Source of the DNA: a bacterium BMS3Abin02
Lineage (GTDB): Bacteria; Actinomycetota; Acidimicrobiia; Spongiisociales; UBA4744
Direction of reading: 5' to 3'
Length of the DNA: 58,250 bases
Assembly (NCBI GenBank): GCA_002897675.1
Contig: BDSU01000020.1
Location: forward strand, 1 to 58,250
Of this stretch, positions 1-58,250 are shown piece by piece. Numbering within the stretch: the stretch's first letter is position 1; every line of letters begins with the position of its first letter. The notes beneath the pieces are model-generated. The model searched no databases. It saw only the letters and a list, made by a program, of their open reading frames with translations, and was not told the origin of the DNA. Position numbers and translations under genes: made by a program.

Positions 1-1561
1 CCGTGGCGTCTTCACGAGCGACGATCCCCATGATCCGGCCTTCGTAGAGCACCGCGATACGATCCGCGAGTGCAAGGATCTCGTCGAGATCTTCCGAGAT
101 CAGCAGCGTTGCAGTTCCCGCCTCGCGCCGATCGAGCAGCGTCTCGTGGAGGAGTCGCTGGTCGAGAAGGCGTTGATGGATGTACTCGGTCGCTCCGATG
201 TCGACGCCACGCGTCGGCTGGGCCGCGATGAGCACCTTGGGTTGGTCCGACAACTCTCTCGCAAGGATCATCTTCTGAATGTTGCCCCCGGACAGGGCTT
301 TCAGAGGGGTGTCTTGCGTCGGGGTCTTGACCTGGAAATCCTGTATCAGTTGCTCACAATGCCGTTGGATCTCACCAAAATCGAGGAAGCCTGCCTTTGC
401 GTACGGTGGCTTGTCGTAGTTGTGGAGTATCAGGTTCTCTGCGACGGTGAACTGCTGGATCGTACCGTCCCTCATCCGCTTTTCGGGGATGTATGCCAGT
501 CCAGCGGCACGACGTTTTCCGGGTCTCCACAACGTTACGTCTGTGCCGTCCAGGAGGATGGTGCCGGCCGTCGGCGTTCTGAGGCCCGCAATCACCTGGG
601 CGAGCTCTTGCTGGCCGTTTCCCGACACACCGGCTATGGCGAGAATCTCACCAGAGCGCACTTCGAGGTCGATGTCGCGAAGTGCCTCGAGTCCGCGGTC
701 GTTCAGCGAACTGAGGCCGCGCACCTCGAGTCGAGTGTCTCCGATCACGGCGGGCCGTCGATCGCGCTCGAGTATCACGTCGCGCCCCACCATCATCTTG
801 GCGAGGCTCGCTCTGGTGGCTCCTCGAGCAGGCACGGTTCCGATTCTGCGGCCATCTCTGAGCACGGTGATGCGGTCGCTGATGTCGAGGACCTCGTGCA
901 ACTTGTGGGAGATGAAGATGAGCGGATGACCCTCGGCGGCCATGGCGCGCAGTGTCACGAAGAGGTCCTCGACCTCCTGAGGAGTCAGGACGGCAGTCGG
1001 CTCGTCGAGCGCAAGGAGCGCCGCGTTGCGATAGAGGGCCTTGATGATCTCGACACGCTGCTGCTCTCCGACCGACAGCTGCCAGACGTAGGCTTTCGGG
1101 TCGACTTTGATGCCGTAGGTCTCGGAGAGTTGATCGATTCGTTCGGACACGGCCTTCAGGTCCATGAGCAGGCCGCGAGAAGATGGAAGTCCCAGAGCAA
1201 CGTTCTCTGCGACGGTGATCGTCTCGACCAGCATGAAGTGCTGGTGGATCATCCCGATGCCATGGGCTATGGCGTCGGCCGGCGAGTGGATCGTCACCGG
1301 CTCGCCGTTGATGAGAATCAGACCGTCGTCCGGCTGATGGAGCCCGTAGAGGATCTTCATCAGGGTCGACTTCCCCGCTCCGTTCTCGCCGAGCAAGGTG
1401 TGGATCTCACCTCTATGGACGTCGAAGTCGACGTGATCATTGGCAAGCACCCCCGGGAACTGCTTCACGATGCCGCGCATCTCGAGGTCGATGCCGGCCG
1501 CCGTCGCGGTGGCGGCACGAGGCTGCGAGTCGTGACCGGTTCCCGGAGGGTGCTCACCCAT
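1..1561 (-). CDS. Nucleoside/sugar-type ABC transporter ATP-binding protein (3' end cut by window)
   Basis: This is the energising subunit of a BMP-family importer and works at the inner face of the membrane. It reads leftward from an ATG at 1561, and 520 codons are visible before the window edge, so only the last few residues are missing (family about 500-530). It has two ABC domains. The first contains GENGAGKST and LSVGEQQRVEI followed by LLALDEPTAVL. The second contains VSGNGQQEL and LSGGNIQKM, with the degenerate Walker regions usual for the second half of the NupO/YufO/RbsA-like class. It starts 17 bases after the stop of the lipoprotein gene and is the last gene of the leftward operon. 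Substrate is inferred: purine nucleosides or bases, from the neighbouring catabolic genes and from BMP-system precedent. Ribose-type sugars remain possible. Confidence 0.9.
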   Translation of the reverse strand, partial: MGEHPPGTGHDSQPRAATATAAGIDLEMRGIVKQFPGVLANDHVDFDVHRGEIHTLLGENGAGKSTLMKILYGLHQPDDGLILINGEPVTIHSPADAIAHGIGMIHQHFMLVETITVAENVALGLPSSRGLLMDLKAVSERIDQLSETYGIKVDPKAYVWQLSVGEQQRVEIIKALYRNAALLALDEPTAVLTPQEVEDLFVTLRAMAAEGHPLIFISHKLHEVLDISDRITVLRDGRRIGTVPARGATRASLAKMMVGRDVILERDRRPAVIGDTRLEVRGLSSLNDRGLEALRDIDLEVRSGEILAIAGVSGNGQQELAQVIAGLRTPTAGTILLDGTDVTLWRPGKRRAAGLAYIPEKRMRDGTIQQFTVAENLILHNYDKPPYAKAGFLDFGEIQRHCEQLIQDFQVKTPTQDTPLKALSGGNIQKMILARELSDQPKVLIAAQPTRGVDIGATEYIHQRLLDQRLLHETLLDRREAGTATLLISEDLDEILALADRIAVLYEGRIMGIVAREDAT

Positions 1562-1577
1562 GATGTCTGGTGTTCTC

Positions 1578-2597
1578 CTATGGGCGGGGTGGGTTGATCG
1601 ACCCGTCCGAGATTCCCTTGACGGTGTCTTCGGCGAGCTGTTTCACATCCGTCGGCAATGCGTAGCCGGGGTTGTAGCTGATGACTTCGCCGCCGTTCGC
1701 GAGATCGATGGTGAAGGACTTTCCCCCTATCGTGCCCTGGCCCATGAGATCGATGATCTCTTTCATCACGACTTCCCAGTGGTACACCTGCGAGGCGACG
1801 ACGATCGACGGAGCGAGCTGCGTCTGGTCTGCCTGCGTACCGAACCACGGTACGCCGTCGTCCTTCGCCACACCGATCGCGCCGACGACCATCTGCGCCG
1901 TGCCGGTGAGCACGTCGGCGCCGGCTCCGATCTCGGCCCGCGCGGCCTCGGCGGCAAGTGCAACATCGCTGAACGATCCCGTGTAGTTGATCTTCACGTC
2001 CGCATTCGGGTCCTGTGCCGTTGCGCCTGCGGCGAAGCCGTCGACATAGCGTTTCGCGTCGCCGACTTCAATGGGGCCGACCACGCCGAGAACGCCCGAC
2101 TTCGACAGGGCGGCGCCCATCACGCCCATGACGTAGCCGCCTTCCTCAGATGCGGCCTCATAGGCGAAGACGTTCGGAAGTCCAAAGGTGTCACCGGCCG
2201 TTCCCCACGCAAAGGACGTGTCGGGGAAGTCTGGAGCAATCTCCTTGAGAGAACCTCCGTACTGTGAACCGTGGGCGATCACGAGGTCATAGCCGCTGCT
2301 CGCGTAGTCGCGAATGGCGGCTGCCGCATCCTCGACGACGAACGTCGAGTCGGTGACGGCGATCTCCATCGCGGATTCACCACCCATGTCGCTTTGGATC
2401 GACATGAGTGCGTCATACATGCTTTGCGTGAATGCCAGGTCGTTGATGGCGCTGGGAGCGACAAGGGCGACCCGGAAGGGTTTCGGTGCGGCGGTCGTTG
2501 CCGGTGCGGCGGTCGTTTCGGTTGTTCCTCCTCCGCATGCGGCGACGACAAGGGCAAGGACCAGCGCGAATGCGCCGATCGTGAATGGTCTTCTCAT
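1578..2597 (-). CDS. BMP-family substrate-binding lipoprotein
   Basis: Extracytoplasmic solute-binding lipoprotein of the Bmp/PnrA family, which captures nucleosides for the ABC importer. It is 339 residues long. The N-terminus has two arginines, a hydrophobic stretch and the lipobox LVVAAC with the lipidated cysteine at residue 21, followed by a Gly/Thr/Ala-rich linker. The mature domain begins FRVALVAPSAINDLAF, typical of the family. The ATG at 2597 is chosen because an AGAAAGGA ribosome site lies just upstream and the signal peptide starts there. An open extension to 2738 has no signal-like features. It lies between the permease (22 bases upstream) and the ATPase. Purine nucleoside or nucleobase binding is inferred from context, not seen. 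Confidence 0.92.
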   Translation of the reverse strand: MRRPFTIGAFALVLALVVAACGGGTTETTAAPATTAAPKPFRVALVAPSAINDLAFTQSMYDALMSIQSDMGGESAMEIAVTDSTFVVEDAAAAIRDYASSGYDLVIAHGSQYGGSLKEIAPDFPDTSFAWGTAGDTFGLPNVFAYEAASEEGGYVMGVMGAALSKSGVLGVVGPIEVGDAKRYVDGFAAGATAQDPNADVKINYTGSFSDVALAAEAARAEIGAGADVLTGTAQMVVGAIGVAKDDGVPWFGTQADQTQLAPSIVVASQVYHWEVVMKEIIDLMGQGTIGGKSFTIDLANGGEVISYNPGYALPTDVKQLAEDTVKGISDGSINPPRP

Positions 2598-2619
2598 GGG
2601 GACAGTCCTTTCTCTCCGG

Positions 2620-3552
2620 TCATTCCCCTCTTTGATAGGGCTTGGCGAGTGCCGCCGGCTGCCTTTCCTTCTGCACGGCGACGACGAGTGCGAGGATCGT
2701 GATGAGGGCGGGGAGCATTGCGGCGAGATCGGAGGCACTGCGAGGGATGACCCCGAGGGTGTTGAGCTGCAGCACGATCGCGGCCACGAATCCGTAGAGC
2801 AGGGCGCCCAACATGACTCCCAGCGGCCGCCAGGCTCCGAAGTACACGAGTGCGATGGCGATGAACCCTTGCCCGGCCGTCAGGTTCTGTTGGAAGATGC
2901 CGAGCTCGATTGCAAGGGCAGCCCCTCCGATGCCGGCGAGCATGCTGCCGAACATGATGGTCGTATAGCGAATCTTGGCGACCGAGACACCGAGTGTGTC
3001 GGCAGCCTCCGGATTCTCGCCGACCGAGCGGATCTTCAAGCCAAGCGTCGTCTTGTTCAAAATGAAGGCTCCAACAGGGACGAGGAGGAAGGCGCCGTAG
3101 ACTATCACGCTGTGCGAGAACAGCGGTTCTCCGATAACCGGAATGTCGCTCAGAACCGGGAGGTGGATGTCCGGAAAGCCCTGGATCGGGAGTGGTGTGC
3201 CGACGAGTTTCTGAAAGAGCAGAGCACTCATTCCAAGCCCGAAGAGGTAGAAACCGATGCCGCTGATGCCCTGTTCCGCCTGAAGCGTCACGCTGGCGAA
3301 CGCCATCGCGAGGCCCATGAGCAGACCGATCCCTGCCGCGATCGCGAGGCCCAGCCATAGGTCACCTGATTTCAGGACCGTGTAGTAGGCGCCAAAGGCT
3401 CCCAGGAGCATGATACCGTCCACACCGAGGTTCAGAACGCCGCTGCGCTGTCCGAACGTCTCGCCGATTGCCGCGTAGAGGTAGGAAGTCGAGAGACGAA
3501 TGCCCGCGCCGATCGTGGAGACGAGCACGGAAGCGGTGAAGAACTCACTCAT
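2620..3552 (-). CDS. ABC transporter permease, BMP/nucleoside type (second permease)
   Basis: Polytopic inner-membrane permease of the BPD_transp_2 family, 310 residues, like NupQ/YufQ. It begins MSEFFTASVL and has about eight to nine hydrophobic segments. The sequence FGQRSGVLNLGVDGIMLLGA is the conserved early loop of this family, and GENPEAADTLGVSV is the cytoplasmic coupling region that contacts the ATPase. Its start overlaps the 3' end of the first permease by 8 bases, so the two are translationally coupled and likely form a heterodimeric channel. It belongs to the leftward importer operon. Confidence 0.9.
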   Translation of the reverse strand: MSEFFTASVLVSTIGAGIRLSTSYLYAAIGETFGQRSGVLNLGVDGIMLLGAFGAYYTVLKSGDLWLGLAIAAGIGLLMGLAMAFASVTLQAEQGISGIGFYLFGLGMSALLFQKLVGTPLPIQGFPDIHLPVLSDIPVIGEPLFSHSVIVYGAFLLVPVGAFILNKTTLGLKIRSVGENPEAADTLGVSVAKIRYTTIMFGSMLAGIGGAALAIELGIFQQNLTAGQGFIAIALVYFGAWRPLGVMLGALLYGFVAAIVLQLNTLGVIPRSASDLAAMLPALITILALVVAVQKERQPAALAKPYQRGE

Positions 3553-4711
3553 CAGGGGGTGCCCCTGCCACAGCCGGTCCGGTCTCGTCAGGTTGAGCGT
3601 TGGTGGCCCTTACCAGAAGTCGCTGATCGAGGCGGCGTTTCCAGATCGCGCTGCTGACGACGAACACGACGACGAGCCCGTTCAGCGCAATGATGAGCGC
3701 GGCCGGCACCTGTACGACCCGCTGGAGCTTGTTGGCGCCGACGAGGAGGGCCCCGAACAGGAACGATGCCGGAATCGTGCCGAGGGGATTGAGGCCGCCG
3801 AAGAGCGCTACGACGATGCCGTTGTAGCCTGCGCTGCCGGTGAAACCGAAGGAGGAGCCGTCGGTGACGAAGCGATGCGACTCGCTTCCGAAGACGAGGA
3901 TCGCCCCTGCCAGGCCGCAGAGGGCTCCGCTGAGAGTGAGTGCGAGGACGGTGGACCGCTGCACGTGGATGCCGGCGTACCGAGAGGCATGCGGGTTGAG
4001 GCCGACGGCACGAATCCGAAATCCCTCCGTCATACGCCAAAGAAAGAAGTAGGCGACGACGGCAGCGACGATCGAGATGAGAATCCCGGCGTTCAGGCGG
4101 GTCCCTTTGACGAGGATGGGCAGGTCTGCGGCCTGGGCGAGTCGGGCCGTCTGGGGGATGCGACTTCCCGCCTCGATCTCGGCCGGGTCCATCATCGGGC
4201 CGCGCAGAAGGAAGTTCATCGTCTGCACCGCGACGATGTTGAGCATGATCGTGCTCAAGATCTCATTGACGTTGAAGTAGGCCTTCAGGGCTCCCGGGAT
4301 CGCACCCCAGAAGGCTCCGCCGACGAACCCGGCGAGGAGGACCCCGGGCAGGATCAGCCAGGTTGGCAGGTTGGGCATCAGGAGGGCGAACGCCGTACCG
4401 AACAGGGCACCGAGGATGATCTGTCCCTCGCCGCCGATGTTGATCACGTTGGATCGAAAGGCGATCGTGATGCCGACAGCCACCAGAAGGAGCGGAACGG
4501 CCTTTGCGGCGGTGTCCGAGAGGGCACGGAGGCTGCCGAAGGCCCCGTCGATCAGAGCGCCGAATCCGGCGATGGGACTGGCACCGAGTATGAGCAGCAT
4601 GACGCCACCTACCAACAGCGCAGCGACGACGGCGAGGATGGGGAAGAGGGCTCCTGCCAGAGAGCGAAGTTTGAGGCCGAAGGCTTCTTTCTTGATGACG
4701 CCGCCTGCCAC
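3545..4711 (-). CDS. ABC transporter permease, BMP/nucleoside type (first permease)
   Basis: Inner-membrane permease of the BPD_transp_2 family, 388 residues, like NupP/YufP. Features include SNVINIGGEGQIILGA near residues 105-120 and the coupling motif VGLNPHASRYAGI, with many hydrophobic spans. It starts with GTG at 4711, preceded by a modest GAGAAG element, and is the first gene of the leftward importer operon. The 3' end overlaps the next permease. About 230 bases separate it from the divergent carbamoyltransferase operon, so this gap probably holds promoters in both directions. A shared regulatory region would suit co-expression of uptake and catabolism. Confidence 0.9.
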   Translation of the reverse strand: MAGGVIKKEAFGLKLRSLAGALFPILAVVAALLVGGVMLLILGASPIAGFGALIDGAFGSLRALSDTAAKAVPLLLVAVGITIAFRSNVINIGGEGQIILGALFGTAFALLMPNLPTWLILPGVLLAGFVGGAFWGAIPGALKAYFNVNEILSTIMLNIVAVQTMNFLLRGPMMDPAEIEAGSRIPQTARLAQAADLPILVKGTRLNAGILISIVAAVVAYFFLWRMTEGFRIRAVGLNPHASRYAGIHVQRSTVLALTLSGALCGLAGAILVFGSESHRFVTDGSSFGFTGSAGYNGIVVALFGGLNPLGTIPASFLFGALLVGANKLQRVVQVPAALIIALNGLVVVFVVSSAIWKRRLDQRLLVRATNAQPDETGPAVAGAPPDE

Positions 4712-4944
4712 TTCTCGGCCAGCCTACCCGTTCGAACGAGCCTACGGGTTCGAGTCGAAGGTCTTCGGAGCAGACGTGCCCGGTGTCTCGAGCGCCTGGT
4801 CGACCGGGCGATTCGACGTGTGCAGCGAGGGTCTCGGTGGGAAACGGTGGGGAGCGATCGGACATCACGCGAAAAGCGATAGGCTTGGGGCGATCCGCAC
4901 CCGCGTTTCGGTCGAGACGCGGCTTCGAGATGAAGGAGAGAGTC

Positions 4945-5898
4945 ATGAGAAGCTTCGCCGGTCGAGACATTCTGTCCCTCAAGGGATTCGAACGGGCCGA
5001 ATTCGAGCATGTGTTCCAGACCGCCACCGAGCTGGAGCCGATCGCCCGAGAGCGCCGGAACACCGACCTGCTGGCAGACAAGACCCTCCTCACCGCCTTC
5101 TATCAGCCGTCGACCCGAACGAGGATGGCTCACGAAGCTGCAATGCATCGTCTTGGCGGTCATGTGCTGGGCTTTGCCGACGCGAAGATGACCCGTGCAG
5201 GCGACTTCTACCAGGAGTCGATCAAGGACACGGTCCACATGCTGGAGTACTACGGCGACGTGATCGTGATGCGTCACTTCCAGCAGGGAGCTCCACAAGA
5301 GGCCGCGAAATGGTCCAGTGTTCCCGTCATCAACGCCGGGGACGGCTGGGGAGAACACCCGACACAGATCCTTACCGACCTGTACACCGTGCTCACCGAG
5401 AAAGGCACGATCGACGGGTTGACCTTCGTAGCGATCGGAGACATGCGGATGCGGACGATGCATTCGCTCGGCTACGCTCTCACGCAATTCGATGCGCAGA
5501 TGATCTCGGTCGCACCGCCCGAGATGTCGCTCACCGACGACTTCAAAGCCGAACTCGCCGAGCAGAATCTTTTCGTCAGAACGGCCGAGCACGTTGCCGA
5601 CGTCATCGGTGAAGCGGACGTGATCTACATGGAGCCGGTGGTCCAGGCCGACTACACCAAGGGCCGGGATGAGCGTGCTGGTGAGGCCGGCCTCACACCG
5701 GACAACTACAAGGTGACCCGTGCGCTGCTGGCCGACAAGGCCAAGTCGGATGCGATCATCCTGCACTCGCTCCCGCGCATGGACGAACTGCCGGCCGATG
5801 TGGACGCGACCAAGTACGCCCGTTACTGGCAAGAGGCATACAACGGCGTCGTCATGCGAATGGCGCTGCTGGCGCTCGTGCTGGGCGCAACGGAATAG
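4945..5898 (+). CDS. Aspartate-carbamoyltransferase-like enzyme with altered substrate pocket
   Basis: Carbamoyltransferase of the ATCase/OTCase fold, 317 residues, close to PyrB in length. Carbamoyl-phosphate residues are present: STRTR (56-60), Arg110 in VMRH, HPTQ (138-141) and HSLPR (274-278). Two ATCase sites differ. The catalytic loop that carries Ser80 and Lys84 in E. coli aligns with AGDFYQES, where Ala and Tyr stand instead. The aspartate-binding TRVQ motif (Arg229, Gln231) is replaced by MEPVVQ (229-234). The ATG at 4945 is preferred because AGGAGAG precedes it and it gives family length. It begins the operon with YgeW-like transferase and carbamate kinase. I infer a catabolic or non-aspartate transcarbamylase. 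A divergent true PyrB cannot be excluded. Confidence 0.8.
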   Translation: MRSFAGRDILSLKGFERAEFEHVFQTATELEPIARERRNTDLLADKTLLTAFYQPSTRTRMAHEAAMHRLGGHVLGFADAKMTRAGDFYQESIKDTVHMLEYYGDVIVMRHFQQGAPQEAAKWSSVPVINAGDGWGEHPTQILTDLYTVLTEKGTIDGLTFVAIGDMRMRTMHSLGYALTQFDAQMISVAPPEMSLTDDFKAELAEQNLFVRTAEHVADVIGEADVIYMEPVVQADYTKGRDERAGEAGLTPDNYKVTRALLADKAKSDAIILHSLPRMDELPADVDATKYARYWQEAYNGVVMRMALLALVLGATE

Positions 5899-5989
5899 GG
5901 ATGTCGTCAGTTTCCGGTTCCCGATGGTTGACACGGTGTCCCTTTGGCGGGAACGCACTGATGACCGTTGACTGGATAGGGGAGTAGCC

Positions 5990-6964
5990 ATGCAGACTGG
6001 ATTGAGGGGTCGTGACATGATCACGACCCAGGAATGGACCAAGGACGAGATCGACACGGTCATGGATGTTGCGTTCGATCTGAAGCGCAAGCAGGCACTC
6101 GGTGAGCCACACGCCTACCTTCGCGACAAGGTGCTGGCGATGCTGTTCTTCTTCTCGAGTACCCGGACGAGGGCAAGTTTCGAGGCAGGGATGGCGCAGC
6201 TCGGTGGACATGCGATGTTCATGGAGTCACGGACGACACAGATCAGCCATGGGGACACGGCGACCGAGATCGGCGAGATCCTCGGCCGCTACAGCGCAGG
6301 AATCGCGATCCGGCAGGTCGACTGGGGAGTCGGCAACGCCTATCAGCGAGCCGTGGCAGAGGCAAGCCGCGTTCCCGTACTGAACATGCAGTGTGAGATC
6401 TATCACCCGCATCAGATCCTCGCCGATGTCATGACCATCATCGAGAAGAAGGGCGACCCGCGTGGACGCACGCTCAACGTCAGCTACGCGTATGCTTCGA
6501 GTTATCAGAAGCCGCTCAGCGCGCCGCAGAGTCTCATCTTGCTCGCGACCAGATTCGGTATGAATGTGCGCCTGACCCGTCCTCCTGAGTTCAAGCTGAT
6601 GCCGGAGATCGTCGCCCAAGCCGAAGAGAACGCTCGACGGTCCAAGGGATCGTTCGAGATTCTCGAAGACTTCGAGGACGGTTTCCGTGATGCCGACGTC
6701 GTCTACGCGAAGAGCTGGGGAGCGATGCTCACCACCACGGACGACGAGAAGTCGGCGGCAATCGGATCCAAGTACACGGACTGGATCACCGACGAACGGC
6801 GAATGGCTCTCGCGAAGGATGATGCGATCTATATGCATCCGCTCCCGGCCGATCGCAACGTCGAGGTTACCGACGGCGTTCTCGACGGGCCGCACAGCGT
6901 CGTGTTCGACCAGGCGGAGAACCGGCTCCACGCGCAGAAAGCGGTCATGGCGCTGACCATGTAG
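5990..6964 (+). CDS. YgeW-like knotted carbamoyltransferase
   Basis: Second carbamoyltransferase, 324 residues. It carries FFFSSTRTR (S56-R61) and HPHQ (139-142) for carbamoyl phosphate, and HPLPADR (283-289). The segment SYAYASSYQKPLSAPQ (165-180) matches the proline-rich knot loop of the YgeW/acetylornithine transcarbamylase group, and VVYAKSWG (237-244) matches YgeW. The C-terminus (GPHSVVFDQAENRLHAQKA) is OTCase-like. Unlike OTCase and YgeW, which have HCLP, it has HPLP. The protein is about 70 residues shorter than E. coli YgeW. A GGGGAG site lies 6 bases before the ATG. In E. coli, ygeW sits in a purine catabolic cluster with a carbamate kinase, xdh and ssnA genes, the same company as here. 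The physiological substrate is not known. Confidence 0.82.
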   Translation: MQTGLRGRDMITTQEWTKDEIDTVMDVAFDLKRKQALGEPHAYLRDKVLAMLFFFSSTRTRASFEAGMAQLGGHAMFMESRTTQISHGDTATEIGEILGRYSAGIAIRQVDWGVGNAYQRAVAEASRVPVLNMQCEIYHPHQILADVMTIIEKKGDPRGRTLNVSYAYASSYQKPLSAPQSLILLATRFGMNVRLTRPPEFKLMPEIVAQAEENARRSKGSFEILEDFEDGFRDADVVYAKSWGAMLTTTDDEKSAAIGSKYTDWITDERRMALAKDDAIYMHPLPADRNVEVTDGVLDGPHSVVFDQAENRLHAQKAVMALTM

Positions 6965-7019
6965 CACCGGGTGCGAGCCAGCCGGTGCGAGACACCGAAG
7001 AGGACGAAGAGGAGAGAAC

Positions 7020-7979
7020 TTGTTGAGCAACACCAGACGACCGCTCGCCGTGGTTGCCATTGGGGGCAACTCGCTGATCAGGGACGCCGAGCACCGCTCG
7101 GTCGAAGATCAGTACATCGCGGCCGGTGAGACAGATCAGCACATTGCCGAGCTGATTCGCACAGGCTGGGATGTCGCGATCACCCATGGGAACGGACCTC
7201 AGGTGGGTTTCATCCTGAGACGCTCCGAGCTCGCAAGGCACGAACTGCACGAGGTTCCGCTCGACGCGTGTGGTGCCGATACCCAGGGAGCGATCGGCTA
7301 CGCGCTCCAGCAGAACCTGTACAACGACTTTCTCCATCTCGGCATCGACAAGACCGCGGTCACGGTCGTGACCCAGGTCGAGGTCGATCGTGCCGATCCG
7401 GCGTTCGAAAACCCGGCAAAGCCGATCGGTACGTTCATGGATGCCGAAGTCGCCGCCCGCCGGCGTGAAGTCGACGGCTGGGAGGTCGTGGAGGACGCCG
7501 GCCGGGGCTGGCGCAGGGTCGTGGCATCGCCTCTTCCAAAGAGGATCGTCGAGATCGAGGCCATTCGGGAGTTGCTCGGAGCAGGGATGGCGGTCATCTG
7601 TGTCGGTGGGGGAGGCATTCCCGTCGTCGCCGACGAGACTGGTGCGCTCAGGGGTGTGCCGGCGGTGATCGACAAGGACCGTGCCTCCGCTCTGCTGGCA
7701 AACGAACTCGATGCGGACCTGCTGCTGATCAGCACCGCTGTCGAGAAAGTGGCGCTGGGCTGGGGCACACCGGAACAACGGTGGGTCGATCGGATGACTC
7801 TCGAGGAGGCGAAACGGCACCTCGCCGAAGGCATCCATTTCGCGGCAGGGAGCATGGCGCCGAAGATCGAGTCAGCGATCACCTTCCTCGAGGGGGGCGG
7901 CCGGGAAGTCCTCATCACGAACCCCGAGAACATCGAACGCGGGGTTGCGGGCAAGACCGGAACTCGGATCGTGCAATGA
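7020..7979 (+). CDS. arcC: Carbamate kinase
   Basis: Carbamate kinase of the amino-acid kinase superfamily, 319 residues. It transfers phosphate between carbamoyl phosphate and ADP, giving ATP, ammonia and CO2 in the catabolic direction. Motifs are AIGGNSL near the N-terminus, THGNGPQVG, VGGGGIPVV, and AGSMAPKIES near residue 280. It starts at a TTG (7020, or the adjacent TTG at 7023) with AGGAG 5-8 bases upstream. Being next to two carbamoyltransferases strongly suggests that it harvests carbamoyl phosphate produced by reverse transcarbamylation, as in arginine deiminase and YgeW/YqeA-type systems. Its ATGA overlap with the next gene indicates tight co-expression. Confidence 0.93.
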   Translation: MLSNTRRPLAVVAIGGNSLIRDAEHRSVEDQYIAAGETDQHIAELIRTGWDVAITHGNGPQVGFILRRSELARHELHEVPLDACGADTQGAIGYALQQNLYNDFLHLGIDKTAVTVVTQVEVDRADPAFENPAKPIGTFMDAEVAARRREVDGWEVVEDAGRGWRRVVASPLPKRIVEIEAIRELLGAGMAVICVGGGGIPVVADETGALRGVPAVIDKDRASALLANELDADLLLISTAVEKVALGWGTPEQRWVDRMTLEEAKRHLAEGIHFAAGSMAPKIESAITFLEGGGREVLITNPENIERGVAGKTGTRIVQ

Positions 7980-9232
7980 CACCAGATCATGTCACGGGCT
8001 TGCGCTGCGTCATCTGCGGAAAGGTCTACGCGCCCGACGAAGTGGAATACGTCTGCCCCGAGCACGGGGATGACGGCATCCTGGATGTCCTGTATGACTA
8101 CGAGCTGATCGGCTCTCGTGTCCAGCGGGACGGGCTCGGGGCAGACTGGTCCATGTGGAGGTACCGGCCGCTGCTGCCAATCGGGGTGGAGGCCGCAGTC
8201 CCACCCCTCGTCGTTGGGTGGACTCCTCTCTACGAGATTCCCGAACAGGCCGAGAAGCTCGGGCTTGGCAGGCTGTGGATCAAAGACGGCGGGCGGGAAC
8301 CTACCGCATCGTTCAAGGATCGGGCGAGCGCAATCGCCATCGTCAAGGCCCACGAGAGCGGAGCAACGGTGATCACGACCGCCTCGACGGGAAATGCCGC
8401 CGCCGCGCTCAGCGGCCTCTGTGCGTCGGTGGGCCAGGAGAACGTGATCTTCGTTCCCCGTTCCGCTCCAGAGGCGAAGATCGCCCAGTTGCTCGCCTTC
8501 GGCTCGACGGTATTCACGGTTCGAGGCACGTACGACGACGCATTCGAACTCTGTCTTCGCGTTGCAGATACGTACGGCTGGTACAACCGCAACACGGCCT
8601 ACAACCCTTACATGAGCGAAGGCAAGAAGACGGCTGCGTACGAGATCGTGGAGCAGCTCGGGTGGGAAGTGCCGGACGCCGTGCTCGTGAGTGTCGGGGA
8701 CGGCTGCATCATCGGGGGTCTCCACAAGGGCTTCAAGGACCTGCTCGCTCTGGGTTGGATCGATCGGATCCCCCGACTCGTCGGTGTCCAGGCCAGGGGA
8801 AGCAACTACTTGGCGGAGGCATGGGAGACGGGCGAGGACGTGCTGAGGAAGCCCGCCATCGCGGCCCAGACCGTCGCGGATTCGATATCGGCAGGGCTGC
8901 CGAGGGATCGGATCAAGGCGATGGCCGCGGTCGTCGAGACCGATGGCGCGTACGTGACCGTCGACGACGACGAGATCCTGGCGGCAATCCCCGCGATGGC
9001 GAGGGCCAGTGGCGTGTTCGGTGAACCGGCCGGTGCAGCCGCGTATGCCGGCCTCCTGAAGGCGAAGGAGATCGGGTTGCTCACCGCCGATGACAAGGTC
9101 GTTGTTCTCAACACCGGAAGTGGCCTGAAAGACGTGGCGTCGGCAGTTCGAGCCGCCGGCATGGCAGGAAGTGTCTCGTACGAGATCACCCCCACCCTGG
9201 AAGCCGTGCGGGCGGTGATGGAGGCTCCGTGA
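7976..9232 (+). CDS. Threonine-synthase-like PLP-dependent enzyme
   Basis: Fold-type II PLP enzyme, 418 residues, most like threonine synthase (ThrC). An N-terminal zinc-ribbon CVIC...CPEH (Cys11, Cys14, Cys27, His30) precedes the catalytic domain. The PLP-forming lysine is Lys114 in ASFKDRA, and STGN (137-140) contacts the cofactor. The phosphate-binding region is SVGDGCIIGG. ATG at 7976 overlaps the carbamate kinase stop (ATGA). Its neighbours are carbamoyltransferases and a second PLP enzyme, not hom or thrB, so a role in purine-fragment or carbamoyl-amino-acid breakdown (beta-elimination or deamination of a diaminopropionate- or serine-like compound) is plausible but inferred. A genuine threonine synthase in an unusual position is the alternative. 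Confidence 0.8.
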   Translation: MTPDHVTGLRCVICGKVYAPDEVEYVCPEHGDDGILDVLYDYELIGSRVQRDGLGADWSMWRYRPLLPIGVEAAVPPLVVGWTPLYEIPEQAEKLGLGRLWIKDGGREPTASFKDRASAIAIVKAHESGATVITTASTGNAAAALSGLCASVGQENVIFVPRSAPEAKIAQLLAFGSTVFTVRGTYDDAFELCLRVADTYGWYNRNTAYNPYMSEGKKTAAYEIVEQLGWEVPDAVLVSVGDGCIIGGLHKGFKDLLALGWIDRIPRLVGVQARGSNYLAEAWETGEDVLRKPAIAAQTVADSISAGLPRDRIKAMAAVVETDGAYVTVDDDEILAAIPAMARASGVFGEPAGAAAYAGLLKAKEIGLLTADDKVVVLNTGSGLKDVASAVRAAGMAGSVSYEITPTLEAVRAVMEAP

Positions 9233-9239
9233 TTCCACA

Positions 9240-9300
9240 GGAGCCGCACCGTGCCTCAGGCACCAAGCACGAAGTACCAGGTACGAGACACCTCTTACCC
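9240..9300. repeat. Short GTACC-rich palindromic segment in the operon gap
   Basis: The 84-base gap between the two PLP genes contains the palindromes GTGCCTCAGGCAC (9250-9262) and GTACCAGGTAC (9275-9285). The decamer ACGAAGTACC here recurs, inverted, in the intergenic region after mltG (about 53418-53427). It looks like a degenerate interspersed palindromic repeat. Only two partial copies are seen, so the call is weak. Confidence 0.3.
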
Positions 9301-9316
9301 CAGACTGGAGACACAC

Positions 9317-10792
9317 ATGATCGATCTCACCATCCACGAAGGCCCGCTCGAGCAGGCACTGCAACGAGCCAGAGAGCGCAACATCATCATCCCCACGTTC
9401 GCCCAGCAGCGTGATCCACGTCTCATCCCGGGTGCCATCAAGGAGAAGTTGCGGGGTGTGGGTCTCTGGGACCTCGACCCGATCAACCTGTTCAGGATCA
9501 CATGGAAGAACGAGCCGGTCTCCAGCGGCGGTGGATTCGGGGGCGTGAACTTCATCGAGTACCCGAAGGAACTCACCGGCATCGATGCACGCGTCGTGTC
9601 GCTCGTGGGAAAGTGGTTTCCGACGGGGGCTCACAAGGTCGGTGCCGCGTTCGGCTGTCTCGTACCACGACTGGTCACCGGGCAGTTCGATCCGACGACC
9701 CAGAAGGCCGTGTGGCCTTCAACCGGCAACTACTGCAGGGGAGGGGCCTACGACTCGCATCTGCTCGCGTGCGACTCCGTTGCGATCCTGCCGGAGGGCA
9801 TGAGTAAGGAGCGCTTCGACTGGCTGGCGAAGGTCGCCGGTGAGGTCATCGCAACCCCGGGCACCGAGAGCAACGTGAAAGAGATCTTCGACAAGACGTG
9901 GGAACTCAAGGCGTCGGGCGAAGACGTCGTGATCTTCAACCAGTTCGACGAGTTCGGCAACTACCTCTGGCACTACACGATCACAGGTCCCGCCATGGCC
10001 GAGGTCATCGAGCAGGTCTTGGGCGCGGGCGATCGCTATCGAGGACTTGCGCTCACCACGGGATCCGCGGGAACGATCGCCTCGGGTGACTACCTGAAGC
10101 AGCAGTATCCGACCTCCAAGATCGTCGCCAGCGAGGCGCTGCAATGTCCCACATTGCTCGAAAACGGGTTCGGGTCCCATCGCATCGAAGGCATCGGTGA
10201 CAAGCACGTGCCGTGGATTCACAACGCGAAGAACACGGACTTCATCACCGCCATCGACGACGAGGCGACGATGCAGCTCCTGCGCCTGTTCAACGAACCC
10301 ACCGGTCAGGAGTACCTGGTCGAGCGGGGCGTGGCGGCAGAGTTCGTGGAGGAACTTCCCCTTCTCGGCATCTCCAGCATCGCCAACATGCTGTCTTCCA
10401 TCAAGTTCGCCAAGTGGAACGAGATGAACCGCAGCGACCTCGTGATCACGGTCGCCACCGACTCGGTGGAGATGTACGGGTCGCGGCTCGAAGAACTGAA
10501 CGAGCAGCGAGGAGCATTTACGCGAGAGGATGCCGTGGTCGCCTACGAGCGGTATCTGATGGGGACCACGACCGACGCGATGGTCGAACTCGATTATTGG
10601 GGACGCAAGCGAATCCACAATCTCAAGTACTACACCTGGGTCGAGCAGCAGGGCAAGACCTACGAGGAGATCCAGGCACAGTGGTACGACGACGACTACT
10701 GGGCATCGATTCAGAGCGAGGTCGGCGAGATGGATCGCCGTATCGAGGCGTTCAACGAGAAGAGCGGCCTGTTGGCGAAACTCGACAACTGA
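9317..10792 (+). CDS. Large fold-type II PLP-dependent enzyme of unassigned function
   Basis: PLP enzyme of 491 residues related to the TrpB/cysteine-synthase superfamily. The cofactor lysine is Lys107 in TGAHKVGAA, a context like TrpB. STGNYCRGG (135-143) would bind the substrate carboxylate or cofactor, and GSAGT (249-253) the PLP phosphate. It is longer than cysteine synthase, serine dehydratase or YgeX, with an extra acidic and aromatic C-terminal region of about 130 residues rich in Tyr and Trp. ATG at 9317 has GGAG 8 bases upstream. It closes the carbamoyltransferase operon. I do not recognise the specific family. Position suggests a lyase or ammonia-lyase acting on an amino acid product of purine breakdown, replacing the YgeX-type diaminopropionate ammonia-lyase of E. 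coli. Confidence 0.7.
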   Translation: MIDLTIHEGPLEQALQRARERNIIIPTFAQQRDPRLIPGAIKEKLRGVGLWDLDPINLFRITWKNEPVSSGGGFGGVNFIEYPKELTGIDARVVSLVGKWFPTGAHKVGAAFGCLVPRLVTGQFDPTTQKAVWPSTGNYCRGGAYDSHLLACDSVAILPEGMSKERFDWLAKVAGEVIATPGTESNVKEIFDKTWELKASGEDVVIFNQFDEFGNYLWHYTITGPAMAEVIEQVLGAGDRYRGLALTTGSAGTIASGDYLKQQYPTSKIVASEALQCPTLLENGFGSHRIEGIGDKHVPWIHNAKNTDFITAIDDEATMQLLRLFNEPTGQEYLVERGVAAEFVEELPLLGISSIANMLSSIKFAKWNEMNRSDLVITVATDSVEMYGSRLEELNEQRGAFTREDAVVAYERYLMGTTTDAMVELDYWGRKRIHNLKYYTWVEQQGKTYEEIQAQWYDDDYWASIQSEVGEMDRRIEAFNEKSGLLAKLDN

Positions 10793-10799
10793 GATCGGA

Positions 10800-10819
10800 G
10801 ACCCACCACGCGGTGGGTC
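10800..10819 (+). terminator. Hairpin after the carbamoyl/PLP operon
   Basis: Perfect 8-bp stem GACCCACC/GGTGGGTC around the loop ACGC, beginning 8 bases after the stop of the large PLP gene. There is no T-run, as is common for actinobacterial terminators. It probably limits read-through into the alcohol dehydrogenase gene. Confidence 0.5.
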
Positions 10820-10873
10820 GGCGTCGAAATCGAGCGTGATCGTGGGTAGCCTTCCGGTGAGGAGATGAAGGCG

Positions 10874-11869
10874 ATGCGCGCGCAGGTTCTGCACAGTCCC
10901 GACACGATCACCGAGGCGCCCCTGGTACTCGAAGAGGTCGCCGATCCGGTACCACGTGCAGGCGAACTCCTGCTCGACGTCTCGGCGTGCGGTGTCTGTC
11001 GCACCGACCTCCAGGAGGTCGAAGGGGATCTCGATCAACACCGAAACCCTGTCATCCCGGGGCACCAGATCGTCGGAGAGGTCGAGGCAATCGGTGCCGG
11101 CGTGACCGGGTGGCAGATCGGAGACCGTGTTGGCGTCGGCTGGCTCGGAGGATCGTGTGGGCGATGTCGGTTCTGCCGTACCGGGCGCGAAAACCTCTGC
11201 GAGGAAGCCGTGTTCACAGGGTGGGATCGTGATGGCGGCTATGCCGAAAAGGTGACGGTGAGTTCCGAGTATGCGTTCCGGCTACCGGCCGAAGCAGGGG
11301 ATCTGGACGTCGCTCCCTTGCTGTGTGGAGGCGTGATCGGCTACCGGGCATTGAAGGTGTCGGGAATACACGCGGGCGGCCGGCTCGGACTCTACGGATT
11401 CGGAGCATCGGCGCTCCTCGCGCTGCAGGTGGCCCGCCACTGGGACTGTGAGGTGTATGTGGCAACGCGATCGGAGGAAGAGCGGAAGCGGGCTCTCGAG
11501 ATGGGAGCGGTGTGGACCGGTGGCTACGAAGACCGCCCACCGGTTCCCCTGGACGCCGCCATCACGTTTGCCCCCGTCGGCCGGGTCGTCGTCGAAGCGC
11601 TGAAGTCGCTCGACCGTGGCGGGGTCGTGGCGATCAACGCCATCCATCTGGACCGTATCCCGGAGTTCCGTTATGAGGACCTATGGTTGGAACGCCAGAT
11701 CCGCAGCGTTGCCAATTTCACGAAAGGAGACGCCGACGAGTTCTTGCGTCTTGCCGCAGAGATCCCGATCCGGACGGTCACACAGGAGTATGCACTTGCG
11801 GATGCCAACAGGGCGCTGCTCGACCTGAAACAGGGGAGCGTGCACGGGGCCGCGGTACTACGAGCGTGA
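10874..11869 (+). CDS. Zinc-dependent alcohol dehydrogenase, AdhA-like
   Basis: Medium-chain zinc alcohol dehydrogenase, 331 residues, oxidising an alcohol or reducing an aldehyde with NAD(P). The catalytic zinc site starts at CGVCRTD and includes GH in IPGHQIVGEV. The structural zinc cysteines lie in GSCGRCRFC and ENLCE. LGLYGFGASALLA is the cofactor-binding turn characteristic of the AdhA group, where a standard GxGxxG is altered. The second ATG at 10874 is preferred because GAGGAG lies at a normal distance; the ATG at 10865 directly abuts that site. It follows the operon hairpin, so it may be a separate unit with its own -10 (TAGCCT at 10847). Any link to purine breakdown is unproven. Confidence 0.85.
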   Translation: MRAQVLHSPDTITEAPLVLEEVADPVPRAGELLLDVSACGVCRTDLQEVEGDLDQHRNPVIPGHQIVGEVEAIGAGVTGWQIGDRVGVGWLGGSCGRCRFCRTGRENLCEEAVFTGWDRDGGYAEKVTVSSEYAFRLPAEAGDLDVAPLLCGGVIGYRALKVSGIHAGGRLGLYGFGASALLALQVARHWDCEVYVATRSEEERKRALEMGAVWTGGYEDRPPVPLDAAITFAPVGRVVVEALKSLDRGGVVAINAIHLDRIPEFRYEDLWLERQIRSVANFTKGDADEFLRLAAEIPIRTVTQEYALADANRALLDLKQGSVHGAAVLRA

Positions 11870-12013
11870 AGCGATCCCCGCATTGGGAATCGCCGACGAG
11901 ATGACGTAGAGGACCTGGTCAGCTGACATTGCGCCATGTCCAAGCCGGTGCCTCGGCTCCTCTCGACGTGCGGACTCTCGACACGAGGCCATGGCTCGCG
12001 GGCAGGTCGGCGA

Positions 12014-12688
12014 TCAGGAATGTGCGTACCGCATCTCTCTGCGGAACTTCTTCCAGTCGGAGGACTTGACCGAAAACAGGACGTCGGTGGCGATCTGGAA
12101 GAGACCGAGGAGCAGCAGGATCCACCAGGTCCACGCAGGGGAGTGAGATCCCCATGCCGCACCGATGCCGAGGAACGGGAGGGCCTTGGTGACGAGTGCC
12201 CCCGAGGCGTGCATCCATGCTCGGGCCTTCGGCGGCGTACGGAGATAGGTCCCGTAGTCGATCTTGACGCCGGGTTGAGGCTTGGACACCGCACCGATGA
12301 ACCAGTGCGTGAATCGGATCCCGACGAGTCGCCCGACGATGAGATGGCCGAGGCCGTGCGTGCTCGCAATGAGCGCGACCGTTCCAATAATGATGGCAAT
12401 CCCATTCCATGGGCTGGGGATGAAGTAGGCGGCCGAAACGGCGGCGAGTCCCACGAGGGCCGCGACCGACATGATGACCGTGCCCGTCCGCGTCGGAACC
12501 GTCACCAGTGCCCAGCGCAGAAATGCGGTCTCATCGATTGCAGCGATACGGTCGGCGTGCCTGGTTACCAGGTTGGGATCCCGCTTCACGGTCCCGACCA
12601 CCCTCCAGAATCCGAGAGCCGACAGATCCACCGGGCCGCCCTCGGCCAACGCCTGTTCGCATCCGTCCAGTGTGGCGTCTATATCCAT
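12014..12688 (-). CDS. Integral membrane protein with degenerate site-2-protease motif
   Basis: Membrane protein of 224 residues with a soluble N-terminal part of about 60 residues, then four to five hydrophobic segments. The sequence STHGLGHLIVGRLVG (about residues 108-122) has the shape of the M50 metalloprotease HExxH helix, but the glutamate is glycine (HGLGH), so hydrolysis is unlikely although two metal-ligand histidines remain. A charged tail ending KKFRREMRYAHS faces the cytoplasm. It is transcribed divergently from the xanthine-dehydrogenase-like operon, with about 130 bases between. I do not recognise a named family. Function unknown. Confidence 0.7.
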   Translation of the reverse strand: MDIDATLDGCEQALAEGGPVDLSALGFWRVVGTVKRDPNLVTRHADRIAAIDETAFLRWALVTVPTRTGTVIMSVAALVGLAAVSAAYFIPSPWNGIAIIIGTVALIASTHGLGHLIVGRLVGIRFTHWFIGAVSKPQPGVKIDYGTYLRTPPKARAWMHASGALVTKALPFLGIGAAWGSHSPAWTWWILLLLGLFQIATDVLFSVKSSDWKKFRREMRYAHS

Positions 12689-12804
12689 GCTCTGGATCTT
12701 ACGCCGACGAGACCCTGAAACAGGTGGTCCCGGTCGATCGGTGGCCGTCGAGGCAGCCGGCCGGCAGATGTCGACGGCGATTCACGCATGATTTGCGACT
12801 CGGC

Positions 12805-12810
12805 TAGGTT
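12805..12810 (+). promoter_or_regulatory. Possible -10 box before the molybdenum hydroxylase operon
   Basis: TAGGTT ends 10 bases before the GTG at 12821, so transcription would begin only 3-4 bases before that codon. No -35 match is seen. It supports GTG over the upstream ATG (12788), which would be upstream of the transcript. Confidence 0.3.
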
Positions 12811-12820
12811 GGCTGATGCA

Positions 12821-13621
12821 GTGCAGATCTTCTCTCCCACCACTGTCGACGAGGCGGTCGACGTCCTCGCGGAGCGACCCGACGCGACGTGTCTCGCAGG
12901 TGGCACGGATCTGATGGTTGAGATCAACTTCGGGTTGCGACGCCCCCGAGAGATCGTGGCCCTGCGCCGGGTCGAGGAGCTCAGAACGATGACCTCGACC
13001 TGGATCGGCGCCGGGGTCACTCATGCCAGGCTCGAGCAGGGTCCGTGGCCGGCTTTGAGCGAGGCGGCGCATACGATCGGCTCGCCTCAGATTCGCAACA
13101 CGGGAACGATCGGCGGGAACATCGCCACGGCAAGTCCTGCCGGCGATACGCTTCCCTTTCTGGCCGCAGCCGATGCCCTGATCGTCACGCGATCAAACCG
13201 CTTCGGGCGTCGGGAGATCCCGTGGGACGAATTCTTCGTCGGCGTCAAGAAGACTGCCCTGGAGCGGGGAGGAATCATCGAAGGAGTCAGGCTTCCCGGC
13301 GAGGCTCCGCTTCGCCAGGGATTCTCGAAGGTCGGGCCCCGTTCCGCGATGGTGATCGCGATCGTGTCGGCATGCGTCCTGCGGTGGGCCGACGGACGCA
13401 CAAGGGTGGCACTCGGCGCGGTCGCGCCGACGGTGATGCGAGCGCGAAGGGCCGAGGAGATGATCTCGGCCGAGCCCAATCCGAGTGCTGCGGCACTCAC
13501 CGAGTTTCAGCGTCTGGTCTCCGAAGAGGCTCGCCCGATCACCGACCACCGATCGACAGAACGCTATCGGCGCCACGCGGTGGGGGTCGTAGCCCGCAGG
13601 ATCCTGGAGCGGCTGTTGTGA
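12821..13621 (+). CDS. Xanthine-dehydrogenase-type FAD-binding subunit
   Basis: FAD subunit of a heterotrimeric molybdenum hydroxylase, about 266 residues. It passes electrons from the 2Fe-2S subunit to NAD or another acceptor. The N-terminal FAD site CLAGGTDLMVEI and IGSPQIRNTGTIGGNIATAS are hallmarks of the FAD_binding_5 family. A CO_deh_flav_C-type domain follows. GTG at 12821 is preferred because family homology starts there (FSPTTVDEAVDVLAE); an ATG at 12788 would add 11 unrelated residues. The gene order FAD, FeS, Mo resembles coxMSL, but the large subunit is of xanthine dehydrogenase type. It overlaps the next gene by GTGA. Confidence 0.9.
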   Translation: MQIFSPTTVDEAVDVLAERPDATCLAGGTDLMVEINFGLRRPREIVALRRVEELRTMTSTWIGAGVTHARLEQGPWPALSEAAHTIGSPQIRNTGTIGGNIATASPAGDTLPFLAAADALIVTRSNRFGRREIPWDEFFVGVKKTALERGGIIEGVRLPGEAPLRQGFSKVGPRSAMVIAIVSACVLRWADGRTRVALGAVAPTVMRARRAEEMISAEPNPSAAALTEFQRLVSEEARPITDHRSTERYRRHAVGVVARRILERLL

Positions 13622-14061
13622 AGTTCACGGTGAACGGCAGGACGGCAGAGGTTCCGGTCGAGGGTCCGCAGAGCCTGTTGCGCGTCTTGCGCGACGATGT
13701 CGGCCTATACGGAGCGAAGGACGCCTGCGAGCAGGGAGAGTGTGGCGCGTGCACGGTGCTGCTGAACGGAGTCCCGGTGTGCTCATGCCTGGTTTTGGCT
13801 GCAGATGCTGAGGGTGCTCATGTCATGACGGTCGAGGGGATTACCCCTGCGGAGGGCTTGCATCCCGTCCAGGAAGCTCTGCTGGACACTGGCGGCGCAC
13901 AGTGCGGCTACTGCACTCCCGGGATCGTCGTGTCTGCAGCCCATCTGTTGGAGCACAACCCTGATCCGACCGAGGAAGAGGTCAGGGAGGCCCTTGCAGG
14001 CAACCTATGCCGTTGTACCGGATACGGCGCCATCATCAGGGCGATCATGGAGGGGACATGA
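13618..14061 (+). CDS. Xanthine-dehydrogenase-type 2Fe-2S subunit
   Basis: Iron-sulfur subunit, 147 residues, relaying electrons from the molybdenum centre to FAD. A plant-ferredoxin-like cluster is formed by Cys37, Cys42, Cys45 and Cys57 (CEQGECGACTVLLNG...C). The second cluster is formed by Cys96, Cys99, Cys131 and Cys133 (CGYCTPG and CRCTGYG). Starts at GTG 13618, overlapping the FAD subunit stop, and ends in an ATGA overlap with the molybdenum subunit, so the three are translated in fixed ratio. All eight cluster cysteines are intact. Confidence 0.96.
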   Translation: MKFTVNGRTAEVPVEGPQSLLRVLRDDVGLYGAKDACEQGECGACTVLLNGVPVCSCLVLAADAEGAHVMTVEGITPAEGLHPVQEALLDTGGAQCGYCTPGIVVSAAHLLEHNPDPTEEEVREALAGNLCRCTGYGAIIRAIMEGT

Positions 14062-16268
14062 CGGTTGTCGGTCGGCGAGTTCGGGGTGGGGTCGGCGAGT
14101 CGGTCCGCCGTCCTGATGGGGTGCCGAAGGTGACCGGCAGGTTCGCGTACGTGGGTGATCTCCACACCGAAGGCATGCTGTGGGGAGCCACCAGGAGGAT
14201 CTACGTTCCACACGGTCGGATCATTCACATCGACATCACACCGGCTCAGGCGATGCCCGGAGTGCAGGCGGTCTTGACACAAGATGATGTGCCGGGGTTC
14301 AAGTACCAAGGTCAAATCGTTCAGGATCAGCCCGTCCTGGCAGAGCAAGAGGTCCGATACTGGGGAGAGCCTGTAGCTCTGGTGGCGGCGGAGAGCCGAG
14401 AGACTGCCCGAGTTGCCGCCGAAGCGATCATCACCGACGTCGAGCCACTCGAGCCGCTCACGAATCTCGAAGAAGCCCTCGACCGGGGAGAGGTGTTTCG
14501 TCACATGACGGTTCGCAGAGGTGACCCCGACGCTCATGGGACGGTTGTGGTGGAAGGGTACTACGAGACACCGAGTGTCGATCAGGCACCGTTGGGGACC
14601 GAAGCAGGTTTGGCTATCCCGGATGGTTCGGGAGGCGTCGACCTCTATCCGCCATCACAGTGGATCCATGTCGATCATGAGCAACTCGTGCGCTGTCTCG
14701 CCCTCGACCCCGAGCAGGTTCGCGTGCATCCAACCGGGCTGGGGGGCGCCTTCGGGTCGCGCGAAGACCTGAGTTTGCACACCCACCTGTGCATGCTCGC
14801 CCTGCGAACCGGGCGTCCGGTGAAGATGGTCTACAGCCGGTTCGAGAGCTTTATCGGCCATGTCAAGCGGCACGGCGCCCATATGTGGTACCGGCACGAG
14901 TCCGACGAGGACGGCAACCTGGTGCGCGTCGATGCGAAGCTGATTCTGGATGGGGGCGCATATGCCAACACCACCCACGCCGTGCTCGCAAACGCCACGT
15001 ACTTCACCGTCGGTCCGTACCGATGCCCGAACACGTTCGTCGAAGGGTATGCGGTGCGCACGAACAATCCTCCCTCGGGGGCGATGAGAGGGTTTGGCGC
15101 CAACCAGGTCTGCTTCGCCTACGAGGCACAAATGGATCGTCTCGCGGATACTCTCGGAATGAATCCACTCGATCTCCGCCTTCGGAACGCATTGAAGCCC
15201 GGGGACCACCTCGCGACGACGGGCCAGGAGATCACCGAACCGCTGCCGACTGCAGAGGTGCTCCGTTCGGTCATGGCGATCCCGATGCCTGACGAGGACT
15301 CGACTCGTTCGCCCGGCGGGAGCGGTCTCACCACCCCGCCCTCGGCAGTCGTCCGAGGGGTTGGCTACGCGGTCGGTATCAAGAACCTTGCGTTTTCGGA
15401 GGGTTTCGACGACTACGCAGATGCGCGCGTCGAGCTGACTGCCGAGGGAGCGAGAGTGCACACGGCCGCCTCCGAGGTCGGACAGGGCATGGTCACGGTT
15501 TTGATGCAGATTGCCCGTAGCGTACTCACCATGGAACAGGTAGAGGTTGTGTGGGACGACACCGCACACATCGGTTCCGCAGGCTCCTCCTCCGCGTCGA
15601 GACAGACACAAATGGCCGGTGGTGCCGTGCAACAGGCGGCGCTGAGCGCTCGGTCCGCTGCGCTGGAGCGGGTTGGCGGCGACGACCTCGATGATGAGGG
15701 TGTCTGGCGCGACGGGCGGCTCGTGGCCACCTGGAACGAACTGTGTGAGAATGGATCGATCGTCGGCGAGGCGCGATTCCGTCATAGGGACACCGATGTG
15801 CCTGACGAGAACGGCCAGGGAAACGTACACGTCGATTTCTGCGTTGCGGCGCATCGGGCGATCGTGGATGTGGACCCTGAACTGGGACTTGTGCGCGTGG
15901 TTCGGATCGATACTGCCCAGGACGTGGGCCGGGCGCTCAACCCTGTGCAGGTGATCGGCCAGATCGAAGGGGGCATCGCACAAGGGTTCGGCATGGCGTT
16001 GCTCGAAGAGGTGATTCTCGACGAAGGCGTGATCAAGAATGCGACCTTTACCGACTATCTGCTTCCCACGATCGAGGACATGCCCCCGGTGGAGACGGTG
16101 CTCGTGGAACAGCCGGGAACGTGGGGGCCGTTTGGAGCGAAAGGTTTCGCGGAGCTGCCGGCCATTTCGTCGACGGCGGCGGTCGTTGCAGCCATTCGAG
16201 CGGCGACGGGGCGTGAGATCAACCGTGTGCCGGTGCACCCCGAGGACATCGCTACTCCGTTCTCGTGA
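14058..16268 (+). CDS. Xanthine-dehydrogenase-type molybdenum-binding subunit
   Basis: Catalytic subunit of a molybdenum hydroxylase, 736 residues, expected to hydroxylate hypoxanthine or xanthine (or a related heterocycle). Cofactor and active-site elements are GGAFGSRED (229-237, including the glutamate equivalent to bovine Glu802), GAMRGFGANQ (341-350, with the arginine equivalent to Arg880), EVGQGM for the pterin, and GAKGFAE near the C-terminus with the general-base glutamate (about 699). The AYRCSFR signature of CO dehydrogenase is absent. Proline of the usual FGxPQ is asparagine here. Placement beside purine deaminases supports purine substrates. The exact substrate is inferred. The maturation factor XdhC is not in the window. 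Confidence 0.9.
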   Translation: MTVVGRRVRGGVGESVRRPDGVPKVTGRFAYVGDLHTEGMLWGATRRIYVPHGRIIHIDITPAQAMPGVQAVLTQDDVPGFKYQGQIVQDQPVLAEQEVRYWGEPVALVAAESRETARVAAEAIITDVEPLEPLTNLEEALDRGEVFRHMTVRRGDPDAHGTVVVEGYYETPSVDQAPLGTEAGLAIPDGSGGVDLYPPSQWIHVDHEQLVRCLALDPEQVRVHPTGLGGAFGSREDLSLHTHLCMLALRTGRPVKMVYSRFESFIGHVKRHGAHMWYRHESDEDGNLVRVDAKLILDGGAYANTTHAVLANATYFTVGPYRCPNTFVEGYAVRTNNPPSGAMRGFGANQVCFAYEAQMDRLADTLGMNPLDLRLRNALKPGDHLATTGQEITEPLPTAEVLRSVMAIPMPDEDSTRSPGGSGLTTPPSAVVRGVGYAVGIKNLAFSEGFDDYADARVELTAEGARVHTAASEVGQGMVTVLMQIARSVLTMEQVEVVWDDTAHIGSAGSSSASRQTQMAGGAVQQAALSARSAALERVGGDDLDDEGVWRDGRLVATWNELCENGSIVGEARFRHRDTDVPDENGQGNVHVDFCVAAHRAIVDVDPELGLVRVVRIDTAQDVGRALNPVQVIGQIEGGIAQGFGMALLEEVILDEGVIKNATFTDYLLPTIEDMPPVETVLVEQPGTWGPFGAKGFAELPAISSTAAVVAAIRAATGREINRVPVHPEDIATPFS

Positions 16269-16309
16269 CGCTTCACGGGAATGATCCCAACCAACCGTCA
16301 CGAGAACGG
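16257..16309. terminator. Bidirectional hairpin between converging purine genes
   Basis: A 14-bp perfect inverted repeat (16257-16270 against 16296-16309, CCGTTCTCGTGACG and its complement) encloses a 25-base loop that itself holds a small hairpin GGGA/TCCC (16277-16288). The left arm includes the last codons and stop of the molybdenum subunit. It sits exactly between two converging genes, as expected of a bidirectional terminator. Confidence 0.65.
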
Positions 16310-16313
16310 TGGA

Positions 16314-17669
16314 TCAGGGGGTGAGTAGGCGCCGCGCGGCCCTGTTGTGCGCCTCGGTCAACAGTTCGAGATCGACGGTGACGGGCCGTCCGTTCTCGAC
16401 GATGGCCTTTCCTTGAACGTAGGTGTGATCGACCGTCGTCGGGGCACACAGCAGCAGCGCGGCGACCGGGTCCTGCTGGGCTCCCGCATACTCGATGCGC
16501 CCGAGGTCTGTTGCAGTGAAGTCCGCGGCCTTTCCCGAGGCGAGCGAGCCGATATCGTCGCGACCGAGTACGGCGGCCCCACCGAGCGTCGCGATCTCGA
16601 GCGCCGTTCGCACCCCCATGAGAGGTCGCTCGCCGTGGCGGACTCTCGCCAACAACAACGCAAGGCGCGCTTCGCCGAGGAGGTCGTTCCCATCGTTGGA
16701 GGCCGAACCGTCCACTCCCAGGCCGACGCGGACGCCGGCGTCCAGATAGCCCATGACGGGGGCGACACCGGAACCGAGTCGCATGTTGGAGGCCGGACAG
16801 TGGGCGACGCCGGTACCTGTCTCGACCATCAGTCGAATCCCCGCGTCATCGACGTGGACACCGTGGGCGAACCAGACATCGGGCCCAAGCCAACCGACAT
16901 GTTCGGCATATGCAAGAGGTGTCAGGCCGAAGCGCGCGAGGCAGAAATCCTCTTCGTCGGCCGTCTCGGCCAGGTGCGTGTGGAGCGAGACCCCGTAGCT
17001 GCGAGCAAGCTCGGCGGACTCTCGCATGACGGCGGTCGTCACCGAGAAGGGTGAGCACGGCGCGACGACGATGCGCAGCATCGACCCGGGTGTCGGGTCG
17101 TGATACGACTCGATCACTCGCCGCGTGTCCTCGAGGATCGCGTTCTCGTCCTCGACGAGGGAGTCCGGGGGAAGGCCGCCGTCGCTTTCGCCGAGACTCA
17201 TCGAACCGCGAGCCGCGTGGAAACGAATGCCGATTTCCCCGGCTGCGTCGATCGTGTCATCGAGGCGGCTTCCGTTGGGGAACAGGTAGAGGTGGTCGGA
17301 CGTGGTCGTGCACCCGCTGAGAGCCAGTTCGGTGACCCCGACCTTCGTCGAGAGACGAATGTCGTCGGGTGTGATTCTCGCCCAAATCGGGTAGAGGGTC
17401 TGGAGCCAAGGGAAGAGCTCGGCATCTTGTGTTCCGGGGAGCGCTCGTGTGAGCGTCTGATAGAGATGGTGATGTGTGTTGATGAGTCCGGGTATGACGA
17501 CATGTCCGGACACGTCCAGAACCTCATCGGCCGTGTCGGGCAGCTCCGCGGTGGGTCCGACCTGTTCGATCCATCCGTCGCGTGCGAACAGGCCACCATC
17601 GCGGATCTCACGGCGGTCCGGATCCATCGTGACCAGGACGACAGCGTGTTTGACGAGGAGAGTTCCCAT
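16314..17669 (-). CDS. 8-oxoguanine deaminase-like amidohydrolase (SsnA/TrzN family)
   Basis: Cytosolic zinc amidohydrolase, 451 residues, that likely deaminates 8-oxoguanine to urate. GLINTHHHLYQTLTRALPG (61-79) carries the HxH metal ligands (His66, His68) and matches the 8-oxoguanine deaminase signature closely. ELFPWLQTLYPIW follows. Further metal and catalytic residues lie in HTHLAET, FAHGVH and LGVDGSASND. The ATG at 17669 is chosen by family alignment; a TTG at 17720 would add 17 unrelated residues. It is divergent from adenine deaminase across about 116 bases and converges on the molybdenum subunit. SsnA of the E. coli purine cluster is in the same superfamily. Atrazine-type or guanine deaminase activity is a less likely alternative. 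Confidence 0.85.
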   Translation of the reverse strand: MGTLLVKHAVVLVTMDPDRREIRDGGLFARDGWIEQVGPTAELPDTADEVLDVSGHVVIPGLINTHHHLYQTLTRALPGTQDAELFPWLQTLYPIWARITPDDIRLSTKVGVTELALSGCTTTSDHLYLFPNGSRLDDTIDAAGEIGIRFHAARGSMSLGESDGGLPPDSLVEDENAILEDTRRVIESYHDPTPGSMLRIVVAPCSPFSVTTAVMRESAELARSYGVSLHTHLAETADEEDFCLARFGLTPLAYAEHVGWLGPDVWFAHGVHVDDAGIRLMVETGTGVAHCPASNMRLGSGVAPVMGYLDAGVRVGLGVDGSASNDGNDLLGEARLALLLARVRHGERPLMGVRTALEIATLGGAAVLGRDDIGSLASGKAADFTATDLGRIEYAGAQQDPVAALLLCAPTTVDHTYVQGKAIVENGRPVTVDLELLTEAHNRAARRLLTP

Positions 17670-17758
17670 CAGGAGATCGCTTTCTCGGGGCGGTTCTTGC
17701 GTCGATGTCCGGTCGATCAAGACCTCGCTTCGACTTCCGTCTTTGCATCGTACCGGCG

Positions 17759-17764
17759 TAATCT
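17759..17764 (+). promoter_or_regulatory. -10 box for adenine deaminase
   Basis: TAATCT lies 21 bases before the ATG of the adenine deaminase gene, in the divergent gap between the two deaminases, followed by the ribosome site GGGGAAAGG. No good -35 is visible. Confidence 0.4.
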
Positions 17765-17785
17765 TGCCCGAACGGGGAAAGGTGC

Positions 17786-18790
17786 ATGTTGGAGGATTTC
17801 ATCCGAGAGCTGCCGAAGGCCGAGCTGCACATCCATATCGAAGGCTCCCTGGAACCCGAGATGATGATGGCCTTGGCGGAGCGAAACGATATCTCGATTC
17901 CCTTCTCTTCGGTGAAGGAGATCCGGGACGCCTACGAGTTCAGAGACCTGCAGTCGTTTCTCGACATCTACTACGACGGTGCTTCCGTGCTGCGAACCGA
18001 GCAGGACTTCTACGACCTGGCCTGGGCCTACCTCGAGCGCGCTGTTTCCGATGGCGTGAAGCGGGCAGAGATCTTCTTCGATCCTCAGACACACACTTCG
18101 CGCGGTATCGCGTTCTCGACCGTGGTTTCGGGTCTGCGTCGCGCCGTTGACGACGCGCGCGACCTCGGCGTGTCGGCTGCGCTGATCATGTCGTTTCTGC
18201 GCCACCTCAGTCCAGAAGAGGCGATGCAGACACTCGATGACGGCCTCCGGTTCCGTTCGTCACTGATCGGTGTCGGCCTCGACTCCTCCGAGAGAGGGCG
18301 CCCGCCGGAGCTGTTCGCGAAGGTCTTCGCGAGGGCACGGAGCGAGGGACTGCACCTCGTGGCTCACGCAGGCGAGGAGGGCCCACCCGAGTACATCCGC
18401 CAGGCTCTCGACGTCCTGGGGGTCGAGCGGATCGACCATGGTGTCCGGATCGATGAAGATCCTGAACTCGTCCGTCGGATCATCTCGGAACAAATCCCCC
18501 TCACGATGTGTCCGCTCTCCAATGTCAAGCTTCGTGTGGTCGACGAACTCGAACATCACAACCTGAAACGTCTACTCGATGCAGGCGCGATGGTGACGAT
18601 CAACTCCGACGATCCCGCCTACTTCGGTGGGTATATAGCAGACAATTACGAGGCCGCGGCTGCTGCTCTCGGACTGACCAGGACAGAGATCGTGACGATC
18701 GCCCGCAACTCGATCGATGCCGCATTCATCAGCCCCGCCGAACATGAGAATCTCCTGGCGGACCTCGATGTGAGTCAGCTCACGAGATGA
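17786..18790 (+). CDS. Adenine deaminase (adenosine-deaminase fold)
   Basis: Zinc deaminase of 334 residues that converts adenine to hypoxanthine. Zinc ligands His15 and His17 lie in ELHIHIEG, with the HAGEEG and DHGVR motifs and [10 protein letters not shown] downstream. The segments [24 protein letters not shown] and [10 protein letters not shown] are typical of the adenine-specific subgroup of the adenosine deaminase family, rather than adenosine deaminase itself. A GGGGAAAGG site precedes the ATG. It feeds hypoxanthine to the neighbouring xanthine-dehydrogenase-type enzyme. The 3' end overlaps the converging patatin gene by 16 bases. Confidence 0.85.
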
Positions 18791-19719
18791 TGTTCGAGCA
18801 CCTGCCACACTTCCGGTCCGGCGAGCTTCGTTCGTAGCGATGCCAGGGTTCTGATGAATGTGGGAACCGCCTGTTCGGGGTCCATGGGATTCGGCCGCAT
18901 CACGGCGAGTACCGCCGGCGTCGGCCGCAGCACGAGGGTATCGGTCGCCGGCCAGGCGGTTGCGACGGCGACCAGCTCGTCGTGGAGAGCGGAACGCCCG
19001 ACCCGATCGAACATGGACTCATAGAAATGCGCTCGTCGGCGCTGTTCCTCCGCGGCCATCGGCGCCAGGACGAGGAGGAGATCGAGTGGTTCCGGATTGC
19101 CGAGCACCAGGTCTGCATTGGTCCCGGAGACAACCCCACCGTCGACGTAGTTCTTGCCCTCGATCTCATACGGGGAGAACACGATTGGGACGGCGGAGGA
19201 AGCCGCCACGGCGTCTCGAAGAGGGACGACCGGGGCGCTGGTCGTGCCGAACGCCGTCCGGTGTTGCTCTTCCAGATCGTATGCCACGATCACAGTCGGG
19301 CGTTCCGGCCACGTGTCGGCGATCGAAGGGGCCTGTTCTGCGACCCAGTCGGCGATGCCGGACGGATCGTATCGCCCAGGAGCCCCGATCACGGAGGTGA
19401 GGCCCGGTCGTCGGAAACTGGGAAGAACGCCGTATCGGATCCATCTCCTGACACCGTGGATATGGTCCTTTCGATAGACCCAGGATCGGATGCGTCTGGC
19501 AACGTCCTCCTGCCGCTCGCCCTTCTTGACGATGCTGTCCAGCGACAAGGTTCCCGAGCGCACGATCGAAGCGGCGAAAGCACCCGCAGAGGTTCCAACG
19601 ATGACGTCGGCGGTCTTGGGCTCCCATCCTGTTGCCATCTCGACGGCCAGGAGAGCTGCCAGGTGATAGGAGGCGCCGGTGACGCCTCCACCTCCAAGAA
19701 CGAGTCCGACTCTGCTCAC
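18775..19719 (-). CDS. Patatin-like phospholipase family protein
   Basis: Serine hydrolase of the patatin family, 314 residues. The oxyanion-hole motif is [11 protein letters not shown] near the N-terminus, the nucleophile elbow is GTSAG, and the dyad aspartate is in YVDGG, so catalysis should be intact. It probably hydrolyses acyl esters of membrane lipids. The GTG at 19719 gives the usual family start ([11 protein letters not shown]) and has a TATTGT box 8 bases upstream; a GTG at 19740 would add seven residues. It converges on and overlaps the adenine deaminase gene, and does not appear to belong to the purine pathway. Confidence 0.88.
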
Positions 19720-19727
19720 GGGCAAGA

Positions 19728-19733
19728 ACAATA
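19728..19733 (-). promoter_or_regulatory. -10 box consistent with leaderless patatin transcript
   Basis: TATTGT on the minus strand ends 8 bases before the GTG at 19719. With start of transcription about 7 bases downstream of the box, the mRNA would begin at or next to the start codon. No ribosome site is present. Confidence 0.4.
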
Positions 19734-19773
19734 CAGACACGCGCCGTCATCGGACGGCGCCGTCCGATGGTGA

Positions 19774-20001
19774 TCAGGAACCCACGGCAGCGCCGAACGG
19801 ACGGTGGCAGCTCGGGCAGTCCCGGTCTGACTCATCCGTGTCGGTCCCGCACCACGGGCACGGCAGCTCGGTTGCGGACCGATACGCCTCTGCCCAGGTG
19901 CCGGCCTCGAACGCGAAGCCATCACCGATATCTCGAAACCGTCGACCGGCGAGGACGACGAGTGCCGTGATGAGCGATGCCGTCAACAGCAATTGCACCA
20001 T
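19774..20001 (-). CDS. Small membrane protein with C-terminal zinc ribbon
   Basis: Small protein of 75 residues. It has one hydrophobic segment at the N-terminus (about residues 3-18, VQLLLTASLITALVVL) and a C-terminal CPWCG...CPSC zinc-ribbon. An AGAGGAGA ribosome site lies 6 bases before the ATG at 20001, which supports real translation. It would be anchored in the membrane with the metal-binding tail in the cytoplasm. I do not recognise a named family, and no role can be assigned from neighbours. Confidence 0.6.
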   Translation of the reverse strand: MVQLLLTASLITALVVLAGRRFRDIGDGFAFEAGTWAEAYRSATELPCPWCGTDTDESDRDCPSCHRPFGAAVGS

Positions 20002-20155
20002 GCGATCTCCTCTCGCACGCGAAGTGTATGAGGGGAGCGCGCGGGAAGGAAGGATTTCGCGATCTCCGCTTGCCGCGCAGGCACGACGTATCGAAGCCGG
20101 GCACCGAGCCGGACCTCGACTGACAGACGACGACCGAGAACTTCCGACTCCTTGG

Positions 20156-20980
20156 TCAGCCCATCGCCGAAACCAGATGATCGACGAAGGGTTGGAGATC
20201 TTCGAGCCGTCCGTCTCTCATCTCCACCTGGCGGAGCAGGGATGCAGATATGTGAAAGGCGAACCAGGACTTGAGCGCTTGTCTGTCGATGGTCGCCCCG
20301 TATCCCAGCGAAAAGGCATCGACGGCTGCGCTGGCACGCTGGGAGAGCTGCCAGTACGCGAACGTGTAGTCCCATTCGGGAGGGGCCAGCGTCGCCCAAG
20401 TCCAGCCGGTCAAGGTGACCTGCCCATCGTCGTTGATGACGAACGCCTCCGGAGCCGGCCGCGAATGGCTGGCACGCGGGGAACCGGTGGAAGGGAACTC
20501 CAGATCGACGGCGCTCTCAAAGACAGAAGAAGGAATCCTCAATCGGCCTCGGTAACGCTCCAATCTGGCGAAGTTGCCTCTGATCGCCGTACGCATCCGG
20601 TCTGAATCGATTCCTGCTTCGAGATTGGACAGTTGCGAATGGTTGGCTTCGTGAAGCCCTCTGAGCAGGGTTCCGGCTTGCTTCGCCGCCTTTGGGTTGC
20701 CGGGCAGCGCTGCAAGCGTCCACTTTCCGGCGTCGGCAAGGCGGACCCAGTACGAATCACCCGTAGATCCCCATTCGAGAACGGTCGGCAGTCCCGGCAG
20801 TCCGGAGAGCGCGTCGTAGGCTCTGCGTTCTCTGCGTTGGTATGAAGAGGAACCGTATACCTTGAGGATCCACGTGTGCCCGTCGGAAGTTCGCACTCGG
20901 AACACGCTGTTGGTTCCGGTGGAGAGCGCGTTGGCACTCCCTCCATCGGCAAGTCCGAGTGCAATATCCTTGGGCTGCAC
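20156..20980 (-). CDS. Aminoglycoside-phosphotransferase-fold protein lacking catalytic residues
   Basis: Protein of 274 residues with the N-lobe of an APH/choline-kinase fold: NSVFRVRTSDGHTWILKVYG has the lysine that normally binds ATP, and RRERRAYDALSGL resembles the following helix. In the C-lobe the expected HGDxxxxN loop reads HSRPAPEAF, and the metal-binding DxD appears as TGWTWATL, so the catalytic aspartates are missing. The GTG at 20980 is preferred because AAGGGGAG precedes it; a TTG at 20995 has no ribosome site. It is probably a pseudokinase or a ligand-binding protein. A gap of 133 bases separates it from divergent thrS. Confidence 0.65.
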   Translation of the reverse strand: MQPKDIALGLADGGSANALSTGTNSVFRVRTSDGHTWILKVYGSSSYQRRERRAYDALSGLPGLPTVLEWGSTGDSYWVRLADAGKWTLAALPGNPKAAKQAGTLLRGLHEANHSQLSNLEAGIDSDRMRTAIRGNFARLERYRGRLRIPSSVFESAVDLEFPSTGSPRASHSRPAPEAFVINDDGQVTLTGWTWATLAPPEWDYTFAYWQLSQRASAAVDAFSLGYGATIDRQALKSWFAFHISASLLRQVEMRDGRLEDLQPFVDHLVSAMG

Positions 20981-21113
20981 GTCTCCCCTTCGCAAACCAG
21001 TCGGCGATGCAGATTGCTTCGTTTACGCTACAGCAGATTGAGAGTGTGTGTTGCATGAATCGTGGGTATCAAAGAAATGGTACTCCGAGGCAATACGAGA
21101 GAAGAGGGTGAAC

Positions 21114-23039
21114 GTGTCCATCGAAATCGAGTTTCCCGACGGCTCCAGAAGGCCTTTCCCCGACGGCAGCACCGGGCTGGATGTCGCAACGAGCATCGGA
21201 AAGAGACTTGCCGCCGCAGCCGTCGCCGCGAAGCTCGACGGCGTGCCGCTCGATCTGACCCGGCCCCTCCCGCACGGGGGAAAGCTGGAGATCATCACGG
21301 GGGACACGGAGGAGGGGCGGGAAGTCCTGCGTCACTCGGCAGCTCACGTGATGGCTCAGGCGGTGCTCTCGTTGTTCGAAGGTGCCCGGTTTGCCATCGG
21401 CCCAGCCATCGAGGACGGGTTCTACTACGACTTCGATATCGGCCGCCCCTTCACGAGTGAGGACCTCGCGAGGATCGAAGCTCGCATGGGCGAGATCGTG
21501 GCCGAAGATCAGCCGTTCATCCGCGAAGAAGTCTCGGAGGAGGATGCTCTCGCGATGTTCGCCGATCAGCCGTTCAAGACCGAGATCGTCGAAGCGGTCG
21601 ACGATGGCGAGCTCGGTACCGTGATCACGGTGTACCGCAACGAGGGGTTTGTGGACCTCTGCCGCGGTCCCCACGTTCCATCGACATCGAAGATCAAGGC
21701 CTTCAAGCTGCTGCGCAGTGCGGGCGCCTACTGGCGTGGTGACGAACATAGACCGCAACTACAGCGGATCTATGGGACCGCATGGGAGAGCACGAAAGCC
21801 CTTCAGGCCTATCTGGACCGCCTCGAGGAGGCGGAGCGTCGGGACCATCGAAAACTCGGCGCGGAGTTGGATCTCTTCTCGTTCCCACCGGAGCTGGGTT
21901 CGGGCCTCGCCATCTGGCATCCCAAGGGTGGGATCGTGCGCAAGGTCATCGAGGACTACAGCCGACGGGTACACATGGAGAACGGGTACGAACTGGTGGT
22001 CACACCGCACGTTGCGAAGGCGCACCTTTGGGAGACGTCGGGTCATCTCGATTTCTATGCCGAGAGCATGTACCCGGCAATGGAACTCGACCACGGCGAT
22101 GCGTACTACGTCAAGCCCATGAACTGCCCATTTCACGTCCTCATCTTCAAGAGTCGGAGTCGTTCTTATCGGGAGCTGCCACTGCGCCTGTTCGAACTCG
22201 GAACGGTCTATCGGTACGAACGTTCCGGGGTCGTTCACGGTCTCCTGAGAGCCAGGGGCTTCACCCAGGACGACAGCCACATCTTCTGCAGCCGCGAGCA
22301 GATAGGCACCGAATTGCAGAATCTGCTCGATTTCGTCCTCACGGTGCTGCGAGACTTCGGGTTTGCCGAATTCGAGGCCGAGCTCTCAACCCGGCCCGAG
22401 AAGTTCGTTGGCGAACCGGAGATGTGGGAACTGGCGACCGCCTCGCTGGCGGCCGCGCTCGAGACGGCGGACCTCGAGTACTCGGTCGCGGAGGGTGATG
22501 GGGCCTTCTACGGGCCGAAGATCGATGTGCACATCAGGGACGCGATCGGTCGAAGGTGGCAGCTTTCGACGATTCAGGTCGATTTCTCCCTTCCGGAGCG
22601 GTTCGATGTCGAGTTTGCCAGTGCGGACAACACGCGTGATCGTCCGGTGGTGATCCATCGGGCCCTGTTCGGGTCCGTCGAGCGGTTCTTCGGGATTCTT
22701 CTCGAGCACTATGCAGGGGCGTTCCCTGCCTGGCTCGCCCCGGTGCAGGCTGCGATCGTTCCGGTCGCCGATCGGCACATCGGCTACGCCAACGAGGTTG
22801 TCTCCCTGCTTCGTGGCGCAGGAGTGCGCGCACGGGTCGACGAGAGCCAGGAGACGGTGGGGGAGAAGATCCGACGCGCCTTGTCGCTGAAGGATCCGGC
22901 CGTTCTCGTGGTCGGAGATAGTGACGAGGAGGCACGTACCGTTGGCTTGCGCTTGTACAGCGCCGAGCGAGAGGAACGCGATGTGCCGCTCGAAGCCGCC
23001 GTGGACCGCCTGGTGGCGCTGGTCGCACCGCCCAGATAG
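21114..23039 (+). CDS. thrS: Threonyl-tRNA synthetase
   Basis: Class II aminoacyl-tRNA synthetase charging tRNA-Thr, 641 residues, normal length. The N-terminal TGS domain (about 1-60) is followed by the editing domain with HSAAHVMAQA and CRGPHVPST. The catalytic core contains MNCPFH and RYERSGVVHGLLRARGFTQD. The C-terminal anticodon-binding domain begins near VQAAIVPVAD. The GTG at 21114 is preferred because GAGAAGAGG lies 6 bases before it; the GTG at 21108 directly abuts that site. In actinobacteria thrS is commonly near the PI-synthase/pimA operon, which here lies about 6 kb downstream. Confidence 0.97.
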   Translation: MSIEIEFPDGSRRPFPDGSTGLDVATSIGKRLAAAAVAAKLDGVPLDLTRPLPHGGKLEIITGDTEEGREVLRHSAAHVMAQAVLSLFEGARFAIGPAIEDGFYYDFDIGRPFTSEDLARIEARMGEIVAEDQPFIREEVSEEDALAMFADQPFKTEIVEAVDDGELGTVITVYRNEGFVDLCRGPHVPSTSKIKAFKLLRSAGAYWRGDEHRPQLQRIYGTAWESTKALQAYLDRLEEAERRDHRKLGAELDLFSFPPELGSGLAIWHPKGGIVRKVIEDYSRRVHMENGYELVVTPHVAKAHLWETSGHLDFYAESMYPAMELDHGDAYYVKPMNCPFHVLIFKSRSRSYRELPLRLFELGTVYRYERSGVVHGLLRARGFTQDDSHIFCSREQIGTELQNLLDFVLTVLRDFGFAEFEAELSTRPEKFVGEPEMWELATASLAAALETADLEYSVAEGDGAFYGPKIDVHIRDAIGRRWQLSTIQVDFSLPERFDVEFASADNTRDRPVVIHRALFGSVERFFGILLEHYAGAFPAWLAPVQAAIVPVADRHIGYANEVVSLLRGAGVRARVDESQETVGEKIRRALSLKDPAVLVVGDSDEEARTVGLRLYSAEREERDVPLEAAVDRLVALVAPPR

Positions 23040-23069
23040 CGGCGATTTTTCCTAGACGGGGGACCGGCA

Positions 23070-23075
23070 TAATCT
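23070..23075 (+). promoter_or_regulatory. -10 box upstream of the MMPL exporter
   Basis: TAATCT, overlapping CATAAT, lies 42 bases before the GTG of the exporter. A CAGGGAGA ribosome site lies between. No clear -35 is present. Confidence 0.4.
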
Positions 23076-23116
23076 GATCTCCCCACGAGACCGTCGACAA
23101 CCAGGGAGATTCGTCT

Positions 23117-25672
23117 GTGAAACGATTCGTCGAAACCATCTCCGTTGTGGTGCGGCGATGGCCGTGGTGGACGATCGTGACGATGCTTGCGATCACGGTG
23201 GTCCTGGCTTCGTTTGCGAGGCAGGCCAAGGTGGCCTCGGGACAGGAAGGGTTTGCGCCGGACACGCCCGAGATCGCGGCGTCGGATCAGATACGGGAGC
23301 TCTTCTCGACCGGAAGCAGCGAGAAGGTCATGCAGATCATCCTCAGCGGGGACAACGTCATCAGCGCCTCGGGGGTCCGGACGGTCGCAGCCATCGAATC
23401 GGCGATACGCTCCAGCGACGCCGCAGCCTACATTTCGGACCGCTCGGATCGAGCCGGCATCGTGTCATACCTTGGAGGAGTACTTCGGGCAGCGCAGATG
23501 CAGGGCATGGACATTGGCAAGCTCTCCGACGAGCAGGTGAAGCAGCTGTACAAACTGAGCCTGCAGCAGGCGGCGCCGGGACAAGCCGACTACCTGAGAG
23601 CCCTGGCCTCCTCGAAGGGCCGGCTTGATGAGGCCACAGCTCCCGCCGGGCTCGTCGTCGTGTTTCTCGACACTTCGGCCTTGCCCCAAACGGGTGACGA
23701 CTTCAGTGCACTCGTCGATATCGAAAAGGGGATCGCGGCCACGGCAGAGCAGCACTCGTCCGGTGGCATCGACGTTCAGGCATTCAGCATGTTGCTGCTC
23801 ATGGGAGACGAGTTCGACTTCTCTGCCGAGGTCGGTCGCCTCTTCCTGAGTGCGTTCCTGATCATCTTGCTGATTCTCGGGTACGTGTATTACGTGCGGC
23901 CTCGCGGGGGGCGTACAGGATGGGGAGCGATTCGGCGTACGGTCGCCGATGTTGCGCTCACCCTGGCCGTGATCATGACGGCAATCGTGTGGATGCAGGG
24001 CTTCGGTGTGCTGCTCGGGCCTGATCATCTCGGTGTGATCGGTGATCTGAATCAGATCACCCAGATCATTCCCATCCTGCTCATCGGTCTTGGAGTGGAC
24101 TACGCGATCCACTTGACCGGACGATACCGGGAGGAGATCGGTCTCGGCAAGACGGTCGCGGAGGCTTCCACCCGAGCGATCGGAACGGTCGGTGTGGCTC
24201 TCATTCTGGCGACCTTGACGACCGCCGTCGGGTTTCTGACCAACCTGATCTCACCAATCCCGGGGCTGAGGGATTTCGGGATCCTCACTTCGGTGGGGAT
24301 CGTCTCGGCGTTCGTTCTGATGCTGACGTTGCTGCCGGCGATCAGGCTCCTGCTCGATCGTCGTGCCGAACGTGAGGGACGACTGCATGCGGAGTCATTC
24401 GTCGTCGGCTCGACGGCAAGGGCGCTCCCTCGCATCGCCGCGCGTACAGCGGTGCTCGCAGAACGTCTTCCCGTCGTGACGCTCGTGGTGGCACTGGCTC
24501 TCGGAGGGCTGGGCGCCTTCGGGTTGACACAGCTCAAGACGACGTTCAGTTTCGTCGACTTTCTGCCGCAAGACTCGCCGGCGGTCCGCGCCTTCAAGAC
24601 GGTGGAAGAGCAGTTCGCGGGTGGCTTCGGTGAAGCGACGAACGTACTCATCAAGGGTGATGTGGCGACGCCGCAGGCGTATCAGGCGATGCAGGAGGCA
24701 TGGAACCTGCTCGGCGAGACACCGGACGTGACGAGCTTCGGTGGGTTTGCGGCAGCAGAGTCACCGCTCAGCGTCGTGGCAAACTTGGCGCGGTCTGGAA
24801 ACAAGAAGTTCCTGCAGGCCGCCGGTGCAGCAGGTTTGGGATCCGATCTCACCGTCGGACCCGACGCCGATATCGCCGGCATCTTCAATGCGGCCGTGAT
24901 TGCAGCACCGGAGGAAATGGGCCGTGTGCTCCACAAGGACGCCGATGGTTCCTACACCGCTGCCCAGTTCGTGATACAGACCGGAGCGGGCGAGGAGCGA
25001 GCCGCAGCCCTTGCCGCCAATCTTCGCCGGGACTTCACTCCGGTCACCGACGCAGGCTTGACGGCAATCCCGACGTCGACGTCGATCATCTCGGCGGTGA
25101 TCGTCAACAAGCTCTCGAGCTCGCAGCTCAGGTCGCTGTTCGTCGCGATCTTCGTCGCGATGCTGCTGCTGATCGTCAACTTCTGGTTCGAAACACGCCG
25201 CCCCTTCCTGGGTGTGATCACGATCGCTCCGGTCGCCCTCGTCGTGCTGTGGACCTTCGGCATGATGGCGCTGTTCGGGATCTCCTTCAACCCGGTGACG
25301 GCGACGCTGTCCGCGATGGCGATCGGGATTGGTGTGCCGTTCACGATTCACGTGACCCACCGGTTCGAGGAAGACCGAGCGCGCTATGAGGATCAGGAGG
25401 AGGCGATCCGTTCGACCGCCCGCCACACCGGTGCCGCCTTGGCCGGCTCGGCCTTCACGACGATGGCCGGGTTCGGGATCTTGATGACGTCCTCGCTCAA
25501 GCCGATGCAACAGATGGGCGAGGTGACGGTCTTCGCACTCGGTGCCGCGCTCGTCGCGTCGGTGCTCGTGCTGCCATCCATGTTGGCATTGTGGGATACG
25601 TGGCATCGCAAACGTAGTTCCACGACGTTCGATCGTGAGCGGCTCAGAGCGCGCGGATACATCGAGCAATAG
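23117..25672 (+). CDS. MMPL/RND superfamily exporter
   Basis: Large membrane transporter of 851 residues, with the twofold RND/MMPL layout: a transmembrane helix at 17-34, an extracytoplasmic loop to about 238, a helix bundle at about 240-410, a second single helix at about 452-470, a second external loop, and a final bundle from about 671. IGLGVDYAIHLTGRYREE and IGIGVPFTIHVTHRFEED are the paired transmembrane-4 motifs, with the proton-relay aspartate in the first and valine in place of Asp-Tyr in the second. It likely exports lipids or hydrophobic compounds using the proton gradient. It starts at GTG after CAGGGAGA and is monocistronic, ending in a hairpin. Confidence 0.85.
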   Translation: MKRFVETISVVVRRWPWWTIVTMLAITVVLASFARQAKVASGQEGFAPDTPEIAASDQIRELFSTGSSEKVMQIILSGDNVISASGVRTVAAIESAIRSSDAAAYISDRSDRAGIVSYLGGVLRAAQMQGMDIGKLSDEQVKQLYKLSLQQAAPGQADYLRALASSKGRLDEATAPAGLVVVFLDTSALPQTGDDFSALVDIEKGIAATAEQHSSGGIDVQAFSMLLLMGDEFDFSAEVGRLFLSAFLIILLILGYVYYVRPRGGRTGWGAIRRTVADVALTLAVIMTAIVWMQGFGVLLGPDHLGVIGDLNQITQIIPILLIGLGVDYAIHLTGRYREEIGLGKTVAEASTRAIGTVGVALILATLTTAVGFLTNLISPIPGLRDFGILTSVGIVSAFVLMLTLLPAIRLLLDRRAEREGRLHAESFVVGSTARALPRIAARTAVLAERLPVVTLVVALALGGLGAFGLTQLKTTFSFVDFLPQDSPAVRAFKTVEEQFAGGFGEATNVLIKGDVATPQAYQAMQEAWNLLGETPDVTSFGGFAAAESPLSVVANLARSGNKKFLQAAGAAGLGSDLTVGPDADIAGIFNAAVIAAPEEMGRVLHKDADGSYTAAQFVIQTGAGEERAAALAANLRRDFTPVTDAGLTAIPTSTSIISAVIVNKLSSSQLRSLFVAIFVAMLLLIVNFWFETRRPFLGVITIAPVALVVLWTFGMMALFGISFNPVTATLSAMAIGIGVPFTIHVTHRFEEDRARYEDQEEAIRSTARHTGAALAGSAFTTMAGFGILMTSSLKPMQQMGEVTVFALGAALVASVLVLPSMLALWDTWHRKRSSTTFDRERLRARGYIEQ

Positions 25673-25702
25673 ACGAGGGGGCTCAGGATAGAGCCCCCTC
25701 GT
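25673..25702. terminator. Bidirectional hairpin between exporter and citrate synthase
   Basis: Perfect 12-bp stem ACGAGGGGGCTC/GAGCCCCCTCGT with a 6-base loop AGGATA, starting directly after the exporter stop codon and ending 19 bases before the stop of the converging citrate synthase gene. There is no long T-run. Its location supports a terminator serving both genes. Confidence 0.8.
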
Positions 25703-25721
25703 GATCGCCGGCCGGTCGCAG

Positions 25722-27020
25722 TCAGATCCCGGCGATTTCTTCGAGCATGGCTGTCGTCAACGACTTCGGCCGCTCGATCGGATAACCGAGTGCCCGGTCC
25801 CAGACGATGTTGGAGAGGACACCGAGGGACCGGCCGATTCCGAAGAGGACCGTGTAGAAGTCGTACTCGCGAAGTCCGTAGTGCCACTGAATGACACCGG
25901 ACTGGGCGTCGACGTTCGGCCACGGGTTCTTGGCCTTGCCCTGCTCCTCCAAGATCGGTGGGACGACTTTGTAGAGCATGTCCACATACTTGAAGATCGG
26001 ATCATCCGGCAGATGTTTCAGGCAGAAATTGCGCTGTTCCGCATACCTCGGGTCGGTCTTGCGGAGCACGGCGTGGCCGAATCCCGGGATGACCTGACCG
26101 GAGTTCAGCGTCTCCCAGACGAACTCCTTCATCTTCTCCTCTGTGGGGACCTCACCACCCATCTTCTCCATGACACCCTGGATCCAGCGCAGCACCTCTT
26201 GGTTCGCGAGGCCGTGCAGTGGACCGGCGAGACCGTCGATCATCGCCGATGCCGCGTAGTAGACGTCCGAGAGTGCGCTCGCGACCAGATGTCCGGCGTG
26301 GGCACTCACATTCCCGCTCTCGTGATCGGAATGGAGGATGAAGTACAGGCGGGCGACATCGTCGTACGGCTCATCGATGCCCATCATGTGGGCGAAGTTG
26401 CCACCCAGATCCAGATTCGGATCCGGGGCGATCGGAGTGTCACCCTTGTACTTGAGGCGGTAGATGAACGCTCCCAGTTCGGGGAGTTTCGCCCAGAGGT
26501 TGAGGGCGTCCTCCAACGTGGGCTGCCAGTGGTCCATCTTTCCGAGGCCCTTGTTGTAGGCCTTCACATACTCGGATTCTCTCTGCATGGTCAGGATGGC
26601 GGCAGAGAACATCGTCATCGGATGTGTGTCTCGTGGCATCGCCCTGAGCACGTCGAATACGTACTGGGGAATACCCGAACGGTTCTTCAACTCCTGCACG
26701 AGTTCCGCAACGTCCTCCTCCGTCGGGACCTCCCCGGTGAGGAGTAGGTGGATGTGGCCTTCGACATAGGGCATCTCTCGCCCCGGGACCTTTGGCAGCA
26801 GCGCCAACGTCTCGGGGATCGTGTGGCCGCGGAACCGGATGCCTTCGTTCGGGTCGAGGTAGGAGATGTCCGTGACGAGGCAGCGTACGCCGCGTGCACC
26901 TCCAATGGCCTGCGCGATGGTGACGTCCGAGACCTTCACGCCACCGTATTCCTTGATCAGCCGGGCGGTACGAGGCCTCCACTCGTCGATCTTGCGTTCG
27001 AGCGCTTCCTTCAGTGCCAT
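25722..27020 (-). CDS. Citrate synthase, eukaryotic mitochondrial type
   Basis: Condenses acetyl-CoA and oxaloacetate to citrate, 432 residues. The catalytic triad is His269 (GPLHGLANQE), His316 (PGFGHAVLRKTDPR) and Asp371 (NPWPNVDAQSG). The entire layout, including LDPNEGIRFRGHTIPE, HSDHESGNVSAH and GKAKNPWPNVDA, is that of the mitochondrial (pig heart/yeast Cit1) group, not of the GltA or the short Gram-positive citrate synthases usual in Actinobacteria. There is no organelle targeting peptide; the protein starts MALKEAL after AAGGAGG. It is monocistronic, converging on the exporter. Likely either a transferred or an ancient alternative form. Confidence 0.93.
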   Translation of the reverse strand: MALKEALERKIDEWRPRTARLIKEYGGVKVSDVTIAQAIGGARGVRCLVTDISYLDPNEGIRFRGHTIPETLALLPKVPGREMPYVEGHIHLLLTGEVPTEEDVAELVQELKNRSGIPQYVFDVLRAMPRDTHPMTMFSAAILTMQRESEYVKAYNKGLGKMDHWQPTLEDALNLWAKLPELGAFIYRLKYKGDTPIAPDPNLDLGGNFAHMMGIDEPYDDVARLYFILHSDHESGNVSAHAGHLVASALSDVYYAASAMIDGLAGPLHGLANQEVLRWIQGVMEKMGGEVPTEEKMKEFVWETLNSGQVIPGFGHAVLRKTDPRYAEQRNFCLKHLPDDPIFKYVDMLYKVVPPILEEQGKAKNPWPNVDAQSGVIQWHYGLREYDFYTVLFGIGRSLGVLSNIVWDRALGYPIERPKSLTTAMLEEIAGI

Positions 27021-27133
27021 TGTGCCTCCTTGGCGGTTGGGGTTTCCCGCAAGAGTGTCACCGGAACCCGGCCAGCTGTGTCCGGGCTCATCAGGGCGCT
27101 CTCGTGGGAGCGTCGTCGTGTGCGTCTCCCTCC

Positions 27134-29185
27134 CTACGCCTCTTCCATCTGGGCAGAAGCGATGATCTTCTGTGCTTCTTGCCTCGGGACCTCCTCGTAG
27201 TGGTCGAACGTCATTTCAAAACTACCGCGCCCACCTGTCATGGAGCGAAGGTCGATCGCGTACCTCTGCATCTCGGCAAGGGGAACCTGGGCGGTGACGA
27301 TTCGAAAGTGCCCCTCCGAGTCCATTCCCAGCACGCGGCCTCGCTTCGCGTTCAGGTCGCCGATGACGTCACCCATGTACTCCTCGGGGACCCGAATGTC
27401 TGCTCGGACGATCGGTTCGAGGAGGGTGGGACGTAGATCTCGTGCGGCGGCCTTCACGGCCAGAATCCCTGCCATCCTGAAGGACAGCTCATCCGAGTCG
27501 ACGGAGTGGTATTTGCCGTCGTAGACGGTTGCCTTGACGTCGGTGACCGGATACCCCGCGAGGATGCCCCGTTCGAGCCCCTCCCGCACGCCTTTGTCGA
27601 CGGCCGGAATGTACTGACGTGGGATGGCCCCACCCTTGATCGCGTTGACGAACTCGTAGCCGGCACCTCGGGACAGTGGCTCGAAGCGCACGAACGCGAC
27701 GCCGAACTGGCCTCTCCCACCGCTCTGCTTCTTGTGCTTTCCCTCTGCCTCCGCTCTGGCACCGATCGTCTCCCGATAGGGGACCTTTGGGATCGATGTA
27801 TCGACCTTGACACCGAACTTGCGCGAAAGACGAGCGATGGTGACATCCAAATGGGTGTCACCGAGTCCCGACAGGACCGTCTCCTTGGTCTCGGAACGTC
27901 GTTCGACCTGCAAGGTCGGATCCTCTTCTGCGATGCGCGCCAACGCGGTCGAGAGTTTCTCCTCGTCCTGTGCAGACTGCGGCGAGACGACGACGCTCAT
28001 CACCGGTTTTGGCATATCGACTCGCGCAATGGTGACCTTCGCTCCGGGCGCGTGTATCGTCTCACCGCCCCTGAGGTTCTCGAGCTTGGCGACGGCCGCA
28101 ATGTCTCCGGTGACCAGTTCGGATGCGTCCTTGTGCTCCTTGCCCTGCATGAAGAACAGGTTGTGCACTCTCACCCGCTCGCCGGACGAGGTTTCGAGAT
28201 GGTCGTCTGCATGGACCGTGCCGGAGAAGACCCGGAGCAGAGAGATGCGGCCCACGTACGGATCGGACGTGGTCTTGAAAACGTATGCCACAGGGTCTCC
28301 GTCCGCGGCGATGGCGAGATTGCCGCCGCCCTCGAGCGGGACCGGTACTCGCTCGAGGGGACTTGGTCCGAACTCCGCGAGGAATTCCGCGAGCGCGTCG
28401 ATACCGATGAGACGGGTCGACGATCCGCAGAGTACAGGCTGTATCTCACCCGTGAGGATGCCCTGCCGGGTGACTTCGACGATCTTTGCGCGGTCCGGTT
28501 CAACGCCTTCGAAGTACGCTTCGAGCAGTTCATCATCGGTTTCGACGACCGATTCGACGAGCGCCGTGTGCATCTTCGACATGGTGTCTTTCATCGATTC
28601 CGGCGCCTGTGTGGCGGTGCCCTTCGGATCCCCCTCCGCGTAGGTCACGGCGGTGTTGGAGACGACTCTCACGAGGCCGCTGAGCTCGGCTTCGGCGCCG
28701 ATGGGGACCTGAACGGGAGCGACGCCTTTCCCGAAGGTTTCGCGGAGAGCATCCAGGGTGAGCGAAAACGAAGAACGCTCCCTGTCGAGCTTGTTGATGA
28801 AGATGATGCGGGGAAGGCCTTCCTCGCCCGCCATGTGCCACATCGCCTCTGTCTGGACCTCGACACCGTCGACTCCGGAGACGACGAACAGAGCGAGGTC
28901 CGCAGCGCGCAAGGCCGAACGTGCATCCCCGACGAAGTCGGCATACCCGGGGGTGTCGATCAGCGTGATCTTGTGCCCCTTCCATTGGAAGGAGGCGAGA
29001 GAAAGCCCGAGGGAGAGCTTCCGCTCGATCTCCTCGGGCTCGAAATCCGTGACGGTGTTGCCATCTTCGGTTCGGCCGAGTCGGGTCGTCTCTCCGGCTG
29101 TGAAAAGGAGCGCTTCTGCCAGGGAGGTCTTCCCACTCCCGCCGTGACCCACCAACGCAACGTTCCTGATTCTGTCCGGGACCAC
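27134..29185 (-). CDS. Elongation factor G-like GTPase (EF-G2 type)
   Basis: Translational GTPase of 683 residues with EF-G domains I-V. The P-loop is GHGGSGKT (13-20) and the base-recognition motif NKLD (131-134). The switch II motif reads DTPGYADF (77-84), with tyrosine 81 where canonical EF-G and EF-Tu have the GTPase-activating histidine. Switch I ERKLSLGLSL also differs from the ERGITI of EF-G. These traits fit the EF-G2/FusA2 family of actinobacteria and Thermus, whose role is unclear. The GTG at 29185 has AGGAGG four bases upstream and gives family length. It is not in the rpsL-rpsG-tuf operon, so the main EF-G is presumably elsewhere. Confidence 0.88.
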   Translation of the reverse strand: MVPDRIRNVALVGHGGSGKTSLAEALLFTAGETTRLGRTEDGNTVTDFEPEEIERKLSLGLSLASFQWKGHKITLIDTPGYADFVGDARSALRAADLALFVVSGVDGVEVQTEAMWHMAGEEGLPRIIFINKLDRERSSFSLTLDALRETFGKGVAPVQVPIGAEAELSGLVRVVSNTAVTYAEGDPKGTATQAPESMKDTMSKMHTALVESVVETDDELLEAYFEGVEPDRAKIVEVTRQGILTGEIQPVLCGSSTRLIGIDALAEFLAEFGPSPLERVPVPLEGGGNLAIAADGDPVAYVFKTTSDPYVGRISLLRVFSGTVHADDHLETSSGERVRVHNLFFMQGKEHKDASELVTGDIAAVAKLENLRGGETIHAPGAKVTIARVDMPKPVMSVVVSPQSAQDEEKLSTALARIAEEDPTLQVERRSETKETVLSGLGDTHLDVTIARLSRKFGVKVDTSIPKVPYRETIGARAEAEGKHKKQSGGRGQFGVAFVRFEPLSRGAGYEFVNAIKGGAIPRQYIPAVDKGVREGLERGILAGYPVTDVKATVYDGKYHSVDSDELSFRMAGILAVKAAARDLRPTLLEPIVRADIRVPEEYMGDVIGDLNAKRGRVLGMDSEGHFRIVTAQVPLAEMQRYAIDLRSMTGGRGSFEMTFDHYEEVPRQEAQKIIASAQMEEA

Positions 29186-29207
29186 GTGACCTCCTGCTTT
29201 TCCGCTG

Positions 29208-29213
29208 ATTCTA
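29208..29213 (-). promoter_or_regulatory. -10 box of the EF-G2-like gene
   Basis: TAGAAT on the minus strand lies 22 bases before the GTG start, with GCAGGAGG between. This would give a short leadered mRNA. No -35 consensus is visible. Confidence 0.45.
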
Positions 29214-29286
29214 GTGAGACTCGACCGGTCTCCCGCCGCCGGTCGACCCTCCGTGCGGGCGTTGGAACATGGAGGCACGTTCGTGG

Positions 29287-29292
29287 TACGTT
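29287..29292 (+). promoter_or_regulatory. Possible -10 box for the PI-mannoside operon
   Basis: TACGTT ends 10 bases before the ATG at 29303, giving a transcript with at most a few leader bases. No ribosome site precedes this start. Confidence 0.3.
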
Positions 29293-29302
29293 GCAGCATC
29301 GC

Positions 29303-29875
29303 ATGATCGACATGAAAGCTCGCAAGTGGACCACGGTTCTGCTCGCACCGCTCGGCAGAGGACTGGCCAAGATCGGCATCCGGGCCTGGCAGGTGACGCT
29401 GTTCGGGCTGGCAGTGACCGTCACGGGCGCCGCATTCGTCGCTGGCGGAAGGTTCGTCTGGGGCGCCGTCCTGGTGTTGGTCGGTTCGGGGATCGACGCG
29501 TTGGATGGTGCGGTCGCCAGGTCGAGGGGTTCGGTGTCCGAGCGTGGAGCGTTCCTGGATGCCGGCACGGATCGCATCGGCGAGACGGCGATGTGGACCG
29601 GATTGGCGGTCGCCGTCGCGCAGACGACGTCGTGGGTCGCACTGAGTGTTCTCTGCCTGGGAGCATCGTTGATCACCTCTTACCTGCGGGCCAAGGCAGA
29701 GACGGGGGGTGTGGACGGACGAGGAGGCCTGATGGGCCGGGCCGAGCGAGTGATCCTGTACGGTGTGGGGCTTCTGTTCGGGTGGATCGGCCCCATGCTG
29801 TGGGCGATGACGCTGCTGACGTGGGCAACCGTGGCGCAACGATTCTGGCTCGGGTGGAAGCGGCTCGGCACGTGA
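29303..29875 (+). CDS. CDP-alcohol phosphatidyltransferase, probable phosphatidylinositol phosphate synthase
   Basis: Membrane enzyme of 190 residues that joins CDP-diacylglycerol to an alcohol, most likely inositol-1-phosphate. The family signature with four aspartates is complete: DALDGAVARSRG followed by GAFLDAGTD. About five to six transmembrane helices are visible. The acyltransferase and PimA-like genes follow in GTGA overlaps, the same order as in mycobacteria (pgsA1, acyltransferase, pimA), which supports PI-phosphate synthase over phosphatidylglycerophosphate synthase. No ribosome site is visible before the ATG; a second ATG at 29312 is possible. Confidence 0.88.
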   Translation: MIDMKARKWTTVLLAPLGRGLAKIGIRAWQVTLFGLAVTVTGAAFVAGGRFVWGAVLVLVGSGIDALDGAVARSRGSVSERGAFLDAGTDRIGETAMWTGLAVAVAQTTSWVALSVLCLGASLITSYLRAKAETGGVDGRGGLMGRAERVILYGVGLLFGWIGPMLWAMTLLTWATVAQRFWLGWKRLGT

Positions 29876-30747
29876 GCCTGTCGTATGCCGCCTATCGCGT
29901 CGGCATCGGCTTGGCGGGTTTGCTGCCGGAAGGCGTCGTGCGCAGGGCGGGCGAACGGCTCGGAAGAGCGGCTTTCGACCGTGCCGGCCGGCGGCGCAGG
30001 ATGCTCATCCGTCACATGAGTCGAGTACTCGGATCCGAACGCGAAGTGGAAGAGGCGGCACGAGAGGCGTTTGCAGCATACGGCCGCTACTGGGCGGAGT
30101 CGTTCTGGGTTCGACCACGCCGCGTTCCAGAGATTCTCCGTCATATCAGCACGGAGGGAGTCGAGCGGGTCGAGGCCGCGAGGGACGCCGGCTCGGGCAT
30201 GATCTACGCGCTGCCACACATCGGAAACTGGGAAGTGGCGGGCACGGTCGCGCACGACCTGGGACTCGAACTGCTGGCTGTTGCCGAGTCCCTTCCGGAC
30301 AGCAAGATCGTTCAATGGTTCGTGGATCTCAGGAAGTCTTTGGGGATCGATGTGGTTCTCGCCAACCGGCCCGGAATCATGCGCGTTCTGACCGAGGCCC
30401 TGGAGCGGGGAGCCGCAGTCGCTCTGGTGATGGATCGCAATGTTCGCTCCGGCGGTGTGGACGTCGATTTCTTCGGGGAGCGGACATCCATGCCTGCCGG
30501 AGCCGCAGTGCTCGGGATACGAACAAGAGTGCCGGTGTTTCCGGTTGCGGCCTATTTCCATGCGGGGAGGGGGCATCATCTCGTCGTGGAGGCGCCGGTC
30601 GAAATGCCGACCGAGGGGACCGAAGAACAGCGCATCGTGGAAGGGACACAGCGTGTCGCCCGAGCGTTGGAGAAGCTCATCGAACGGGCTCCGAGGCAGT
30701 GGCACATCGTCCAGCCGAACTGGCCATCCGATCGGGGTCGCAGGTGA
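29872..30747 (+). CDS. LpxL/HtrB-family acyltransferase, probable PIM acyltransferase (PatA-like)
   Basis: Membrane-associated acyltransferase of 291 residues that probably acylates phosphatidylinositol mannoside. The catalytic HxxxxE motif is HIGNWE, preceded by YALP. The conserved region VMDRN and FFGERTSMPAG matches the bacterial lipid A acyltransferase family, used in actinobacteria for PIM. It starts at GTG 29872, overlapping the synthase stop, and ends in a GTGA overlap with pimA. Substrate is inferred from this operon. Confidence 0.87.
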   Translation: MSLSYAAYRVGIGLAGLLPEGVVRRAGERLGRAAFDRAGRRRRMLIRHMSRVLGSEREVEEAAREAFAAYGRYWAESFWVRPRRVPEILRHISTEGVERVEAARDAGSGMIYALPHIGNWEVAGTVAHDLGLELLAVAESLPDSKIVQWFVDLRKSLGIDVVLANRPGIMRVLTEALERGAAVALVMDRNVRSGGVDVDFFGERTSMPAGAAVLGIRTRVPVFPVAAYFHAGRGHHLVVEAPVEMPTEGTEEQRIVEGTQRVARALEKLIERAPRQWHIVQPNWPSDRGRR

Positions 30748-31802
30748 GGATCGCGATCGTGAGCCCGTACGGGCTCGATCGGCCGGGTGGCGTGCAGGAG
30801 CAGGCTCGTGGCCTGACGAAGCATCTGCGGTCGGCCGGTCACGACGTCCGCCTGATCGGCCCAGGGGCATCCGACGGATCCTGGATATCCATTGGAGGGA
30901 CCACCGAAGTGGAGGCCAACGCCGCCATCGCTCCGGTCTGTCTCGAACCGGGGGCGGTTGCGAAAGTGAAGGAGGCGATCGTCTGGGCGCAGGTCGTGCA
31001 TATCCACGAACCACTCGTCCCTGTGGTCGGCCCGGCTGCATGGATGACCGAAGGGATGCCATCGGTGGGGACATTCCATGCAGATCCGGCAGCGGTCGTG
31101 AGAGGGATCTATCGATTTGGAGGACCCCTGCTCGCACACCTGTTGGGCCGAATCGATGTCCTCACGGCAGTCAGCGAGGAAGCGGCCCGGGCCGTTCGGG
31201 GTTTCGTGCCACATCCGGTACTCATTCCCAACGGGGTCGACGTTACCGCGTTCCAGCCCTCTCCCGATCGTTCTCCGCACCGTGTCGCGTTCGTGGGAAG
31301 GGACGATCGACGCAAAGGACTCGACGTTCTCTTGCAGGCGTGGCCTCGGGTGCTGGAGGCGGTGCCCGACGCGGAACTCGTCGTTGTGGGCGCACGTCGT
31401 GACCTGCAGACTCCCGGAGTGAGCTTCGAGGGGAGGGTACCCGAGGAGCGGAAGCGATCCCTGCTCGGATCTGCTGCCGTCTACTGTGGACCGAACACGG
31501 GAGGTGAGAGCTTCGGGATCGCGCTCGTCGAGGGGATGGCCGCGAGTTGCGCGATCGTCGTCTCGGATCTCCCCGCGTTTCGCTCTGTCGCCGGGCCCGT
31601 CGCCGATTATGTGCGCCCTGGAGACGTCGAGAATCTCGCTGCTGCTCTCGTGGGCGTCCTCACGAATCGAGCACGCATGTGCACGATGGGGGAGGCGGCG
31701 AGACAGCGGGCGCTGATGTTCGACTGGACTCGTGTGATCCCTCGCTGGGTCCGTCTCTACGCGCAGGTGTCCGAACGTTTCGCACGTCGGCGCCGTCAGT
31801 AG
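30744..31802 (+). CDS. pimA: GT4 glycosyltransferase, probable phosphatidylinositol mannosyltransferase PimA
   Basis: Retaining glycosyltransferase of 352 residues, expected to add the first mannose from GDP-mannose to phosphatidylinositol at the inner membrane face. It starts VRIAIVSPYGLDRPGGVQEQ with the nucleotide-sugar glycine loop, has HIHEPLVP as in PimA, a GRDDRRKGLDVLL hinge motif and the GESFGIALVEGMA donor-binding motif with catalytic glutamates. GTG at 30744 overlaps the acyltransferase stop. Operon order supports the call strongly. Confidence 0.9.
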   Translation: MRIAIVSPYGLDRPGGVQEQARGLTKHLRSAGHDVRLIGPGASDGSWISIGGTTEVEANAAIAPVCLEPGAVAKVKEAIVWAQVVHIHEPLVPVVGPAAWMTEGMPSVGTFHADPAAVVRGIYRFGGPLLAHLLGRIDVLTAVSEEAARAVRGFVPHPVLIPNGVDVTAFQPSPDRSPHRVAFVGRDDRRKGLDVLLQAWPRVLEAVPDAELVVVGARRDLQTPGVSFEGRVPEERKRSLLGSAAVYCGPNTGGESFGIALVEGMAASCAIVVSDLPAFRSVAGPVADYVRPGDVENLAAALVGVLTNRARMCTMGEAARQRALMFDWTRVIPRWVRLYAQVSERFARRRRQ

Positions 31803-31805
31803 AAT
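31800..31805 (+). promoter_or_regulatory. -10 box before pdxS
   Basis: TAGAAT overlaps the pimA stop codon and lies 20 bases before the pdxS GTG, with AGGAGG between. This is a possible internal promoter separating PLP synthesis from the PIM operon. Confidence 0.4.
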
Positions 31806-31825
31806 CAGGTTGAGGAGGAACGAAC

Positions 31826-32707
31826 GTGGAACGTGGAACCGATCTCGTAAAACGTGGCCTTGCCGAGATGCTCAAGGGCGGCGTGATCATGGATGTCATC
31901 AACGCGGAGCAGGCGACGATCGCAGAAGAGGCAGGTGCCGTGGCGGTCATGGCGCTGGAGCGCGTCCCGGCCGACATCCGCAAGGAAGGCGGCGTTGCCC
32001 GGATGGCAGACCCGCGAATAGTCGAGGAGATCATGGCTGCCGTCAGCATCCCTGTGATGGCAAAGGCGCGAATCGGGCACTTCGTCGAGGCGCAGGTTCT
32101 CCAGTCGTTGGGCGTCGACTACATCGACGAGAGTGAAGTGCTCACTCCTGCCGACGAGGAGCACCACATCGACAAGTGGCAGTTCACGACACCGTTCGTG
32201 TGCGGAGCCCGAAACCTGGGCGAGGCCCTCCGACGAATCGCCGAAGGCGCAGCCATGATCCGCACGAAAGGCGAGGCGGGGACCGGCAACGTGGTCGAGG
32301 CTGTTCGGCACGTTCGCACGGTAAACAGCGAGTTGCGCGCGCTCACAACGATGGGCGCAGAAGAGCTCGCGGCTGCAGCCAAACACCTTGGAGCCTCGGT
32401 CGAGCTGGTCAGAGAAGTCGCCGGGACCGGCAAACTCCCCGTGGTCAACTTCGCCGCGGGGGGAATTGCCACTCCCGCGGACGCTGCACTGATGATGCAA
32501 CTCGGTTGCGAGGGCGTGTTCGTGGGGTCCGGCATCTTCAAGAGCGAAGATCCTGCGCCCAGGGCCAGAGCGATCGTCGAAGCGGTGACGTTCTGTCAGG
32601 ATCCGGCAACCATTGCGAAAGTCTCCAAGGGACTGGGCGAGCCAATGCGCGGCATCGACATGAGTGAACTCGACGAGGACGAGCTGCTCCAGACCCGGGG
32701 CTGGTAG
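31826..32707 (+). CDS. pdxS: Pyridoxal 5'-phosphate synthase, lyase subunit PdxS
   Basis: Synthase subunit of the two-gene PLP pathway, 293 residues, which builds PLP from ribose 5-phosphate, glyceraldehyde 3-phosphate and ammonia from PdxT. The barrel starts [19 protein letters not shown] and contains [13 protein letters not shown], and [15 protein letters not shown] near the phosphate site. GTG at 31826 has AGGAGG 7 bases upstream; a GTG nine bases later is possible. pdxT follows after 2 bases. The product is the cofactor of the two PLP enzymes in the purine island. Confidence 0.97.
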
Positions 32708-32709
32708 GA

Positions 32710-33282
32710 GTGTCGGACATCGGGATACTCGCCCTGCAGGGCGACGTTCGCGAGCACGCTCGCATGATCGGCACGCTTGGGTATTCGACACGCGAGGTGC
32801 GACGGCCGGACGATCTCGAGGGGTTGTCGGGGTTGGTTCTCCCCGGAGGTGAGTCGACGACCATCGGGCGGCTCTCGGAACGCTTTGGACTGCTCGGTCC
32901 GCTTCGCGAAGTGATCGGCGCCGGTCTGCCGACCCTTGGCACATGCGCCGGGATGATCTTCCTTGCGTCAGGCGTGACCGAAGGCGAGCAGCAGCAACTG
33001 GGAGTCGTCGACGCGGTGGTTCACCGCAACGCGTTCGGGCGGCAAAACGACTCCTTCGAGGCCGATGTCGAAGTGCGAGGTCTGGTGCGGCCTTTCCACG
33101 CGGTGTTCATCCGGGCACCTTGGGTGGAGCACCTGGGACCCAACGTCGAAGTCCTGGCGGACGTCGGGGGGCATCCGGTGCTGATTCGGAGCGGTAATGT
33201 CGTCGCAGGAGCATTTCATCCAGAGCTGACCGGTGATGCGAGAATTCACGAGATGGCACTGAGCGGCATAGGAGCTGGGTGA
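32710..33282 (+). CDS. pdxT: Pyridoxal 5'-phosphate synthase, glutaminase subunit PdxT
   Basis: Class I glutamine amidotransferase of 190 residues that delivers ammonia to PdxS. The nucleophile is in TLGTCAGMIFLA and the His-Glu pair in FHPELTGD. GGESTTIGRL is the conserved glutamine-site loop. GTG start; the stop overlaps the next gene's ATG by one base (TGATG). Confidence 0.97.
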   Translation: MSDIGILALQGDVREHARMIGTLGYSTREVRRPDDLEGLSGLVLPGGESTTIGRLSERFGLLGPLREVIGAGLPTLGTCAGMIFLASGVTEGEQQQLGVVDAVVHRNAFGRQNDSFEADVEVRGLVRPFHAVFIRAPWVEHLGPNVEVLADVGGHPVLIRSGNVVAGAFHPELTGDARIHEMALSGIGAG

Positions 33283-34022
33283 TGTCTGGACATTCGAAAT
33301 GGTCGACGATCAAGCACAAGAAGGGCGCGAAGGATGCCCAGAGGGGGAAGCTGTTCGCGAAGCACGTCAAGGCGATCGAGATGGCGGCGAGAGAAGGCGG
33401 CGGTGACCCTGCGGCGAATGCCGCGCTTGCACACGCCATCGACAGGGCGAAGTCGGCTTCGGTTCCCAACGACAACATCGATCGTGCCATCAAGCGAGGC
33501 GTCGGCGAGGTGGAAGGCGTCTCCTACGAGGAGTTCTGGTACGAAGGGTATGGGCCGGGTGGTGTCGCACTCTTTGTGCAGGTCCTGACCGACAATCGCA
33601 ATCGTGCCGCATCGGATGTGCGCTCCACGTTCTCTCGGAACGGCGGAAGCCTGGGTGAGCCGGGCTCTGTTTCGTATGTCTTCGAACAGAAAGGGTATCT
33701 GCTCGTTGAAGGCGACGAAGACGAGATCATGCTCGCAGCGCTCGAAGCCGGCGCGGAAGACATACGACCGTCCGATGGAGCCTTTGAAGTCATCACGGAG
33801 CCTGGGCTGTTCACCGAAGTGCGGCAGGCGTTGGAAGGGATTGCCACCAAGATCGAGACTGCGGAGATCACCCGGCTCCCCAAGACGACGGTTCCGGTCG
33901 ACCGTTCCTCGGCACGGAAGGTCCTGCGCCTCGTCGACGCTCTCGAAGATCTCGACGACGTGCAGGAGGTGTTCTCCAACTTCGATATCCCGGATGAGGT
34001 GATGGCCGATCTCATGGAGTGA
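33282..34022 (+). CDS. YebC/PmpR-family DNA-binding or translation-associated protein
   Basis: YebC/PmpR family protein of 246 residues, starting MSGHSKWSTIKHKKGAKDAQ, the invariant family N-terminus. GYGPGGVALFVQVLTDNRNR is also diagnostic. Family members have been described as transcriptional regulators and, more recently, as helpers of translation through proline-rich stretches. It precedes ruvC in many bacteria, as here. The ATG at 33282 is preferred to the GTG one codon upstream by alignment. Confidence 0.95.
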   Translation: MSGHSKWSTIKHKKGAKDAQRGKLFAKHVKAIEMAAREGGGDPAANAALAHAIDRAKSASVPNDNIDRAIKRGVGEVEGVSYEEFWYEGYGPGGVALFVQVLTDNRNRAASDVRSTFSRNGGSLGEPGSVSYVFEQKGYLLVEGDEDEIMLAALEAGAEDIRPSDGAFEVITEPGLFTEVRQALEGIATKIETAEITRLPKTTVPVDRSSARKVLRLVDALEDLDDVQEVFSNFDIPDEVMADLME

Positions 34023-34059
34023 TCGGTGTGCAATCCGCGGGTGTGTCCGGTACCCGGGT

Positions 34060-34065
34060 TATGAT
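34060..34065 (+). promoter_or_regulatory. -10 box consistent with leaderless ruvC
   Basis: TATGAT is a good -10 and ends 7 bases before the ruvC ATG (34073), with no ribosome site in between. Transcription would start at or next to the start codon. Confidence 0.5.
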
Positions 34066-34072
34066 CGTACAT

Positions 34073-34549
34073 ATGTTCGTTCTGGGTATCGATCCTGGTC
34101 TGACGACGACCGGGTACGCAGTGGTCACAGCTCAGGAAGTCGCCGCGATCGGAGTGATCCGAACGCAGGTCGGTCTCCCGATTCCGGAACGTCTGCTGGA
34201 GATCTATCGGGATGTGACCGCCTTGATCCGAGAACATGCCCCGTCCGTGATGGCGATCGAACGGGTCTTCGTGAACCGCAACCTCCAGACGGCGATGTCG
34301 GTGGTGAGAGCATCCGGCACTGCGATGCTGGCTGCCGCTGCGGCCGGAATTCCTGTCCTCGAGTACACGCCGTCCAAGGTGAAGGCGGCCGTGGCCGGGT
34401 ACGGGAATGCAACCAAGGGTCAGGTGCAGCGGATGGTGGCGCTACGCATGGGACTTGCCGAGGTGCCGAGCCCGCCGGACGCGGCCGACGCACTCGCCGT
34501 CGCGCTCTGTCACCTTCAGGAAGACGGCCTGCGGAGGAGGCTCCCGTGA
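34073..34549 (+). CDS. ruvC: Holliday junction endonuclease RuvC
   Basis: Resolvase that cuts Holliday junctions, 158 residues. Acidic catalytic residues are Asp7 (MFVLGIDPGL), Glu63 (AIERVF) and the aspartates of PPDAADALAVAL. The ATG at 34073 is chosen because homology begins there and a -10 box lies 7 bases upstream; ATG at 34061 would add four residues. Followed by ruvA with a GTGA overlap. Confidence 0.95.
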   Translation: MFVLGIDPGLTTTGYAVVTAQEVAAIGVIRTQVGLPIPERLLEIYRDVTALIREHAPSVMAIERVFVNRNLQTAMSVVRASGTAMLAAAAAGIPVLEYTPSKVKAAVAGYGNATKGQVQRMVALRMGLAEVPSPPDAADALAVALCHLQEDGLRRRLP

Positions 34550-35115
34550 TTGCCGGCCTGAGCGGCACCGTTGTGGCCTCGCCGAACGATCGGGTGATCC
34601 TTCAGGTCGGCGGTATCGGTTTCGAGATCAGAGTCACGCCGGGCACTCGCGCCGAGATCGGCCGGGTGGGAACCGAGGCGACGCTGCACACTCATCTTCA
34701 CGTCAGAGAAGATGCACTCGACCTCTACGGTTTCACCGCCGCCGGCGACAGAGACCTCTTTCGGCTTCTGCTCACCGCCTCCGGCATCGGCCCGAAGGTG
34801 GCGATGGCCATGATGGGTGCACTCACGACGGATGAGATCCGTCGTGCCGTGGTCACCGAGGACGCAGTCGCCTTGACGGTGGTCCCCGGTATCGGCATGC
34901 GCAGCGCCCAGAAACTGATCCTGGAGTTGCGCCCGAAGCTTGCGGGGGCGGAGGCGGACGTGATGGGCGGTGCAACGCTCTCACGGGTACGCGAAGCGCT
35001 GGAGGGTCTTGGCTACGCGGCCGGCGAGATCCAGGAGGTCGTCGGCTCCCTTCCGGCCGATGCTCCCATCGAGGACAATCTGCGCGCGGCGCTCAAGACA
35101 CTGGGAAGAACATGA
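34546..35115 (+). CDS. ruvA: Holliday junction helicase subunit RuvA
   Basis: DNA-binding subunit of the RuvAB branch-migration motor, 189 residues. It begins [10 protein letters not shown] (OB-fold) and has the two helix-hairpin-helix motifs near [12 protein letters not shown] and [13 protein letters not shown], and a C-terminal domain III that binds RuvB (about 145-189). GTG start overlaps ruvC, and the stop overlaps ruvB (ATGA). Confidence 0.97.
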
Positions 35116-36137
35116 GAGAGGACATTCTGAGTTCGACACGCCTTGCGGATGACGAGATGGTCGATGAAACGCTTCGACCGGAACGTCTCGAGGAATTCGT
35201 GGGACAGAGCAAGGTGAAAGAGCGTCTGCAGATCAGCCTGGACGCAGCCAAGCACCTGGGACACGCTCTCGACCACGTGCTTCTGTCCGGCCCTCCCGGA
35301 CTCGGCAAGACGACGCTGGCAGGGATCATCGCCCACGAACTGGACACGCGGATCAGGGTCACATCGGGACCTGCGCTCGAACGGCCCGGTGATGTCGCGT
35401 CGATCGTCACGAATCTCGAGGAGGGTGAGGTCTTGTTCATCGACGAGATCCATCGACTTCCCCGCGTCGTCGAGGAGGTTCTCTATCCGGCGATGGAGGA
35501 CTTCCGGCTCGATATCGTTCTCGGCAAAGGGCCATCGGCGCAGTCGATTCGGCTCGAACTGCCTCGTTTCACCTTGGTCGGGGCGACCACGCGCAAAGGG
35601 AAGGTCTCTGCACCGCTTCGGGATCGGTTCGGCATCGTCGACAAACTCGAGTACTACTCCGATGACGAGCTCGAACAGATCATCATGCGTTCTGCCGGGA
35701 TCATGAGGGTGCCGATCACCGACGGCGGTGCGAGCGTGATTGCGGGGAGGAGCAGAGGCACTCCGAGGGTTGTCAATCGACTGCTCGCCAGGGTGCGGGA
35801 CTTTGCCGTCGCCCGAGCCGGCGGCGTCGCTGACGAAGAGACTGCTTCCGAGGCGCTGCGGGTCTTCGAAGTCGACGAACTCGGTCTTGATCGCGTGGAC
35901 CGGGACATTCTGCGTGCCGTGGTCGAGACCTTCGGCGGGGGTCCCGTCGGCCTGTCCACGCTGGCGATCGTCGTTGGGGAGGAAGCCGAGACGGTCGAGG
36001 ATGCCTACGAGCCATTCCTCCTGCAGCGAGGGCTTCTCCAGCGAACCCCGCGGGGCCGCATGGCGACGGCAGCTGCGTTTCATCATCTCGGGCTCGAGCC
36101 TCCACAGGACCTGCAGCCGCGCCTGCTGGACACCTGA
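35112..36137 (+). CDS. ruvB: Holliday junction helicase ATPase RuvB
   Basis: AAA+ ATPase driving branch migration, 341 residues. Walker A is [10 protein letters not shown], Walker B FIDEIHRL, sensor 1 GATTRKG with an arginine-finger region APLRDRFG, and a winged-helix C-terminus ending near TPRGRMAT. It begins with the typical [11 protein letters not shown]. Overlaps ruvA and is followed by queA after 14 bases. Confidence 0.98.
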
Positions 36138-36151
36138 GAACCGAGCAGGTG

Positions 36152-37153
36152 ATGCGAACCAGCGAGTTCGACTATGCCCTGCCCAGGGGCTCGATTGCCC
36201 AAAGGCCGGTCGCACCCAGAGACGCAGCCCGCCTGCTCGACGTGAGGGATCTCACCGACCGATCGTTCCGAGATCTGCCCGCTCTGCTCATGTCGGGCGA
36301 CCTGGTGGTCGTCAACAATACGAGGGTGCGGGCCGCCCGCCTTCATGGCCGCAAGGAGGAGACAGGGGGAGCGGTCGAAGCGCTGATTCTGACCCGGTTG
36401 GACGATGGTCGTTGGGAGGCCCTGGTTCGGCCCGCTCGACGTCTGCACGCAGGGACGAGGCTGCGCTTCGGGGAGCTGCGGGGACGCATCCTCGAGGATC
36501 CGGTTCGAGGCAAGGCACTGCTCGAGTTGGAAGGCGACGATGTCGAGGCGTTGATCGCTGCGCACGGAGAAGTGCCCTTCCCACCGTACATCACGGCCGG
36601 ACCATCCGACCCGGAGGACTATCAGACAGTGTTTGCCGACAAGGTGGGATCAGCGGCTGCTCCGACGGCCGGCCTGCACTTCAGTGCTCCGGTGCTGGCC
36701 GAACTGGCCGATCGTGGGGTCGATGTCGCCACCGTAGACCTCCAGGTGGGTCTGGACACGTTCCGACCGATCGACGCCGAGTACGTCGAACATCACGAGA
36801 TGCACACGGAACGTTTCTCGATACCGGTCGAAACGGCCGCTGCAGTGTCCGAGGCCCGCAGTCGTGGCGGCCGGGTCGTGGCCATCGGAACCACCGTCGT
36901 GAGGGCGCTCGAAGCCGCATCGGTCGGAAACGGGGTGCGCTCCGGTGAAGACTCCACGGACCTGTTCATCCGTCCGGGCTACGACTTCACCGTCGTCGAC
37001 GCGCTGGTCACCAACTTCCACATTCCCCGGTCCTCGCTCATCGTTCTCGTAGCCGCCTTTCTCGGAAACCGATGGAGGAGCGTCTACGCGAGGGCGCTCG
37101 AACGTGGCTACCGTTTCCTCTCATTCGGTGACGCCATGTATGCGGAGCGATGA
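36152..37153 (+). CDS. queA: S-adenosylmethionine:tRNA ribosyltransferase-isomerase QueA
   Basis: Makes epoxyqueuosine in tRNA from preQ1-tRNA and SAM, 333 residues. It begins MRTSEFDYALPRGSIAQRP, the family start, and contains AAPTAGLHF and GTTVVRALE. The GTG one codon upstream is an alternative start. It overlaps tgt (ATGA), so queuosine modification is coupled. Most studied actinobacteria lack this pair at this site. Confidence 0.97.
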   Translation: MRTSEFDYALPRGSIAQRPVAPRDAARLLDVRDLTDRSFRDLPALLMSGDLVVVNNTRVRAARLHGRKEETGGAVEALILTRLDDGRWEALVRPARRLHAGTRLRFGELRGRILEDPVRGKALLELEGDDVEALIAAHGEVPFPPYITAGPSDPEDYQTVFADKVGSAAAPTAGLHFSAPVLAELADRGVDVATVDLQVGLDTFRPIDAEYVEHHEMHTERFSIPVETAAAVSEARSRGGRVVAIGTTVVRALEAASVGNGVRSGEDSTDLFIRPGYDFTVVDALVTNFHIPRSSLIVLVAAFLGNRWRSVYARALERGYRFLSFGDAMYAER

Positions 37154-38268
37154 TGCGGTTCGAAATCGGGGCGATCGATGGTACGGCGCGAACAGGAAGC
37201 CTGGCGACGTCACACGGCGTGGTCAGGACCCCTGCGTTCATGCCGGTGGGAACTCGGGGTACGGTCAAGATGGTCGACACCCGTGACCTGGCCGAAGCAG
37301 GCGTGCAAATGGTGCTGGCCAACACCTACCACCTGATGCTTCGCCCGGGGGAGCACGTCGTTTGTGATCTCGGGGGCCTCCATTCGTTCATGGGCTGGGA
37401 TGCTCCGATCCTGACCGATTCCGGTGGATATCAGATCTTCTCGCTCGACGCGAACGTGACCGAGGAAGGTGTGGAGTTTCGATCTTCATACGATGGCTCC
37501 CGAGTGGAACTCACCCCCGAGGACGCCGTGGGGATCCAGGAGAATCTGGGTTCCGACATCGCGATGATACTGGACGTTCTCATCGGCCTGCCGGCACCCC
37601 GAGAAGACGTGCGGTACGCCATGGAGCGGACCCTGCGGTGGTCGGCACGGGCCGTGAGGGTGCACGAGAGGGAAGATCAGGCGCTCTTCGGTATCGTTCA
37701 AGGCGGTACCGACCCCGAGCTTCGCAAGAAGAGCGCGGCAATGACGGCGAGTCTGGGCTTCGACGGGTTTGGCATCGGGGGGCTGTCGGTCGGGGAGCCG
37801 GAAGCCGACCGCAATCATGCGATCGAAGTCGTGGTCGCAGAGCTTCCTGAGGATCGTGTTCGCTACACCATGGGACTCGGCGACACCAAGGGGATGCTCG
37901 ACGGTGTCGTGCGGGGTGTAGATCTGTTCGATTGCGTATGGCCGACGCGGCTTGCTCGCCATGGGAAGGTGCTGACCTCGATCGGTGATTACAGCATTCG
38001 CCGGGCCGAGTTCAAACGCTCCGACGGGCCGCTCGATCCGAACTGTGACTGCCGGACGTGCAGGGCGCACAGCAGAGGGTATCTGCGTCACCTCTTCCTG
38101 ACGGGTGAACCGACGGGTCTTCGGCTGCTGACGCTGCACAATCTCGCCTACACCGCGTCGTTGATGGCTCAGGTTCGAGAGAGCATCGAATCGGGGGAGT
38201 TAGAATCGTTTCGGCGCGCGACCCTCGCGGCGAGAGTTTCCACCCAATCGGAGGACTCGCTAGCATGA
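37150..38268 (+). CDS. tgt: Queuine/preQ1 tRNA-ribosyltransferase Tgt
   Basis: Exchanges guanine-34 for preQ1 in tRNAs with GUN anticodons, 372 residues. It has TPAFMPVGTRGTVK, the catalytic aspartates in LTDSGGYQ and FDCVWPTR, GIVQGG, and the zinc-binding CDCRTC near residue 298. Starts at ATG 37150 overlapping queA (an adjacent ATG at 37153 is possible). Its stop overlaps yajC. With queA it shows that this organism makes or uses queuosine precursors. Confidence 0.97.
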   Translation: MMRFEIGAIDGTARTGSLATSHGVVRTPAFMPVGTRGTVKMVDTRDLAEAGVQMVLANTYHLMLRPGEHVVCDLGGLHSFMGWDAPILTDSGGYQIFSLDANVTEEGVEFRSSYDGSRVELTPEDAVGIQENLGSDIAMILDVLIGLPAPREDVRYAMERTLRWSARAVRVHEREDQALFGIVQGGTDPELRKKSAAMTASLGFDGFGIGGLSVGEPEADRNHAIEVVVAELPEDRVRYTMGLGDTKGMLDGVVRGVDLFDCVWPTRLARHGKVLTSIGDYSIRRAEFKRSDGPLDPNCDCRTCRAHSRGYLRHLFLTGEPTGLRLLTLHNLAYTASLMAQVRESIESGELESFRRATLAARVSTQSEDSLA

Positions 38269-38603
38269 CCGCCGCCCGCTCGGCGCGGGCTGCACTCACG
38301 AAGAAGGTAGACGTGTTGGTACTGGCTCAGACGCAGGATGCGGGCGGAAGCTCCTGGACTTCGCTGATCTTCCTGGCGCTGCTGATCGGGTTGTTCTACG
38401 TGTTGCTCATCCGACCGCAGCGCGTCAGGGCGAAGAAGCAGCGGGAGGTCGCCGCGAGCCTCGAGATCGGTGACAAGGTGCAGTCCTACGGCGGTGTGTT
38501 CGGTGTTGTGATCTCACTCGACGAAGATTCGGTCGTGCTCGGACTCGAAGAAGGACGGATGCGCATCTCCCGGCGGGCAATTGCCGGGAAGCGAGAGAGC
38601 TGA
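38265..38603 (+). CDS. yajC: Preprotein translocase subunit YajC
   Basis: Small accessory protein of the SecDF complex, 112 residues. One transmembrane segment (about 30-48, LIFLALLIGLFYVLLI) is followed by RPQRVRAKKQ and the cytoplasmic domain EIGDKVQSYGGVFG. The ATG at 38265 has GGAGGA 9 bases upstream. A GTG at 38313 with GAAGAAGG just before it would give a 96-residue form closer to family length. Followed by secD after 2 bases. Confidence 0.93.
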   Translation: MTAARSARAALTKKVDVLVLAQTQDAGGSSWTSLIFLALLIGLFYVLLIRPQRVRAKKQREVAASLEIGDKVQSYGGVFGVVISLDEDSVVLGLEEGRMRISRRAIAGKRES

Positions 38604-38605
38604 CC

Positions 38606-40126
38606 ATGGCTCGGCGCATTATCACTCTGGTCATCGTGATGCTGCTCGCCTACGGTGGCGTGGCCGCAATCGTGGCGACGCACTCGACCCCGGAACTCGG
38701 TCTGGACCTCAAGGGAGGAACCTCCGTCATCTTGCGAGCGCCGGATGGGACCGATCCCGACGTGCTCGAGAAAGCTGTGGAGATCATGCGAGGGCGCATC
38801 GAGGCATTCGGTGTCCAGGAGCCCGAGATCTCCATCAGCGGGAAGAACGGTGTACTCGTTCAGCTTCCGGGGGTCACCGACCGGGAGCGAGCGCTCGAGG
38901 CGATCGGCCAGACCGGGGTGCTCTCCTTCAGGCCGGTGATCGAGTCCTTCCTCCGCAGTCCTCTGCTACAGCCTGCGACGACGACCACGACGGCGCCCGG
39001 CGAGACGACGGTTTCGAGCGAGCCGACGACGACCACCACCTTTCCCCCGAATGTGGATCCGACGACCGGTTTCACCATAAAGGACGATCCCACGCTGTTG
39101 GACGCGTGGCTTCCCGAGTATGGGCCCGACGGGAAGGTGATCGCCGGATATCACGTCGGCACACTGATAGACCCTGAGACAGGAAAGCCGGACCCGCTGA
39201 CCGGTAAGGACCTCACCGAGGCATTGGCAAGCTTTAGCCAGAACGGTCAATGGGAGGTCAATCTGCGCCTGAATGACGACGGTGCCCGCAAGTTTCAAGA
39301 GATCACCAAGGCCGCTGCGCAGTATCCGGTCGGGGATCCAAGACGGCAGATCGCCATCGTGCTCGACGGAAAGGTCATCTCCTCACCGCAAGTGGCAGAG
39401 TCCGTCGACGCGAACCTCGGAATCGCCGGAGGCACGGCGGTCATCACCCTCGGCGCCGGGGAGAATCAGCAGACCGAGGCGCAGGACCTCGCCGTCGTTC
39501 TGCGGTACGGTTCCCTTCCCATTGCCTTCGAACGTGACCAGGTGCAGAGCGTCTCGGCGACTCTCGGTGCGGACTCGCTGCGTTCCGGCCTCGTGGCCGG
39601 CCTCGCGGGTCTGTTCCTCGTGGCGATCTACATGATTCTCTACTACCGGTCGTTGGGTGTGGTAACGATTCTCGGCCTGAGTGTCTTCGGTTCGCTGATG
39701 CTGATCGTCCTCGGAGTGCTCAGCAAGACCTCCGGACTCACTCTCACCCTCGCAGGCGTCACCGCGATCGTGGTGTCGGTCGGCATCACCGCCGACTCCT
39801 ATATCGTGTTCTATGAACGCATCAAGGAAGAGCTCCATCGGGGCCGAACGATGCGTGCAGCCGTCGACGAAGGCTTCTCGAGAGCGTTCCACACGATCCT
39901 CACCGCGGACACCGTTTCATTCCTCGCCGCGGTGCTCTTGTGGCTGCTCGCCGTGGGTCCCGTCAAGGGCTTCGCTCTCACACTGGGCATCGCGACGTTC
40001 CTCGACATCCTCGTCGCGTACTTCTTCACTCGAAACGCCGTCAGCATCATCTCCCATGGGCCTCTCGGGGAGGGAGGCTTCTTCAGCATCCGCGCCGCCG
40101 CCGGCGGAGTGCGGGAGGCGTCATGA
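38606..40126 (+). CDS. secD: Protein translocase subunit SecD
   Basis: Membrane component that uses the proton gradient to aid late steps of Sec export, 506 residues. One N-terminal helix is followed by LGLDLKGGTSVIL, a large periplasmic domain and five further helices from about residue 330, with the conserved SYIVFYERIKEE. A Thr/Pro-rich low-complexity insert (about residues 125-147) splits the periplasmic domain, and is also seen in other actinobacterial SecD proteins. Overlaps secF by ATGA. Confidence 0.96.
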   Translation: MARRIITLVIVMLLAYGGVAAIVATHSTPELGLDLKGGTSVILRAPDGTDPDVLEKAVEIMRGRIEAFGVQEPEISISGKNGVLVQLPGVTDRERALEAIGQTGVLSFRPVIESFLRSPLLQPATTTTTAPGETTVSSEPTTTTTFPPNVDPTTGFTIKDDPTLLDAWLPEYGPDGKVIAGYHVGTLIDPETGKPDPLTGKDLTEALASFSQNGQWEVNLRLNDDGARKFQEITKAAAQYPVGDPRRQIAIVLDGKVISSPQVAESVDANLGIAGGTAVITLGAGENQQTEAQDLAVVLRYGSLPIAFERDQVQSVSATLGADSLRSGLVAGLAGLFLVAIYMILYYRSLGVVTILGLSVFGSLMLIVLGVLSKTSGLTLTLAGVTAIVVSVGITADSYIVFYERIKEELHRGRTMRAAVDEGFSRAFHTILTADTVSFLAAVLLWLLAVGPVKGFALTLGIATFLDILVAYFFTRNAVSIISHGPLGEGGFFSIRAAAGGVREAS

Positions 40127-41229
40127 AGCTCGTTACCCGTTTGTACCGTGGGGAGACCTCCTTCGATTTCGTCGGGGCAAAGCGCATATGGCTGGCGATT
40201 TCGTCGGCGCTCATATTGGTTTCGCTCCTCGGGCTCGTCATCTTCGGCCTCAACCTGAGCTTGGACTTCAAAGGCGGCGTGGCGGTCGACGTCGCCAACG
40301 CAACCGGTGTGGACGTTACGGCGGTCCGGGACGCGCTGACGCCGCTCGGGCTCGGCGATGCAAAGATTCAGATGCTCGCGGGCGGTGCCGACATCCGGGT
40401 GCAGGTCGGTGCCCTGAGCCCGGACGAATCCCGAGCGTTCCAGAAAGCCGTCGCGACGGTTTCCGGATCGCCACTCGACGAGGTCTCTGTGGATGAGGTC
40501 GGTCCGACCTTCGGCGCGCAAATCACGAAGCGGGCGGTCACCGCGCTCGTCGTGTTCCTGGCAGCAGTCGTCCTGTTCATGTGGTGGCGACTCGAATGGA
40601 AGATGGCCGTCTCGGGCATCGCCGCGCTCTTTCACGACTTGATCATCACGTTCGGCGTCTACGCGCTCACACGATTCGAGGTGACACCCGCAACCGTCAT
40701 CGGGGTGCTGACGATTCTCGGATACTCGCTGTACGACACCGTCGTGGTATTCGACAAAGTAAAGGAGAACATCGAGGAGCTGCACACGGAGCGGATGACG
40801 CTCACGGAACTCGTCAACCGTTCGATGAACCAGGTCCTCATGCGGTCGATCAACACGTCGTTGACGAGCCTCTTGCCGGTGGGAAGCCTGTTGTTCGTCG
40901 GTTCGTTCCTCCTCGGCGCCCACACACTTCGCGACTTCGCCCTCGCTCTGTTCGTCGGGATCGGCGCGGGTACGTATTCCTCGATCGGGGTTGCCTCGCC
41001 GATCCTCGCCACGTGGAAAGAACACGAGGAGGAATGGGAGCGGGTGCGTCGCCGCAGAGACCGTGGGCGTGGCGATGGGAGCCGCCGGGCCGCGAAGGCC
41101 ACGGTCGAGACGGCCGACTCGGCTCCGCAGGCTCCGCAGGCTCCGCAGGCTCCGCAGGCGGCTCCGAAACGCAAGAGTGGGGCGGCCCCGCGGCCACCGA
41201 AGAAGGGGAAGAAGGGACGCCGGCGCTAG
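40123..41229 (+). CDS. secF: Protein translocase subunit SecF
   Basis: Partner of SecD, 368 residues. It has LNLSLDFKGGVAVDV after the first helix, then five helices with SLYDTVVVFDKVKEN and RSINTSLTSLLPVGS. The C-terminal cytoplasmic tail of about 60 residues carries four APQ repeats and a strongly basic end (KKGKKGRRR), not found in the E. coli protein; such basic tails are frequent in actinobacterial SecF and may contact the ribosome or membrane. Confidence 0.96.
   Translation: MKLVTRLYRGETSFDFVGAKRIWLAISSALILVSLLGLVIFGLNLSLDFKGGVAVDVANATGVDVTAVRDALTPLGLGDAKIQMLAGGADIRVQVGALSPDESRAFQKAVATVSGSPLDEVSVDEVGPTFGAQITKRAVTALVVFLAAVVLFMWWRLEWKMAVSGIAALFHDLIITFGVYALTRFEVTPATVIGVLTILGYSLYDTVVVFDKVKENIEELHTERMTLTELVNRSMNQVLMRSINTSLTSLLPVGSLLFVGSFLLGAHTLRDFALALFVGIGAGTYSSIGVASPILATWKEHEEEWERVRRRRDRGRGDGSRRAAKATVETADSAPQAPQAPQAPQAAPKRKSGAAPRPPKKGKKGRRR
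41122..41157 (+). repeat. Tandem 9-base repeat in secF tail
   Basis: Four perfect copies of GCTCCGCAG in a row encode APQ-APQ-APQ-APQ in the SecF C-terminal tail. Because the unit is a multiple of three, copy-number change would not shift the frame. Confidence 0.9.
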
Positions 41230-41291
41230 GAGTCGGCTTTCAGCTGCCGACCACCCGCTGTCGCGTGCGCGAGCAGAGCGGGCCCGTACGG

Positions 41292-41297
41292 TACACT
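41292..41297 (+). promoter_or_regulatory. -10 box consistent with leaderless apt
   Basis: TACACT ends 6 bases before the GTG at 41304. There is no ribosome site, which fits a leaderless transcript. Confidence 0.45.
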
Positions 41298-41303
41298 TTG
41301 TCG

Positions 41304-41828
41304 GTGAGCCATCGATCCTTTGTCGACTTGATCCGCGATGTCCCCGATTTTCCGAAGCCTGGGGTGATGTTCAAGGACATCACACCTGTCCTCGCGGATC
41401 CGCAAGCGTTCGCCGAGCTGGTGGATGACTTGTGTGCTCCGTATCCGGCGGGAACGATCGACAAGGTGGCAGGTATCGAAGCTCGCGGCTTCATCCTGGC
41501 CACTCCTGTTGCGGAGCAACTCAGGGCAGGGTTCGTCCCGATCAGAAAACCGGGCAAACTGCCCGCAGAGGTCATCCGGCAAACCTACGAACTCGAGTAT
41601 GGGACCGATGCGCTCGAGATCCATCGCGACGGTTTGAATCCGGGCGACCGTGTGCTCATCGTGGATGACGTTCTTGCAACGGGCGGGACGGCCGCCGCTG
41701 CGATCTGTCTCGTGCAAAAGCTCGGGGCAGAAGTCGTTGGTGTGGCCGTGTTCATCGAATTGGGGTTCCTCGGAGGGCGGGCATCTCTCAACGACGTGGG
41801 ACTTCACGCCCTCGTCACCTATGACTGA
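41304..41828 (+). CDS. apt: Adenine phosphoribosyltransferase
   Basis: Salvages adenine to AMP using PRPP, 174 residues. It has DFPKPGVMFKDITP at the N-terminus, GIEARGFILA, and the PRPP-binding motif VLIVDDVLATGGTA. The GTG at 41304 matches the family start (SHRSFVDLIRDVPDFP). It lies directly before the rel gene, as in mycobacteria, and competes with adenine deaminase (17.8 kb) for adenine. Confidence 0.96.
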   Translation: MSHRSFVDLIRDVPDFPKPGVMFKDITPVLADPQAFAELVDDLCAPYPAGTIDKVAGIEARGFILATPVAEQLRAGFVPIRKPGKLPAEVIRQTYELEYGTDALEIHRDGLNPGDRVLIVDDVLATGGTAAAAICLVQKLGAEVVGVAVFIELGFLGGRASLNDVGLHALVTYD

Positions 41829-43986
41829 TTCGACCGAGGAGGGGATGGGTCGGATTCTGAGCTCGTACGCCGCGCACCATCCGAACGGCGACGCCGAAGC
41901 CATCCAAAGGGCGTACGAGCTCGGGAAACGACAGCACGAAGGCCAGATTCGTCAGACGGGCGATCCATACATCACGCATCCCGTCGCCGTGACCGAGATT
42001 CTGGCGGAGTATGGACTCGACACGGAGACGCTGTGCGCCGCCCTGTTGCACGACACCGTCGAAGACACGGACCTGACTCTCGAAGAGGTGCGGGAGCAAT
42101 TCGGTGAAGAGGTCGCCTCTCTCATCGATGGCGTGACGAAGCTGGACCGAATCAAGTTTGGCTCGCGAGAGGAGGCCCAGGCGGCCACGATCCGCAAGAT
42201 GGTCATCGCCCTGGCGAGAGATGTGCGCGTGTTGCTGATCAAGCTTGCAGATCGGCTGCACAATCTGCGCACGATCTGGCCGTTCCCAGAAGAGAAGCAG
42301 CAGCGAGTCGCCAGAGAGAGCCTCGACGTGTACGCGCCGCTCGCGCACCGTCTCGGGGTCCAGGAGATCAAACACGAGATGGAGGACCGCTGCTTCGCGA
42401 TCCTGTACCCGCGGCGCAACGCAGAGATCAAGGCCTTGCTGAAGCAGCGTGCCCCACAGCGCGACGCGTATCTCGGCGTCGTCATCGGAGAAGTGAAGCA
42501 GTTGATGGAGGATGCCAATGTGAAAGGCGAAGTCACGGGCCGCCCGAAGCACGAATACTCGATCTATCGCAAGATGGTCAACAGCGGGCTTCCGTTCGAG
42601 CGCATCCACGATCTGATCGGGATCAGGGTGATCGTGGACGACGTGCGGGGCTGCTACGCGGTGCTCGGGTTGGTGCATGCAACGTGGCCGCCGGTTCACG
42701 GCCGATTCAAGGATTACATCGCCATGCCCAAGTTCAACCTCTACCAGAGCTTGCATACGACGGTGATCGGCCCTGGCGGGGGACCGCTCGAGGTGCAGAT
42801 CAGGACTCGCGACATGGACGAACGGGCCGAGTTCGGCATCGCGGCTCACTGGCGCTACAAGGAAGGAAGATCGGCGGACGCCCTTCCGTGGATGGCCGAC
42901 CTGCGATTCCTCCAGGACGAATACGAGGATCCCAACGAGTTTCTCGCAGGGCTCAAGCTCGATCTCTATCAAGACGAGGTGTTTGTGCTGACCCCCAAGG
43001 GGGATGTGAAGACGCTGCCGAAGGGCGCGACACCGGTCGATTTCGCATACAGAGTTCACACTGAGGTCGGACATCGGTGCATGGGCGCGAAGGTCAACGG
43101 GCGGCTGGTGCCACTGGACACGAGGCTCGAGTCGGGAGATATCGTCGAGATCGTCACGTCGAAAGCTCAGGATGCGGGACCGAGCAGGGACTGGCTGGCC
43201 TTCGTTCGTACGTCCAGGGCACGGGCGAAGATTCGTCAGTGGTTCGGCAAGGAGCGCCGAGGAGCGGCCCTCGCCGATGGGCGCGAGGTTGTCCTCACGC
43301 TCTTGCGGAAGGAGGGCCTCGGGCTGCACGCCAACCGCAGGGATGAGTTTCTCGCATCTGTGGCCGAGCGTCTGGGGCAACGAGACGTGGAGTCGCTCTT
43401 CGTCGCCGTCGGCGAAGGGACCGTGGCCGGATCGACCGTCGTCGCCCGCCTTCTGCGACTTGCTCGCCCCGAAGAGGAAGAAGAGGCTGCGGAAGCGACG
43501 ATTTCCGAACTTCCCCCGGTGAGACCGAGCCCAGACACGGGCGTCGGGGTGATCGTCGAGGGACTCGATGACGTGTGGGTGCGGATCGCTCGGTGCTGTG
43601 CACCGCTACCCGGAGACGACATCGTCGGGTTCGTCACCGTCGGACGGGGTGTGTCCGTGCATCGTTCCGACTGCACGAACATCGCTGCGCTTGGGGAAGA
43701 ACGCATGATCGACGTCACTTGGGCACCGGACAGAGTCGGCCGCTTTTCGGTGTGGATCCAGATCGAGGCTCTCGACCGTCCCCGGATGCTGCGTGACGTC
43801 ACCGAGCGGATCTCCGATATCGGCGGTGACATTCGGGCCTCCTCTTCGGCGACGAGCAGAGATCGAACCGCCATCTTGCGCTATGAGGTCGAACTCTCCG
43901 ATCCCGGTCAGGTAGATCGTCTCATCGACGCGCTGCGTGGCATCGAGGGAGTCTATGACGCTTATCGTCTGCTGCCACGGACGTAG
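41821..43986 (+). CDS. rel: Bifunctional (p)ppGpp synthetase/hydrolase, RelA/SpoT family
   Basis: Stringent-response enzyme of 721 residues. The HD hydrolase domain has His53, His77-Asp78 (LLHDTVEDTD) and Asp144 (LADRLHNLR). The synthetase domain has RPKHEYSIYRKM and the sequence RFKD, the RxKD-type motif of bifunctional Rel/SpoT rather than the ExDD of monofunctional RelA. TGS (about 380-445) and C-terminal ACT domains (about 645-720) follow. The ATG at 41821 overlaps apt by 8 bases; ATG at 41845, directly after GAGGAGGGG, is an alternative. Confidence 0.96.
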   Translation: MTDSTEEGMGRILSSYAAHHPNGDAEAIQRAYELGKRQHEGQIRQTGDPYITHPVAVTEILAEYGLDTETLCAALLHDTVEDTDLTLEEVREQFGEEVASLIDGVTKLDRIKFGSREEAQAATIRKMVIALARDVRVLLIKLADRLHNLRTIWPFPEEKQQRVARESLDVYAPLAHRLGVQEIKHEMEDRCFAILYPRRNAEIKALLKQRAPQRDAYLGVVIGEVKQLMEDANVKGEVTGRPKHEYSIYRKMVNSGLPFERIHDLIGIRVIVDDVRGCYAVLGLVHATWPPVHGRFKDYIAMPKFNLYQSLHTTVIGPGGGPLEVQIRTRDMDERAEFGIAAHWRYKEGRSADALPWMADLRFLQDEYEDPNEFLAGLKLDLYQDEVFVLTPKGDVKTLPKGATPVDFAYRVHTEVGHRCMGAKVNGRLVPLDTRLESGDIVEIVTSKAQDAGPSRDWLAFVRTSRARAKIRQWFGKERRGAALADGREVVLTLLRKEGLGLHANRRDEFLASVAERLGQRDVESLFVAVGEGTVAGSTVVARLLRLARPEEEEEAAEATISELPPVRPSPDTGVGVIVEGLDDVWVRIARCCAPLPGDDIVGFVTVGRGVSVHRSDCTNIAALGEERMIDVTWAPDRVGRFSVWIQIEALDRPRMLRDVTERISDIGGDIRASSSATSRDRTAILRYEVELSDPGQVDRLIDALRGIEGVYDAYRLLPRT

Positions 43987-44008
43987 GGCGGTCGTAAGCC
44001 CCCTGTCG

Positions 44009-44061
44009 CCGAACCCAGGGCTCGTAGATGCGCTGGGCGCATCCCTGAGCCCTGGGTTCGG
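44009..44061. other. 53-base two-tier perfect hairpin after rel
   Basis: Outer stem of 15 perfect pairs (44009-44023, CCGAACCCAGGGCTC, against 44047-44061), a 3x3 internal loop, an inner stem of 6 pairs (GATGCG/CGCATC) and a 5-base loop CTGGG. It lies 22 bases after the rel stop and 58 before the next start. No T-run follows, so it may be a terminator, an mRNA-stabilising structure or a palindromic repeat element. Confidence 0.7.
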
Positions 44062-44104
44062 GGTTTGTGGGTGGGGGACGGCGGTCGGACACCCTCGCGG
44101 CCGC

Positions 44105-44110
44105 TACGCT
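44105..44110 (+). promoter_or_regulatory. -10 box consistent with leaderless metallo-hydrolase gene
   Basis: TACGCT ends 8 bases before the ATG at 44119. No ribosome site is present. It would restart transcription after the hairpin that follows rel. Confidence 0.4.
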
Positions 44111-44118
44111 CTCGTGCC

Positions 44119-44760
44119 ATGTTGATCGCTTCGGACACCCTCTGGTACGCCCAGACGAACACGTACGTGGTCGCCCCCGACGCGGGAGGGCCCGCCGTCA
44201 TCATCGATGCTCCACCGGAGCCGGAGGCCATCCTCGCGCTGGTGGCCCGTTACGACCTGAAACCGGTCGCCCTTCTGCTGACCCATGGGCACGTCGACCA
44301 CACGGGTGGCGCGGGAGTCATCGTCGAGCGAACGGGCGCGTCGGCCTATGTCCATCCCGACGACGACTTCCTCACGCTGCACCCGTTCGAGCAACTGAGA
44401 ATCCTCTTCGGGATGACTCCGGAAGGGGACTTCGCTCCCCCCCGACGGTTTGAGCGACTGGCGGACGGTGCGATTCTGCGCCTTGTGGGGCTGGAGATCG
44501 AAGTCCTGCACACACCGGGCCACACCCCCGGACACTGCTGCTTCCTGCTGCAAGACACCCTGTTCTCCGGGGATCACCTCTTCGCAGGCTCGATCGGCCG
44601 AACAGACCTGCCAGGTGGCGACATGGAGACGCTTCTGGAGAGCATGAAGGTCAAGATCCTGCCGCTGTCGGATGAGACCACCGTGTATCCGGGGCACGGT
44701 CCCGCGACTACGATGCGTGCCGAACGCCGCAGCAACCCGTTCCTCCGAAACCTCCGATGA
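44119..44760 (+). CDS. MBL-fold metallo-hydrolase, glyoxalase II-like
   Basis: Metallo-beta-lactamase-fold hydrolase of 213 residues. Metal ligands are in THGHVDHTGG (His56, His58, Asp60, His61), HTPGHTPGH, GDHLF and PGHG, all intact. It resembles the hydroxyacylglutathione-hydrolase-like proteins that sit between rel and hisS in actinobacteria (Rv2581c position). Physiological substrate unknown; glutathione is not made by most actinobacteria. Its stop overlaps hisS by ATGA. Confidence 0.9.
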   Translation: MLIASDTLWYAQTNTYVVAPDAGGPAVIIDAPPEPEAILALVARYDLKPVALLLTHGHVDHTGGAGVIVERTGASAYVHPDDDFLTLHPFEQLRILFGMTPEGDFAPPRRFERLADGAILRLVGLEIEVLHTPGHTPGHCCFLLQDTLFSGDHLFAGSIGRTDLPGGDMETLLESMKVKILPLSDETTVYPGHGPATTMRAERRSNPFLRNLR

Positions 44761-45977
44761 TACGCGCACCAAAAGGCACCGACGACATTCTGCCTCCCGT
44801 CTCCCGGACGTGGCGGAGGCTCCTTCGAGCATGGGACGACCTGACCGAGCGGTACGGATACGACCTCGCCATCACGCCGACGTTCGAAGCCACCGAGGTC
44901 TTCTCGCGTAGCGTCGGTGAAGCCAACGAGATGGTTGAGAAGCAGATGTACACCTTCGTCGACAAGGGCGGCCGCTCCCTCACGTTGCGACCCGAAGGAA
45001 CCCCATCGATCATGCGAGCGCACATCCAGGCGGGCGGCACCGGTATCCGCAAGGCGGCATATTGGGGACCGATGTTCCGGTACGAACGTCCGCAGGCAGG
45101 CCGGCGGCGCCAATTCTACCAACTGGGCGTCGAGTACATCGGCACCACGTCGCCGCTCGCCGATGCAGAAGTCATCGAACTCGGCTACCGCTATCTCGTT
45201 GCAGCGGGCGTGAGCGGGCTGGCGATCGTGGTGAACTCGATCGGTGACAGCGTCTGCCGCCCTGCATACCTGGAGCGTTTGCGTACCTATCTACGAGAAC
45301 GTGAAGAGGAGCTGTGCCCGGACAGCCGGAGCCGGATCGAGACCAACCCCATGCGGGTGCTCGACTGCAAGATCTGCAAACCGGTCCTTGGAGACGCTCC
45401 CGCTCCGATCGATCACCTGTGCGACGGCTGCCGACGGCACTATGACCAGGTCAAGGAGACATTGAGAGTGCTGGAGGTTCCGTATCGCGACGACCCGCAC
45501 CTGGTGAGGGGGCTCGACTACTACACCAGAACCGCATTCGAGTACATCGCCACCGGGCTGGACGCAGCCCAGAATGCCGTCGGTGGAGGAGGCCGCTACG
45601 ACGGACTCGCGGAGACCCTCGGGGGTCATGCCACTCCCGGTGTGGGCCTCGCGATGGGCCTCGATCGTATCGTGCTCGCGTCCGGTGGTGGCGAAACGGT
45701 CGGCGAACTGGACGTGTACATCGTTGTGGCACATCGGCCGCTGGAAGACCATGCGCTTCGTCTGGCGTCGGAGCTGCGCGACAAGGGTTACAGGGTCGAC
45801 TTCGACCCGGAGGGAAGATCGGTGAAAGCCCAGTTCAAGATCGCATCTCGTCGTGGGGCTGCGAGAGTTCTCGTCGTGGGCGAGGAATGGAAACGAGGGG
45901 CTGTGACGGCGAGAGACATGGGGACGGGGGATCAACGGGAGATCCCCATCGAGGAGGTTTCGGAATGGCTGAGCTAG
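44757..45977 (+). CDS. hisS: Histidyl-tRNA synthetase
   Basis: Class II synthetase for tRNA-His, 406 residues, of usual length. It begins RAPKGTDDILPP, has motif 2 MFRYERPQAGRRRQFYQ, histidine-binding LVRGLDYYTRTAFEY, and motif 3 near GVGLAMGLDRI, followed by the anticodon-binding domain. It overlaps aspS by 13 bases. Confidence 0.97.
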   Translation: MIRAPKGTDDILPPVSRTWRRLLRAWDDLTERYGYDLAITPTFEATEVFSRSVGEANEMVEKQMYTFVDKGGRSLTLRPEGTPSIMRAHIQAGGTGIRKAAYWGPMFRYERPQAGRRRQFYQLGVEYIGTTSPLADAEVIELGYRYLVAAGVSGLAIVVNSIGDSVCRPAYLERLRTYLREREEELCPDSRSRIETNPMRVLDCKICKPVLGDAPAPIDHLCDGCRRHYDQVKETLRVLEVPYRDDPHLVRGLDYYTRTAFEYIATGLDAAQNAVGGGGRYDGLAETLGGHATPGVGLAMGLDRIVLASGGGETVGELDVYIVVAHRPLEDHALRLASELRDKGYRVDFDPEGRSVKAQFKIASRRGAARVLVVGEEWKRGAVTARDMGTGDQREIPIEEVSEWLS

Positions 45978-47731
45978 ACGGCATATACCGCGACGCGTAC
46001 GCCGGGGAAGTGACGGCGGAGCGTGTGGGGGAGACCGTCCGGCTGGCCGGCTGGGTGAGCCGCCGCCGCGACCACGGGGGAATCGTGTTCATCGATCTGC
46101 GGGACGCGACGGGGATCGTGCAGGCGGTGATCGACCCTGAGCAACATGCCGCCGCGCACCAGCTGAAGATGGAGTACGTCATCTCGGCGGAAGGGCAGAT
46201 ACGCAAGCGCCCGGAAGGCACCGAAAACCCGGACATGGCCACCGGCCAAGTCGAGATCACCGTCTCGGAGCTGGAGATCTTGTCCACGGCCGACACCCTG
46301 CCGTTCATGATCGACGACCGGGTCGACGTCGAAGAACTCATCCGGCTCGAGTACCGCTACCTGGACCTTCGGCGGCCCCGGATGGCCGCGAACCTGCGTG
46401 CCCGCTCGACCGCCCTCAGAGCCATGCGTGAAGTGCTGGACGAGCGCGGTTTCATGGAAGTCGACACGCCGACGCTGATCCGTTCCACCCCTGAAGGCGC
46501 CCGCGACATGCTGGTTCCCTCCCGGCTCCGAAAAGGGTCCTTCTACGCACTTCCGCAGTCTCCCCAGCTGTTCAAACAGTTGCTCATGGTCGCGGGCGTC
46601 GACCGCTACTACCAGGTCGCCCGCTGCTACCGGGACGAGGATTTCCGGAGCGATCGCCAGGTGGAGTTCACCCAACTCGACGTCGAAGGCGCCTTCTGGG
46701 GGCGCGAAGGTGTCTTCGCGACTTTCGAGGCCGTGATCGTCGAGGTCGTGCGACTCCTACGCGGGTCCGCTCCGACCATCCCGTTTCCCCGAATGACCTG
46801 GAAGGAGGTCATGGACGCCTACGGCACCGACAAGCCGGATCTTCGTTTCGGAATGCAGATCCACGATCTGGGTGCCGTGTTCGCCGACTCGGGCTTCGGG
46901 GTGTTCTCGTCCGTGCTCGCACAGGGCGGCAGCATCAAAGGCATCAACGCCGGCAAGCAGGGGCTCTCCCGGTCCGGCCTGGACGGCCTTGTCGAGAGAG
47001 CCAGACAGCTGGGAGCGAAGGGTCTCGTGTGGTTCATCGTGGAGGAAGCCGGTCTCCGTTCGCCCGTCGCCAAGTTCCTCTCCGAGGACGAACGATCCGG
47101 CCTGATCGGTGAATTCGGTGCGACCGAAGGTGATCTCCTACTCCTGGCTGCCGACACGCCCCGTACCGCAGCCGCGGTGCTCGGGCAACTTCGCATCGAC
47201 CTCGGTGCACCGCAAGGGCACGACGAGTTGTCGTTTCTGTGGGTGACGGACTTCCCGGTCTTCGAAGTCGGGGATGGCGGGACCCTTACGCCGGCTCACC
47301 ACCCGTTCACCGCCCCGCTCGACGTCGATGAGATGCGAGATACGCCCGAAACGGCCATCTCGCAATCGTATGACCTCGTGCTCAATGGCTCCGAGCTCGG
47401 ATCCGGCAGCGTGAGGATTCACGATCCGTCGGTGCAGCGGCAGGTGTTCGAGATCCTCGGGATCACCGATGAAGATGCGGAGCGGCGGTTCGGCTGGTTC
47501 GTCAAGGGTCTACGGTTCGGAACGCCGCCGCATGCAGGCTTTGCTCTCGGAGTCGACCGTCTGCTCGCGTTGCTGCAGCAAGAGCGATCGATTCGTGAAG
47601 TCATCCCCTTCCCGAAAACCCAAACGGGGCTCGACCCGATGAGCGGATCGCCAACCCCAGTGGACGATATCCAACTGGAGGAGCTCGGGGTGGAGCTGCG
47701 CCCGGAAGTGAAGGCGGAACTCGGCGGCTGA
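45965..47731 (+). CDS. aspS: Aspartyl-tRNA synthetase, bacterial type
   Basis: Class II synthetase for tRNA-Asp, 588 residues. The N-terminal OB-fold (WVSRRRDHGGIVFIDLRD) binds the anticodon, QSPQLFKQLLM and RCYRDEDFRSDRQVEFTQLD form the active site, the bacterial GAD insertion lies at about 290-420, and motif 3 is GFALGVDRL. The ATG at 45965 follows GAGGAGG at a normal spacing and lies within hisS. Whether it is discriminating or charges tRNA-Asn too cannot be decided here. Confidence 0.97.
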   Translation: MAELDGIYRDAYAGEVTAERVGETVRLAGWVSRRRDHGGIVFIDLRDATGIVQAVIDPEQHAAAHQLKMEYVISAEGQIRKRPEGTENPDMATGQVEITVSELEILSTADTLPFMIDDRVDVEELIRLEYRYLDLRRPRMAANLRARSTALRAMREVLDERGFMEVDTPTLIRSTPEGARDMLVPSRLRKGSFYALPQSPQLFKQLLMVAGVDRYYQVARCYRDEDFRSDRQVEFTQLDVEGAFWGREGVFATFEAVIVEVVRLLRGSAPTIPFPRMTWKEVMDAYGTDKPDLRFGMQIHDLGAVFADSGFGVFSSVLAQGGSIKGINAGKQGLSRSGLDGLVERARQLGAKGLVWFIVEEAGLRSPVAKFLSEDERSGLIGEFGATEGDLLLLAADTPRTAAAVLGQLRIDLGAPQGHDELSFLWVTDFPVFEVGDGGTLTPAHHPFTAPLDVDEMRDTPETAISQSYDLVLNGSELGSGSVRIHDPSVQRQVFEILGITDEDAERRFGWFVKGLRFGTPPHAGFALGVDRLLALLQQERSIREVIPFPKTQTGLDPMSGSPTPVDDIQLEELGVELRPEVKAELGG

Positions 47732-47732
47732 G

Positions 47733-49061
47733 ATGGACGACCTGTTCGCAGCCCACCGGTCAGAAGTGAAGTCGAAGGTGGCTCCACTCGCATCCCGCAT
47801 GCGCCCCGCAAGCCTCGATGAAGTCGTCGGCCAGCCGCATCTGGTGGGTCCTGGTGCGGCCTTCCGTCGGCTGCTCGAAGCCGGCCGGCCGATCTCCATG
47901 ATCCTGTGGGGCCCGCCCGGAACGGGGAAGACGACACTTGCGCGGCTGGTCGCGGGGACTTCAGGCGCCCGCTTCGAGCAACTCTCCGCGACGGCAGCCG
48001 GAGTCAAAGACGTGCGACGGATTCTGCGCGAAGCCGAACACAGGCTCGGTGAGGAAAGCCGAAGGACGGTGCTGTTCCTCGACGAGATCCACCGTTTCTC
48101 GAAGTCGCAGCAAGACGCTCTCCTTCCAGGCGTCGAGGACGGGACGATCATCCTCGTGGGTGCGACCACGGAGAACCCGTTCTTCGAAGTGAACTCCCCG
48201 TTGATGTCGCGAGCCAGCTTGTTCCGACTCGAGAAGATCGAACCCGAGGAGCTTGGAGTGTTGATCGACCGGGCGATCTCCGATACGGAACGCGGATTGG
48301 GAGACACGGGCGTCAGCTTGGAGGCCGAGGCTCGGACGGCGCTCACCGAACGTGTCGGCGGAGATGCCAGGGCGGCACTGAACGCTCTCGAGATCGCAGC
48401 TTCGCTCACGCTTGGTGCGAAGAGGTCCGAAATCGGCCGGGAGGACGTGGCAGAGGCCTTGCAGCGCCGCATCGTCCTGTACGACAAATCGGGCGATCGC
48501 CACTACGACGTCATCTCTGCATTCATCAAGAGCTTGCGAGGCTCCGACCCGGACGCAGCCCTGTACTGGTTGCACACCATGCTCGTGGCAGGCGAGGATC
48601 CCGAGTTCATCATGCGCAGGATGATCATCTTCGCGTCAGAGGACATTGGTTTGGCCGACCGGCACGCGCTGCCCATCGCGATTGCCGCCTCGCAGGCCCT
48701 GGCCTACACGGGACTCCCAGAGGCAACCTACGCGCTGACACACGCAGCGCTCTACCTTGCGACTGCCGTCAAATCCAACACGGTCGCCGTGTCGATCCGC
48801 AAGGCACGCGGCGCAGTCGAGGAGACCGCAGGCGCGGACGTCCCGGTCCACCTGCGGTCCGCCGCGTACGCGGGAGCGAAGGAGCTGGGGCACGGCGTCG
48901 GATACCGCTATCCGCACGACTACGAAGAACACGTCGTCGCCCAGCAGTACCTTCCCGACGAGGCGGTAGGACGCGCGTTGTTCACTCCCGTCGATCAGGG
49001 AGACGAAGCCGGCATCAGAGAGCGTGTCGCATCATGGCGACGGTTCCTCAGAGGCAGGTGA
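47733..49061 (+). CDS. rarA: Replication-associated recombination protein A (RarA/MgsA)
   Basis: AAA+ ATPase of 442 residues that acts at stalled replication forks. It has RPASLDEVVGQ, Walker A GPPGTGKTTL, Walker B FLDEIHRFSKSQQD, sensor 1 GATTENPFFEVN and the C-terminal tetramerisation domain containing GSDPDAALYWL. It begins one base after the aspS stop. In actinobacteria it usually lies between aspS and alaS, as here. Confidence 0.96.
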   Translation: MDDLFAAHRSEVKSKVAPLASRMRPASLDEVVGQPHLVGPGAAFRRLLEAGRPISMILWGPPGTGKTTLARLVAGTSGARFEQLSATAAGVKDVRRILREAEHRLGEESRRTVLFLDEIHRFSKSQQDALLPGVEDGTIILVGATTENPFFEVNSPLMSRASLFRLEKIEPEELGVLIDRAISDTERGLGDTGVSLEAEARTALTERVGGDARAALNALEIAASLTLGAKRSEIGREDVAEALQRRIVLYDKSGDRHYDVISAFIKSLRGSDPDAALYWLHTMLVAGEDPEFIMRRMIIFASEDIGLADRHALPIAIAASQALAYTGLPEATYALTHAALYLATAVKSNTVAVSIRKARGAVEETAGADVPVHLRSAAYAGAKELGHGVGYRYPHDYEEHVVAQQYLPDEAVGRALFTPVDQGDEAGIRERVASWRRFLRGR

Positions 49062-49102
49062 CGGCGAGGAGTGTGGCGCAAGTGACACGTGGGTCTCCGC
49101 AC

Positions 49103-49108
49103 TAACCT
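49103..49108 (+). promoter_or_regulatory. -10 box consistent with leaderless small membrane protein
   Basis: TAACCT ends 7 bases before the ATG at 49116, without a ribosome site. The same hexamer recurs before alaS. Confidence 0.45.
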
Positions 49109-49115
49109 GCCTGCC

Positions 49116-49304
49116 ATGATGGTGAGGCTGTGGTGGTTCCTGCTCGGCGCAGGCTCGGGAGCGTGGGGCACGATCTGGCTGCTGAGACGCATGCAACGAG
49201 CGCGAGCGGCGTTGGCTCCGGCAAACCTTGCGAAACAGGGGGCGCTGACAGTCGCCGATGTCCTGGCAGCCGGAGGCAGACGTCTCAAGAGTGACCACCG
49301 CTAA
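49116..49304 (+). CDS. Small membrane protein before alaS, DUF6167-like
   Basis: Protein of 62 residues with one N-terminal hydrophobic segment (VRLWWFLLGAGSGAWGTIWL) followed by a basic, alanine-rich helix and the end LKSDHR. Size, topology and position just before alaS match the DUF6167-type proteins found before alaS in streptomycetes and relatives. Start at ATG 49116 (or ATG 49119) with a -10 box 7 bases upstream. Function unknown. Confidence 0.65.
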   Translation: MMVRLWWFLLGAGSGAWGTIWLLRRMQRARAALAPANLAKQGALTVADVLAAGGRRLKSDHR

Positions 49305-49307
49305 CCT
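49302..49307 (+). promoter_or_regulatory. -10 box close to the alaS start
   Basis: TAACCT ends 9 bases before the alaS ATG and overlaps the end of the small membrane-protein gene. An mRNA from it would be leaderless or have 2-3 leader bases. Confidence 0.4.
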
Positions 49308-49316
49308 GGATGTTTC

Positions 49317-51938
49317 ATGGACTCCACACACATACGCTCATCGTTTCTGCGCTTCTTTGAAGAGAGAGACCATGTCGTTCGTCCCTCGGCGTCGCTGATT
49401 CCCGTCGATCCCACCCTCCTGCTCACCAACGCCGGCATGGTTCCGTTCAAACCCTATTTCCTCGGGGAGGAACCGGCGCCGTTCCCGAGAGCGGTGTCGG
49501 TGCAGAAGAGCTTCCGGACAGTCGATATCGACATCATCGGCACGACGGCGCGTCACTTCACATTCTTCGAGATGCTGGGGAACTTCAGCTTTGGCGATTA
49601 CTTCAAGGAGAAGGCGATCCCCTACGCATACGAACTCGTCACCGAGCTGTTCGGCATCGACCCGGAGCTGCTGTGGTTCACGGTGTACGAGACGGATGAC
49701 GAGGCTGCCGAGATCTGGATCGACGGCGTGGGCGTCCCCCCACACAGGGTGCAGCGCCGGGGAAAGGACAACTTCTGGCAGATGGGCGTGCCAGGTCCCG
49801 CCGGGCCGTGTTCGGAGATCTTCTACGATCGTGGTCCCCGTTATGGTGCAGACGGCGGTCCGGCGGTGGACGAAGAGCGCTTCATCGAGATTTGGAACCT
49901 CGTGTTCATGCAGAACGTCCAGGATCGGCCGTATCACGTCATCGGAGACCTTCCGGCCAAGAGCATCGACACCGGCATGGGACTCGAACGCGTGGCGATG
50001 GTGTTGCAGGGCAAGGAGACCGTCTTCGACATCGATACGGTTCGGCCGGTTCTCGCGGTGGCGGAACGCCATGCCGGAGTCGAGTACGGCCACGACCCTC
50101 TCACGGACGTGTCTCTGCGGGTGCTGGCCGATCACGGCAGATCGATGACGGTTCTCATCGCAGACGGAGTCGTACCCTCGAACGAAGGTCGCGGTTATGT
50201 GCTGCGCCGGGTCCTCCGAAGGGCGGTGCGCCACGCGTGGACACTCGGCGGAAAGGGGGCCGTGACCCCCAAGCTCGTCGAAGCGACGATCGAGGTCCTC
50301 GCCGGGGGCTATCCGGAGCTGCTCGACAAGAAGAGCTTCATCCAGGACGTCGTCACCCGGGAAGAAGAGCGGTTTCGTCACACACTCGCCTCGGGTCACA
50401 ATCTGCTCGATCAGGCACTCACGACCCTGCAACCCGGAGACCGCCTCCCTGGCTCGGTGGCGTTCAAGCTGCACGACACATACGGCTTTCCCGTCGAGCT
50501 CACGACCGAGATTGCGGGAGAGCAGGGCGTCGATGTGGACCTTGAAGCGTTCGAGAGCGAGATGGCCGAACAGCGGGCCAGGGCGCGGTCCGCCTGGCGT
50601 GGCGGCGAAAAGGCCGGCGGCACCGACTCCTACCGGCGGCTCCTCGACAGGGTCGGACCGTCCGAGTTTCTCGGGTACGGCGACCTGATCGCACGTGCCA
50701 CGGTGGTAGCCGTTGTCAGAGACGGCGAGTCTCTGGAGGGCGCGGGGCAAGGTGAGACCGTCGAGGTATTCCTCGATCGGACACCGTTCTACGCGGAATC
50801 CGGGGGGCAGGTGGGCGACAAGGGCCTTCTCGAGGGCGAAGGCGTCCAATGTGTGGTCTTCGATACGCAGCCGGCCGTACCCGGGCTCACGTCGCACCAC
50901 GTCAAAGTGACGAAGGGCCGCCTCCGGGTGGGTCAGCACATCGAGGCGATGGTGGACTCGACACGGCGTGAGGCAATCTCCAAGAGCCACACCGGGACTC
51001 ACATCCTGCACTGGTCGCTGCGCGAGGTGCTCGGTGAGCATGTCCATCAGGCAGGATCGCTGAACGAGGCCGGACGCCTCCGGTTCGACTTCAGCCACTT
51101 CGGCGCTCTGTCGCAAGAGGAGTTCTCCGAGGTTGAGCGACTTGCGAACGAGCAGGTGATCGCCAACTCGGCCGTGCGCACGTTCACGACCAGCATGGAC
51201 GAAGCTCGGAGCCTCGGGGCGTTGGCGTTCTTCGGCGACAAGTACGGAGATGTCGTCCGTGTGGTCGAGATCGGTGGTTTCTCGAAGGAACTATGCGGTG
51301 GCACGCACACCACGACCGCAGGTCAGATCGGTCCGCTCATCATCCTGGGCGAGTCGTCGATCGGCTCGAACCTGCGCCGCGTGGAGGCATACTCGGGTGA
51401 CAACGCCTACGAGTATCTGGCCGGACTACGGCGGCGCCTGGGCGAGACGGGCCAGATGCTGAGGTCCAAACCGGAAGAGGTCCCGTTGCGGGTCAGGCAG
51501 CTGCTGGATCGGACGCGACATCTCGAGGAAGAGCTTTCCACGCTGCGCGCAAAACTGGAAGCGGAGGAAGCCCAGGCCCTCGCGGCGGACGCCACGGAGA
51601 TCGCAGGAGTGAAGGTCGTGGTGACCGCCCGGGAGGAGACTCCTCCTGAGCGGCTGCGGGCCCTGGCGTTGGAGATTCGGGACCGTCTGGGCAGCGGAGT
51701 CGTCGTTGTCGGCAGCAATTACGGTGGCAAGGGAGCGCTCGTCGGTGTCGTCAGCAAGGATCTCGTCGCACGGGGTGTTTCGGCGTCCGAACTCATCCTG
51801 CCGGGCGCTCGCAAGCTCGGTGGCGGAGGGAGCCGTGATCCCGAACTCGCTCAGGCCGGCGGTCCCAAAGGCGGGGAGTTGGCCGCAGCGCTCGACGCGG
51901 TCAGGGAAGCGACCGGAGTGGCGTTGACTGGTTTGTGA
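49317..51938 (+). CDS. alaS: Alanyl-tRNA synthetase
   Basis: Class II synthetase for tRNA-Ala, 873 residues. The catalytic domain begins MDSTHIRSSFLRFFEERDH and contains MGLERVAMVLQG. The editing domain has HTGTHILHW and the CGGTHTTTAGQIG zinc motif. A coiled coil (about 735-770) and a DHHA1 C-terminal domain ending in GGGSRDPELAQAGG complete the protein. Its stop overlaps ruvX (TGATG). Confidence 0.97.
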   Translation: MDSTHIRSSFLRFFEERDHVVRPSASLIPVDPTLLLTNAGMVPFKPYFLGEEPAPFPRAVSVQKSFRTVDIDIIGTTARHFTFFEMLGNFSFGDYFKEKAIPYAYELVTELFGIDPELLWFTVYETDDEAAEIWIDGVGVPPHRVQRRGKDNFWQMGVPGPAGPCSEIFYDRGPRYGADGGPAVDEERFIEIWNLVFMQNVQDRPYHVIGDLPAKSIDTGMGLERVAMVLQGKETVFDIDTVRPVLAVAERHAGVEYGHDPLTDVSLRVLADHGRSMTVLIADGVVPSNEGRGYVLRRVLRRAVRHAWTLGGKGAVTPKLVEATIEVLAGGYPELLDKKSFIQDVVTREEERFRHTLASGHNLLDQALTTLQPGDRLPGSVAFKLHDTYGFPVELTTEIAGEQGVDVDLEAFESEMAEQRARARSAWRGGEKAGGTDSYRRLLDRVGPSEFLGYGDLIARATVVAVVRDGESLEGAGQGETVEVFLDRTPFYAESGGQVGDKGLLEGEGVQCVVFDTQPAVPGLTSHHVKVTKGRLRVGQHIEAMVDSTRREAISKSHTGTHILHWSLREVLGEHVHQAGSLNEAGRLRFDFSHFGALSQEEFSEVERLANEQVIANSAVRTFTTSMDEARSLGALAFFGDKYGDVVRVVEIGGFSKELCGGTHTTTAGQIGPLIILGESSIGSNLRRVEAYSGDNAYEYLAGLRRRLGETGQMLRSKPEEVPLRVRQLLDRTRHLEEELSTLRAKLEAEEAQALAADATEIAGVKVVVTAREETPPERLRALALEIRDRLGSGVVVVGSNYGGKGALVGVVSKDLVARGVSASELILPGARKLGGGGSRDPELAQAGGPKGGELAAALDAVREATGVALTGL

Positions 51939-52342
51939 TGGGTCGTATCCTTGCCTTGGATTACGGAAGCGCCAGGATCGGCGTGGCGATCTCCGATGCT
52001 CTGCGAATCACCGCACAGCCTCTTGCCGTGGTTGCGGCGGAAGAGTTCGAAGAACGACTCCGAGAACTGGTCACGGATCGTGACGTTGACCTCGTCGTCG
52101 TCGGGCTGCCGACATCCCTCGACGGTTCCGAGGGGCCGTCGGCCGCCGGGGCGCGGCGGCTTGCCGAGCGTGCCGGGGCGATTACCGGGGTCGACATCGA
52201 AATGGTCGACGAGCGGTTCACCACGACGGCCGCCGAGCGTGTGCTCATCGAAGGGAACGTCCGTCGTCGCCGCCGTAGGGAGGTCGTCGACAAAGTCGCC
52301 GCGGCCGTGATCTTGCAGGGTTATCTGGAGACCCTGCGATGA
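51938..52342 (+). CDS. ruvX: YqgF/RuvX-family RNase H-fold nuclease
   Basis: Putative Holliday junction resolvase or 16S rRNA 5'-end processing nuclease, 134 residues. It has RILALDYGSARIGVAISD, VVGLPTSLDGSEGP, and VDERFTTTAAERVL with the catalytic acids. The ATG at 51938 overlaps the alaS stop by one base; a GTG one codon upstream is possible. Followed by mltG with an ATGA overlap, the usual actinobacterial order. Confidence 0.94.
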   Translation: MGRILALDYGSARIGVAISDALRITAQPLAVVAAEEFEERLRELVTDRDVDLVVVGLPTSLDGSEGPSAAGARRLAERAGAITGVDIEMVDERFTTTAAERVLIEGNVRRRRRREVVDKVAAAVILQGYLETLR

Positions 52343-53400
52343 AGTGTGGAGTAGCTCGATTGGTCACGATCGTCGTAACCGTCGTTGTGGTCGGCGTCGT
52401 CGCCATCGTGGGCGGGCGCAGGCTTGCCACCTGGGCCGGAGGCTTGGGGGGGCCGACCGACGTCACGACTCCTTCGAACATCGCGCCCGGCGTATCGGTC
52501 ACGATCGAGGTTCCTGCAGGATCCGCTGCGAGGCAGATAGGCAGCATCCTTGCAGAGAAGGGGGTGGTGTCTTCGGCTCTCGCATTCGAACTCGCTGTCA
52601 GAGGGTCGGGGGTGGCCGAACGGCTCCAGGCGGGCACGTACCTGCTCGAGACCGGCATGACTGCGGGCGAGGCCCTGAACGTTCTCCTGGAAGGGCCCAT
52701 CGTCGAGAGTTACCGGGTCACGGTTCCCGAAGGCCTGTGGGTGACCGAGATCCTCGACAGTCTCGCCGCGCAGACGACGTATGAGCGGGGGGATTTCGAA
52801 AGCGCACTGAGCGACATCGACTCTTCCCACGGGTACGGCGGGGGAGATCTCCGGTCGTGGGAGGGCGGCCTCTTTCCCGACACGTACGAGTTTGCTTCAG
52901 ACGTTTCTCCCAAGGAGATCCTCCAGCGCATGGCGACGACGATGGATCAGCGAATCGAGTCCGTGGACTGGAGTGATCTCGAGGCATTGGGCATTACCGT
53001 GAAGGACGGTGTCATCATCGCTTCGATCGTCGAGTCTGAAGCGAAGCTCGACGAGGACCGGCCAGTGATCGCCGGTGTCGTGCTGAATCGACTCGAGATC
53101 GACATGCCGCTGCAGATCGACGCCACCGTGCTCTACGCCCTTGGAGAGCGGGGCAAAGTCCTCAGTTCGAAGGATCTGGAGGTCGACTCTCCCTACAACA
53201 CCTATCGCGTGCAGGGACTCCCTCCGACACCGATCGGGGCGCCGGGGCTTGCCAGCCTCGAAGCTGCAGCGCATCCAGTCGAAAGCAAGTATCTGTACTA
53301 CGTCTTGACGGACAAGGCCGGGGGACATTCCTTTGCGGAGACGTACGATGAGTTCCTCGCACTCAAAGCCCAGGCAAAGCGTGACGGGGTCATTCCCTGA
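52339..53400 (+). CDS. mltG: Endolytic murein transglycosylase MltG (YceG-like)
   Basis: Membrane-anchored lytic transglycosylase of 353 residues that cuts nascent glycan strands. A signal-anchor helix (about 9-29) is followed by a LysM-like domain and the YceG domain with GLFPDTYEF, the catalytic glutamate in ASIVESEAK (about residue 229), and YNTYRVQGLPPTPIGAPG. In actinobacteria aroE usually follows; here a pilus-type gene cluster follows instead after a structured gap. Confidence 0.95.
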   Translation: MKCGVARLVTIVVTVVVVGVVAIVGGRRLATWAGGLGGPTDVTTPSNIAPGVSVTIEVPAGSAARQIGSILAEKGVVSSALAFELAVRGSGVAERLQAGTYLLETGMTAGEALNVLLEGPIVESYRVTVPEGLWVTEILDSLAAQTTYERGDFESALSDIDSSHGYGGGDLRSWEGGLFPDTYEFASDVSPKEILQRMATTMDQRIESVDWSDLEALGITVKDGVIIASIVESEAKLDEDRPVIAGVVLNRLEIDMPLQIDATVLYALGERGKVLSSKDLEVDSPYNTYRVQGLPPTPIGAPGLASLEAAAHPVESKYLYYVLTDKAGGHSFAETYDEFLALKAQAKRDGVIP

Positions 53401-53546
53401 GGTACCAGGTGCTCCGGTACTTCGTCTTGTGTACCTCGTCGATCGCCGGCAGCCGACTATCGATGGCTGACGGCCGGTCGTGGTGCAAAACCCTCAAGCC
53501 TGTCGGCGCCAACGCCGAAACCTGACTCCAGAGAGAAGGGTTCGGA
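53401..53546 (+). promoter_or_regulatory. Structured intergenic leader before the pilus operon
   Basis: This 146-base gap holds a hairpin at 53445-53474 (GCCG-g-CAGCC against GGCTG-a-CGGC, 10-base loop), another at 53504-53517 (CGGCG, loop CCAA, CGCCG) and an unpaired GCAAAA stretch between. Inverted GTACC-type motifs at 53401-53434 resemble those at 9240-9300. A GAGAAGG ribosome site precedes the next ATG. A structured regulatory RNA is possible, but no known riboswitch consensus is clearly matched. Confidence 0.35.
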
Positions 53547-54500
53547 ATGTCGTTGAGCGGTGCGCTGGAGTCGTTTCCAGTGGTCGAAGTACTCAAGCTC
53601 GCAGGTCGAACCGGCAAGACCGGTGTTCTGCGCGTCGACGCGCAGGGTCTCGAAGCGCGCATATACCTCACCGAGGGGCAGCTGAGTTATGGGACGACCC
53701 GGCGTGACGAGGAGTTCCACAGCAAGCTCGTCGAGGCCGGCCTGGTCGACCCGGAAGCCTGGGTCGACGTCGAGCGAAGAGAGCGCAGCATCAGCGACAT
53801 CCTCAGCGAAGGCGCCACGAAAGAGCAGCTCAACGCCTTCATGCTCGATCAGATGGCCGACGTGCTGTTTCGAGTGCTTCGGGAGTCCAGCGGCCGGTTT
53901 GCGTTCTCCGAGGATGTCGCCCCACGGTTCGAAACGGGGGTCCTGCTCGATGTGGAGCAGTGTGTCGCCGAGGCGGAAGAACGTCTCGGTCGTTGGAAGG
54001 AAATCGAGTCGGTGATCCCGGGCGTGGCGTTCCATCTCACCCTTGCACCGGACGCGGCGGATGCGTCTCCGGTTCAGATCAGTGCTCAGGAATGGCGTGT
54101 CCTTGCCGGCTTTGTCGGCAGCGGCACCGTCGAGGAGGCATCCAGACGGCTCGGCTGGTCCGAGTTCAAGGCTGCGGAACTCATGGCGGCCATGGTGCGT
54201 CGCAACCTCCTCGTGGTTGCCGATCACAGGCCCGAAGGTCGCTACACCTACGGGGAAGACACGTTTTCGCCGGAGGCCGGATCGGATGCCTCTGCGATCA
54301 AGGTGGTGGGCCCGCGCCTTGCCGCCTCTTCCGAGGGCACAGATGAGGAACCAAAAAAGGAATCCGACTCCGAACTGCTTCGCTCCGCTCTGTCGGACAT
54401 CGTCGCGCCATCTGAGCAGGAACGGCCGGCCGGACTCAGACGCCGTCGAACCCTCGGTGCCATCGTTCGGGAGGCGAGTGACGCGGGTGAAGAGCAATGA
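53547..54500 (+). CDS. DUF4388 domain-containing protein
   Basis: Protein of 317 residues. The N-terminal domain (about 1-95, LSGALESFPVVEVLKLAGRTGKTG onward) has the DUF4388 pattern also known from PatA-type regulators in cyanobacteria and from gliding or polarity proteins. The middle part (about 180-235) looks like a winged helix (GTVEEASRRLGWSEFKAAELM). The C-terminus is charged and probably disordered. It overlaps pilB by ATGA, so a role in controlling pilus motor assembly or localisation is likely. No enzymatic motif is seen. Confidence 0.75.
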   Translation: MSLSGALESFPVVEVLKLAGRTGKTGVLRVDAQGLEARIYLTEGQLSYGTTRRDEEFHSKLVEAGLVDPEAWVDVERRERSISDILSEGATKEQLNAFMLDQMADVLFRVLRESSGRFAFSEDVAPRFETGVLLDVEQCVAEAEERLGRWKEIESVIPGVAFHLTLAPDAADASPVQISAQEWRVLAGFVGSGTVEEASRRLGWSEFKAAELMAAMVRRNLLVVADHRPEGRYTYGEDTFSPEAGSDASAIKVVGPRLAASSEGTDEEPKKESDSELLRSALSDIVAPSEQERPAGLRRRRTLGAIVREASDAGEEQ

Positions 54501-56182
54501 CGAGTGGCAGCATGGTTCGCAAGGACTCGGGACATCTGGGAGCTCTGCTGCTCGAAGAGGGAATCGTCACCCAAGAGGCGCTGGATCGAGGACTCGAGAT
54601 CCATAACGAAGGGGGCCTGCCGCTCGCACGTGTGCTGCTGGACGAACATCTCGTCGACGAGAGAGATCTCGTTCGCGTACTCGCCCGTTCCATCGGCCTG
54701 GACTTCGTGGATCTTCGTGAGATCACGGTCGATCCTGCCGCAGCCGCCCTGATCGCCGAATCGCTCGCCAGCCGTTACGCAGCGATTCCGATCGGCTTCG
54801 AAGACGACCGTCTCGTCGTAGCGATGGCGGACCCAGCGAATGTGCTCGCCATCGACGACATTCGCGCGATTACCGGTCGTGAAGTCATTCCGAAGGTGGC
54901 AACCCGTAGCGATGTCGACGAGGCGATCCAGAGAATGGCGGCGCTGGACACGTCGGTGTCGGACCTCGCCGAGCTTGCGGCAGAGGACTCGGTCGAGGCC
55001 CAGAGCCTGAGCGCACTGGACGCCGTCGCCGACGAAGCGCCGGTCGTGAAACTGGTCAACATGTTGATCACGAGGGCTTCGGCGGATCGTGCCTCCGACA
55101 TCCACATCGAGCCGACCGAGCGGGATCTCCGAGTGCGGTTTCGCATCGACGGTGTGCTGCATGAGATCATGCGGACGCCGCGATCGATCACCAACGCCGT
55201 CGTCAGCAGGCTCAAGATCATGGCCGATATCGACATCGCCGAGAGGCGTCGGCCCCAAGATGGTCGCATCAATCTTCGCGTCAGTGGTCGCCAACTCGAC
55301 CTGCGCGTCTCCACGCTCCCAACGATCTACGGTGAGAAGGTCGTCATGCGTCTTCTCGATACTTCAACGGCTCTGCTCGAACTCGAGGACCTCGGATTCT
55401 CACCCTATACGCTCAAAGGATTCGCCGCTTCCTACGAGAAGCCATACGGAACCATCCTGGTGGTCGGTCCAACCGGGTCCGGAAAGTCGACAACGCTGTA
55501 CGCAACGCTCAACGTCCTCAACAAGGCCGAAACGAACATCATCACCATCGAAGACCCCGTTGAGTATCGACTGCCCGGCGTGAACCAGGTACAGGTCAAC
55601 AGGAAAGCAGGGCTGACATTCGCTTCCGGTCTTCGATCCTTTCTCCGACAAGATCCCGATGTGATGCTCGTCGGAGAGATCCGTGACAGTGAGACCGCCT
55701 CGATCGCCATCGAATCCGCGCTCACCGGGCATCTGGTGCTTTCGACGCTGCACACGAACGATGCCCCTTCCAGCGTGAGCCGTTTGATCGAGATGGGAGT
55801 GGAGCCGTTCCTGGTCGGGTCGGCACTCGACTGCGTTCTTGCACAGCGTCTGGCGCGCCGGCTCTGTGACCACTGCAAGGACGAGTACGAGCCGACCGAG
55901 GCGATCCTCGAGCAGGCAGGATTCGCCGAAGTCCCGAAGACACTTCAGAGGCCCGTCGGATGCAAAGTGTGCTCGAACACGGGATATCGAGGACGGGTCG
56001 CGATCCACGAACTGATGACCGTCACCGAAGAGATCGAGCGTCTCGCAGTGGAGCGTGTCTCCACCGATGTTCTCAAGAAGGCGGCGATCGCAGCGGGCAT
56101 GCGAACGCTTCGCGAGGACGGCATGGCGAAAGTCGCCACGGGTGTGACGTCGCTCGAGGAGATCCTCCGGGTCATCGTGTGA
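54497..56182 (+). CDS. pilB: Type IV pilus assembly / type II secretion ATPase PilB (GspE family)
   Basis: Hexameric ATPase for pilus extension or pseudopilus assembly, 561 residues. An N-terminal MshEN domain (about 10-150) precedes the catalytic core. Walker A is GPTGSGKST (about 322), the Asp box IIHIEPTERDLRVRF-like region DIHIEPTERDLRVRFRIDG, Walker B region VMLVGEIRDSETA, His box LVLSTLHTNDA. The tetracysteine zinc motif CDHC (about 457) and CKVC (about 489) is intact. ATG at 54497 overlaps the DUF4388 gene. Confidence 0.94.
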   Translation: MTSGSMVRKDSGHLGALLLEEGIVTQEALDRGLEIHNEGGLPLARVLLDEHLVDERDLVRVLARSIGLDFVDLREITVDPAAAALIAESLASRYAAIPIGFEDDRLVVAMADPANVLAIDDIRAITGREVIPKVATRSDVDEAIQRMAALDTSVSDLAELAAEDSVEAQSLSALDAVADEAPVVKLVNMLITRASADRASDIHIEPTERDLRVRFRIDGVLHEIMRTPRSITNAVVSRLKIMADIDIAERRRPQDGRINLRVSGRQLDLRVSTLPTIYGEKVVMRLLDTSTALLELEDLGFSPYTLKGFAASYEKPYGTILVVGPTGSGKSTTLYATLNVLNKAETNIITIEDPVEYRLPGVNQVQVNRKAGLTFASGLRSFLRQDPDVMLVGEIRDSETASIAIESALTGHLVLSTLHTNDAPSSVSRLIEMGVEPFLVGSALDCVLAQRLARRLCDHCKDEYEPTEAILEQAGFAEVPKTLQRPVGCKVCSNTGYRGRVAIHELMTVTEEIERLAVERVSTDVLKKAAIAAGMRTLREDGMAKVATGVTSLEEILRVIV

Positions 56183-56236
56183 ATCGTTCAAGGAGCGTTT
56201 GGTTGTAGCCGAAGCCCCTGTGAGAAGGAGAAACGA

Positions 56237-57769
56237 GTGAGCGGAGCATCGCGAAAACTGGGAGAGCTACTCGTTGACGGCCGGCTGCTGTCACGTGACG
56301 CACTCGAGGCGTTTCTCGAAGAGGAGGAGGCGACCGGACGTCCGCTCGCCAAACTGCTCGTCGAGGGGAACCACGTTCGAGAGGAAGATGTGCTCCGGGC
56401 AGTCGCCTCCCGTGTCCGCATGCCGTATATCGATCTCGATGAGGTCTTCATCGATCCTCGAGCAGCCGAGCGTCTGGATGCTTCCATAGCCAGGTCTCTC
56501 GTGGCGGTTCCGGTCAAGGAGGCAGATGGGTCGTTGGTGGTTGTGGTCGCCGATCCATTCGCAGAGAATGTTCGCTCTCAACTCGAAGAGGCCATCGAAG
56601 GGCCGGTGACGCTCGGCCTCGGAACGCGATCTGCGATTCGTCGAGCCCTCGACCTGATCCACGGGCGGATCGAAGCAGCCGACGTGGTGGATTCCGGTCG
56701 CGAACCCGTCATCGGTGAGCTGCTCGCCTACGTGATCGACCACGAGGCGTCAGACCTGCACCTGGCCGCCGGAGTCCCGCCACAGGTCCGAATCAACGGT
56801 CGCCTCCGGCCGATCCCGGGCTACGAAGAGCAGCGCCCTGCCTCGTTGCGCCGCCTCATCTACGGGATCCTCACCGAGCGCCAGCGTGAGAGACTCGAAG
56901 AGACCCTGGAACTCGACGGCTCGTATCCGCTGCCCGGCCGTGGACGCTTCAGGATGAACGTGTTCTTCCAGCGGGATTCGGTGGGTGCGGTCTTTCGTGC
57001 CATCCCCACGGAGATCAAGTCCCTGGAAGAGCTTGGCATCCCGAGTGTGGCCGGCGAATTCGCCGACTATCAACGGGGTCTCGTCCTCGTCACCGGTCCC
57101 ACCGGATCGGGCAAGTCGACCACCCTCGCGTCGATCATCGACCAGATCAACGAGCGCCGATCGGCGCACATCCTCACCGTCGAGGATCCGATCGAGTTTC
57201 TGCACCGGCACAAGAAATCGATCGTGAACCAGCGGGAGGTCGGTAGTGACACACTCGGGTTCTCCCAGGCCTTGCGTCACGCACTTCGGCAGGATCCGGA
57301 CGTCATCCTGGTCGGGGAGATGCGGGACCTCGAGACGATCTCGACCGCATTGACCGCAGCCGAGACCGGTCACCTCGTGCTGGCCACCCTCCACACGCAG
57401 GACGCGGCGCAGACGATCGACAGGATCATCGATGTGTTCCCTGCTCATCAGCAGCAGCAAGTGCGGGTGCAGCTTGCAGCCTGCCTCCAGGCCGTAATGA
57501 CCCAGCAGCTGATCGAGACGAGAGACGGAACTGCGAGAATCCCGGCCGTCGAGGTCCTCATCGCCACTCCAGCCGTCCGAAACCTCATCCGTGAGACGAA
57601 GACGCACCAGATCGCAACCGCGCTCCAGGCGGGAGGGAAGTACGGCATGCAGACCATGGATCAGGCACTCGCCCAACTCGTCCGCAAGAACAAGATCACA
57701 TTCGCTCAGGCAACGGAGCGGTGCATGAACCTCGAGGATCTGCAGCGGCTCGTCGGCAGAGTCGCATAG
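56237..57769 (+). CDS. pilT: PilT-type retraction ATPase with N-terminal MshEN-like extension
   Basis: Pilus retraction ATPase, 510 residues, against about 340-370 for ordinary PilT. The PilT core starts near residue 155 (ELLAYVIDHEASDLHLAAG), with Walker A GPTGSGKST (about 286), Walker B region VILVGEMRDLET, His box LVLATLHTQDA and the retraction-specific AVRNLIRE. The zinc tetracysteine of PilB is absent. The first 150 residues form an MshEN/GspE-N domain like that of PilB just upstream (KLGELLVDG and PLAKLLVEG repeats). GTG start after GAGAAGGAG. It precedes pilC by 9 bases. Confidence 0.9.
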   Translation: MSGASRKLGELLVDGRLLSRDALEAFLEEEEATGRPLAKLLVEGNHVREEDVLRAVASRVRMPYIDLDEVFIDPRAAERLDASIARSLVAVPVKEADGSLVVVVADPFAENVRSQLEEAIEGPVTLGLGTRSAIRRALDLIHGRIEAADVVDSGREPVIGELLAYVIDHEASDLHLAAGVPPQVRINGRLRPIPGYEEQRPASLRRLIYGILTERQRERLEETLELDGSYPLPGRGRFRMNVFFQRDSVGAVFRAIPTEIKSLEELGIPSVAGEFADYQRGLVLVTGPTGSGKSTTLASIIDQINERRSAHILTVEDPIEFLHRHKKSIVNQREVGSDTLGFSQALRHALRQDPDVILVGEMRDLETISTALTAAETGHLVLATLHTQDAAQTIDRIIDVFPAHQQQQVRVQLAACLQAVMTQQLIETRDGTARIPAVEVLIATPAVRNLIRETKTHQIATALQAGGKYGMQTMDQALAQLVRKNKITFAQATERCMNLEDLQRLVGRVA

Positions 57770-57778
57770 GAGGAAGTC

Positions 57779-58250
57779 ATGGCTGCCACGTTCACCTACC
57801 AGGTCAGGGACGAACAAGGGCATCTGCACAGCGGCGAGCTCGAGGCGGGTTCATCGGGAGCGGCGGCAAAGGCCCTTCGGGACCGCGGGTACACGCCCTT
57901 GTCGGTCGAAGAGAAGAAGCAGTCCGCTCTCCAGAAGGAAATCAAGATCCCCGGCCTCAGTGGGCGGATCAAGCCGAAGGATGTCGCGGTGTTCTCCCGG
58001 CAGTTCGCGACGATGATCAACGCCGGCCTTTCACTCCTGCGATCGCTCGACATTCTCGCCGAACAAACGGCCAACAAGACGCTCACGCAGGCCATCAAGG
58101 ACGTCAAGACCGACGTGGAGAAAGGGAGGAGCCTCTCTGAGGCGATGCAACGTCACCCGAAGGCGTTCAGCCGGCTGTATGTGGCGATGGTTCGTGCCGG
58201 AGAGGTCGGAGGTGTTCTCGACAGCACGCTGCTCCGGCTGGCCGATGGGC
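57779..58250 (+). CDS. pilC: Type IV pilus inner-membrane platform protein PilC (GspF family), 3' end outside window
   Basis: First 157 residues of the platform protein on which PilB and PilT act. It starts TFTYQVRDEQGHLHSGELEA, then has PKDVAVFSRQFATMINAGLSLLRSLDIL, both typical of the T2SSF family, and KAFSRLYVAMVRAGEVGG before the first transmembrane helix. ATG at 57779 follows AGGAGGAAG at good spacing. The gene runs off the right edge. Confidence 0.95.
   Translation, partial: MAATFTYQVRDEQGHLHSGELEAGSSGAAAKALRDRGYTPLSVEEKKQSALQKEIKIPGLSGRIKPKDVAVFSRQFATMINAGLSLLRSLDILAEQTANKTLTQAIKDVKTDVEKGRSLSEAMQRHPKAFSRLYVAMVRAGEVGGVLDSTLLRLADG

Follow-up and report, generated by a model that had tools for sequence, protein, structure and literature searches.

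Which reaction is catalyzed by a 491-residue pyridoxal phosphate (PLP) enzyme that is encoded together with carbamoyltransferase and carbamate kinase genes? The protein, referred to here as PLP491, comes from the bacterium BMS3Abin02, and its gene lies in a stretch of 58,250 nucleotides that was analyzed as a whole (the window, Table 1). The initial annotation, made from the sequence alone, described PLP491 as an unrecognised, TrpB-like fold-type II enzyme and suggested an amino-acid lyase or ammonia-lyase at the end of a carbamoyl operon.

Table 1. Features of the window, with coordinates in nucleotides
Feature	Coordinates	Strand	Description	Basis
BMP/PnrA-type nucleoside ABC transporter	1578-4711	-	Binding protein 1578-2738, permeases 2620-3552 and 3545-4711	Pfam Bmp, BPD_transp_2
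CT1	4930-5898	+	Aspartate-carbamoyltransferase-like carbamoyltransferase	Pfam OTCace_N/OTCace; TIGR00670, 254 bits; same order in sister species
CT2	5990-6964	+	Ornithine-carbamoyltransferase-like	E. coli cluster counterpart YgeW, 34% identity
Carbamate kinase	7020-7979	+	YqeA/ArcC type	PRK12352, 384 bits; 51% to E. coli YqeA
ThrCx	7976-9232	+	Threonine-synthase-like fold-type II PLP protein, N-terminal Cys-rich (zinc-ribbon-like) segment	PRK08197, fold, neighbourhood
PLP491	9317-10792	+	Fold-type II PLP enzyme, CysK/CBS branch, family-specific C-terminal region (residues ~412-491)	Translation, PF00291, alignment, AlphaFold2, structure matches
ADH	10865-11869	+	Zinc-binding alcohol dehydrogenase family protein, downstream of PLP491	TIGR02822, 382 bits
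Xanthine-dehydrogenase-type subunits	12788-16268	+	FAD, 2Fe-2S and molybdenum subunits	Pfam/NCBIfam; tblastn with E. coli XdhA/B/C

Fold and conserved residues of PLP491

The reading frame is sound. Its translation contains no internal stops, and the start at MIDL coincides with the first residue of homologues. PLP491 matches PF00291 with 42.2 bits, just above the Pfam gathering score of 35. The AlphaFold2 model, based on 23 aligned sequences, has a pLDDT of 90.7. The predicted core (residues ~34-411) matches structures of O-acetylserine sulfhydrylase (OASS) and cystathionine β-synthase (CBS) with Z scores of ~31-36, the best being 35.6 with an rmsd of 2.5 over 312 residues. The C-terminal ~80 residues, beyond residue ~411, lie outside the alignment to known structures. 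PLP491 falls into the cysteine-synthase/CBS branch of the fold-type II PLP enzymes and has intact catalytic motifs.

The motifs that had been noticed at the outset are all found, in the segments WFPTGAHKVGA (with Lys107), WPSTGNYCRGG and TGSAGT. They align with their counterparts in CysK, and Lys107, Ser135-Thr136-Gly137-Asn138, Gly249-Ser250, Gly252-Thr253 and Ser353 are invariant among 25 diverse homologues. We take Lys107 to be the Schiff-base lysine, followed by the SxGN loop, the glycine-rich phosphate loop (GSxGT) and Ser353 as the C-terminal Ser/Thr near the pyridine nitrogen. Asp382 was considered as a substitute for the usual serine at this position and rejected, as the serine of CysK GISSGA aligns with Ser353 and CysK/CBS relatives also carry an Asp near the later position. 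At the position of GIGAGF in CysK, PLP491 has the sequence GIGDKH. Asp295, Lys296 and His297 of this segment are invariant in the alignment and may contact a charged β-amino group.

The long Tyr/Trp-rich C-terminal region described in the initial annotation is conserved as well. Asn435-Leu436, Tyr438, Thr440-Trp441, Glu443-Gln444-Gln445-Gly446 and Trp462 are invariant in the same 25 homologues, and NLxY[YF]TWVEQQG is a segment specific to PLP491 that is invariant or nearly so.

None of the NCBIfam models that match PLP491 up to E = 10 reaches its cut-off. The scores are 81 bits for CysK (TIGR01139, cut-off 351), 56 bits for CBS (TIGR01137, cut-off 510), 29 bits for SbnA (cut-off 350) and 12.9 bits for YgeX (NF006058, cut-off 276), and no TrpB model is among the matches up to E = 10. 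The description as TrpB-like holds for the local GAHK word only; by profile and by structure the domain is CysK/CBS-like. Ornithine thiolase (OrtB) is a PLP protein of similar size, and it was rejected as the identity of PLP491, since no OrtB model is among the matches up to E = 10.

CysK (OASS) is nearest to PLP491 in fold and profile, with Z scores of 31-36 and ~17-26% identity. The SxGN loop, the glycine loop and the GISS serine are common to the two proteins, while the GIGDKH segment and the C-terminal region, which is outside the CysK alignment, set PLP491 apart. CBS shares the catalytic core fold but leaves PLP491 unaligned beyond residue ~412. SbnA (5d85, Z 31.9) and O-ureido-L-serine synthase (3x43/3x44, Z ~33) are also structural relatives and handle diaminopropionate-type or ureido chemistry; however, both are biosynthetic enzymes of ~310-320 residues and do not have a C-terminal extension of this type. 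YgeX, the 2,3-diaminopropionate ammonia-lyase of E. coli, is likewise a PF00291 enzyme and occupies the same pathway position as PLP491 (see below). PLP491 is not its orthologue, however. YgeX has TTDGNHG where PLP491 has PSTGNYC, and the C-terminal extension and the ThrCx partner are features of PLP491.

Gene neighbourhood and the partner protein ThrCx

The operon encodes another PLP protein, ThrCx, which was absent from the initial annotation. It matches the threonine-synthase fold with Z scores of 41-44. The protein passes the threonine-synthase model PRK08197 only narrowly (305 bits, cut-off 303), yet the genome has another ThrC (G000:C18:32184-33137). Threonine synthase is a likely misannotation of ThrCx, and database entries for the whole group may carry this wrong name. 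A close ThrCx homologue is present at 66 of 88 PLP491 loci. With few exceptions it shares the strand of PLP491 and is either adjacent or about one gene away. The pairwise distances of the two proteins correlate over 84 loci (r = 0.68, with none of 1000 permutations as high), which is expected if their genes travel together. At L027, L055 and ~34 other loci, mostly in Chloroflexota, the two are usually separated by a gene for a ~320-residue family-2 glycosyltransferase-like protein, named by eye from its sequence.

PLP491 is not an isolated oddity. Relatives were confirmed at no fewer than 593 places in public genome contigs, so the family is not due to chance. The best 80 of these at least 593 relatives show 67-75% identity and belong to Chloroflexota, Actinomycetota, Desulfobacterota, Myxococcota and other groups. 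A divergent branch, with 42-50% identity, is found in the class of the window and on plasmids of Bosea and Rhizobium. Its adjoining gene mostly encodes again a ThrC-like PLP protein, with ~20-25% identity to ThrCx, its own lysine and SxGN-type motifs and, in some cases, a similar Cys-rich N-terminus. The proposal that PLP491 alone replaces YgeX, the divergent branch being devoid of ThrCx, was rejected on account of this much-diverged partner in most of the branch.

Two annotated plasmid records name the PLP491 member merely 'pyridoxal-phosphate dependent enzyme'. On the conjugative plasmids of Bosea and Rhizobium (L092, L093), the divergent PLP491 genes have M20 peptidase genes and TauE/SafE exporter genes in their vicinity. 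The Bosea locus also has genes for RidA and γ-glutamyltransferase and an unannotated YgeX homologue (L092:13680-14876). The substrate of the plasmid members may differ. In the sister species (L153:14954-16427, G001:C36), PLP491 is found in two overlapping frames, split near residue 197, which reflects either a genuine lesion or a fault in the assembly.

The position of PLP491 at the end of the carbamoyl operon needs correction in one respect. The carbamoyl genes are indeed upstream, but PLP491 is not plainly the last gene, as the ADH gene lies 72 nt further downstream and runs in the same direction. The ADH gene also follows PLP491 in the sister species, and is next to it in few loci only. A perfect 8-bp inverted repeat without a T-run, GACCCACC-ACGC-GGTGGGTC (window 10800-10819), is located just 3′ of the PLP491 stop; it is possibly a terminator or processing site upstream of the ADH gene. 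A promoter scan found no promoter, a result of little weight for a GC-rich organism. The transporter genes run divergent from the carbamoyl genes. Just past the xanthine dehydrogenase genes, window 16314-18790 encodes a guanine-deaminase-like amidohydrolase and an adenosine deaminase, in divergent orientation. As a whole, the region has the appearance of a cluster for the conversion of nucleosides via uric acid to pyruvate.

Across its loci, genes that recur near PLP491 encode two carbamoyltransferases, carbamate kinase, a BMP-type nucleoside ABC transporter, the hydantoinase HyuA, YgeY, SsnA and YgfK. This set corresponds to the reductive uric-acid pathway of E. coli. The sister species has a single colinear run in the order SsnA-YgfK-CT1-CT2-carbamate kinase-ThrCx-PLP491-ADH. 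A Desulfobacterales genome (L052) has the order ThrCx-PLP491-YgeY-XdhD-like-SsnA-YgeW-YgfK, and YgeX was not found in that genome; apart from the exchange of YgeX, the cluster nearly matches the set in E. coli. The genome of the window itself has SsnA, YgfK and an XdhD-like gene on one contig (C33) and HyuA on another (C2), and YgeX was not found in it. With its carbamoyltransferase and carbamate kinase genes it resembles the reductive uric-acid cluster of E. coli, from which it differs by having PLP491 and ThrCx instead of YgeX and two carbamoyltransferases in one operon. Such tandem ATCase-like and OTC/YgeW-like genes (window 4930-6964) recur in many PLP491 clusters that have no YgeY nearby. 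They may provide phosphorolysis of both ureido groups, with a gain of two ATP.

Co-occurrence with the reductive uric-acid pathway

The distribution of PLP491 was analyzed in the class to which the window belongs. Of its 148 genomes examined, 41 have PLP491, 49 have SsnA, 29 have a strong match to the YgfK N-terminal region and 13 have YgeX. SsnA is present in all 41 genomes with PLP491, compared to 8 of the 107 without it (Fisher p ~7e-29), and all 29 genomes with the strong YgfK match have PLP491. Among the 49 genomes with SsnA, YgeX is found in 7 of the 8 that lack PLP491, compared to 4 of the 41 that have it (p ~3e-5). Most SsnA genomes of the class therefore have PLP491 or YgeX, and only four hold both, so that the two largely replace each other.

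A second sample consisted of 50 PLP491 genomes reached through loci of several phyla. ThrCx is present in 49 of them, usually as a near neighbour of PLP491. SsnA is found in 47 at E ≤ 1e-50 (28 above the curated cut-off), and YgeX is above its cut-off in four and broken in a fifth. The Fisher p-values treat the genomes, many of which are MAGs, as independent and ignore shared ancestry; the recurrence of the same pattern in different phyla is the stronger argument. Fifteen genomes of the class have a divergent PLP491 and neither YgeX nor a close ThrCx, and in some of them PLP491 is far from SsnA. Together with the four genomes that have both PLP491 and YgeX, they point to a possibly wider role for the divergent branch.

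That PLP491 belongs to the reductive uric-acid pathway is well supported by gene context and co-occurrence. The ammonia-lyase role proposed from the carbamoyl genes fits this context, which is narrower than originally described.

Proposed role and alternatives

The anaerobic reductive uric-acid pathway, including the role of YgeX, was worked out in 2025 (PMC12507026) and is discussed in PMC12990295. Its hydantoinase is D-specific, and YgeX takes both isomers of diaminopropionate (PMC12507026). In the survey of that study, every gene with PF00291 in an SsnA neighbourhood was scored as YgeX, a criterion that would take in both PLP491 and ThrCx. A ureidoglycine (allantoate) carbamoyltransferase route is known from Rubrobacter (PMC4016543), and was judged less likely for the operon in the window because the genome has the YgfK/SsnA/HyuA set, which speaks for the reductive route.

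PLP491 and ThrCx probably replace YgeX jointly, with a predicted conversion of 2,3-diaminopropionate to pyruvate and ammonia. Upstream of the two proteins, purine bases would be turned into uric acid. The XdhD, YgfK, SsnA and HyuA homologues would then reduce it and open its rings to give 2,3-diureidopropionate. The two ureido groups would be taken off by the carbamoyltransferases and carbamate kinase, or by YgeY in some lineages, with a gain of ATP on the carbamoyl route. PLP491 and ThrCx would act on the amino acid that results, which is most likely 2,3-diaminopropionate. We infer both this substrate and the elimination chemistry, in which Lys107 would give way to an external aldimine and the β-substituent would be eliminated to produce aminoacrylate, as in cysteine-synthase-type chemistry. 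The two proteins may divide the work by acting on one stereoisomer each, by catalyzing two consecutive steps or by forming one complex. A stereochemical reason for having two enzymes in place of YgeX is plausible in view of the isomer preferences of the hydantoinase and YgeX described above. Counted against joint replacement are the lack of orthology between PLP491 and YgeX, the four class genomes that have both proteins, the fifteen with a divergent PLP491 and neither YgeX nor a close ThrCx, and the presence of two PLP enzymes where one sufficed.

The presence of two intact PLP enzymes together in 49 of 50 genomes can also be read differently, with ThrCx as the final eliminating enzyme and PLP491 as its supplier, either as a racemase (D- to L-diaminopropionate) or as a β-replacing enzyme (diaminopropionate to serine). 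The stereochemistry described above is consistent with a replacement that needs two enzymes, and the nearest solved relatives of PLP491 are β-replacing; its sequence, however, does not tell racemisation or replacement from elimination, and we consider this assignment unlikely. PLP491 might instead act one step earlier, eliminating the ureido group from albizziin or another amino acid with a single such group, and leave ThrCx as the sole diaminopropionate lyase. Its fold is that of β-eliminating or β-replacing enzymes, with O-ureido-L-serine synthase among the structural matches, and many of its clusters have no YgeY nearby. At L045, L052 and L075, however, the pair is accompanied by both a carbamoyltransferase and YgeY, so that both ureido groups are removable there, and two carbamoyltransferases are encoded in the window operon. 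Removing the ureido group by elimination would moreover lose the ATP obtainable from carbamoyl phosphate, and such an earlier step appears quite improbable.

CysK and CBS are the top profile matches, and the plasmid relatives are near sulfite-exporter-family genes, as might be expected of a cysteine-synthase or CBS-like enzyme of sulfur assimilation that is merely co-localised with purine genes. But PLP491 is far under the cut-offs of both models and its presence tracks SsnA and YgfK, which makes a function in sulfur assimilation very improbable. It is least probable by far that PLP491 is a member of a named family (YgeX, TrpB, IlvA or CBS): it shares PF00291 membership with such proteins, but all its NCBIfam scores are far below the cut-offs.

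Joint replacement of YgeX by PLP491 and ThrCx can be extended to a more specific proposal, which is tentative and rather doubtful as a whole. The pair would be an obligate two-PLP-enzyme system with a diaminopropionate route chemically unlike that of YgeX, for example through serine or another β-replaced intermediate or through stereoisomer-specific handling, and it would be a main way in which Chloroflexota and related environmental bacteria recover the carbon of purines anaerobically.

No description of the PLP491-ThrCx pair was found in open-licence PMC papers. The wider system is already known; what is new here is a PLP-enzyme subfamily without a name of its own, together with a variant way in which the pathway ends. 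In many genomes of Chloroflexota, Actinomycetota and Desulfobacterota, the last step is indicated to be carried by an unnamed enzyme of the CysK branch and a protein of the threonine-synthase model, not by YgeX. A large unnamed family thereby gains a clear candidate function, and the pair bears on the question, raised in PMC12990295, of the order in which the last pathway steps proceed and of their stereochemistry.
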